Origin: an uncultured Opitutia bacterium | Lineage (GTDB): Bacteria > Verrucomicrobiota > Verrucomicrobiia > Opitutales > Opitutaceae | Assembly (NCBI GenBank): GCA_903827245.1 | Contig: CAIKHO010000068.1 | Span: 1 to 38,176, forward strand | Direction of reading: 5' to 3' | DNA length: 38,176 bases | Part shown: positions 1-38,176 of the stretch, one piece after another | Numbering within the stretch: position 1 is the first letter of the stretch | Layout: every line of letters starts with the position of its first letter | The notes under the pieces: model-generated | What the model saw: the letters and a program-made list of their open reading frames with translations, nothing else | The model's database searches: none | Told to the model about the DNA's origin: nothing | Program-made: the position numbers and the translations under genes

Positions 1-418
1 CGATGTCGCCGAAGCGCACGACGCTGAGCTCGTCCGCCGGCTGAGCGCGGCGGAGGAGCACCCGCATGCGGGCGAGGAGTTCGCCGCCGCCGAACGGTTT
101 CGTGAGGTAGTCGTCGGCGCCTGCGTCGAGCGCGGCGATCTTGTCCTGCTCCTCCCCGCGAACGGAAAGGATCAGCACGGGCAGCTGGCTCCATTCCCGC
201 AGGCGGCGCAGGACATCGAGGCCGCTCATGTCGGGCAGGCTGACATCGAGCACGACGGCATCCGGCCGCAGCACGGCGGCCTCGTTGAGCCCAAGGGCGC
301 CATTTTCCGCCTCCCGCACGCGATAGCCGGCGGCCTCGAGCGTAATCCGGAGCAGGCGACGGATCTGCACCTCGTCATCGATGATCAGGATTTCAGGTTT
401 GGCCGCGCCGGCAGTCAT
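1..418 (-). CDS. KdpE-like OmpR-family response regulator (3' part cut by window edge)
   Basis: The visible 139 codons encode a receiver domain: the acidic pair D14-D15, phospho-acceptor D58 in VVLDVSLPD, and the conserved lysine in DDYLTKPFG. The reading frame is open to base 1, so the DNA-binding domain lies outside the window. It aligns without gaps to the KdpE protein encoded at 4906-5604 (shared IDDEVQIRRLL, LREWS, ALDAGADDYLTKPFG), which makes the two paralogues. The ATG at 418 gives an N-terminus exactly as long as KdpE's; an in-frame ATG at 430 is also possible. Its family members bind promoter direct repeats after phosphorylation by a histidine kinase. Its own kinase is not visible; KdpD cross-talk is possible but inferred. 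Confidence 0.88.
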   Translation of the reverse strand, partial: MTAGAAKPEILIIDDEVQIRRLLRITLEAAGYRVREAENGALGLNEAAVLRPDAVVLDVSLPDMSGLDVLRRLREWSQLPVLILSVRGEEQDKIAALDAGADDYLTKPFGGGELLARMRVLLRRAQPADELSVVRFGDI

Positions 419-547
419 GGGCGAGCTCATTACCGTGCATCGCTTCCCGGGGGTAAACCGCAAAACAAGGCGGCGGTGAAATTCTTCGGCGGCTCCCGCC
501 GACTCAGGCCGCGGGCGCACGCCAGGGCAGTTTCAGAATTGTTGCAG

Positions 548-565
548 CCGGGGTCGATGACCCGG
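548..565. terminator. Short hairpin in the spacer between the response regulator and the PP2C-kinase gene
   Basis: An inverted repeat with a 7-bp stem (CCGGGTC/GACCCGG with one extra G) lies in the 271-bp gap at 419-689. It is followed on the plus strand only by TTTCC, so terminator function is weak. Nothing else was recognised in this gap. Confidence 0.25.
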
Positions 566-689
566 TTTCCTCCCACCTTGGTTTCCCTCGGATTGTCTCC
601 TGTGCATTTCCGATCCGGATTCATTGGACAGGAGCCATGCCGAGGGTGATCCGAGCCCGGCGAATTTTAAACGGCCGGCATGATCGCCC

Positions 690-2480
690 TCAGTGTTTCC
701 CGTGGTGCGTGAAATACCAGAGCATCAGGCCGAAGAGGATGACCTGCAGCACGACAAAGCCCACGATGAGCGGCATGGTCTTGAACTTGTTTTTCCACGG
801 CTTGACCGGCTCGAGGGTCCGGTAGCGGCCGATGAGCGGGACGATCTCGTAATCGTCGAGCTCCGCCTTCATCCGGGCGGCGTTCTCATAGCGGTCGTCG
901 GGATTCCGCGCGAGGGCATGGAGCACGATCTCCTCCATCACGGGCGTGAGGTGCTCGTTGAGCTTGCGCGGCGCCACCGGGTCGCCGGTGGTGCGGATGT
1001 TCATCACGACATACGGGCTTTCGCCCTCGAAGGGGACCTTGCCGGTGACCATCTCGTACAAGATGGCGCCGAGGCTGTAGATGTCGGTGCGCTGGTCGCC
1101 GCGGCGGCCGTTGACCTGCTCGGGTGCCATGTAGTCGGGCGTGCCCATGGTTGGCGAGAAGCCGGCGAAGGTGAGCCGGCGCATGCGCGCGGCCTTGGCT
1201 ATGCCGAAGTCGAGGATCCGGATGCTGCCGTCATTGCAGACCATGATATTCTGCGGCTTCAGGTCCCGGTGCACGATGCCCTTCAGGTGCATATGCTCGA
1301 GGGCCTCGCAGATGCGACTGGTGATCTTGGCAGCCTCCTTTTCCGGGAGCGGCCGGGTTTCCTCCATGAGTTTGTCGAGCGTACGGCCCTCGAGGAACTC
1401 CATCACAAGGTAGGGCCGGCTCTTGGGGCGCTCGACCGGGATCACCTTCAGGATGTAAGGGTGGTTGAGCTGCCGGCCGATTTCCTCCTCGCGCTGGAAA
1501 CGGGTGAACGTGGCGACGTCGCTCTCGAACTGCATGAGCGGCACCTTGAGGGCGACGGTCTCGCCGTTTTCCAGGTCGCGGGCCTTGAAAATGCAGGCCA
1601 TGCCGCTGCGGCTGATCAGCTCGATGATCTCGAAGCGCTCGTCGAGGATGCTGCCGGGTTCGAGTTCGTCGCTCACGTTGTTGTCGGTTTTGTCATGATG
1701 AATGGAAACTCCCCGAAAAGAAGTGAAGAGGTCGGTCTCCTCCACCTGGATGATCTGGACGGAGATGTTGTCATCCCCGTTCCGCTTTTCTGCGATGCTG
1801 ATGAGGCGGCGGCAAGCCTCCGCAGGCGGGAAGTGGCTGGCGATGTCGGCGATTTCCGCGTCGAGCACAAAGCCATAGAGCCCGTCGGAGCACTGCACGA
1901 CGACGTCACCCTTGGCGAGATTCTCGCGGGCCGTGTCGTATTTCGCGAACGGCTCGGGCCCGATGCTGCGTGTGAGCATCGAGCGCATGGGGTTGGTCAT
2001 TGCCTGGTGCTCATGCATCAGGCGGAACTTGACCGGCAGGGACATTGCGCTGTGGTCGTCGGTCAGGCGGCTGATCTGGCCGTGGTGCACCAGGTAGACC
2101 CGCGAGTCGCCGACGTGGGAGACGTGGAGGGTGTTTTCGCGCAGGATCGCGACGGTGAGGGTCGTGGCCATTTTCCCCAGGCCCGGCCGGGCCGCCGCGG
2201 AATCGTACACCGCGCGGCTGGCGGCCTCGAACATCTTGCGCTGGACGCTGGCGACCGGGGTGAAGGGCTTGGCGTTCTGGAAGACCTGGACGGCCGCGGT
2301 CACGGCGAGGCGGCTGGCGACCTCGCCCCCGTTCTCGCCGCCGACCCCGTCGGCCAGGATCCAGGCCATGCCGATGGTCTTGGCATTCTCCGCGTCGTTC
2401 GGCAGCCAGAACGAGATGAAATCCTCGTTGGTCTCGCGGACGGGGCCGACGACCGAGAGCTGCGCGTGGGTAACTTGCAC
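690..2480 (-). CDS. PP2C protein phosphatase / Ser-Thr protein kinase fusion, C-terminally membrane anchored
   Basis: The 596-residue protein joins two opposing enzymes. Residues 1-245 are a PP2C (PPM) phosphatase with the metal-binding motifs RETNED (15-20), ADGVGG (43-48), GDSRVYL (124-130), SDGLYG (198-203) and GDDNIS (235-240). Residues 283-545 are a Hanks-type kinase: VALKVP with the ATP-binding lysine (K312), HRDLKPQN (404-411), DFG (424-426) and MAPE (451-454). A single hydrophobic helix (about 569-590) follows, with a short THHGKH tail, so both enzymes should face the cytoplasm. The glycine loop is degenerate: ISRSGMACIF keeps only one of the usual three glycines, though the catalytic residues are intact. 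The start is GTG. It lies downstream of the permease, separated by a hairpin terminator. The substrate is unknown; a role in tuning the neighbouring transporters or regulators is inference. Confidence 0.92.
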   Translation of the reverse strand: MQVTHAQLSVVGPVRETNEDFISFWLPNDAENAKTIGMAWILADGVGGENGGEVASRLAVTAAVQVFQNAKPFTPVASVQRKMFEAASRAVYDSAAARPGLGKMATTLTVAILRENTLHVSHVGDSRVYLVHHGQISRLTDDHSAMSLPVKFRLMHEHQAMTNPMRSMLTRSIGPEPFAKYDTARENLAKGDVVVQCSDGLYGFVLDAEIADIASHFPPAEACRRLISIAEKRNGDDNISVQIIQVEETDLFTSFRGVSIHHDKTDNNVSDELEPGSILDERFEIIELISRSGMACIFKARDLENGETVALKVPLMQFESDVATFTRFQREEEIGRQLNHPYILKVIPVERPKSRPYLVMEFLEGRTLDKLMEETRPLPEKEAAKITSRICEALEHMHLKGIVHRDLKPQNIMVCNDGSIRILDFGIAKAARMRRLTFAGFSPTMGTPDYMAPEQVNGRRGDQRTDIYSLGAILYEMVTGKVPFEGESPYVVMNIRTTGDPVAPRKLNEHLTPVMEEIVLHALARNPDDRYENAARMKAELDDYEIVPLIGRYRTLEPVKPWKNKFKTMPLIVGFVVLQVILFGLMLWYFTHHGKH

Positions 2481-2492
2481 TGCGGGTTTTTA

Positions 2493-2532
2493 AAAAGAAG
2501 GGGGCGGCCCCCGATCCCACACCGGGGGCCGC
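2493..2532 (-). terminator. Intrinsic terminator after the APC permease gene
   Basis: A perfect 10-bp GC stem (GCGGCCCCCG at 2504-2513 with CGGGGGCCGC at 2523-2532, 9-nt loop) begins 22 nt past the permease stop. On the minus strand it is followed by a T-rich run at about 2493-2500. It separates the permease from the PP2C-kinase gene. Confidence 0.7.
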
Positions 2533-2554
2533 ACCAGTTCCACTACTACATCCA

Positions 2555-4639
2555 CTAACTCTGCACGGGTGCAGAAACCAAGATGGACTTGCCGGAAGCC
2601 TTGCTGCTGCGCTTCAGGTAGACGATGCCCCAGATGCCCCAGAAGGCGACGACCCCCAGGGCGAGGTACGGCTCCTTGTAGCTCATCCCCGCCACGAGGC
2701 TGGAGCCGTTCACGGGCAGCGGCCCGATGAGGTAGAAGAGCATGCAGAGGAAGTTCGCGATCACGCCAAACACCGGCACCACCACGTGCTTGAAGCCGTG
2801 GAAGGTGTGATGCTCCTTGAAGGCCACCATCGCCACGATGCAGGTCGTCATGTAGAGGAGGAACGTGCCGAAGTTGCTGATCAGCGTGATCAGGACGAGG
2901 GTATTGGGCATCTTCGCGTAGGTTTCGGGCGAGAAAATCCCGAAGCTGTACCAGAGGTTGTGCTTGTCGAGGGCCGCGGGGGTCGTGCCGCCGAGATACA
3001 GCACCACGGTGGCGATGCCGATGAAGATGGAGATGATCCCGAGCGTCCAGATGGCCCGGTGGGGCGTCAGGGTCTTCTCGTGCAGCAGGCCGAAGTGCGC
3101 GCCCATCTCCTCGTCCCGGCCCATCGCGTAGGTGACGCGGGCGCCGGTGTTGAGGCAGGCGAGGGTGGTGCCGATGAGCGCGAGGAACACGGTGAAGGCC
3201 TGCACGAGCATGAAGGCCGTGCCGGCCTTGGCGCTGCCAAATGCCCAGGTGCCGACGATCTTCATCATGTCGCCGATCGGCGCGCTCGATGCGCCCGCGT
3301 TCGGCATCGTATAACCGTTGTTAAGGAAATAATTGGCGCAGAAATATTCGATCAGGTAGCAAACCGCTCCCTGGATCACGAGCGAGAGGATGATCGCGCG
3401 GGCGACGTCCTTCTTGGGGTTCTTCGCCTCCTCCGCCATCGAGGAGACGGACTCGAAGCCGACCAGGCAGAGGATCGCGATGCAGGCCTGCACGAACAGC
3501 CAGCTGAAGTTGTGCGGGGCCACGACGGACGCGGCCGATTCATGATAGTTGAAGGTCTGCGGATCGGTCGCGCTGCCCGCCGTGCCGCTGATGCCGCCGT
3601 CCTTCGCGGTATAGCTGATGGTGAACGGGGTGGCCACCAGGTGGCCGTCCTTGTCCTTGGTCCACTTGCCATCCTTGTCTTTTTCAAAAAGCGGATACGG
3701 ATCACCGGTGGCGGCGCCCATCGCGGCCAGTGCGGCCAGCACGTCGGCATCCTTGTTCTTGTCCTTGTTCAGGTCGTCGTCCGTGACGGCCCGGTCCTGT
3801 TGCTTGATGACGGCCAGCGGCACCGGCTTGCCGTCCTTGTCCATGACGACGGCGCCCTTGTCGTCGGTCTGGTTGATGACCTTGCCCTTGTCGTCCATCT
3901 GGTATTTCGGCGAACCGTCAGCCCAGGTGTCGGGGACGCCCGCGCCTTTGTCATCGGTCACGTTCACCTGGTCGACCTGGTAGTTGATGGCCGTGCCGTT
4001 CGAGAGGTGGATGGCGGTGGCGCCTTCCACGTGGTTCATACGATAGCTCAGCGCCATGACGGAGAACACCATCAGGGCGGCGATCTGGATGATGTTCATC
4101 GCGATGTTCACGCCGGTCGAACCGTTCACTCCCCGTTGGGCGATCCACGAGATGAACAGGGAGAACACGACACAGATGATGATCATGAGCAGCGGGCTGT
4201 TGTAGGTGCCGCTGAAGGTGTCCGGCCAGAACTGGGCCGCGAGATATCCGCCCAGCAGCCCCGTGACCCCCACCATCAACCCGGGATAAACCCAGTAGTA
4301 GAGGTGACTCGCCCAGCCGGTGAAGAATTTGATGACGCGGGCGTACTTGAAGGCGTGCTTTTTGGAGAGGAAGGCCTGCTCGGCGTAAAAATAGGAGGAG
4401 CCGGTGCCGGGGTAGAGCTTCGACAATTCGGCGTAGCTGATCGCCGTGGCCAGGCACAGCAGCAGGGCGAGGAAGAAACCGAACCACATGGCGGCGCCGG
4501 CCATCGGCGCGCCGTAGAGCGCCTGCTCTTCAAACGTCAGCCAGAGAAAGGCGCCCGGGGCGATCAGCGCCATCGCATTGAAGGTCAGCCCGGTGAGCCC
4601 TAGGGTCGGCTTCATCGAGGCAGTATTTTTTTCGGCCAT
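2555..4639 (-). CDS. APC-superfamily amino acid permease with a large extracytoplasmic insertion
   Basis: The 694-residue polytopic membrane protein starts with the APC-type first helix (GLTGLTFNAMALIAPGAF). It carries the family signature FESVSSMAEEAKNPKKD (395-411) after the sixth transmembrane segment, so it probably imports or exchanges an amino acid or amine by secondary transport. The exact substrate cannot be read. It is longer than usual APC members (about 450-550 residues) because residues about 202-375, between helices 5 and 6 and predicted outside, form a hydrophilic Asp/Lys/Gly-rich insertion. That insertion has three DDKG units (229, 249, 259) and three DKDG units (267, 321, 329). 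The upstream region holds paired 11-bp-spaced heptamers like one in front of kdp, which suggests response-regulator control. The gene is single, between kdpE and a terminator. Confidence 0.88.
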   Translation of the reverse strand: MAEKNTASMKPTLGLTGLTFNAMALIAPGAFLWLTFEEQALYGAPMAGAAMWFGFFLALLLCLATAISYAELSKLYPGTGSSYFYAEQAFLSKKHAFKYARVIKFFTGWASHLYYWVYPGLMVGVTGLLGGYLAAQFWPDTFSGTYNSPLLMIIICVVFSLFISWIAQRGVNGSTGVNIAMNIIQIAALMVFSVMALSYRMNHVEGATAIHLSNGTAINYQVDQVNVTDDKGAGVPDTWADGSPKYQMDDKGKVINQTDDKGAVVMDKDGKPVPLAVIKQQDRAVTDDDLNKDKNKDADVLAALAAMGAATGDPYPLFEKDKDGKWTKDKDGHLVATPFTISYTAKDGGISGTAGSATDPQTFNYHESAASVVAPHNFSWLFVQACIAILCLVGFESVSSMAEEAKNPKKDVARAIILSLVIQGAVCYLIEYFCANYFLNNGYTMPNAGASSAPIGDMMKIVGTWAFGSAKAGTAFMLVQAFTVFLALIGTTLACLNTGARVTYAMGRDEEMGAHFGLLHEKTLTPHRAIWTLGIISIFIGIATVVLYLGGTTPAALDKHNLWYSFGIFSPETYAKMPNTLVLITLISNFGTFLLYMTTCIVAMVAFKEHHTFHGFKHVVVPVFGVIANFLCMLFYLIGPLPVNGSSLVAGMSYKEPYLALGVVAFWGIWGIVYLKRSSKASGKSILVSAPVQS

Positions 4640-4706
4640 GGTATTTTTATTTTATGAATTGCGGCTTGAACAACCGGTTCACTAACGCACCCCCCATACC
4701 ACGGCC

Positions 4707-4756
4707 CGCTAAGGAACCGCTAAGCTGCCCTCCGGAAGCGCTAAGAAAACGCTAAG
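4707..4756 (-). promoter_or_regulatory. Two tandem pairs of heptamer direct repeats, candidate KdpE-type operator of the permease
   Basis: CGCTAAG occurs at 4707-4713, 4718-4724, 4739-4745 and 4750-4756 (plus-strand reading). Spacings are 11, 21 and 11 bp, so all four fall on one face of the helix. A 7-bp unit plus 4-bp spacer is the architecture of PhoB/OmpR-family boxes. The array lies 68-117 bp upstream of the permease ATG. The second pair (CGCTAAG-AAAA-CGCTAAG) resembles the box in front of the kdp operon at 14192-14209, including the AAAA spacer. Identity of the binding protein is inferred. Confidence 0.6.
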
Positions 4757-4787
4757 CCGGCATCAGGCGATTGAACGGCTCGGACAG

Positions 4788-4857
4788 GTAGCAGCCGAGG
4801 TCACGAGGCTGGATCGAGGTGCGCGGCCCGAACCAGCCTCGTGATCTCGGCTGCTAC
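4788..4857 (+). repeat. 70-bp palindromic REP-like element, copy 1
   Basis: Two 25-bp arms (4788-4812 and 4833-4857) are inverted repeats matching at 24 of 25 positions around a 20-bp spacer. The left arm begins GTAGCAGCCGAGGTCACG. The same element lies in reverse orientation at 23811-23879, with an identical left arm and 17 of 20 spacer bases shared. It sits 48 bp past the kdpE stop and upstream of the permease operator, where its transcript would fold into a long hairpin. Confidence 0.85.
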
Positions 4858-4905
4858 ATGCCTCTGCATGGGCCGGTGCTTTCCACCCGCGGAATTGGGC
4901 CCGGC

Positions 4906-5604
4906 TTACTCCGTCACGAAACGAAATCCGATGCCGGATTCCGTCTTGAGGTGACGCGGCCGGTGCGGGTCGGCCTCCAGCTTCTGGCGGAGGTGCGTCA
5001 TGTGGACGCGAAGGTAGTGGGTGTTGCCCTCGGCCTTCGGGCCCCACACCTCGCGCAGGATCTGGCGGTGCGTCACCACCTTCCCGCGGTGCATGACCAG
5101 CAGGCGGAAGATGGAGTATTCCCGCGCGGTGAGCGACACGTCCGTGCCGGCGCGGCTCACCACCCGAGCCGCCAGGTCGACCGTGAGGTCGCCGAAGGCC
5201 ATTGCGGCCGGTTCATCCTCGTCGGCAACCGACCGCCGCAGCAGCGCGCGCAACCGGGCCGTAAGCTCGGGTGCGCCAAACGGCTTGGTCAGGTAGTCGT
5301 CGGCCCCGGCGTCGAGTGCCGCCACCTTGTCATCCTCGGCTGCGAGCACGGACAGGATCAGCACCGGCACGCGCGACCATTCGCGCAGGCGACGCACGAC
5401 CTCGACCCCGCTGCAATCCGGCAGGCCGAGATCGAGGATGATCGCGTCGAACTGCCGCGTGGCGGCCTCGGTCAGCCCCAGCTGGCCCGTCCCCGCCTCG
5501 CTCAGGCGGTAGCCGGCCGGCTCGAGCGTGAGGCGCAGCAGCCGGCGGATCTGGACTTCGTCATCGATGACGAGGATTTCCGGCCTGGCGGGGTCGGCCT
5601 TCAT
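4906..5604 (-). CDS. kdpE: KdpE, potassium-responsive response regulator
   Basis: The 232-residue OmpR/PhoB-family regulator activates kdp transcription when phosphorylated by KdpD. The receiver domain shows D14-D15, phospho-acceptor D58 (ILDLGLPD) and K107 (YLTKPFG). The winged-helix domain (about 130-232) ends with the family pattern LRVHMTHLRQKLE...ESGIGFRF. The ATG at 5604 overlaps the kdpD stop by four bases (ATGA), indicating translational coupling, so the longer upstream reading frame is not the gene. It is the last gene of the kdp cluster. Length and order match kdpDE of other bacteria. Confidence 0.96.
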   Translation of the reverse strand: MKADPARPEILVIDDEVQIRRLLRLTLEPAGYRLSEAGTGQLGLTEAATRQFDAIILDLGLPDCSGVEVVRRLREWSRVPVLILSVLAAEDDKVAALDAGADDYLTKPFGAPELTARLRALLRRSVADEDEPAAMAFGDLTVDLAARVVSRAGTDVSLTAREYSIFRLLVMHRGKVVTHRQILREVWGPKAEGNTHYLRVHMTHLRQKLEADPHRPRHLKTESGIGFRFVTE

Positions 5605-8270
5605 TCGCTGGGCACGCGACCGTGCGGGGTGAAGGGCAGATAGACGGTGAACACGGCGCCGCCGCCGGGATTCTCGCCCGCGACGATCTCGCCGCCCTGG
5701 GCGGCGACGAAGCCGCGGATGATCGACAGGCCGAGCCCGAGCCCGCCGGCGCGGGCGGCGTCGCCGCGCTGGAATTTTTGAAACAACCGCTCGCGCATGG
5801 CCGGCGGCAGGCCGGGACCGCGGTCGGCCACGGTGAAAAATATCCGGGCGCGGGCCTGGTCGAGGCCCGCCGCCAGGAAGATGGGCGTGCCGTCGGGGGT
5901 GTGCAGGGCGGCGTTGAGGACGAGGTTGGCGATGACCTGCTCCATCAACGCCGAGTCGGCGCGGAACAGGGGCAGGTCGTCGGGCACCGCGCTCTCGAAG
6001 GGATGGGCGGCGAGCGACTCGCGGATTCCGTCGAGGGCGGCATTGACGAGGTCGTGCGCGTCGCACCAGTCGAGCCGGGGCTGGAGGGCGCCGGATTCGA
6101 GCCGGGTCTGGTCGAGCAGGTTGTTGACGAGGCGGTTGAGGCGCCGGGTGGCGGTGCGGATCTCGGTCGCGAGGCTGGCGCGGGTGGAGTCGTCGGCGGT
6201 GGCCAGGCTTTCCGCGGCGGCGCTGAGCACGGCCAGCGGGGTCTTCAGCTCGTGGGACACACCGTCCAGCAGGGCGCGGTGGAGTTTCTCGGACTCGGCG
6301 AGGAGCTTTTCGCGCTCGCCGGAGGCGCGGAGCTGCTCGCGCTCGACCACGAGGGCGAGCTGAGTGGCGAAGCTGCCGGCGAGATCGCGCTGCGCAAGTG
6401 TGAGCGCTGCGTCCGAGGGCACGCGCAGGACGAACACCCCGACGGCCCGGTCCTCGCGGACCAGCGGCACGTGAAAACCTTCGGATGCGGGCAGCGTGTC
6501 GGTGAAGCGCCCGGCATTCTTGCGGTTGCGCCAGCACCAGTCGGCGACGCCGCGCTCCTTGTCCGTCAGGGTGAACGAGCCGGCAAAATGGGGTGTGAGC
6601 TCGGCGCTGCCGTCGTGGTCGTAGAGCAGCGCGGTCTGCCCGGCGAAGAGCCGGTCGGCCTGGCGGAGTGCGGCGAAGACGGCGTCGTCCAGTGTGCGCG
6701 CGGCGCTCAGGGCCTGGGTCAGGTGGAAGAGCGCGGTGGCCCGCTCCTCCCGCAGCCGCTCGTTCCGTTCCTGGGCCCGGATGCGGGCCGTGAGCTGGCC
6801 GGCAATGAGGGCGACGGCGAAGTAGGTGCCGAACATCATGCCGTCCTCGAACTTCGCGATGACGAAGGTGAAGAGGGGCGGGATGAAGAGGAAGTTCCAG
6901 GTCAGCGCGCTGAGCACACCCGCCGCGAAGACCGGTCCCCGGCCGACGCGGAGGCTGAGGGTGATCACGGCCAGGAGGTAGACCAGGCCCACGGCGAGGT
7001 AGCCGGTGTGCGGCACGAGGAACCAGTTGGCGATGGTCAGGCCGGCGAGCACGCCGGCGACCTCGCCGTATTCACGGCCTGGCGAGTTGACGGCGGGCCG
7101 CAGGCTGAGCCACAGCCCGGGTTTTTCCGCGCTGCGCTCGGCCGGCACGACATAGATGTCGATCGGCCCGCTGCGCCGCAGCAGGCGGTCGACGAGGCTG
7201 CCCCCGCGCAGCAGGTCGAGCCAGCGCGGGTTGCGCGACTGGCCGACCACGATCTGGGTGGCGTTGTTTTGCAGGGCGACGCGGACGAGCGCGGCGGCCA
7301 CGTCGTCGGCATGCGTGACCACCACCTCGGCGCCGAGCTCGCGGGCGAGCGCGAGGTTCTGCTCAAGCCGGCGCTGCGCATCAGGGCTGAGGGCGCGCGA
7401 GGACTCGACACTGACGGCGATCCACGCCGCGCCCTGGGCGGCCGCCATGCGGCGCGTCCACCGGACCAGCTGGGTCGAGGACGGGCTGGGGCCGACGGCG
7501 ACGAGGAGCCGTTCGCCGGAGCGCCAGACGGTCTGGGAGGCGCCGGTGGCGCGCAGCTCGCGGAGGCGCTTGTCGACGCGCTCGGCCACGAAACGGAGGG
7601 CGAGCTCGCGCAGGGCGGTCAGGTGGGCGTCCTTGAAAAACCCCTCGGCGGCGGCGTTGGCGCGCTCGCCGAGGTACACCTTGCCCTCGCGCAGGCGCTC
7701 CAGAAGCGATTCGGGCGGAAGGTCGATCAGCTCGATCTGGTCGGCGAGCTCGAACACGGAGTCCGGCACGGTTTCCTGCACCATGGCGCCGGTGATCTGG
7801 CGGACGGCATCGGCGCGGCTCTCGAGGTGCTGGACATTGAGCGTGGTGAAGACGTCGAGGCCGGCGTCGAGGAGCTCGATCACATCCTGGTAGCGCTTTG
7901 GGTGGCGGGAGCCGGGCGCGTTGGTGTGGGCGAACTCATCGACGAGGACGAGCTTGGGCCGGCGGGCGAGGATGGCCTCGAGATCCATCTCGGTGAGCTC
8001 CGTGCCGCGGTAGATGATTTGCTTGCGCGGGATGACGGGCAGGCCGGCGAGGAGCGCCTCGGTGTCGGCGCGCTTGTGGGTCTCGACGACCCCGACGACG
8101 AGATCGGTGCCATCGCGGAGCTCCTGCTGGGCGGCACGGAGCATGGCGAAGGTTTTCCCGACGCCGGGGCACATGCCGAAGAAAACCTTCAGCCGGCCGC
8201 GGCGGGACTGGGCCTCCTCCCGCTTGAGCGAAGCGAGCAACGCATCCGGGTCGGGTCGTTGGTCAGCCAT
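5601..8270 (-). CDS. kdpD: KdpD, potassium/turgor sensor histidine kinase
   Basis: The 889-residue protein has the complete KdpD layout. The N-terminal KdpD domain (about 20-230) has the Walker A-like GMCPGVGKT (32-40) and VDEFAHTNAPGSRH (110-123). A universal-stress-protein-like domain follows (about 252-376), then closely spaced membrane helices (about 400-495) and a GAF-like region (about 515-645). The kinase core has H673 in VSHELKTPL, an N-box NLVLNA (782-787), DRGPG (816-820) and GLGLGL (843-848). Known KdpD proteins sense K+ limitation and ionic strength and phosphorylate or dephosphorylate KdpE. The gene follows three small membrane-protein genes and overlaps kdpE by four bases. Confidence 0.96.
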   Translation of the reverse strand: MADQRPDPDALLASLKREEAQSRRGRLKVFFGMCPGVGKTFAMLRAAQQELRDGTDLVVGVVETHKRADTEALLAGLPVIPRKQIIYRGTELTEMDLEAILARRPKLVLVDEFAHTNAPGSRHPKRYQDVIELLDAGLDVFTTLNVQHLESRADAVRQITGAMVQETVPDSVFELADQIELIDLPPESLLERLREGKVYLGERANAAAEGFFKDAHLTALRELALRFVAERVDKRLRELRATGASQTVWRSGERLLVAVGPSPSSTQLVRWTRRMAAAQGAAWIAVSVESSRALSPDAQRRLEQNLALARELGAEVVVTHADDVAAALVRVALQNNATQIVVGQSRNPRWLDLLRGGSLVDRLLRRSGPIDIYVVPAERSAEKPGLWLSLRPAVNSPGREYGEVAGVLAGLTIANWFLVPHTGYLAVGLVYLLAVITLSLRVGRGPVFAAGVLSALTWNFLFIPPLFTFVIAKFEDGMMFGTYFAVALIAGQLTARIRAQERNERLREERATALFHLTQALSAARTLDDAVFAALRQADRLFAGQTALLYDHDGSAELTPHFAGSFTLTDKERGVADWCWRNRKNAGRFTDTLPASEGFHVPLVREDRAVGVFVLRVPSDAALTLAQRDLAGSFATQLALVVEREQLRASGEREKLLAESEKLHRALLDGVSHELKTPLAVLSAAAESLATADDSTRASLATEIRTATRRLNRLVNNLLDQTRLESGALQPRLDWCDAHDLVNAALDGIRESLAAHPFESAVPDDLPLFRADSALMEQVIANLVLNAALHTPDGTPIFLAAGLDQARARIFFTVADRGPGLPPAMRERLFQKFQRGDAARAGGLGLGLSIIRGFVAAQGGEIVAGENPGGGAVFTVYLPFTPHGRVPSE

Positions 8271-8386
8271 GGCGGGCGCAGCGTGGGTCAGGGGCGGAAA
8301 CGACGCAAGCAGCGGGCGGGACCGGCAATGGCCGGGCCGGACGGGCGGAGAAGCGGGGAGCGAGTCGTGACACGTGCGGGTTCATA

Positions 8387-8635
8387 TCAGGCCGGCCTCA
8401 GCGGATTTTTGCAGGAGCCGTGGGACGATGCGCGCCACCACCGGCGGAGGGCCACAAGGGACCAGATCGCCTCGACCAAGCCGAATGGCCAAGCGCCCTG
8501 CAGGAAGCCATAGGCCGAGCCGAGCAGGCACGACGCGGCGAACGCGAGGATGAACCCCGGGCCGCGGGATTCCAGCGCGTAGCAGACCAGCATGGCGGTG
8601 ACGGCGAACAGGCCGAAAAGGGTGAGCCGGTCCAT
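8387..8635 (-). CDS. Small conserved-type membrane protein between kdpC and kdpD (82 aa)
   Basis: The protein starts MDRLTLFGLFAVTAMLVCY and has two to three hydrophobic stretches (about 2-20, 26-44 and 48-62), then a basic tail (RRWWRASS). It resembles small uncharacterised membrane proteins of other bacteria that share a GSAYGFLQGAWPFGLVEA-like core. This resemblance is from memory, not a search. It begins 6 bp after the stop of the preceding small gene, so it is probably co-transcribed within the kdp cluster. Its function is unknown; a regulatory or assembly subunit of the transporter or sensor is only a guess. Confidence 0.75.
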   Translation of the reverse strand: MDRLTLFGLFAVTAMLVCYALESRGPGFILAFAASCLLGSAYGFLQGAWPFGLVEAIWSLVALRRWWRASSHGSCKNPLRPA

Positions 8636-8641
8636 GGCGGC

Positions 8642-9004
8642 TCACCGCGTCCAGCCGAGGATGAGGCCGGCCATCAGGATCAGCCAAAGCACCGCCGCGG
8701 AGCAGACCAGCCGCCGGACGAAGCGGCGGGTCTGCGCGAGGCGGGCGGCGTCGGGCATGAACGCGGAACGGTCCACGATCCATTGCACCTCCTCCATGGC
8801 CCCGGCGTGATCCCAGCGGTATTTGTCGGCGATGAAACCCTCGGCCGCGAGCTCGCGGATGAAGCAGGCCTTGCGCTCGGCGGAGAACGTGTGGCGCGAA
8901 GCCCGGATGATGGGGCCCTGCGGGAGATTCTCGACGGTGACGAGGGTATCGAGCGGCGCGAAATAAAACTCGTAGCAGGGGGCAGCGATGGAGGCGGCTT
9001 TCAT
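8642..9004 (-). CDS. Uncharacterised 120-aa protein with a C-terminal membrane helix, kdp cluster
   Basis: The ATG at 9004 is chosen because it overlaps the stop of the preceding small gene by four bases (ATGA); a longer in-frame start at 9088 would run back through that gene. The first 95 residues are soluble and mixed in charge (YEFYFAPLDTLVTVENLPQG near the start). A single hydrophobic helix (about 100-117) follows, with a GWTR end, which makes it a tail-anchored-like protein. No family was recognised. Its position between kdpC and kdpD suggests a role linked to potassium uptake or sensing. Confidence 0.65.
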   Translation of the reverse strand: MKAASIAAPCYEFYFAPLDTLVTVENLPQGPIIRASRHTFSAERKACFIRELAAEGFIADKYRWDHAGAMEEVQWIVDRSAFMPDAARLAQTRRFVRRLVCSAAVLWLILMAGLILGWTR

Positions 9005-9174
9005 GGCGCGGGAAGGGGTTTGGCGGGTCCGGCCGGGGAGTCCACGTGCAGGTCGATGCGGGCCGGGCCGGGCGGGCGCTGACTGCATTGCCAGACCAGC
9101 AGGACAAGGCTCGTGGCCACGAGGACGGTGAACGCGATCCGAAAGGGGCGGTCGAATTTGCGGAGTCGTTTCAT
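9001..9174 (-). CDS. 57-aa single-span membrane protein, kdp cluster
   Basis: The predicted protein starts MKRLRKFDRPFRIAF, a strongly basic N-terminus. One membrane helix follows (about 13-32) and then a proline-rich tail of about 22 residues, a cytoplasm-in topology by the positive-inside rule. An in-frame ATG at 9192 would add six residues (MAGVHP); neither start has a clear Shine-Dalgarno. It starts 35 bp after kdpC and shares a four-base ATGA overlap with the next gene, which supports its being real. No family was recognised. Confidence 0.6.
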   Translation of the reverse strand: MKRLRKFDRPFRIAFTVLVATSLVLLVWQCSQRPPGPARIDLHVDSPAGPAKPLPAP

Positions 9175-9208
9175 GGGGTGGACGCCGGCCATTGCGGCCG
9201 GGCGGGCG

Positions 9209-9802
9209 TCAGGGCGCGGCGGCCAGCCGGTCGAGCGCGAGGTTGAGCTGGAGCACGTTCACGGAGGGCTCGCCAAAAATCCCCCAGTCGCGGTCGCGGG
9301 CGGTCTGCGTGACGAGTGCCTGGACCTGCGGGAGCGGGAGGTTGCGGGCCTTGGCGACCCGGGCGGACTGCAGCCCGGCGTTGGCGACGCTGATGTGTGG
9401 GTCGAGGCCGCTGGCGGAGGAGGTCACGGCATCGGCGGGAACGGGAGCGTCCGCGGCGAGGCCGTTGGCCGTGCGGTAGGTGGTGACGGCGGCCTTGATG
9501 CTGTCGCTGAGCTTCTGGCTGGTCGGGCCGAGGTTCGTGCCGCCCGAGCTGGTGGCGTCATAGCCGGTGCCGGCGGCGGACGGACGCGGCTGGAAGTACT
9601 TGTCGCTGGTGAAACTCTGCGCGAGCAGCAGCGAGCCGCGCACGGCGCCGGCCTGGTCGGTGACGAGGCTGCCGTTGGCCTTGTCGGCGAAGAGAGCCTG
9701 CGCCCCGGCCCAGATGGCAAGCGGATAGACGCCGCAGAGCAGCACGGCGAAGAGCAGCGTGAGCACCACGGAGGTTTTGATTTCGGCGAGGAAGGTTTTC
9801 AT
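9209..9802 (-). CDS. kdpC: KdpC, chaperone-like subunit of the K+-transporting ATPase
   Basis: The 197-residue protein has one N-terminal membrane helix (about 10-33) and a periplasmic domain with KdpC hallmarks: YFQPRPSA, SGGTNLGPTS, TSSASGLDPHIS and a C-terminal EPSVNVLQLNLALD. KdpC stabilises the KdpFABC complex and raises ATP affinity of KdpB. It lies 140 bp downstream of kdpB, an unusually long gap for this operon that is filled by a long hairpin. Confidence 0.97.
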   Translation of the reverse strand: MKTFLAEIKTSVVLTLLFAVLLCGVYPLAIWAGAQALFADKANGSLVTDQAGAVRGSLLLAQSFTSDKYFQPRPSAAGTGYDATSSGGTNLGPTSQKLSDSIKAAVTTYRTANGLAADAPVPADAVTSSASGLDPHISVANAGLQSARVAKARNLPLPQVQALVTQTARDRDWGIFGEPSVNVLQLNLALDRLAAAP

Positions 9803-9829
9803 GGGAGTGGTTGGAGAGTGACTGGGATC

Positions 9830-9930
9830 TTTCTCTTTCCTCTTTATCTTAATCTTTCGTCAGCGCCTCGAGAGGGTCGGTCATCAACCCGAGCCTTCTG
9901 ACGAAAGAGAAAGAGAAAGAGAAAGAGGAG
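9830..9930. repeat. Long imperfect hairpin between kdpB and kdpC
   Basis: A pyrimidine-rich arm (9830-9863, ending ATCTTTCGTCAG) pairs imperfectly with a purine-rich arm (9897-9930, starting TCTGACGAAAGAGAAAG) around a 33-bp loop. The right arm is a run of GAAA/GAGAAA units. In the mRNA it could lower kdpC expression relative to kdpB or protect upstream message; this is inference. Confidence 0.65.
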
Positions 9931-9942
9931 GAGGGCGGAGGG

Positions 9943-11982
9943 TCAGACGAGGTGGAGGGCGTTGATCAGGACATCGATGAACTTGATGCCGACGAAGGGG
10001 ATGATGATGCCGCCAAGGCCGTAGATGAGCAGGTTGCGGCGGAGCATGGCGGCGGCGCCGACCGGGCGGTAGGCGACGCCGCGGAGCGCGAGCGGGATCA
10101 GCGCGATGATGACGAGCGCGTTGAAGATGACGGCGCTGAGGATCGCGCTGAGCGGGGAGGCGAGCCCCATGACGTTGAGCGGGGCGATGGCGGGGAAGGC
10201 GCCGACGAGCATGGCCGGAATGATCGCGAAATATTTCGCGATGTCGTTGGCGATGCTGAAGGTCGTGAGCGAGCCGCGGGTGATGAGCATCTGTTTGCCG
10301 ATCTCGACGATCTCGAGGAGCTTCGTCGGGTTGCTGTCGAGATCGACCATGTTGCCGGCCTCCTTCGCGGCCTGGGTGCCGGTGTTCATGGCCACGCCGA
10401 CATCGGCCTGGGCGAGCGCGGGGGCGTCATTGGTGCCGTCGCCGGTCATGGCGACGAGGTGCCCCTTGGCCTGCTCCTCGCGGATGCGGGCAAGCTTCAT
10501 TTCCGGGGTGGCCTGGGCGAGGAAGTCATCCACGCCGGCCTCGGCGGCGATGGCGGCGGCGGTGAGGGGATTGTCACCGGTGATCATGACGGTGCGGATG
10601 CCCATGGCGCGGAGCTGCGCGAAGCGTTCCTTGATGCCGCCCTTAACGACGTCCTTGAGGTGGATGACGCCGAGCACCTCGCGGCCGTCGGCGACGACGA
10701 GCGGGGTACCGCCGCTGCGGGAGATGGCGTCCACGGCCTCGGTGACGGCCGCGGGGTAATTGCCGCCCTGGGACTCGACCCAGGCCTTCACATTGGAGGC
10801 GGCGCCCTTGCGGACGGAGCGGGCGGCCTGGCCGGCGCCGGCGGCGATATCGACGCCGCTCATGCGCGTCTGCGCCGTGAAGGGCACAAAGGTGGCGGGC
10901 GGGATGGCGACCTCGCGGCCGCGCAGGTTGAACTTTTCCTTGGCGAGCACGACGATGCTGCGGCCCTCGGGCGTCTCGTCGGCGAGCGAGGCGAGCTGGG
11001 CGGCGTCGGCGAGGCGTTCGCGGGTGACGCCGGGCGCGGGCACGAAGTCGCTGGCCTGGCGGTTGCCGAGGGTAATGGTGCCGGTCTTGTCGAGGAGCAG
11101 CACGTCGATGTCGCCGGCGGCCTCGACGGCGCGGCCGGAGGTGGCGAGGACGTTGCGCTGGAGCAGGCGATCCATGCCCGCGATGCCGATGGCGCTGAGC
11201 AGGCCGCCGATGGTGGTCGGGATGAGGCAGACCAGCAGCGCGATGAGCGTGGTGATGGAGAACGCGACGCTCGCATAGATGCCAAACGGCTTCAGCGCGA
11301 GGATGACGAGCAGGAAGATGATGGTGAGCGCGGAGAGCAGGATAGTGAGGGCGATCTCGTTGGGCGTCTTCTGGCGGCTGGCGCCCTCGACCATGGCGAT
11401 CATGCGGTCGATGAAGGTGTTGCCCGGCTCGGAGGTGATGCGGATGACGATGCGGTCGCTCAACACGCGCGTGCCACCGGTGACGGCGCAGCGGTCGCCG
11501 CCGCTTTCGCGCACCACCGGGGCGGATTCGCCGGTGATGGCGGACTCGTCGACCGAGGCGATGCCCTCGATGACGTCGCCGTCGGCGGGGATAACGTCGC
11601 CGGTTTCGCAGACGACGGAGTCGCCCTTGCGGAGGTCGGTGGCGGCGACCTTTTCCTCGTGGCCGTCGCGCAGTCGGCGGCCGAACGTCTGCGTGCGGGC
11701 GCGCTTGAGCGTGTCGGCCTGGGCCTTGCCACGGCCCTCGGCGACGGCCTCGGCGAAGTTGGCGAAGATGACGGTGAAGAGCAGCCAGAGCGCCACCTGG
11801 AGGACGTAGCGGAACGGCTCGGTCGAGGTGAACAGCTGCTCAAACGTGAGCAGGGCGCCGATCAGCGTGACGAACATGACCGGGTTTTTCAGCTGGGCGC
11901 GCGGGTCGAGCTTCTTGAAGGAGTCGATGACGGCCTGCCGCATGATCGAGCGGTCGAAAAGGGAAACAGCTTTGGTGCTCAT
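9943..11982 (-). CDS. kdpB: KdpB, P-type ATPase catalytic subunit of the K+ pump
   Basis: The 679-residue protein is full length for KdpB. It contains the actuator motif TGES (150-153), whose serine corresponds to the inhibitory phosphorylation site known in E. coli KdpB. It also has the phosphorylated aspartate D298 in [11 protein letters not shown], the hinge [12 protein letters not shown] and [17 protein letters not shown]. KdpB hydrolyses ATP and drives K+ that enters through KdpA. Hydrophobic helices lie near 35-75, 212-265 and in the C-terminal third. The regulatory TGES site is notable because a serine/threonine kinase-phosphatase is encoded close by (690-2480). Confidence 0.98.
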
Positions 11983-12030
11983 GGTGAAAAGTGGTAAGGG
12001 AGGAGTGGTGATTCTCTAAAAAGCCGGACC

Positions 12031-13848
12031 TCAGAACAGCTTGCCGGCGCCCATGAGGTAGTGCTCGACGACGGGACCCATCGCCAGGCCGGGCAGGAAG
12101 GTGAGGGCGCCGACGAGGACCACGGTGCCGACGAGGAGGACGATGAAGGTCAACCCCTCGACCTTGAAGGTGCCGGCGCTCGCCGGGACGAGCTTCTTGG
12201 ACGCGAGATTGCCAGCGAGCGCGAGGATGGGCACGATCATGAGGAAGCGGCCGATGAGCATGGCGATGCCGAGGGTGGTGTCCCAGTGCGGGTCGCCGTC
12301 GGCCGGATTGGCGGTGAGGCCGGCGAAGGCGGAACCGTTGTTGCCGACGGCGGAGCTGTAGGCGTAGAGCATCTCGCTGAAGCCGTGCGGGCCGGCGTTG
12401 TTGAGCCCGGCCTGGCCCCAGGTGGAAATGCTGGCCCAAGCGGTGAAGCCCAGGATCGTGGCTGCGAGGACCATCAGCACCAGCATGACCAGCTTCACGT
12501 CGTAGGCCTGGATCTTCTTGCCGAGATATTCCGGGGTGCGGCCGACCATCAGGCCGGCGATGAAGACGGCGAGGATCACGAAGATCAGCATGCCATAGAG
12601 GCCGGCGCCGACGCCACCGAAGATGACCTCGCCAGTCTCGATGTTGAAGAGCGGCACGAGCCCGCCGAGCGGCGTGAAGGAATCGTGCATGGAGTTAACC
12701 GCGCCGCAGGAGGCATCGGTCGTGATGGTGGCGAAGAGTGCCGAGTTGAAGATGCCGAAGCGGACCTCCTTGCCCTCCATGTTGCCGTCGGTCGCGGCGA
12801 TGCCGAGCTGCTGGTGGATCGGATTGCCGGAGGCCTCCGCCTTCCAGCAGACGAGCACGCCGACGACAAACATGGCGAACATGGCGCCCCACACGGCCCA
12901 GCCGTGGCGCTGGTTTTTCACCATGCGGCCGAGGTAGTAGGTGAGCGCGCTCGGGATGGCGAAGATCGAGAGGATCTGGAAGAAGTTGGAGAGCGGCGTG
13001 GGATTCTCGAACGGGTGCGCGGCGTTGGCATTGACGTAGCCGCCGCCGTTCGTGCCGAGCATCTTGATCGCGATCTGGGAGGCCATCGGGCCCTGCACGA
13101 TGGTCTGGGTGTCGACGGACTGGTCGACCATGACGGGCGTCTTGCCGTCGGCGGCCAGGACCGGTTTGCCGGCGGCGTCGGTCTTCGGGACCTGGATGGT
13201 GTAGGGCTCGTAGGTCTTGGCCGCGGTGTAGGGCTTGAAATTCTGGATGATGCCCTGCGAGACGAGGAACAGCGCGAAGATGACGGAGACCGGCACGAGG
13301 AGGTAATAGGTCACTCGCACCGTATCGACCCAGAAGTTGCCGATGGTCTGGGCGGTCTGCCGGGCGATGCCTCGCACCAAGGCGGCGGCGATGGCGATGC
13401 CGACGGCGGCGGAGGTGAAATTATGGATGGTCAGCGCGACCATCTGGGAGAAATACGACATGGTCGATTCGCCCGAATAGCTCTGCCAGTTGGTGTTGGT
13501 GGTGAAGCTCGCGGCGGTGTTGAATGCGAGGTGCGGCGTCAGGCCGGGCAGGCCCTGCGGGTTGAGCGGCAGGTGATCCTGGAAGCGCAGAATGAAATAG
13601 GTGAACAACAGCCCGACCAGGCTGAAGGCAAGGAGCGCGAACGTGTAGCCGATCCAGCCCTGCTCGTTCGCCGGATTGATACCGCAGAGCCGGTACGTGA
13701 GCCGCTCGACCGGGCGCACGACCGGGTCGAGCCAGGTCCGGCCGCGGGCATCAAGCACCTGCACCAAGTAAAGCCCCAGGGGCTTGGTGACGAGCAGCAG
13801 CGCACCCACATAGAGCGCGAATTGAAACCAGGAATTGGGATTGTTCAT
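12031..13848 (-). CDS. kdpA: KdpA, K+-channel-like subunit of the Kdp ATPase
   Basis: The 605-residue membrane protein has pore-loop signatures in all four repeats, including TTNTNWQSYSGE (116-127), GTNGGGYVNANAAHPFENPT (265-284), SCGAVNSMHDSFTPLGG and NNGSAFAGLTAN. It binds K+ selectively at the outer face and feeds it to KdpB. It is about 45 residues longer than E. coli KdpA. Most of the excess is a hydrophilic stretch at about 215-245 (DAAGKPVLAADGKTPVMVDQ) just before the second pore loop, predicted outside. The ATG at 13848 lies 10 bp after a perfect palindrome. Confidence 0.98.
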   Translation of the reverse strand: MNNPNSWFQFALYVGALLLVTKPLGLYLVQVLDARGRTWLDPVVRPVERLTYRLCGINPANEQGWIGYTFALLAFSLVGLLFTYFILRFQDHLPLNPQGLPGLTPHLAFNTAASFTTNTNWQSYSGESTMSYFSQMVALTIHNFTSAAVGIAIAAALVRGIARQTAQTIGNFWVDTVRVTYYLLVPVSVIFALFLVSQGIIQNFKPYTAAKTYEPYTIQVPKTDAAGKPVLAADGKTPVMVDQSVDTQTIVQGPMASQIAIKMLGTNGGGYVNANAAHPFENPTPLSNFFQILSIFAIPSALTYYLGRMVKNQRHGWAVWGAMFAMFVVGVLVCWKAEASGNPIHQQLGIAATDGNMEGKEVRFGIFNSALFATITTDASCGAVNSMHDSFTPLGGLVPLFNIETGEVIFGGVGAGLYGMLIFVILAVFIAGLMVGRTPEYLGKKIQAYDVKLVMLVLMVLAATILGFTAWASISTWGQAGLNNAGPHGFSEMLYAYSSAVGNNGSAFAGLTANPADGDPHWDTTLGIAMLIGRFLMIVPILALAGNLASKKLVPASAGTFKVEGLTFIVLLVGTVVLVGALTFLPGLAMGPVVEHYLMGAGKLF

Positions 13849-13858
13849 GAAAGTAAAG

Positions 13859-13877
13859 TGTCACGTAACACGTGACA
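13859..13877. promoter_or_regulatory. Perfect palindrome in the kdpF-kdpA spacer
   Basis: TGTCACGT and ACGTGACA form an exact 8-bp inverted repeat around AAC. It ends 10 bp before the kdpA start codon, so the hairpin would sit over the ribosome-binding region. It could be a translational control element, an operator, or another intergenic repeat; nothing favours one strongly. Confidence 0.5.
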
Positions 13878-13907
13878 GTTGGCTTTGGGCGTGAAGGGCG
13901 GGTGGCG

Positions 13908-13991
13908 TCAGAATTTCTCCGGGCGGAGCACGGCGACGACGAGATAGACGAGCAGGCCGAGGGAGATGAGGCTGATAAGGATGTTTTCCAT
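13908..13991 (-). CDS. kdpF: KdpF, small stabilising subunit of the Kdp ATPase
   Basis: The 27-codon frame begins MENILISLISLGLLVYLV and ends VLRPEKF. It is a single membrane helix followed by the L-R-P-E-K-F terminus characteristic of KdpF (commonly YLLYALLRPEKF). It precedes kdpA by 59 bp, the expected location. KdpF binds and stabilises the KdpABC complex in the membrane. Confidence 0.9.
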   Translation of the reverse strand: MENILISLISLGLLVYLVVAVLRPEKF

Positions 13992-14043
13992 GGACGAAAG
14001 TTAGTTGAAGCCGAGGTGATGGACTGGGCGTTGGTTGCCAAAA

Positions 14044-14133
14044 TCAGCGCACTTTCTCGCAGAAGTGGGCGTAAGCGGCGGCGAGGACGAAAAACGCGAT
14101 GGAGAGGGTGGCGAAGACGAAATCGTTGTTCAT
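14044..14133 (-). CDS. 29-aa single-span membrane micro-protein leading the kdp operon
   Basis: An open frame of 29 codons starts MNNDFVFATLSIAFFVLAAA and ends CEKVR. It is one hydrophobic helix with a short charged tail. Small proteins of this pattern are known upstream of kdpF/kdpA in other bacteria (recalled, not searched). It is the first gene after the candidate KdpE box, 52 bp before kdpF. Its function is unknown, probably an accessory of the Kdp complex. Confidence 0.65.
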   Translation of the reverse strand: MNNDFVFATLSIAFFVLAAAYAHFCEKVR

Positions 14134-14191
14134 GACCCCGCGAGTATCGCACCGCCGGGGCCGTTCGCCTAGTCAAGCGGGGCGGCGAAGG

Positions 14192-14209
14192 TGTTAAGAA
14201 AACATCAAG
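14192..14209 (-). promoter_or_regulatory. Candidate KdpE box of the kdp operon
   Basis: TGTTAAG-AAAA-CATCAAG (plus-strand reading) is two related heptamers 11 bp apart, 59-76 bp upstream of the first kdp micro-gene. It resembles the paired heptamers before the permease (CGCTAAG-AAAA-CGCTAAG). Spacing fits OmpR/PhoB-family regulators. It lies in the 352-bp gap 14134-14485, which otherwise holds only the repeat at 14225-14373 and presumably divergent promoters for kdp and the helicase. Confidence 0.55.
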
Positions 14210-14224
14210 TCCGGCCATCGCAGG

Positions 14225-14373
14225 CCTCCGGAGGTTTCGCGCGGAGCCGCAAAGACGCGGGGCAAGGCAGGAGGACATTGGGCTCGGAACCGGAAATTTC
14301 ACGCCGAGGCGCGGAGGACGCAGAGACCGATTCCGCTGCCTTGCTCTGCCTACCCTGCGCCTCGGCGTGAAAT
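14225..14373. repeat. Nested inverted repeats of the CGCGGAG/GACGC type
   Basis: An exact 17-bp inverted repeat (14296-14312, ATTTCACGCCGAGGCGC, with 14357-14373) encloses smaller pairs, such as GCAAGGCAG at 14262 with CTGCCTTGC at 14336. A palindrome CCTCCGGAGG at 14225-14234 precedes it. The wording (GCCGCAAAGACGCGG, GGCGCGGAGGACGCAGAG) matches a kind of intergenic repeat seen in many bacteria. It separates the kdp operon from the divergent helicase gene. Confidence 0.7.
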
Positions 14374-14485
14374 AGGTTTGGAATGATCGGCCGCGAGCCG
14401 TACCGCACGGCAGGCGGATCAATCGGCCCCGACGAAATATCGAATGCAAGCTGGCGGGTTGGATGGCATCACTCCACCCTCCGGC

Positions 14486-16426
14486 ATGGAAAAACTCCCG
14501 TTCACGGAACTCGGCCTCTCGCCGGAAATCCTCAAGGCCGTCGCCAAGATGGGCTTTGAGGAGGCCTCGCCGATCCAGACCGCCGTCATCCCGGCGATCC
14601 TCACGGGGCGCGACGTGGTCGGCCAGTCCTCGACCGGCTCGGGCAAGACAGCGGCGTTCGCCATCCCGGCGATCGAGTGTGTCGATCCGCATGTGCGCGC
14701 GGTGCAGGTGCTGATCCTCTGCCCGACGCGCGAGCTGGCGGTGCAGGTGGCGGAGGAAACGGGCAAGCTCGCGCTCTTCAAGCGCGGCGTGATGGGCGTG
14801 CCGGTCTACGGCGGGCAGAGCTATGAGCGGCAGTTCCGGGCGCTGGCGGCCGGCGCGCAGATGGTCATCGGCACGCCGGGCCGCGTGATGGACCACATGG
14901 ACCGCGGCACGCTGAAGCTGGACAAGCTGAAGCTGGTGATCCTCGACGAGACCGACCGGATGCTCGACATGGGCTTCCGCGACGACATCGAGCACATCCT
15001 GAAGGCCGTCCCGGAAAAGCGACAGCTCCTGTTCTTCTCGGCGACGATCCCGCGGGCGATCCAGGACCTGATCAGCCGTTACTCCAAGGACCCCGCCTGG
15101 ATCAAGATCGAGTCGGTCGCGCAGAACGCCCCTCAGGTGGAGCAGGTTTACTTCGAGGTGGACCGCCGCTCGAAGATCGAGGCGCTCACCCGCCTGATCG
15201 ACGTGCATGACTTCCGTTACGGCATCATCTTTTGCAGCACCAAGATCATGGTGGACGAGCTCGACGAGCACCTCCATGCCCGCGGCTACTCGACCGACCG
15301 GCTGCACGGCGACATCACCCAGGCGCAGCGCGACCGGGTGATGGACAAGTTCCGCCGGCGGGGCTTCGAGTTTCTCGTTGCCACGGATGTCGCGGCGCGC
15401 GGGCTGGACGTGGACGATCTCGAGGTGGTCTTCAACTTCGACCTGCCGAACGACGCCGAGGACTACACGCACCGCATCGGCCGCACCGGCCGCGCCGGGC
15501 GGAAGGGCCGGGCGTTCACTTTCGTGTCCGGCCAGGAGATCTACAAGCTGCAGAGCATGGTGCGCTGGGCGAGGCTCGACATCCGCCGCGAGCGCATTCC
15601 CTCGCTCGACGAGGTGGACGAGGCTCGGGCCAACGTGTTCTTCGAAAAGATCCGCGCGACGCTCGAGGCCAAGCAGTTCACGCCGCACGACCGGATGATC
15701 GACCGTCTGCTCGACCAGGGGTACGCGAGCACGGATATCAGCTCGGCGCTGATCCACCTGCTGCAGGGATCGCCCGGCCCCGCGGCTCCCGCGGCGGCCA
15801 AGAAAAGGGAGACGGTTGTGGCACCCGCCTACGCCGAGGAGGACGCTCGCCCGAAGGCCCGCTACGGCGGACCCAAGCCGCATGCAGCCACCCAGAAAGC
15901 CGAGGGCAAGGCCGGGCGCGGAGCGGGAGCCGCCCCGGATTGGGTCGCGGCGAAAGCCGAAGCCCCGAAAAAATTCGAGCGCGTGAGCCCCAGCGCGCCG
16001 GTTCCAAAAGCGCCCCTGGGCCAGGTCGCTCCGCCCGCGGCGGCCCACGATGACGGGAGCCGCGCGCCGATCGAGGAGGGTGGCGACACCGACGATGCCG
16101 TGCCGCAGCGCTCCAAATACGAGCAGGCCGCGCGCACGGGCCGCGAGGCCGGCATGACGACGGTCTTTTTCAATGTCGGCCGCAAGCACCTCGTGACGCC
16201 GGCAGACATCGTGGGCAAGATTGCGGGCGTCACCCGCCTGCCGGCGAATGTCGTGGGCGCGATCGACATCCACCAGCGGCACGTGCTGGTGGACGTGGCC
16301 CAGGAGCATGCGGCGCTGATCGTGAGCAAACTTGCCGGAATCCGGCTGAAGGGCGAGGCGTTGGCGCCGGCGATCGCGGGGGCGGAAAGCTCCAAGCACC
16401 AACCTCCAAGCTCCAGTGAATCTTGA
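14486..16426 (+). CDS. DEAD-box ATP-dependent RNA helicase with DbpA-like RNA-binding tail
   Basis: The protein has 646 residues from the ATG at 14486; an in-frame ATG at 14444 would add 14 residues without Q-motif support. The core shows the Q motif (FTELGLSP...SPIQ, 6-31), motif I STGSGKT (49-55), PTREL (80-84), TPGR (130-133) and motif II DETD (154-157, replacing the usual DEAD). It also has SAT (185-187), the VATDVAARGLD region (298-308) and HRIGRTGRAG (329-338). A low-complexity Ala/Pro/Lys linker follows. The end (about 556-635) resembles the DbpA RNA-binding domain (FFNVGRKHLVTPADIVGKIA), which targets 23S rRNA in DbpA. A ribosome-assembly or RNA-remodelling role is likely. The last dozen codons and the stop come from an intergenic repeat (16387-16524). 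Confidence 0.93.
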   Translation: MEKLPFTELGLSPEILKAVAKMGFEEASPIQTAVIPAILTGRDVVGQSSTGSGKTAAFAIPAIECVDPHVRAVQVLILCPTRELAVQVAEETGKLALFKRGVMGVPVYGGQSYERQFRALAAGAQMVIGTPGRVMDHMDRGTLKLDKLKLVILDETDRMLDMGFRDDIEHILKAVPEKRQLLFFSATIPRAIQDLISRYSKDPAWIKIESVAQNAPQVEQVYFEVDRRSKIEALTRLIDVHDFRYGIIFCSTKIMVDELDEHLHARGYSTDRLHGDITQAQRDRVMDKFRRRGFEFLVATDVAARGLDVDDLEVVFNFDLPNDAEDYTHRIGRTGRAGRKGRAFTFVSGQEIYKLQSMVRWARLDIRRERIPSLDEVDEARANVFFEKIRATLEAKQFTPHDRMIDRLLDQGYASTDISSALIHLLQGSPGPAAPAAAKKRETVVAPAYAEEDARPKARYGGPKPHAATQKAEGKAGRGAGAAPDWVAAKAEAPKKFERVSPSAPVPKAPLGQVAPPAAAHDDGSRAPIEEGGDTDDAVPQRSKYEQAARTGREAGMTTVFFNVGRKHLVTPADIVGKIAGVTRLPANVVGAIDIHQRHVLVDVAQEHAALIVSKLAGIRLKGEALAPAIAGAESSKHQPPSSSES

Positions 16427-16524
16427 AACCCCAATGAGAGAGACCACAACCGGGCTCTCTTCCTGGAGTTTGCATCCTGAAGGTTGATGTTTCTCTGGAG
16501 CTTGGAGGTTGGGATTTGGAGCTT
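16387..16524. repeat. Imperfect inverted repeat overlapping the helicase 3' end
   Basis: Arms 16387-16416 and 16495-16524 pair at 27 of 30 positions (CTGGAGCTTGGAGGTTGG shared). An inner AGAGAG/CTCTCT pair sits between them. The left arm is translated as the C-terminal SSKHQPPSS of the helicase and the stop codon follows inside the loop. It probably acts as an mRNA 3' hairpin. Confidence 0.8.
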
Positions 16525-16589
16525 CGGCGCGGACGGAGTCCGCGCCGCTTGACACCTTGGCACGCCCCTCGCTATCCCGTTGCTCCCGT

Positions 16590-17207
16590 ATGGAGGTCGC
16601 GCTCGATCAACCGGTGCTGGTTTTGAACCGCCTGTGGCAGGCGGTGAATGTCATCGGCGCGCGGCGCGCCTTTGCGCTGCTGGCCCGGGGGCACGCCCAG
16701 GTGGTGCACCATCACGACGAGGATTTCCGGACGTTCTCGATGCTCGACTGGATCGACTTCTCGGTGAGCAACCCGCCGCGGGCTGCGCTGGAGACCGTGC
16801 ACACGCCGAGCCGCACGATCCGGCTGCCGCGCGTGATCCTCCTGACGTTTTTCGACAAGCTGCCCTGCAAGGAGCTGAAGCTGACCCGGAACAACGTCTT
16901 CGAGCGCGACAAGAGCACCTGCCAGTACTGCTCCCGGGCGCTGCCCCGCGAGCAGCTCAACCTCGACCACGTGATCCCGCGGCATTACGGCGGCAAGACG
17001 ACCTGGGAAAACATCGTCTGCTCCTGTATCAAGTGCAACACGCGCAAGGCCAACCGCCTGCCGCACGAGGCGCACATGCGCCTGATCCGCAAGCCGGTGC
17101 GCCCAAAGTGGCGGCCGGTCATCTCCCTGGTGCTGGGGGCCCAGCATCACGAGATGTGGAAGGACTTTCTCGACCTCGCCTACTGGAACGTCGAATTGGA
17201 AGAGTGA
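16590..17207 (+). CDS. HNH endonuclease-family protein
   Basis: The 205-residue protein starts at the ATG at 16590 (MEVALDQPVLVLNRLWQ); the longer frame from 16509 begins within the repeat and is unlikely. The C-terminal half has a zinc-binding HNH fold: CQYC (111-114), LDHVIPRHYGG with D126-H127, N141 in WENIV, and CSCIKCN (144-150). The N-terminal 90 residues are shared by a widespread stand-alone HNH family whose biological role is not established. No phage or restriction partner is adjacent. The 3' end overlaps the convergent membrane-protein gene by 89 bp. Confidence 0.9.
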   Translation: MEVALDQPVLVLNRLWQAVNVIGARRAFALLARGHAQVVHHHDEDFRTFSMLDWIDFSVSNPPRAALETVHTPSRTIRLPRVILLTFFDKLPCKELKLTRNNVFERDKSTCQYCSRALPREQLNLDHVIPRHYGGKTTWENIVCSCIKCNTRKANRLPHEAHMRLIRKPVRPKWRPVISLVLGAQHHEMWKDFLDLAYWNVELEE

Positions 17208-19353
17208 CGAAAAATCCCACGACGGCGATCCAGCCGCAGACCGCGGCCCAGAAGGAGTCGCGGAGCAGCGGGGGAGGGATGTACTTCAGTTCCAGCGTGT
17301 GTTTCCCGGCGGGCACGGCGACCATGATCTCGCTTTCCTGCGAGCGCTCGACCTGGGCGGGATGGCCGTCGACCCAGGCGGCATAGCCTTTGAGGTACAT
17401 CCGCGGCGTTTCGAGCCAGCAGTCCTGGGGCGCGTCAAACCGGCATTCTAGCTCCGGCACGAGCCGGATCAACTGCAACGGCAAGGCGCCGCGATCGACC
17501 TCCTCAAGCGTGAAGTCCGCGAAGTCGGACCAGTCCCAATGGGCGTTGTCGAGGTTGTTGAGCGTGAGCGTGACCTGCTCGGGGCGAGTCGAGCTGGTGT
17601 GGAGGCCGATTTCCGGACTATTGCCCTGCTCCATGCCGAAGCCCTTCGGGCCGACATAGCTCGGCAGGGTCTGCTCGCGCCAGGTGGTCGGGCCCCGCAG
17701 GTAGAGCAGGGCATGGATGGCCGGGGTAAGGAAATGAAAACGCAACCGGTAGCGCCGTCCGGGCTCGATCGTCAGCTGCGGCTCGAGGTAGCTGAGGTTC
17801 GCCTCGGTCCGGACGATCCGGAGCCGGCCCGTGGCGGCGGCCGGCTGTTTCCTTCCGGCCGGATCGTTGGAGACCAGCACGCTGAGGTCCGCCCGGTTGA
17901 GCAGGCGCAGACCGTACTCGGGATCCATCGGGCCGTTCGAAAACCAGCTGGGAAAACCGAGAAAAGCGTAGCTTGAGATTCCGACATCCACATTTTCCAG
18001 CCGGTGGGTTGCGGCCGTCCGCTCCGCCGAATACTGGAGCGCACGATTGTGCCGCAGAAAGGGCCACGCCTGGCACCCGCTCCAGGCCAGCGCGGCGAAC
18101 ACGATCACGCCGGTGATCCATTGGCGTCTGCGCGAGCGGGGGTAAAATCCAGGTTGCACCACGGCCCCGAGGAACACCACGGCGGCAGCCAGCAGCAGGT
18201 ACATCCGTTGCATCGGCCACATGTTCGTCATCGTGACAAATTGAAGCGGAAGGTAGAGCCACAGGGTGTGGTGCAGCCAGGGCACGGGAACGGTGACAAC
18301 AATATAGAGGAAAATCATCCCGAGCAGGGACCACGCAGCGGCGTTGCGCCGAAGCCGCGCGGCCGCGACCACCGCCGCCCCGAGCAGCAGCCAAAGGGTA
18401 TAGCCCAGTTGAAAATCTCCCAGGTCCATCGTCTCGCGGCTCACCGGCCGCAAGGAGCCGGGCCACGCCTGGCGGGTCATGGTTGCGACGGTGGAAGCGA
18501 CTACGGGGAGGGCCCGCTCATAGCCGCGCGAGGTGAAATTGGGGTCGATGGTCAGGGAGGACACGAACCCATAGCCGCAGAGGAGGGCGAGGAGTAGCAG
18601 CCCCGCCGGGATCACGGCAAAGTCGCGCCAGCGGGGCGGGTGCACGATCAAGCCGGTGGCGAGGACGACGACGCTCCCGGCACTGAGCCAGAGGGCGACC
18701 GGGGGATGGGCCAACCAGCACACCGCCAGGCCGATGGCGAAGAGGCTAACGTTGGCCCAAGTGCGGTCGTGGAACACACGTATCAACCCCAGCATGGCAA
18801 CCGGCAGGTAAGGCGCAGTGGTCACCGTCATGTAGAGATCGAAGCTGTGGGCCGCCGCGAGCAAACCGGGGGCGAGCAGGTAGGCGGCGGCGAGCGCGAG
18901 CGCGATCCAAGGACCGACGGTGCCGAGTTTGCGGAGGCAAAAATAAGCGCTGTAAGCCGCGCCCGTGAGGCTGGCCGCGAGGAGGAGGTTCTGCAGGCCC
19001 CAGAACGTCAGGCGTGATCCCAGCAGCAGGCCGAGCAGGCCGGTGGCATAGTCGAAATAGCACGCGGTGCGCAGGGGATGCACGGGACCGTTGAAGGCAT
19101 ACTCACTCTGGCCGACGGCAACCGGCAGGACGCCGGCGTGAAGCTGGGTCATGATGTCGGCGACCGAGTTCGAGTAATTGAGCGCATCGCCATGGCCCAT
19201 CCCCCGGTTCGTGAGAAAGGGTGAAGCCACCGCGAGGCTCAGGGTGAAAAGCAGGAGCACGCGGACAACCTCCGCGGGCTTGAAGCCGCCCCGCCCTTGA
19301 AAGGCGAGCGCGAGCCCGGGAAACAGACACAGCACGGCGATGATCAGGATCAT
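17119..19353 (-). CDS. YfhO-like / GT-C-type polytopic membrane protein (744 aa)
   Basis: The first about 450 residues contain roughly ten to twelve membrane helices. A conserved-looking outer loop GHGDALNYSNSVADIM follows the second helix; an acidic motif in this place is typical of GT-C lipid-linked sugar transferases. Residues about 480-700 are a beta-rich extracytoplasmic domain ending in YAAWVDGHPAQVE...VPAGKHTLELKY, which matches the end of YfhO-like proteins. One more helix and a basic tail follow. YfhO-type proteins are implicated in glycosylation of cell-envelope polymers; substrate and donor here are unknown. The ATG overlaps the stop of its upstream paralogue by four bases. Confidence 0.75.
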   Translation of the reverse strand: MILIIAVLCLFPGLALAFQGRGGFKPAEVVRVLLLFTLSLAVASPFLTNRGMGHGDALNYSNSVADIMTQLHAGVLPVAVGQSEYAFNGPVHPLRTACYFDYATGLLGLLLGSRLTFWGLQNLLLAASLTGAAYSAYFCLRKLGTVGPWIALALAAAYLLAPGLLAAAHSFDLYMTVTTAPYLPVAMLGLIRVFHDRTWANVSLFAIGLAVCWLAHPPVALWLSAGSVVVLATGLIVHPPRWRDFAVIPAGLLLLALLCGYGFVSSLTIDPNFTSRGYERALPVVASTVATMTRQAWPGSLRPVSRETMDLGDFQLGYTLWLLLGAAVVAAARLRRNAAAWSLLGMIFLYIVVTVPVPWLHHTLWLYLPLQFVTMTNMWPMQRMYLLLAAAVVFLGAVVQPGFYPRSRRRQWITGVIVFAALAWSGCQAWPFLRHNRALQYSAERTAATHRLENVDVGISSYAFLGFPSWFSNGPMDPEYGLRLLNRADLSVLVSNDPAGRKQPAAATGRLRIVRTEANLSYLEPQLTIEPGRRYRLRFHFLTPAIHALLYLRGPTTWREQTLPSYVGPKGFGMEQGNSPEIGLHTSSTRPEQVTLTLNNLDNAHWDWSDFADFTLEEVDRGALPLQLIRLVPELECRFDAPQDCWLETPRMYLKGYAAWVDGHPAQVERSQESEIMVAVPAGKHTLELKYIPPPLLRDSFWAAVCGWIAVVGFFVTLPIRRSSRRGRESPSTSRDAGPPAPGR

Positions 19354-21538
19354 GCAACTGCACGCTTAGCCGGCCCCGGTTGCCAGGTCCAGCGCGCCAT
19401 ATAGACCGCCAGCACTCCCGCCCACGACCAGAGCGCGAGAAAAAACAAGTGATGGAGGAGCCGCGAACCGGGATATCGCAGTTCCAGGGTGTGCTTTCCG
19501 GCGGGCACGGCGACGGCCACCTGGCTTTCGAGGGAACGGACAACCTCGGCCGGCTTGCCGTCCACGAGGGCGGCATAGCCGTTGATATACATGCGCGGGG
19601 TCTCCAGCCAGCACTCCTGGGGTGAGTCGAAGCGGCAGATCAGGAAGGGCACCAGCTGCACCAGTTGCAGCGGGAGGGCGCTGCGGTCGATTTCCTCGAG
19701 CGTGAAATCGGCGAAATCGGTCCACTCCCAATTCGTGGCGGCCAGATTATCGAGCGTCAGCTCGACATGCTCGGGCCGGGCTGAAGTGGTAAAAAGGACG
19801 AGGGCGGGATTATTGCCCGGGTCCATGCCGAAGCCCTTCGGTCCGACGGAGCCGGGCAGCAATTGTTCGCGGGAAAGGGTTTCACCCTCGAGGTGGAGCA
19901 TCGCGTCGATCCGCGGCGCGAGGAATTGAAAGCGCAGGCGGTAGTGCTTGCCCGGCTCAAGCGTGAGGCGGGGTTCGAGGTGGCGGGTATTGTTTTCAGT
20001 GCGGGCGACGTGCAGGCGCCCGGCCGCGGCGGGCGGCTGCCGGGCACCGGCGTCCCAGTTGGAACGGAGCACACTCATATCCAGGGGGCTCAACAGGCGG
20101 AGGCCGTGCTCGGGATCCATCGGCCCGTGGGAAAACCAGCTCGGGTAGCCGAGGAAGGCGTAGGCCGTGACGGTGAGGTTGGCGTTCTCGGGCCGCTGGA
20201 TCGCCGCGGTGCGCGCGGCGGAGTAGCGCACGCCGAAACCGTGGCGCAGGAAATGCCAGGCCTGCGAGCCGGTCCAGGCGAGGCCCGCGACGATCAGGAT
20301 GGCGCCGGCCGCAAGCCGCCATCGTCCGTGAGCCGGGCGCGGCCACGCCAGCGCGGCCATGAAAATGACCGCGGCGGAAAGCAGCAGATAGAGACGCTGC
20401 ATGGGCCAGATATTGGTCATGCCAATGATCGTGGTCGGCAGGTACTCCCATAATTTGCGATGCAACCAGGGCACGGGCGTGGTGACCGTGAAGTAAAACA
20501 GGATCATCACGCCGAAGGCTGCGGCCACCGCGGAACGCCGGCACACCGTGATCCAGACGGCGAAACCCAGCAGCAGCCAGGAGGCGTAGCCCAGCTGGAA
20601 ATCACCGAGCGCGTTTCCATCCGGGCTCACCGGCAGCAACGAACCGGGCAGCGCGACCTTCGTCATGTACATCACGGTGCCGACCACGGCCGGGGACGGC
20701 CGCTCGTAGCTGGTGGACACCAGGCGGGGGTCGATGGTGCCCGAGGCGACGAAGCCGTAACCGCACAGCGCCGCCCCCAGCGCCGTGGCGGCGGGGATTA
20801 CCAGCACGTCCCGCCGGCGCGGCGGATGCGCGATGAGGCCGGCGAGCAGCACGGGCACGCAGCCGAGGCTCAGCCAGAGCGCCACCGGCGAGTGCGCGAG
20901 CCAGCAGGCGGCCAGTCCGATGGCGGCCAGCGCCAGGTTGGCGAACGAGCGGTCCGCGAAACACCGGACCACCCCGAGCAGGACGATCGGCACAAAGGGC
21001 GCCGCGGTGACCGTCATGTAAAGGTCCATGCTGTACGCCGCGGCGAGCAGCCCCGGCGAGAGCACGTAAACCGCGGCGAGCAGCAGGGCAGTCCACGGGC
21101 CGACAGTCCCGAGCTTGCGCACGCAAAGATAGGCGCTGAACGCCGCGCCGACCAGGCTCGTGGCCAGGAGCAGGTTCTGCAGTCCCCAGAAGCCCAGCCG
21201 GTGGCGGGTCAGCAGGTCAAGCAGGCCGCTCGCATAGATGTAATAGCCGGCCGTGCGCAGGGGATGCACCCGGCCTTGAAGGCATATTCGCTTTGCCCGA
21301 CATAGACCGGCAGGACACCGGCCCGCAGCTGCGTGACGCCGTCAGCCACCGCGTGCGCATAGTTGAAGGCGTCTCCAGTACCCAGGCCGCGTTCGGTCAG
21401 GAAAGGCGAGGCTGCACCCAGGCTGAGGGCGAAGAGCAATATCACGCGCAGGGCCTCCTGCGGTTTCAGGCCGGCGCGACCTTGTGCGACGAGTGTCAGC
21501 AGCGGAAACAGGCAGAGCACTCCGGCGATCAGGGCCAT
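19350..21538 (-). pseudogene. Frameshifted paralogue of the YfhO-like membrane protein
   Basis: The 5' part (21538 to about 21279) encodes MALIAGVLCLFPLL to VGQSEYAFKAG, and the 3' part (from about 21269 down to 19350) continues as HPLRTAGYYIYASGLL in another frame. Comparison with the downstream paralogue places the break at 21268-21276: six bases stand between the shared flanks here, and seven in the intact gene at 19093-19099. Restoring one base would give a protein of about 728 residues matching the paralogue end to end, including WVDG-like and VPAGKHTLELRY motifs. It is either a recent pseudogene, a sequencing error, or a slippage site. A downstream start (ATG at 21269) would yield only a truncated protein. 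Confidence 0.85.
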
Positions 21539-21590
21539 TCAGGTGAGGAACAGGAAGAGCGACGAACGAGGCAACGGCAATCCGGCCGGA

Positions 21591-21812
21591 TCATCGTGAA
21601 CGGCGGTCGCCGGCCTGGCGGCGCATGAGCAGCAGCAAAGCGGAGCCGGCGGCGAAATCGCTGGACGCAACGACGATGCGCGCCGGCAGCGGCAGGCGTT
21701 TCAGCAGGAGGAGCACGACCACGGCCCCGGCCATCAGCGCGACCGCGAGGACGAGGACGAAGATCCTTCGCCGAGCAGGCATTCGGGTGGACGGGCGGAA
21801 ATCGTCGGGCAT
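21591..21812 (-). CDS. Small membrane protein (73 aa) upstream of the YfhO-like pair
   Basis: From the ATG at 21812 the protein starts MPDDFRPSTRMPARRR, a basic N-terminus. A strong membrane helix follows (about 14-35) and a second hydrophobic stretch (about 42-64), then a basic RRQAGDRRSR tail. An in-frame start at 21893 is possible but would cross an inverted repeat. It is 52 bp upstream of the frameshifted membrane-protein gene and may be co-transcribed. No family was recognised. Confidence 0.5.
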   Translation of the reverse strand: MPDDFRPSTRMPARRRIFVLVLAVALMAGAVVVLLLLKRLPLPARIVVASSDFAAGSALLLLMRRQAGDRRSR

Positions 21813-21845
21813 GGCGGATCGGGAGACGTTGGACGGGTGGCAGGA

Positions 21846-21898
21846 GACAGGTGAAGTAAACCAAAACGAGGGCAGGGTTCTTTTATCTGTCACCTGTC
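21846..21898. repeat. Small inverted repeat in the kinase/small-ORF spacer
   Basis: GACAGGTGA (21846-21854) and TCACCTGTC (21890-21898) form a 9-bp stem around a loop of 35 nt, between the histidine kinase stop (21930) and the small membrane protein gene. No T tract follows on the minus strand. Confidence 0.5.
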
Positions 21899-21929
21899 GC
21901 CGGCCTGCGAACTTCTGTTTTTGAGCCTG

Positions 21930-23636
21930 CTATTTCGCCAGCGGCAGGGTGATCCGCATGGTCGTGCCCTTGGGACTGGTGGACACGAGGGTGACATCAC
22001 CATGGTGACTCAGGAGGATGCGCTTGGCGATGGCCAGGCCGAGGCCGGTGCCATCGGGTCGGCCGGACAGGAAGGAATCGAAGATCCGGTCGCGGATCGC
22101 CTCGGGGATGCCGGTGCCCGTGTCAGCGATGTCGATGACCGCGAACAGCACCCCGTGGCGGTCCTCGGTGCCGGCGTTGAGCGTGATGGAACCGCCGTCC
22201 GGCATGGATTGGGTGGAGTTGATCAGGAGGTTGAGCAGGACCTGCTGGAGCTGGCCCTTGTGGGCCTCGACCACGAGCGGGCGGGCGGGCGGAACGAACC
22301 GCAGGTGGATTTTGTTCTGGGCGAGTTTGAGGCGGATGAGGACGATGGTGTCCTCGATGATGTCGGGAACCTTCCAGCGCGAATGGAGGCTGGAAGGGGC
22401 CTTGGCGAAGGTGAGCACGCGGGTGACGATGGACTCGAGCTGGTCGAGTTTTTCGCCGATGACGCGCACATCGGTGCGGCGCGGGTCGCCCTCGGGAAAA
22501 TCGAGCCCGAGATAGCCGTACAGGAGCTTGATGACCGTGAGCGGATTGCGGATCTCGTGGGCGATCTCGGCGGCGAGGAGGCCGAGTGTGGTGAGCTGCT
22601 CATTCTTGCGCAGGGATGCTTCGCTCTGGAATACCCGGGCGTAGAGCCGGGTGTTCTGCAGGGCGACGGCGGCGAGGCTGGCGAGCGCGGCGCAGAGGCG
22701 TTTCTCGTCGTTGTTGAAGCGATGGACGTGGTCGGTGAACACGGCGAGCACGCCGATGACCTCGTTTTCGTAGAGCAGCGGGGTGGCCAGGACTGAGCAG
22801 AGCGCGGTATCGCGCGGCACGTCGATCAGGTCGGCAAATTCGGGCGACTGGACGTTAGGGTACTCGACCTGCCGGCGGGTATGGATGGCGGCGGCGGTAA
22901 AGCAGGAGTCGAGCGGCAGGTCGGCGCCGGTGAATTCCGTGATGACCCCGCTGGTGAGCGAGGCGGGGCGCACGATGGCCCGGGCGGCGTCGTGCAGGTA
23001 AAGCGCGCAGGCCCGGGTCTGCGTGATCTGGCGGGCGTCACGCGTCAGGCTGTCGAACAGTTCCTCGGGCTCGAGCTTGGTCACCAGGGAGTGGCCGATG
23101 GTGATGAGCGCCTCGAGCTGGCGGGCCTTGCCGCCGAGTTGGCGGAGCTGCCAGAGGCGCTGCATGATCGCGGTCGCCTCCGCGGTGAGCAGTATGAAGA
23201 GCTCGAGATCGGCGGCGGTGAACCCGGCCACCTGGTCCGAGTCGAGATTGATGACGCCCATCGTCTGGCCGCTGGTCTCGATCATCGGGGCGGCCATCTC
23301 CGAGCGGACGGCCGGGCGCAGCCGGATGTAGCGCAGGTCGCTGGTGACATCGGGCACCAGCTGGGGACGGCCATGGAACGCCACCCAGCCCGTGATGCCC
23401 TGGCCGAGCCGAAGGGCGATTTCCTCCGTGTCGGCCGGCATGCCCTGGTGCACCTCGATCTCGAGCCGGCCGGTATCCGGGTTCAGGAGGGAGATCGAGC
23501 CGGAGCCCGCCCCGAACGTCTCGACCGCGATCGCGAGGATGGCGCGCAAGGCGTCCCGCGGATCGTCGACCCGGCCGACGAGCGTGCTGATGCGGTAAAG
23601 TGCCGGATAGGCCCGGGCATCGGCCAAAGCGTCCAT
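21930..23636 (-). CDS. Double-GAF sensor histidine kinase (NtrB-like core)
   Basis: The ATG at 23636 gives 568 residues starting MDALADARAYPALY; a TTG at 23672 would add 12. Two GAF domains (about 25-160 and 190-335) bind small ligands or chromophores in this fold. The kinase core follows, with the phospho-accepting histidine in AAEIAHEIRNPLT (about residue 360), an ATPase N-box LLINSTQSM, ADTGTGIP and GTGLGLAIAK. No membrane helix is present, so it senses a cytoplasmic signal. No receiver is fused and no response regulator is adjacent. It follows glnD on the same strand, separated by the REP-like element, so a link to nitrogen status is possible but not shown. Confidence 0.9.
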   Translation of the reverse strand: MDALADARAYPALYRISTLVGRVDDPRDALRAILAIAVETFGAGSGSISLLNPDTGRLEIEVHQGMPADTEEIALRLGQGITGWVAFHGRPQLVPDVTSDLRYIRLRPAVRSEMAAPMIETSGQTMGVINLDSDQVAGFTAADLELFILLTAEATAIMQRLWQLRQLGGKARQLEALITIGHSLVTKLEPEELFDSLTRDARQITQTRACALYLHDAARAIVRPASLTSGVITEFTGADLPLDSCFTAAAIHTRRQVEYPNVQSPEFADLIDVPRDTALCSVLATPLLYENEVIGVLAVFTDHVHRFNNDEKRLCAALASLAAVALQNTRLYARVFQSEASLRKNEQLTTLGLLAAEIAHEIRNPLTVIKLLYGYLGLDFPEGDPRRTDVRVIGEKLDQLESIVTRVLTFAKAPSSLHSRWKVPDIIEDTIVLIRLKLAQNKIHLRFVPPARPLVVEAHKGQLQQVLLNLLINSTQSMPDGGSITLNAGTEDRHGVLFAVIDIADTGTGIPEAIRDRIFDSFLSGRPDGTGLGLAIAKRILLSHHGDVTLVSTSPKGTTMRITLPLAK

Positions 23637-23810
23637 GATGCGGAGTCGGCCAAGACGCGTCGTGGCGCGCAAGGCTATTAGCCGGGGGCAGGCGGCGGGA
23701 GTTGTCGATCAGCCGTTGGGAAAACCGCGGGGGCTCCCGCCCATGGCTGATTGCCCGCTGCGATGCGCCCGGGCTCAACCGGGATCATGCAGTTGAAACG
23801 CCTCAGAGAG

Positions 23811-23879
23811 GCAGTGGCCGAGGTCACGAGGCTGTTCGGGCTGAGTACCTCGATCCAGCCTCGTGACCTCGGCTGCTAC
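23811..23879 (-). repeat. Palindromic REP-like element, copy 2 (inverted relative to copy 1)
   Basis: Read on the minus strand from 23879, its first 25 bases are identical to those of the copy at 4788-4857. The spacer matches at 17 of 20 bases and the last arm at 20 of 24, with one base missing. It begins 10 bp after the glnD stop codon, so its hairpin could end or protect the glnD transcript. Confidence 0.85.
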
Positions 23880-23888
23880 CTCTCCGGC

Positions 23889-26699
23889 TCACGCTCCGGT
23901 CGCGGCCGTCGCTGGCTGGGTCGGCGTGATCACGAGCGCGATGGCATCGCGCAGGGCATGGAGGCGGCCATTGCCCTCGATGGGCGCATGGTCGGCGCTC
24001 TCGATGTAGAAGGTGTCGATGGCCACGCCCCGTTCGGTGCCGATGCGCGCGAAGGTGATGTCGAACCCATGGTCGGAAATCGTCTTGGCCAGCTGGTAGA
24101 GCAGGCCGATCTGGTCGTACGCCTGGATTTCCACGATGGTGCGCTGCATGGAAAGCTCGTGATAGACGTCGACCGTCGGGGGAAAAGAGCTGTGGAGCGC
24201 TTCGCCCTGGCTGGGCGACAGCAGCCGGCGGCTGGCGAGCTTCCTGGCCTGCGCGACGATTTCAGGATACAGGTCCTTGTTGGAGACCAGGGCGGACTCG
24301 ATGTTCTTGGCGAAGACCTCCTGGGCGGCGGCGCTTTGCACGACGCCCCGGCCCGGTTCCACGACATAGAAGGTGTCGATCGCGATATGGTCGCTGCGCG
24401 AAATGACCTTGGCGCCGAGAATGGAGAGGCCGGCCACGCTGAAGGCACCGGCCAGTTTGTAGAACAGCCCGGCCCGGTCCCAGGTGACGACGTTGACGAC
24501 GGTCAGGGAGCGGTTGAGGTCGTCTTTCCACTCGATGATCGGCTTGAGCGAGCCCACGGAGTCGGCCTCCGTAATCGACTTGAGCAGTCGGTTGACCATC
24601 TGGATGTGCAGGGCGATCTCGGCGGTGTCGGTATGGATGAAATAGCGCTCGGGCAGCAGGTTGAAATGCGCCGTGATTTCGTCGGCGCTGATGCCGGGGA
24701 TCTGCTTCGAGATGAGGTCCTGGTAGATCATTTGCTTTTTTTCCCGATAACTAAGGTCGATCGCTGAGCCCAATTTTAAACGCTCCAGCGTGGTGCGGTA
24801 AAGCGTGGTGTGAAGGGTATCCTTGTAGCTGTTCCACAGGCTGGCGGCCGTGCCGCGGGCGTCACAAAAGGTGTGCACGTACAGGTGGCGAAGCCTCTCG
24901 GCGTCGCCCACCACCTCGGCAAAAGCAGCGGCTGTCTGGGGATCATCTACGTCCCGCTTCTGCCAAAAGCGTGCCATCACGAGATGATTTTTTATGATAA
25001 AGGCGACGAGTTCGCGGCTTTGCGGGGCGATCTGCAGGCGCTCCAGCAGCGGCCGGGCGATCCGGACGCCGCTCTCGGCGTGGCCCTGAATACCCTCGGC
25101 CTTGCCGATGTCGTGTAATAAAAGTGTAACATAGAGCAGTTCCGGCTCGGCGGTCTCATGCAGGGCGGCGCGGTATTTGAGCGTGATGGGCTCCGCCTCC
25201 GAGAAAACCAGGTCGAGCTGGCGGATGGCACTCAGCGTATGCACATCCGCCGTGTAGCGGTGGTAGTACTCGTGCTGGACGAGGCAGGTGAGCTTGTCGA
25301 ACTCCGGGATGAACCGCCCCAGCACGCCGAGCTCGTGCATGAGGTTGAGGGTGGAGAAGACGGCGCCGGCCTCGGACAGGATGGCGCGGAAACTCAGGTT
25401 GGCATCGGCCGAATGCGTGACCTTGCGGTTGATCAGAGGGAGGGAATCGCGGATGAGCGAGGTGAGGTGGAAGTCCGGCGCGCAGCCCAGCTGCTGGCAG
25501 TGCCGGAACACGCGGATAAGCCTTGCCGGGTCTTCCTCGAAAACGGTGGGTTTCTCGGCGGCCAGCTCACGGCCGCGCAGCACAAAACCGTCGAAATTCT
25601 TGGCCCGCTGGAAACGTTGCGCGCGCAGGGATTCGCGGAAGGACGAGAGAGGCCCCTTCTCCCGTTCGAGGCCCAGCGCCAGGCGGTTCTCGATGATCTT
25701 GGACACCCGGTAGATCGTCTGCGCCGCGCGGTAGTAGTCGTGCATGAACGCCTCGACGCGCCCGAGCATTTCGTGCTGGCTGTAGCCGATGTTGAGGGCG
25801 AGGCGGGGCTGAATGTCGAGCGAGAGCAGGTCGGCCGCGTGCTTGCTCAGGAAATGCAGCTCGTTGCGGACGCGCAGGAGGAAATTGTAGGCGCGCTGGA
25901 AGTCGCGCAGTTCGTTCCGCCGCAGGTAATTTTGCGCCTGCAACTCCTCCATGCTATTGATCCCGAGCTTCACCCGGGACATCCACAGGGCATTCTGGTA
26001 GTCGCGGAGGCCGCCGACGCCGTTTTTGATGTCCGGTTCCTGCAGGAAAACCGTGTCGCCGAACTTGGTGCGGCGCGCAGCCTGGTCGGCGAGGCGGGCG
26101 GAGATATAGCCCTTCGGGTCCTCGGCCACGTAGAAGCTGCGGTAGGCCTGGGTGAAGGTGTCGTAGAGGCCTTGCGAGCCGGCGATCAGGCGCGACTCCA
26201 GCAGCGCCGTCTTGGTCTGGATGTCCTTGCGCGCCTCGGCGAAGACCTCGTCGAGCGTGCGGGTGGAATGGCCGATCTTCAGCCCGCAGTCCCAGAGAAT
26301 GTAGAGGATCTCGTTGGTCAGGTGAGCCTGCAGGGGTTTCATGGCCACGGGCTTGGTCTTGGCCGAGAAAAGAAACATGATGTCGATGTCGCTCAGCGGG
26401 CTGAGCTCGCAACGACCGTAGCCGCCCAGGGCGATGAGGGCGACGGGCGAGGGGAGCGGGCCGTGCGCCCGCACATAGGCCTCGATGGCGTAGTCGAACA
26501 GGTGCGTCAGCAGGGCGTCGATCATGGCGGCGCGGGCGTGGGCCACCTTGAGTCCCGGGTCACCCGCCTCGTGGCGCATGCGGATCATCGCGCTTTCCAG
26601 GCGCAGGAACGTCTTGCAGGCGGCCAGGCGCTTGGCGGTGGACACCTCGCCGGTGAAGTTGAGGCGCTCGCGCGCATGTTGTTGGAGACGGCCGGGCAT
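23889..26699 (-). CDS. glnD: GlnD, bifunctional PII uridylyltransferase / uridylyl-removing enzyme
   Basis: The 936-residue protein starts at the ATG at 26699 (MPGRLQQHARERLNFTG); the longer frame to 26822 lacks family similarity. It has the nucleotidyltransferase motif GGYGRCELSPLSDIDI (92-107), which uridylylates PII when glutamine is low. An HD hydrolase centred on LLHDIGKAEGIQGHAESG (about 527-545) removes the uridylyl group. Two ACT domains (about 733 and 853) with the repeated pattern D-x-x-G-L-x-Y-x-L-A sense glutamine. The layout is that of canonical GlnD. It is divergent from valS with a 137-bp shared promoter region. No PII gene is in the window. Confidence 0.95.
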   Translation of the reverse strand: MPGRLQQHARERLNFTGEVSTAKRLAACKTFLRLESAMIRMRHEAGDPGLKVAHARAAMIDALLTHLFDYAIEAYVRAHGPLPSPVALIALGGYGRCELSPLSDIDIMFLFSAKTKPVAMKPLQAHLTNEILYILWDCGLKIGHSTRTLDEVFAEARKDIQTKTALLESRLIAGSQGLYDTFTQAYRSFYVAEDPKGYISARLADQAARRTKFGDTVFLQEPDIKNGVGGLRDYQNALWMSRVKLGINSMEELQAQNYLRRNELRDFQRAYNFLLRVRNELHFLSKHAADLLSLDIQPRLALNIGYSQHEMLGRVEAFMHDYYRAAQTIYRVSKIIENRLALGLEREKGPLSSFRESLRAQRFQRAKNFDGFVLRGRELAAEKPTVFEEDPARLIRVFRHCQQLGCAPDFHLTSLIRDSLPLINRKVTHSADANLSFRAILSEAGAVFSTLNLMHELGVLGRFIPEFDKLTCLVQHEYYHRYTADVHTLSAIRQLDLVFSEAEPITLKYRAALHETAEPELLYVTLLLHDIGKAEGIQGHAESGVRIARPLLERLQIAPQSRELVAFIIKNHLVMARFWQKRDVDDPQTAAAFAEVVGDAERLRHLYVHTFCDARGTAASLWNSYKDTLHTTLYRTTLERLKLGSAIDLSYREKKQMIYQDLISKQIPGISADEITAHFNLLPERYFIHTDTAEIALHIQMVNRLLKSITEADSVGSLKPIIEWKDDLNRSLTVVNVVTWDRAGLFYKLAGAFSVAGLSILGAKVISRSDHIAIDTFYVVEPGRGVVQSAAAQEVFAKNIESALVSNKDLYPEIVAQARKLASRRLLSPSQGEALHSSFPPTVDVYHELSMQRTIVEIQAYDQIGLLYQLAKTISDHGFDITFARIGTERGVAIDTFYIESADHAPIEGNGRLHALRDAIALVITPTQPATAATGA

Positions 26700-26836
26700 G
26701 GACGGTAAAGAGGCACACTGAAGGGATAAACCGGCGGCGCGCGAGGGCGATTTTGCGAACCGGTGCAAGGTGTTTAACCACTTGCCACTGACCGGCGCGG
26801 GAGGTTTTCTCGGCGGTTCCAATTCCGCACCGTCCC

Positions 26837-29566
26837 ATGGCCGACATCACCAAGAGCTACGAACCCCGCGAGGTCGAAAAAAAGTGGTATGCCGCGTGGC
26901 AGGCCGCGCAGGCGTTTGCGGGCAAGGCGGTCGCGGGCAAGGAGTCCTACAGCATCGTCATCCCGCCGCCGAACGTGACGGGGGTGCTCACGATGGGGCA
27001 TGTCCTCAACAACGCACTGCAGGACATCCTGATCCGCCGCGCGCGGTTGGAGGGCAAGTCGCCCCTGTGGATCCCCGGTACCGACCATGCCGGCATCGCG
27101 ACCCAGACGGTGGTGGAGCGCGAGCTGCGCAAGCAGAAGAAGACCCGGCGCGATTTTGGGCGCGAGAAGTTCGTGGAAAAGGTCTGGGAATGGCGCCACG
27201 AAAAAGGCGGCATCATCCTCGAGCAGCTCCGGCGCCTCGGCGCCTCCTGCGACTGGGACCGCACGCACTTCACGATGGACCCGGTCTACTCCCGGGCCGT
27301 GTTGGGCGTCTTCGTCGATCTCTTCCGCAAGGGACATATTTACCGCGGCAAGCGCATGGTGAACTGGTGCCCCGCCTCGCAGACCGCCCTGTCCGACGAA
27401 GAGGTGATCATGAAGCCGGTGAACGGCACCCTCTTCAAGGTGCGTTACGAGCTGGCCGACCGTCCGGGCGAATTCATCCAGGTTTCCACCACGCGGCCCG
27501 AGACGATCCCGGGCGACGTGGCCATCGCCGTGCACCCGGAGGATCCGCGCTATGCCGCCCTGGTCGGGAAGACCGTGTGGCGGCCCCTGAACCGGGCGCA
27601 GATCCCGATCGTGGCCGACACCGCGGTGGACCGCGAGTTTGGCTCGGGCGCGCTCAAGATCACCCCGGCCCACGACAAGGTCGATTTCGAGGTGGGCGCC
27701 CGGCACAAACTCCCGATCATCGACGTGCTCAACGCCGACGGAAGCCTGAACGAGCTGGCCGGTCCGGACCTCGTGGGCCTCGACCGGTTTGCCGGCCGCA
27801 AGAAGGCCGCCGAGCTGCTCAAGGCCGCGGGTGCCCTGGTGGGCGAGGAGGCCTACGCCAACAATGTCGGCTACTCCGAGCGGGCTGACGTGCCGATCGA
27901 GCCGCGGCTCACCTGGCAATGGTGGCTGCGTTACCCGCGCATCGAGGAGGCGAAGGCGGCGGTGCGCGACGGGCACATCAAGTTTTATCCCGAGCGCTGG
28001 ACCAAGGTCTACCTGCACTGGCTGGAAAACATCCAGGACTGGTGCATCAGCCGCCAGCTCTGGTGGGGTCACCGCATTCCCGTGTGGTACCGCAAGGGCC
28101 TCGACCGCGACAAACTCACCGAGGGGGATTTGCAGGATCCGGCAAAGGTGCATATCTCGCTGGCCGGTCCGGCGGACCCGGCGGACTGGGTGCAGGAGGA
28201 GGATGTCCTCGACACGTGGTTCAGCTCCTGGCTCTGGCCTTTCGCCACCATGGGCTGGCCCGACCCGGCCGAGATGGAAAAGGCGGCCTTCGATTATTTT
28301 TATCCGACCACCACGCTCGTCACCGGTCCCGACATCATTTTCTTCTGGGTGGCCCGCATGATCATGGCCGGGCTCGAATTTACCCGCCCGGGTGAGCCGA
28401 TCGAGCGGCGGATACCCTTCAGGAATGTTTATTTCACCGGGATTATCCGCGACCAGCAGGGCCGCAAGATGTCGAAGTCGCTCGGCAACTCGCCCGATCC
28501 GCTGGACCTGATCGACACGTACGGCGCCGACGGACTCCGCTTCGGCATCGTCTCGATCGCGCCGCAGGGCCAGGACATCCGTTTCCAGGAGGACCGCATC
28601 GAGGGTGGCAAGAACTTCTGCAACAAGCTCTGGAACGCCTGCCGTTTCCGCCAGATGAGCGGGGAGACCGAGCACAATGTCACGTTGCCGCCGATCGTGG
28701 CCCGGCTCGATGTCGCGAAATTCGACGCGGACGACCATGCCATCCTCGACCGGCTGCTGGCGACGACGCGCGAGGTGGACCGCTGCTTCGCGGAGTTCGA
28801 GTTCAGCACGGCGGCGCAGGCGCTCTATGGTTTTTTCTGGAACGATTTCTGCGACTGGTACGTGGAGGTTTCAAAATCGAAGCTGCAGGCGCCCGACACC
28901 AAGGTGAACTGCCTGGCCATCCAGGACGTGGTGCTGCGCCAGACCCTGCTGCTGCTGCACCCGTTCATCCCCTTCATCACGGAGGAGCTGTGGCAGCAGC
29001 TCGGCTACGGGCGGCCGGGCAGCTTCATCGAGGATGCCCACCTGCGCAACGCGTCGGAGCTCGCCTCCGCGCACAGCCTTCAAGGGGTGCGCATCGACCA
29101 TTCCCAGGTGGCGGTCGTCCAGGCATTGAAGACCTTCGTCTCGCAGGCCCGGGCACTGAAGGCCGACCACAATCTCGCCAGCCGCCGCGACGTGCGATTC
29201 TTCGTCATCGCGACGGACGCCGGCTGGGAAAAAATCGAGGCCAACCTGGCCAAGATCACGCGCCTGGCCGGTGCCGCCGAGGTCCTCCGCAAGGCGGCCG
29301 TGGACGGTGCACCCGCGGCGGTCACGCCGCTGGGCACGCTTTACCTCGACCTCGCGAGCACGATCGACGCGGGCGCGGAGAAGGTGCGCCTCACGAAGGA
29401 ACTCGAGGCGCTCGCCAAACACATCACCGGGACGGAGGCCCGCCTCGCCAACGAGGCGTTTGTCAGCAAGGCCCCGCCGGCCGTGCTGGAAGGCGCGCGA
29501 AAGCAACTGGCCGACCAGCGGGCGAAATTCGCGGAACTAGAGCGCCTGCTGAAGGCTCTCGGCTGA
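26837..29566 (+). CDS. valS: Valyl-tRNA synthetase
   Basis: The 909-residue class I synthetase charges tRNA-Val. The HIGH region reads PPPNVTGVLTMGHVLNN (43-59), with T-M-G-H in place of H-I-G-H as is usual for ValRS. The editing domain has STTRPETIPGDVAIAVHP. Catalytic elements WCISRQLWWGHRIPVWY and the KMSKS loop GRKMSKSLGNSPDPLD (about 541-556) follow. The C-terminal coiled-coil arm (about 845-909, KLTKELEALAKHITGTE-like heptads) is present. It ends 18 bp before the convergent PEP-CTERM gene. No T-box leader is visible in the short upstream gap. Confidence 0.98.
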   Translation: MADITKSYEPREVEKKWYAAWQAAQAFAGKAVAGKESYSIVIPPPNVTGVLTMGHVLNNALQDILIRRARLEGKSPLWIPGTDHAGIATQTVVERELRKQKKTRRDFGREKFVEKVWEWRHEKGGIILEQLRRLGASCDWDRTHFTMDPVYSRAVLGVFVDLFRKGHIYRGKRMVNWCPASQTALSDEEVIMKPVNGTLFKVRYELADRPGEFIQVSTTRPETIPGDVAIAVHPEDPRYAALVGKTVWRPLNRAQIPIVADTAVDREFGSGALKITPAHDKVDFEVGARHKLPIIDVLNADGSLNELAGPDLVGLDRFAGRKKAAELLKAAGALVGEEAYANNVGYSERADVPIEPRLTWQWWLRYPRIEEAKAAVRDGHIKFYPERWTKVYLHWLENIQDWCISRQLWWGHRIPVWYRKGLDRDKLTEGDLQDPAKVHISLAGPADPADWVQEEDVLDTWFSSWLWPFATMGWPDPAEMEKAAFDYFYPTTTLVTGPDIIFFWVARMIMAGLEFTRPGEPIERRIPFRNVYFTGIIRDQQGRKMSKSLGNSPDPLDLIDTYGADGLRFGIVSIAPQGQDIRFQEDRIEGGKNFCNKLWNACRFRQMSGETEHNVTLPPIVARLDVAKFDADDHAILDRLLATTREVDRCFAEFEFSTAAQALYGFFWNDFCDWYVEVSKSKLQAPDTKVNCLAIQDVVLRQTLLLLHPFIPFITEELWQQLGYGRPGSFIEDAHLRNASELASAHSLQGVRIDHSQVAVVQALKTFVSQARALKADHNLASRRDVRFFVIATDAGWEKIEANLAKITRLAGAAEVLRKAAVDGAPAAVTPLGTLYLDLASTIDAGAEKVRLTKELEALAKHITGTEARLANEAFVSKAPPAVLEGARKQLADQRAKFAELERLLKALG

Positions 29567-29589
29567 CGCAAAAGTCTGCACGCGTCAGC
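29562..29589. terminator. Hairpin spanning both stop codons of valS and the PEP-CTERM gene
   Basis: GCTGACGC (29562-29569) and GCGTCAGC (29582-29589) form a perfect 8-bp stem with a 12-nt loop. The stem contains the valS TGA (29564-29566) and the convergent gene's TGA (29585-29587). No T tract follows, so it is only a candidate bidirectional terminator. Confidence 0.45.
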
Positions 29590-30544
29590 GCCGCCGGCGA
29601 CGAAACCGGATTGCGCCGAGTACGCCTGCGCCAAGCGCCAGGAGCGCGCCCGAGGATGGCTCCGGGATGGGGGAAAAGGCGATTCCCTCGGGAAAGTTCA
29701 GGCCGCTGACGAAGGTCGAATTGATCAGCAGGCCCGTCGACGAGAATTCTGAAATGGTGTTCCCGTTGAATGAGCTCACGTAGAAGTTGCCGCTGGTATC
29801 GGCCGTCAGGCCATAGGGGCTGCTCACAGAGTCGAAGCCCACATTGCCGTTGAAGGTGGTATCCCACGTCGCGGTATGGGTCACCGGATTGTAAGTTTAA
29901 TGACGGATTTCGCCCAACTGGGCGCCGGCCACGAGGAACGAGGTGTCGCTTTGGAAATAGATGCCATAGGGCAGGGTGAGCAATCCGCCCCAGGTGATGG
30001 TCGTGCTGGCTCCGCCCGCGGCCGGGAACTGCTCGATGGCGCTGAAGGTGGAGACAAAGAAGCTCGTGCCCGTGGTGTTGAACGCCGCGCCCACGGGGGC
30101 GCCGTTGGTCGTGGACGAGGTGCTGAGCAGGGCTCCCGTGCTTGTGCTGTAGACATTGATCGCGCCGCCGGAGAGCGGAACCAGCAGGTTGGCGCCCGAT
30201 GCATCGATGCTCAGGTTCGGGATGCCCTCGGGGCCGCCGGTGCCCGTGATGATGCCACCGGTCCCCCAGGAGGTCACGAGATTGCCCGCGCTGTCATATT
30301 TTGCGACGTGATCCGTGGAGGAAGATGGACCGTAGGAGATGTAGTAATTGCCGACCGAATCCACGGCCACGGCATACGAATTGGCGGGTATGGCAAAACT
30401 GTTGAGCAACGTCCCCGTCGACGTGCTGTAGATGTTCAGGTGATTGGCATTCACGTTCACCACGTAAAGCCTCTGGGCCCAAGCCAAGGGGGCCGAAGCC
30501 AAAACACCGGCCAATGCCAGTGCCGCACCAATGATAAGGCGCAT
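29585..30544 (-). pseudogene. PEP-CTERM beta-propeller-like exported protein interrupted by one in-frame stop
   Basis: From the ATG at 30544 (or 30571, nine residues earlier) the frame encodes a signal peptide (MRLIIGAALALAGVLASAPL, then AWAQ). NHL-like repeats follow (YNPVT, PYGL, GNFYVSSFNGNTISEF). The C-terminus is the PEP-CTERM sorting signal IPEPSSGALLALGAG, a hydrophobic helix and RFRRRRR. The whole 320-codon frame is open except for one TAA at 29897-29899 between GEIRH and TYNPVT; both halves are in the same frame, so this is a nonsense codon, not a frameshift. Without readthrough the product would lack the sorting signal and be secreted truncated. A CAA or AAA to TAA change is the simplest explanation; sequencing error is possible. 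Confidence 0.85.
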
Positions 30545-30747
30545 GGGACGGAAAGTAGGTTTGCAGCGCATATAAATAAAGATTTTCGCAGAGCGAAGTG
30601 CCGGAGGTCAAATGCTAGCCTTTTGCATGCAGGACCTGTCAACGGCGAAGGGTACTGGCCGGCAGCAATCACGCGCTGTTTCATGATTGGTTTAAACAGG
30701 CGCGGTGCGACGGCTTGCCTGAGGCAACGGATATGGTTTTCTAGGGC

Positions 30748-31314
30748 ATGCCTGCAACACCTCGCATTCTCGCATTTTCCGGCAGCGCCCGGCTTGGGTC
30801 ACTTAACCGGAAGTTCCTCTCGGTCGGCGTCCGGGCCGTGCGCGAGGCCGGCGGCGAGGTTACGCTGATCGATCTCAACGATTATGTGCTTCCCCTGTAT
30901 CATGGCGATCTCGAGGAGGCGGCCGGCCTGCCGGCGAACGCGGCGAAACTGATCGGGCTCATTGCGGGGCATTCCGCGCTGCTCATTGCCTCGCCCGAGT
31001 ACAACTCGATGATCACGCCGTTGCTGAAGAACACCCTCGATTGGTGCACGCGCGGCGACACCGATCCGTTTGGCGGCAAGGTCGCGGCGGTGATATCGGC
31101 CTCGCCGGGGGCATTGGGCGGCATCCGATCGCTGCAGCTAGCGCAGCAGTTGCTGTTGAAGCTCGGGTGCCACATCGTGCCGGGACAGGTGATGCTGCCG
31201 CACGCCGACAAGGCCTTTGATGCGAATGGCGATTTGGTGGAGCCGCGGTCGCTGAAGGCGGTGCAGGCGCTCGCTGTCGCTCTTGTACGGACTGCGACGC
31301 GTCTGGCGGATTGA
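30748..31314 (+). CDS. NADPH-dependent FMN reductase-family flavoprotein
   Basis: The 188-residue protein has a flavodoxin-like fold with the phosphate-binding loop SGSARLGSLNRKF (11-23). The family signature SPEYNSMITPLLKNTLDW (about 82-99) follows and then a GGKVAAVISASPGALGG segment. This matches the NADPH-dependent FMN reductase / azoreductase-like group, which reduces quinones, azo compounds, chromate or flavins. The physiological substrate cannot be inferred. It stands alone between a divergent gene and gmd. Confidence 0.92.
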   Translation: MPATPRILAFSGSARLGSLNRKFLSVGVRAVREAGGEVTLIDLNDYVLPLYHGDLEEAAGLPANAAKLIGLIAGHSALLIASPEYNSMITPLLKNTLDWCTRGDTDPFGGKVAAVISASPGALGGIRSLQLAQQLLLKLGCHIVPGQVMLPHADKAFDANGDLVEPRSLKAVQALAVALVRTATRLAD

Positions 31315-31333
31315 TCCTTTGCGCCCGTAATCG

Positions 31334-31381
31334 GGCCGGCCCGGCATTTTCCGCCGGGACCGGCCATCAGGGATTCCCTGA
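31334..31381 (+). terminator. Strong GC hairpins after the FMN reductase gene
   Basis: GGCCGGCCCGGC (31334-31345) pairs with GCCGGGACCGGCC (31353-31365), 12 bp with one bulged base and a 7-nt loop. It lies 20 nt beyond the stop. A second small hairpin TCAGGGATTCCCTGA (31367-31381) follows, and TTTTTAC is about 10 nt further on. A rho-independent terminator insulating gmd is likely. Confidence 0.6.
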
Positions 31382-31457
31382 GGCGGCATGATTTTTACAA
31401 GCATCCGGTCTGCGGGCTTGCCCGTCCGTCGATTGGCTCGCTACGTTTCCGGTTCGC

Positions 31458-32474
31458 ATGAAAAAAGCGCTTATCACTGGTATCACGGGTCAGGACGGTT
31501 CCTACCTTGCCGAGCTCCTGCTGGAGAAGGGCTATGAGGTCCACGGTGTCATCCGCCGCGCCTCGACCTTCAACACCAGCCGGATCGACCACCTTTACCG
31601 TGATCCCCATGTGAACGGCGTGCGGCTGCACCTCCACTACGGCGACCTCGCCGACTCCGTCCAGATGGTGAAGCTGCTGTACGCGCTGCAGCCCGATGAA
31701 ATCTACAACCTCGGCGCGCAATCGCACGTGCGGGTGTCCTTTGACATCCCGGAATACACAGGCGACGTCGACGGCCTCGGGGCCGTCCGCATCCTCGAGG
31801 CGATCCGCGAGGCCGGACTCGTCAAGAAGTGCCGTTTCTACCAGGCCTCGTCGTCCGAGATGTTCGGGAAGGTGCAGCAAGTGCCGCAGACGGAGACGAC
31901 CCCCTTCTGGCCCCGCTCGCCCTATGGCTGCGCCAAGGTTTACGCCTACTGGCTGACGGTGAACTATCGCGAGAGCTACAATCTCCACGCCTCGAACGGC
32001 ATCCTCTTCAACCACGAGTCGCCCCGGCGCGGCGAGACGTTCGTCACCCGCAAGATCACCCGGGCCGCCACCCGCATCAAGATGGGCCTGCAGGATTCCA
32101 TTTACCTCGGCAATCTCGACGCCCAGCGCGACTGGGGCTACGCCAAGGAATACGTCGAGATGATGTGGCTCATGCTGCAGCAGGACAAACCCGACGACTA
32201 CGTGGTCGCGACCAACGAGACGCACAGCGTGAAGGAGTTCTGCCAGGAGACGTTCGGCCTGCTCGGCCTCGACTGGGAGAAGCACGTGAAGTACGACCAG
32301 CGCTACGAGCGCCCGGCCGAGGTGGAGCTCCTGATCGGCGACCCGGCCAAGGCGCGCAAGCAGCTGGGCTGGGAGCCCAAGGTGCGCTTCAAGGAGCTCG
32401 TGAAGATCATGGTCGCCCACGACCTCGGGCTGGCGAAGCAGGAGCTGCAAATCAGCAAGCTGCCGACTCCCTGA
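31458..32474 (+). CDS. gmd: GDP-mannose 4,6-dehydratase
   Basis: The 338-residue short-chain dehydrogenase converts GDP-D-mannose to GDP-4-keto-6-deoxymannose. The NADP-binding motif [15 protein letters not shown] (7-21) lies at the N-terminus. The active site has SSSEMFGKV and the Y156-x3-K160 pair in [12 protein letters not shown]. The family segment [16 protein letters not shown] is intact. Length is slightly short of the 345-375 usual in the family, without a visible gap. It is followed at 90 bp by fcl, so the two form a GDP-L-fucose pathway for surface polysaccharide. Confidence 0.97.
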
Positions 32475-32479
32475 TCATT

Positions 32480-32557
32480 GGCCCCCGGAGAACGCGGAAT
32501 ACTCGGAAGGGAGACTGGAAATTATTCATTCCGTGCATTCCCTCTTTCTCGTGGGCC
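32480..32557. repeat. Imperfect hairpin between gmd and fcl
   Basis: Arms 32480-32508 and 32529-32557 pair at about 20 of 29 positions (GGCCC...GAATxC...CGGAA). It lies just before the fcl ribosome-binding AAGGT and could uncouple expression of the two pathway genes. Confidence 0.45.
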
Positions 32558-32564
32558 ACAAGGT

Positions 32565-33500
32565 ATGAAATTATTCATCGCAGGACACCAGGGGATGGTC
32601 GGTTCCGCGCTGGTCCGCCGCTTTCAGTCGGAGCCCGGCGTGTCGCTCCTGTTGCGCAACCGCCACGAGCTCGATCTCCTGTCCCAGGCCGCGGTGGAGA
32701 CGTTCTATGCGGCCGAGAAGCCGGACGTCGCCATCATCGCGGCCGCGAAGGTCGGCGGCATCCACGCCAACAACACCTACCCGGCGGATTTCCTTTTTGA
32801 AAATCTCGCCATCGCCGCAAACACGATCCACGCCGCCTTCCGCCACAAGGTCTCCCGCCTGCTTTTCCTCGGGAGCTCCTGCATCTACCCGAAGCTCGCG
32901 CCGCAGCCGATGCCCGAGGACAGCCTCCTGACCTCCGCGCTGGAGCCGACCAACGAGGCCTACGCCATCGCGAAGATCGCCGGCCTCAAGCTGTGCCAGG
33001 CCTACCGCCGGCAACACGGCGTGCTGTTCCACTCGGCGATGCCGACCAACCTCTATGGGCCGGGTGACAACTATCACGCGCAGAACTCGCACGTCCTGCC
33101 CGCGCTGATCCGCCGCTTCGATGCGGCCCGCGAAGCCGGCCAGGCCGAGGTCGTGGCCTGGGGCACGGGCCGGCCGATGCGGGAATTCCTCCATGTGGAC
33201 GACCTGGCCGATGCGTGTGCCTTTCTCCTGCAACTCTCGAACCCGCCGGACTGGATCAACGTCGGCACCGGCACGGACGTGACGATCAAGGAGCTTACCG
33301 AGTGCGTGGCGGCTGTGACCGGTTACAAGGGGCGGATCACCTGGGACGCGACGAAGCCGGATGGCACGCCGCGCAAGCTCATGGATGTTTCGCGCCTGAC
33401 CGCCCTGGGCTGGCGCGCCAAGCTCGGCCTGCGCGAGGGGATCGAAAAGACCTACGCGAGTTTTCTGGCGGAAAAAGCCGCCGGCCGGTTGCGCACCTGA
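32565..33500 (+). CDS. fcl: GDP-L-fucose synthase (epimerase/reductase)
   Basis: The 311-residue protein starts at the ATG at 32565, preceded by AAGGT; a longer frame from 32478 runs through a repeat and is rejected. It performs 3,5-epimerisation and NADPH reduction to GDP-L-fucose. Motifs are [15 protein letters not shown] (4-18), [34 protein letters not shown], the catalytic Y133-x3-K137 ([10 protein letters not shown]) and [10 protein letters not shown]. It follows gmd in the usual order (also called wcaG). Confidence 0.96.
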
Positions 33501-33521
33501 AGCCGGACCGGGCCGGACTGA

Positions 33522-35105
33522 TCAGTTGGCTGAGGGCACGGTTGGAACACTGTCGATCGCCTCGCGCAGGGTCTTGAGCAGGGTTTCCGCCCGGTAGGGC
33601 TTGTGCAGGAAAAATCGCACGCCGGCATCCTTCATCTTGGCCGGGTTCATGTTTGAACTCAGCCCGCTGGCCGCGATTACCTTGACCGCGGGATTGATGC
33701 GCCGCAGGGCATGGAGCGTGGTGATGCCGTCCATGATGGGCATCATCATGTCGGTTAAAACCACGGCCACGTCCTTCCCATGCTGGGCATAGAGCGCGAC
33801 GGCCGTGGCGCCCTCCGTGGCGGTGAAAACCCGGTAGCCGCGTTTTTCGAGCGTCTTCCGGGAGATATCGAGGATGACCTCCTCGTCGTCCACCACGAGG
33901 ATCAGCTCGCCCTCGCCCGACAGGGCAACGCTGCCCGACGCCGGAGTCTCTTCCACCTTCGCGCCATCTGCCGGCAGGTGCACCTCGAACGAGCTGCCCT
34001 TGCCGGGCTCGCTGTTGACTCGGATGAAGCCCTGGTGGCCCTTGACGATGGCCAGCACGGTGGAGAGTCCCAGTCCGGTGCCTTTGCCGAGTTCCTTGGT
34101 GGTGAAGAAGGGATCGAAGATCCGGTCCTTGATTTCCGGAGGGATGCCAGTCCCGGTGTCCGTCACCCGCACCACGACATACGGACCGGGACGGGCCCCG
34201 GGATTCATGGCCGAGTAGCTTTCGTCGAGCAGCTTGTTCTCCGCGCCGAGCACGAGGCTGCCGCCCTGCGGCATGGCGTCCCGCGCATTGACGCAAAGGT
34301 TGAGCAGCGCCTGGTGCAGCTGGGTGCTGTCACCGCGCACGGACCAGAGCGCGTCGGCCTTCTCGACCTTGAAACGGATGCCCTTGGGAAATGTCTCCTG
34401 GATGATCTCGGCCAGGTCGTGGACCAAAAGCTCGGATGAGACGGAGACCCGCTGGCCTTCCATGCCGCGGGCAAAGGACAGCACCTGCCGGACCATCGCG
34501 GCCCCGCGCTGGGCGCTGCGCCGCAAGCCGTCCAGGATATGCAACCGCTGCGCGTGGGTCATCTGCTCGTCCGCGAGGATGTCGATCGACATCAGGATCG
34601 GGGACAGGACGTTGTTGAGATCGTGGGCGATGCCGCTGGCCAGCGTGCCGATGCTTTCCAGGCGCTGCTGGTGGAGGAACTGGGCCTTGTTTTCCTGGTG
34701 CCCGGTTATGTCCAGATGCAGCACCACGGCGCCGGTGCCCGGGACGCCGGGCAGAGGGGTGATCATCACGCGGTACAGACGGCCCTTGGCGGAATGATCG
34801 GAGATATACTGATGAATGAAGCCGGGCTCGACCCCGGCCAGCACCTGGCGCAAGCCGGTGGCCATGGCATGAAATGCATCGGCATCCGGGCCTTGGGCCT
34901 GATCGAGGATTTGGAGGAGGTTGCCGCCTGCTGCCGCGAACATTGAGCCGGCCGGGCTGCCGTCGGTGCCAGACCGCCGCCATGATTCGTTGACCGCCGC
35001 CAGCGTGCCGCCGGCATCAACCAAGGCGATGCCGGCGCTAAGGGCATCGAGGATCGCCGCGTGCAGGGCGGGGGGAACGGATGGAGCATCGTTTGCAGCG
35101 GACAT
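33522..35105 (-). CDS. PAS-type hybrid histidine kinase with C-terminal receiver
   Basis: The 527-residue protein has an N-terminal PAS-like domain (about 12-135, IALVDAGGTLAAVNESW). The HisKA domain has H161 in ASGIAHDLNNVLSPI. The ATPase domain has an N-box near 269-276, TDTGTGIP (315-322) and GTGLGLS (342-348). The receiver (about 400-520) has D407-D408, phospho-acceptor D452 (LTDMMMPIMDG) and K502. No membrane segment is visible, so it is cytoplasmic. HDLNN-type kinases usually act in phosphorelays; no partner phosphotransfer protein is in the window. It is convergent with fcl (21-bp gap) and divergent from prfB. Confidence 0.92.
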   Translation of the reverse strand: MSAANDAPSVPPALHAAILDALSAGIALVDAGGTLAAVNESWRRSGTDGSPAGSMFAAAGGNLLQILDQAQGPDADAFHAMATGLRQVLAGVEPGFIHQYISDHSAKGRLYRVMITPLPGVPGTGAVVLHLDITGHQENKAQFLHQQRLESIGTLASGIAHDLNNVLSPILMSIDILADEQMTHAQRLHILDGLRRSAQRGAAMVRQVLSFARGMEGQRVSVSSELLVHDLAEIIQETFPKGIRFKVEKADALWSVRGDSTQLHQALLNLCVNARDAMPQGGSLVLGAENKLLDESYSAMNPGARPGPYVVVRVTDTGTGIPPEIKDRIFDPFFTTKELGKGTGLGLSTVLAIVKGHQGFIRVNSEPGKGSSFEVHLPADGAKVEETPASGSVALSGEGELILVVDDEEVILDISRKTLEKRGYRVFTATEGATAVALYAQHGKDVAVVLTDMMMPIMDGITTLHALRRINPAVKVIAASGLSSNMNPAKMKDAGVRFFLHKPYRAETLLKTLREAIDSVPTVPSAN

Positions 35106-35189
35106 AAACGTGGTGAGGTGGTGTTGCCCGCAGGGTGGACGAAGCCGAAGACTGGGGGCGGCCCCGGACGGGGCAAGGCTGGCCGACGT

Positions 35190-35223
35190 GTAATACTACC
35201 CAGTCCGGCTACGTAATTCTACC
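35190..35223. promoter_or_regulatory. Tandem 11-mer in the kinase/prfB divergent spacer
   Basis: GTAATACTACC (35190-35200) and GTAATTCTACC (35213-35223) match at 10 of 11 bases with 23-bp periodicity (about two helical turns). They lie 85-118 bp upstream of the kinase ATG and 71-104 bp upstream of prfB. The arrangement suggests a dimer-of-dimers operator; the regulator is unknown. Confidence 0.4.
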
Positions 35224-35293
35224 TGCCGTGGCGCGCCGAGCTGCACTTTCCCCTTGCGCCACGGCGGGGTCTTTGCGGCCATCAGCCCTCACC

Positions 35294-36437
35294 ATGATCG
35301 CCCCCGAGACTCTAAACCACATCGAGAACATCAAGAAGCGCGCCGGCCACCTGTGGAGGTTTCTTTGACGTCGACCAAAAAAAGCGTGAAATCGAGGCGA
35401 TGGACGCGCAGATGGGCGCGCCAGGTTTCTGGGACAACAACGAGCGGGCGCAGAAGTTTATCGTCAAGCTGAACGGCCTGAAGCGCGCCGTCCTCCCGGT
35501 CGTCGCGTTCCAGAAAAAGGTCGATGACGTCGGAGTGATGGTGGAACTGGTCGAGTCCGCGTCACCCGCCGAGCTCGAGCCCTACGCCAAGGAGCTCGAC
35601 GCCTCCGTCGCGGCGATGGGGCAGGAACTCGACCAGCTCGAGATCGCCTCGTTCCTGACCGGGCAGTTTGACCGCAACAACGCCATTTTCTCCCTCCAGG
35701 CGGGCGCCGGCGGAACGGAGTCGAATGACTGGGCCGATATCATGTTCCGCATGTACAGCCGCTGGGCGGAGCGGCGCGGCTTCACGGTGGAGCTTCAGGA
35801 TGTGCAGGTCGGCGACCAGGCTGGGATCAGCAAGGCGACCATCCTGATCAAGGGTGAATTCGCGTACGGTTACGCCAAGGCCGAGCGTGGCGTCCACCGC
35901 CTCGTCCGCATCAGCCCGTTCGACGCGAACAAGCGCCGCCACACTTCCTTCTGCGCCGTGGATGTGGTCGCGGAGATCACCGACGAAATCGTCATCGACA
36001 TCCCCGACGACGAGATCCGCACGGATGTTTACCGCTCCTCCGGCAAGGGCGGACAGGGCGTCAATACCACCGACTCGGCCGTCCGCCTCACCCACATCCC
36101 CTCGGGCATTGTCGTGGTCTGCCAGAACGAGCGCTCGCAGATCAAGAACAAGGCCGCGGCGATGAACGTCCTCAAGGCCCGGCTCTATGAAAAAAAGCAG
36201 GACGAGCAGCGGGCCGAGATGGACAAGTTCTACGGCGAGAAGGGCGAGATCGGTTTCGGTGCGCAGATTCGCAGCTATGTGCTCCAGCCGTACCAGATGG
36301 TGAAGGATCTCCGCACTGGCGTCAGCACGAGCGACACGCAGGGCGTGCTGGACGGCGACCTCGACCGTTTCATCAACGCCTGGCTTCGCGCCGGCTGCCC
36401 CCGGCACCGCAACAAGGACATCCAGATGGAGGAGTAG
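35294..36437 (+). CDS. prfB: Peptide chain release factor 2, with programmed +1 frameshift
   Basis: Translation starts at the ATG at 35294 ([18 protein letters not shown]) and reaches an in-frame TGA after 24 codons (35366-35368). A +1 shift on CTT reads GAC from 35367 and continues [16 protein letters not shown] to the stop at 36435-36437, giving about 380 residues. The shift site has all classical parts: GGAGG at 35355-35359, three bases, then CTT-TGA-C. RF2 recognises UGA and UAA, and low RF2 favours the shift (autoregulation). The protein has the codon-reading SPF tripeptide ([14 protein letters not shown]) and the catalytic GGQ ([15 protein letters not shown]). Confidence 0.97.
35355..35369 (+). 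promoter_or_regulatory. prfB recoding site
   Basis: GGAGG-TTT-CTT-TGA-C: an internal Shine-Dalgarno-like sequence 3 nt before the slippery CTT, then the poorly terminating UGA-C. Spacing equals that of the E. coli prfB site. Confidence 0.95.
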
Positions 36438-36446
36438 ATAGAGGTC

Positions 36447-36530
36447 AGAGGCCGGATGCCAGAGGTCAGCCCGATCCAGGCAATCCATCGCTTGCGATTT
36501 CTGGCATTTGACATCTGGCTTCTGGCCTCT
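36447..36530. repeat. Imperfect hairpin between prfB and the ATP-grasp-like gene
   Basis: Arms 36447-36468 and 36509-36530 pair at 19 of 22 positions (AGAGGCC-GA-GCCAGA-GTCA). The following gene's start codon is only 8 nt beyond the right arm, leaving no room for a usual Shine-Dalgarno. Confidence 0.75.
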
Positions 36531-36538
36531 TTCCGACC

Positions 36539-37996
36539 GTGCCCGACCTGTCCTACGACCACATCCACGCCGCGCTCGGCGCGCAGTCGCTCTTCGAGGA
36601 CAAGTCATGGCAGCTTTCCCCCGAGGCCTGGCCGCTGGCACCCGACCAAGTCGCGCAGCTTGAGGCCATCGGGGCCGCCTGCCTCGAGTTTCACCAAGCG
36701 CTGGAGACGCTCTACCTGCGGTCGGTGGCCGGAAAAAACCTGCTCCGCAACAAGCCGCTCGTCGCCCCCTGGGTCGCCGATTATCTCGATCGCGGCAAGC
36801 CGCCCGCGCTGGTGGCCCATGCCCGCGAGGCGAAAAATCGCGGTGCCTTCCCCCCGGTGCTGCGCCCCGACCTCCTGCTGACGGACGAAGGGTTCGTGAT
36901 GACCGAGCTCGACTCTGTCCCGGGTGGCATTGGCCTGACGGCATTTCTCAACCGGTTGTACGCAGGTGGGCCGGAAAGCCCCGGGGCTCCCGTGGCCGGC
37001 GCGGGCATTCTGGGCGCGGCCGACGAGATGATCCTCAATTTTCACGCGGCGCTGGCGGCGTTGCGTCCCGATCTCCGCAATCCCCTCATCGCGCTCGTCG
37101 TCAGCGACGAGGCCGCCACCTACCGCCCCGAGATGAAATGGCTCGCCTATCAGCTCCAGGTGCGGGGACTGCGGGTCTTCTGCCTGCGGCCGGAAGACCT
37201 TTTCCCGCTGGGCAGCGGACTCTTCTTCGACGTGGAAGGCAACCCGGAGAAGATCGATGTCATCTACCGGTTCTTCGAGCTCTTCGACCTCGCGAACATC
37301 AAGACGGCGGATTTCATCTTTGAATCGTGGACGGCGGGCGAGGTCGCAATCGCCCCGCCCATGCGGCCTTTCCAGGAGGAAAAGCTGACGTTTGCGCTTT
37401 TCCATCACCACCTGCTGCAGGATTTCTGGGCCGAGACGCTTAGTGGCCGGGCGCTCAAGCTCCTCCGGACGCTCATCCCGGCCTCGTGGGTGATGGACCC
37501 CGCACCCCTTCCGCCGGGGGCAGTGCTGGACGGTCCCCGGGTGGGTGGCCGGGCGCTCAGCGGCTGGCGCGAGCTCTCCGGCGCCTCGCAGAAGGAGCGC
37601 GACCTCATCATCAAGATCAGCGGCTACCACGAGACCGCCTGGGGTGCGCGCAGCGTGGTGCTCGGCAGCGACTGCTCGCGCGAGGAATGGCAGCAGGGCG
37701 TGGACCGTGCGATCGAACTCGCCCCGGCCAACCTGCACGTCCTGCAGGCCTACCGGAAACCGCGCCGGATCGAGCACCGACTTTACGATTCGCCGGCGGC
37801 CGGCTTGTCCGCCGAAGGCCCGGCGAAGGTGGAAGCCTCGGTGAAGGCGGGGCGCCTGCGCCTCTGTCCCTATTATTTTCTGGTCGGCGGCCAGCCGCGG
37901 CTCTCCGGCGCGCTCGCGACGTTCTGCCCGCCCGACAAAAAGATCATCCATGGCATGCAGGACGCGGCGTTGCTCCCGTGCCGCATCACCGGCTGA
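36539..37996 (+). CDS. Putative circularly permuted ATP-grasp-like protein, function unknown
   Basis: The 485-residue soluble protein starts at a GTG at 36539, the only plausible start. RPDLLLTDEGFVMTELDSVPGGIG (109-132 region) resembles the R-P-D...x-E-x-N/D-x-x-P-G-G segment of circularly permuted ATP-grasp proteins. The C-terminal part (LIIKISGYHETAWGARSVVLG, then SREEWQQGVDRAIE and HVLQAYRKP) resembles their nucleotide-binding K-x-x...G-x-G-V...EEW...QE region. Such enzymes ligate a carboxylate to an amine using ATP (peptide or glutathionylspermidine-like products). The match is by eye and distant; substrate unknown. It is downstream of prfB across a hairpin and just before an IS element. 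Confidence 0.6.
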   Translation: MPDLSYDHIHAALGAQSLFEDKSWQLSPEAWPLAPDQVAQLEAIGAACLEFHQALETLYLRSVAGKNLLRNKPLVAPWVADYLDRGKPPALVAHAREAKNRGAFPPVLRPDLLLTDEGFVMTELDSVPGGIGLTAFLNRLYAGGPESPGAPVAGAGILGAADEMILNFHAALAALRPDLRNPLIALVVSDEAATYRPEMKWLAYQLQVRGLRVFCLRPEDLFPLGSGLFFDVEGNPEKIDVIYRFFELFDLANIKTADFIFESWTAGEVAIAPPMRPFQEEKLTFALFHHHLLQDFWAETLSGRALKLLRTLIPASWVMDPAPLPPGAVLDGPRVGGRALSGWRELSGASQKERDLIIKISGYHETAWGARSVVLGSDCSREEWQQGVDRAIELAPANLHVLQAYRKPRRIEHRLYDSPAAGLSAEGPAKVEASVKAGRLRLCPYYFLVGGQPRLSGALATFCPPDKKIIHGMQDAALLPCRITG

Positions 37997-38042
37997 TGGG
38001 TCGGTTGCGCGCCGTACGTATTTTCCCGGCGTTCAAATGCGG

Positions 38043-38176
38043 TGATCCCCCGAAATCCGGGCCACTTGTAATGTTAGTCTGCGGCCCTAAAAGGAGCCCA
38101 GACCATGAAAGGCAAAAGACACACGACGGAACAGAAGATCCGCATTTTGCGGGAGGCCGACGGCGGCAAGAGCATC
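38043..38176 (+). mobile_element. Left end of an IS3-family insertion sequence (cut by window edge)
   Basis: A probable terminal inverted repeat begins near TGATCCCCCGAAATCCGG at 38043, with the TGA start common in IS3-family ends. AAGGAG at 38091-38096 precedes the transposase OrfA ATG. The right end and any target duplication are outside the window. Confidence 0.75.
38105..38176 (+). CDS. IS3-family transposase OrfA, N-terminal 24 codons
   Basis: The frame begins MKGKRHTTEQKIRILREA and is open to the window end. Basic start followed by a helix-turn-helix opening (T-x-E-Q-K-I-R-I-L-R-E-A) is the standard N-terminus of IS3-family OrfA, which binds the element's ends. A clear AAGGAG lies 8 nt upstream. 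Confidence 0.85.
   Translation, partial: MKGKRHTTEQKIRILREADGGKSI

Follow-up and report, generated by a model that had tools for sequence, protein, structure and literature searches.

Upstream of an APC-superfamily permease in the window (the whole 38,176-nucleotide stretch analysed here), four copies of one heptamer are, on balance, best read as KdpE-type half-sites set in register upstream of a σ54 promoter, where proteins of the KdpE family would act as accessory regulators and the permease would answer to both nitrogen and potassium. The boxes, their conservation, their register with a σ54-like element and their recurrence beside KdpE-type genes can all be traced in the DNA. A sequence-only reading had proposed that one operator links the permease to the kdp operon, and this seems half right: the arrangement resembles a module, seen repeatedly, in which KdpE-type regulators go with σ54 promoters, and not an ordinary KdpE operator copied to a second gene.

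The heptamer boxes and their conservation

On the plus strand, exact CGCTAAG occurs four times, at 4707–4713, 4718–4724, 4739–4745 and 4750–4756, with the spacing of 11/21/11 that had been reported. The minus strand, which encodes the permease, reads CTTAGCG-TTTT-CTTAGCG-N14-CTTAGCG-GTTC-CTTAGCG from box 1 (4750–4756) through boxes 2 (4739–4745) and 3 (4718–4724) to box 4 (4707–4713), and the array lies 68–117 bp 5′ of the permease ATG (4637–4639). Pairwise identity among the four heptamers (42/42 positions) was equalled in 0 of 3000 shuffles. The pair claimed for the kdp leader, TGTTAAG-AAAA-CATCAAG on the plus strand at 14192–14209, is also present and belongs to the same box class. Its gene-strand (minus) reading is CTTGATG-TTTT-CTTAACA, with CTTGATG (box 1) at 14203–14209 and CTTAACA (box 2) at 14192–14198. 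A third minus-strand box missed earlier, CTTGACT (14171–14177), starts 21 bp past box 2 and gives the two leaders 11/21 spacing in common. Box 3 starts 29 bp before a minus-strand −10-like hexamer, GATACT (14143–14148), and the pair starts 61 bp before it.

We trained a matrix on the kdp leaders of 17 relatives, with the window excluded, and the window's kdp pair and permease boxes came out as the top four sites in the 38 kb: 18.1 bits at 14192–14209, 17.1 for each permease pair and 16.0 at 4750–4767, against 10.1 for the next best. The best site in 60 simulated windows had a mean of 12.4 and a maximum of 19.6 bits; since a lone site of such score is within chance, the weight of the permease boxes lies in their clustering and conservation. 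Loose box patterns were rejected as genome-wide evidence, because reversed controls gave more matches for both two-box patterns (6 places versus 44 for CTTARCN5CTTARC with 1 mismatch; 6 versus 11 for TTRRYRN4YTTARYR). With 2 mismatches allowed, the former matched as often in 22 of 100 shuffles.

The kdp layout is well kept among relatives. The pair and third box stand at exactly 11/21 in 18 of 20 distinct kdp leaders, the window's included (16 identified by pattern and two by eye, L007 and L106, the first box of L106 being poor), and the layout is absent from the other two, L009 and L102; the duplicates L107, L108, L111, L112, L114 and L115 were left out of these counts. Among the 95 relatives searched, kdpA occurs in 18 genomes, and a three-box match lies just 5′ of the gene in 16 of them. 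The three-box pattern occurs at 41 places in the 95 genomes, 29 of them within the family versus 22 in the reversed control (hand count). Their placement is more telling than their number: of the 29, 18 precede kdpA and 3 precede the permease. Together with the kdp-trained matrix, this conservation supports the proposal that a single class of 11-bp direct repeat is common to the permease and kdp leaders. A third kdp-type three-box promoter was seen in the window's own genome (L174, G000:C16:22895-22930), with TAAAAT at the −10 place, followed by a 60-aa ORF (MKTYYSLSS...) and a terminator-like hairpin.

Before the permease, box pairs above 13.5 bits occur in eight distinct leaders: the window, L007 (of which L155 is the same sequence), L154, L082, L065, L052, L008 and L032. 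Duplicate loci were dropped, as were L010, L064 and L025, which have too little upstream DNA; L007 and L010, titled Verrucomicrobia and Opitutae, are the closest named permease loci. The boxes were rejected as a trait of all permease homologues, since those with Geobacter, Nitrospirae or Acidobacteria titles score mostly at shuffle level, with L043 (13.0 bits) and some weaker homologues as exceptions. Conservation at orthologues, on which the shared operator had been staked, thus holds for kdp and for kdp-linked permeases and fails for about 50 other permease leaders, which lack boxes.

The boxes of both leaders look like KdpE half-sites. In the portion of PMC3264566 available, the E. coli element is described as TTTATA-N5-TTTACA, lying at −72 to −50 from the start upstream of kdpFABC. 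Like it, the present boxes are direct-repeat half-sites with an 11-bp period and an invariant TT starting each (the window, and 16 of 20 kdp leaders by pattern), and the kdp pair, placed from the −10-like hexamer, is predicted to lie upstream of kdpFABC at about the same −72 to −50. The elements differ in that the half-sites here are TTRATG/TTARCG, in that one pair in E. coli is replaced by a pair plus a third box (kdp) or by two pairs (permease), and in that the available text of PMC3264566 gives the E. coli site without a σ54 element. None of the half-sites here starts with TTTA; they start TTAG, TTAA or TTGA (third base A here, T in E. coli), and therefore represent a variant of this clade and differ from the E. 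coli site itself. The window's KdpE keeps identical counterparts of R193, R200 and T215, the DNA-contact residues of the E. coli protein, when the two are aligned. Pho boxes of the PhoB/PhoP type share the 7+4 direct-repeat architecture and class II placement; 11-bp direct repeats are general to OmpR/PhoB regulators. Their half-sites are of the CTGTCAT type, unlike CTTAGCG, CTTGATG or CTTAACA, and the regulator here is KdpE-like by sequence; a pho-box identity was accordingly rejected.

The σ54-like element of the permease promoter

Downstream of the array on the minus strand, also missed by the earlier reading, is a σ54-like −24/−12 element (TGGTATGGGGGGTGC, 4687–4701). It reads TGGTATG-N5-TGC, which matches GG-N10-GC with YGGYAY and TGC and resembles a −24/−12 element, not a σ70 −10. 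Measured from its TGG, boxes 1 to 4 start at −55, −44, −23 and −12. In seven of the eight permease leaders with pairs above 13.5 bits, YGGYAY-N7-GC begins at a distance of 10–12 bp, counted from where the last box starts (12 bp in five, 11 in one, 10 in one), each with a shuffle rate of 0.0001–0.001. Outside these seven is L008, which has the box pair without the element. TGC is present in 14 of 14 elements, where the search required GC in some and never the T.

Taken alone, the element is unremarkable, as shuffles score equally in 15.5% of cases. The bare σ54 pattern was rejected as genome-wide evidence, with 22 matches in the genome versus 35 in the reversed control and hence no enrichment. 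It is also matched in 3 of 18 kdp leaders, over their −10, so the two motifs can be confused. For both reasons, the case for σ54 lies in register and conservation.

The genomic setting is consistent with σ54 use. We found rpoN in 9 of 9 permease-bearing genomes tested, and the window's genome has seven matches to the σ54 activator domain PF00158, four of them strong; inspection by eye of the DNA upstream recognised no enhancer site for an AAA+ activator. Judged by these motifs, the kdp and permease leaders share only the boxes, and their predicted promoters differ: kdp has a −10 at fixed distance and the permease a σ54-like element.

Gene context and recurrence of the layout

The minus-strand order is kdpA (12031–13848), kdpB (9943–11982), kdpC (9209–9802), an unmatched stretch (8382–9107), kdpD (5601–8270), kdpE (4906–5583), the permease (2555–4639) and a PP2C phosphatase–Ser/Thr kinase fusion (690–2480). 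The KdpD sensor kinase scores 698 bits, under its NCBIfam cut-off of 1123. KdpE, a receiver plus winged helix whose nearest solved relative is E. coli KdpE, scores 277.8 bits, under the equivalog cut-off of 325. A small minus-strand ORF read from the sequence at 13908–13991 (MENILISLISLGLLVYLVVAVLRPEKF) is KdpF-like. Another small ORF (14044–14133, MNNDFVFATLSIAFFVLAAAYAHFCEKVR) lies 5′ of it, and similar short membrane ORFs are readable in the kdp leaders of many relatives. The unmatched stretch between kdpC and kdpD holds a 241-aa ORF for which neither Pfam nor NCBIfam gave a match. A near-perfect palindrome (4778–4866; hairpin −78 kcal/mol, z −6.8) separates kdpE from the permease. It was rejected as a kdpE terminator special to the site, being a dispersed repeat with 79 strand-wise matches, so about 40 genome copies, another of them at 23802–23886.

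The permease (694 aa) belongs to the APC superfamily by Pfam (PF13520) and is CAT/AdiC-like by PDB sequence and fold. By sequence and fold its nearest structures are CAT/AdiC first, KCC from rank 6 and KimA at rank 29, so that a KimA-type potassium carrier is not favoured; the structural model is of middling quality (mean pLDDT 75.6). In 43 of 56 homologous permease loci, the next gene downstream on the permease's strand is a PP2C-kinase homologue, and the fusion is likely a post-translational switch of the transporter. The same 56 loci carry AmtB-like genes in 22 cases, PII in 15 and either in 24; PII lies just upstream of the permease in L009 and L013, and AmtB and PII lie between kdp and permease in G025. 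A σ54-like element is found upstream in 5 of 5 close amtB-PII loci. The earlier suggestion of a regulon joining potassium and organic-solute uptake keeps the support of the shared boxes, but its second term was loose: because the permease is CAT/AdiC-like and AmtB or PII occurs at 24 of 56 loci, nitrogen is the better guess.

We scored boxes at the fixed offsets −55/−44/−23/−12 from TGG, which had been picked on the permease leaders and were then applied to every site. Among 807 distinct σ54-like sites in 1.68 Mb of fetched DNA, 16 pass at 0.003 (15 in the first scan, 16 with a lower pre-filter), where about 2.4 are expected by chance. Ten of the 16 have a kdpE-type gene no more than 1 kb away, versus 15 of the 791 others, and the T of TGC, which is outside the search pattern, is present in 15 of 16 versus 182 of 791, with Fisher values (8e-13 and 5e-9) that overstate independence, as the scanned DNA came from the surroundings of kdp, kdpE and permease genes and its rows are related by descent; the odds are not genome-wide. 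Three further passing sites belong to permease leaders whose clusters include kdp genes at a greater distance, and those at L022, L094 and L131 look like chance.

In a set of 21 leaders, nine score 0.0013 or less: the permeases of the window, L007, G203, G026, G025, L052 and G022, together with C79 and the G080 amtB. The G079 amtB leader scores 0.005. Eleven do not pass, including the C86 amtB and the G018 permease, both with a KdpE-type gene nearby, and the L032 permease leader failed the strict geometry. C79 and C86 are σ54-like sites right after two more KdpE-type genes of the window's genome, C86 standing before amtB-PII. New passing sites adjoin KdpE-type genes in L007 (16226, 16475), L010 (11907) and L198 (19865). 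Near kdpE-type genes at L010:9460, L199:8124 and L232:6312 are TGGTAT...TGC sites without the four-box geometry, perhaps with other box layouts. The layout occurs before the permease, amtB-PII, PII (G203) and apparent small RNAs, next to other KdpE-type genes. Downstream of the promoter in L007 (twice), L010 and C79 there is no convincing gene but a strong terminator-like hairpin, which suggests candidate small RNAs; the spans noted are L007 16226–16400 and 16475–16620, L010 11907–12100 and L229 5859 to about 5560, and Rfam gave no match in five loci.

As had been noted, two regulators flank these genes: KdpE, and a paralogue (2–397, minus strand) that is 67% identical and truncated where the contig ends, leaving just the receiver part. 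The genome holds at least five other KdpE-type genes or fragments more than 55% identical. Recognition helices and boxes seem to vary together in the few cases matched by eye. KdpE genes with the helix MTHLRQKLE (window, L007, G026) go with CTTARCG-like boxes, those with M/V-M/L-RLRRKLE (G022, C79, G080, L010) with boxes such as GTTTATG, GTTCACG and GTATATA, and those with MSRLREKLE/MARLRQKIE (the second L007 gene, G203) with GTTGATG. This pairing points to the neighbouring regulator as the probable reader of each box set. Paralogues had been offered as second readers of the present boxes and probably are not, since those with changed helices adjoin their own diverged boxes. A broader reading, which we hold only tentatively, is that this bacterial family has a standing class of σ54 co-regulators made up of KdpE-type proteins that lack an AAA+ domain, each gene beside a σ54 promoter with its own four half-sites at −55/−44/−23/−12. 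Helix and boxes would co-evolve, and the promoters would drive genes for nitrogen or potassium transport (the APC permease, amtB-PII, PII) and terminator-ended small RNAs.

Proposed mechanism, alternatives and related systems

We propose that the heptamers form two tandem pairs of KdpE-type half-sites in fixed register 5′ of a σ54 promoter, which would drive the permease and, probably, the kinase–phosphatase gene after it. Phosphorylated KdpE, formed under potassium scarcity, would bind the kdp leader as an ordinary σ70-type activator, as in E. coli. At the permease leader, two KdpE dimers would occupy about −81 to −32, so that the second would stop short of the −24 element and lie beside it. 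Promoters of the σ54 class require an AAA+ domain, and Pfam finds none in KdpE, only receiver and winged helix; since such a protein cannot open a σ54 promoter itself, its role would be accessory. Most likely it would help to hold or recruit σ54-RNA polymerase, or bend the spacer DNA, as IHF does, and an NtrC-type AAA+ protein would supply the ATP-driven opening. We infer binding by KdpE or a close paralogue, use of σ54 and a positive effect, helping being more likely than blocking, so that the permease would respond jointly to nitrogen through σ54 and to potassium through KdpE.

It is possible, if somewhat unlikely, that KdpE binds the boxes and represses the σ54 promoter by blocking polymerase or the enhancer loop, with the permease off under potassium scarcity. 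A last box starting 12 bp before the −24 element in five of seven leaders is near enough to interfere, and KdpE lacks the AAA+ domain needed to activate σ54. The boxes nonetheless lie wholly upstream of −24, nearly in the kdp register, where activation is expected, and repressors more often cover the start site. The reader of the boxes might also be not KdpE itself but a different member of the OmpR family, such as one of its paralogues or a protein like PhoB. We consider this improbable: the several KdpE-type genes of the genome and the general occurrence of 11-bp direct repeats in the OmpR/PhoB family leave room for it, but the permease boxes score like kdp boxes in the kdp-trained matrix, and the neighbouring KdpE keeps the MTHLRQKLE helix seen with CTTARCG boxes, while paralogues with other helices adjoin diverged ones.

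Still less probable is that the permease promoter is an ordinary σ70 promoter with an extended −10 (TGGTAT), activated by KdpE, and that the GC 10 bp downstream is incidental. The leaders of G203 and G026 read TGGTATAAC and TGGTATGAC, as this would have it, and TGGCAT likewise precedes the −10 of some kdp leaders. Yet the sixth −10 base is T in 0 of 14 σ54-like elements versus 17 of 18 kdp leaders, all 14 have TGC, the would-be −10 sits 3 bp nearer the boxes than at kdp, the homologues L011 and L029 have full-consensus σ54 elements without boxes, and a consensus scan of 4500–5000 found no sigma70-like promoter. That the heptamers reflect chance or a recent tandem duplication without function is hardly credible. 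The four window copies are identical, as if fresh, but relatives keep the positions with altered letters (CTTAACG, CTTAATA, TTTAGCG, GTTAACG), and simple tandem duplication does not give alternating 11/21/11 spacing.

In the usual teaching, promoters of the σ54 class belong to AAA+ enhancer proteins. Those with IHF or bEBP sites share the GG-N10-GC core and regulator sites further upstream; the present ones differ in having winged-helix half-sites in fixed register beside −24. If the favoured reading of KdpE as an accessory regulator is true, a winged-helix response regulator so placed would be a further way to feed a second signal into σ54 promoters, and would give a direct transcriptional link from potassium shortage to nitrogen transport. 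KdpE boxes tying potassium to nitrogen transport through σ54-like promoters would be unusual. Because the spacing is fixed and helix and box change together, the idea lends itself to tests in vitro on short DNA fragments with the proteins in purified form.

Partial parallels exist. In Desulfovibrio vulgaris, several response regulators control the kdp operon (PMC3333781), so that potassium uptake likewise depends on multiple regulators, and the genome has many σ54-dependent response regulators; OmpR-type boxes abutting a σ54 promoter are not described in the available part of that report. In Vibrio cholerae, the OmpR-family protein VxrB regulates type VI secretion, a system in which the auxiliary clusters require VasH and σ54 (PMC4441509). 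An OmpR-family regulator and σ54 thus act on one system there too, but the available text describes neither a site nor direct contact with a σ54 promoter. A module of KdpE-type boxes at σ54 promoters was not found described in the accessible portions of the open-access literature searched. A link between potassium and nitrogen has been argued via the nitrogen phosphotransferase system (PMC3665714). As a separate observation, a PII gene lies directly 5′ of kdpA in L009 (3609–3947), suggesting nitrogen control of the potassium pump.
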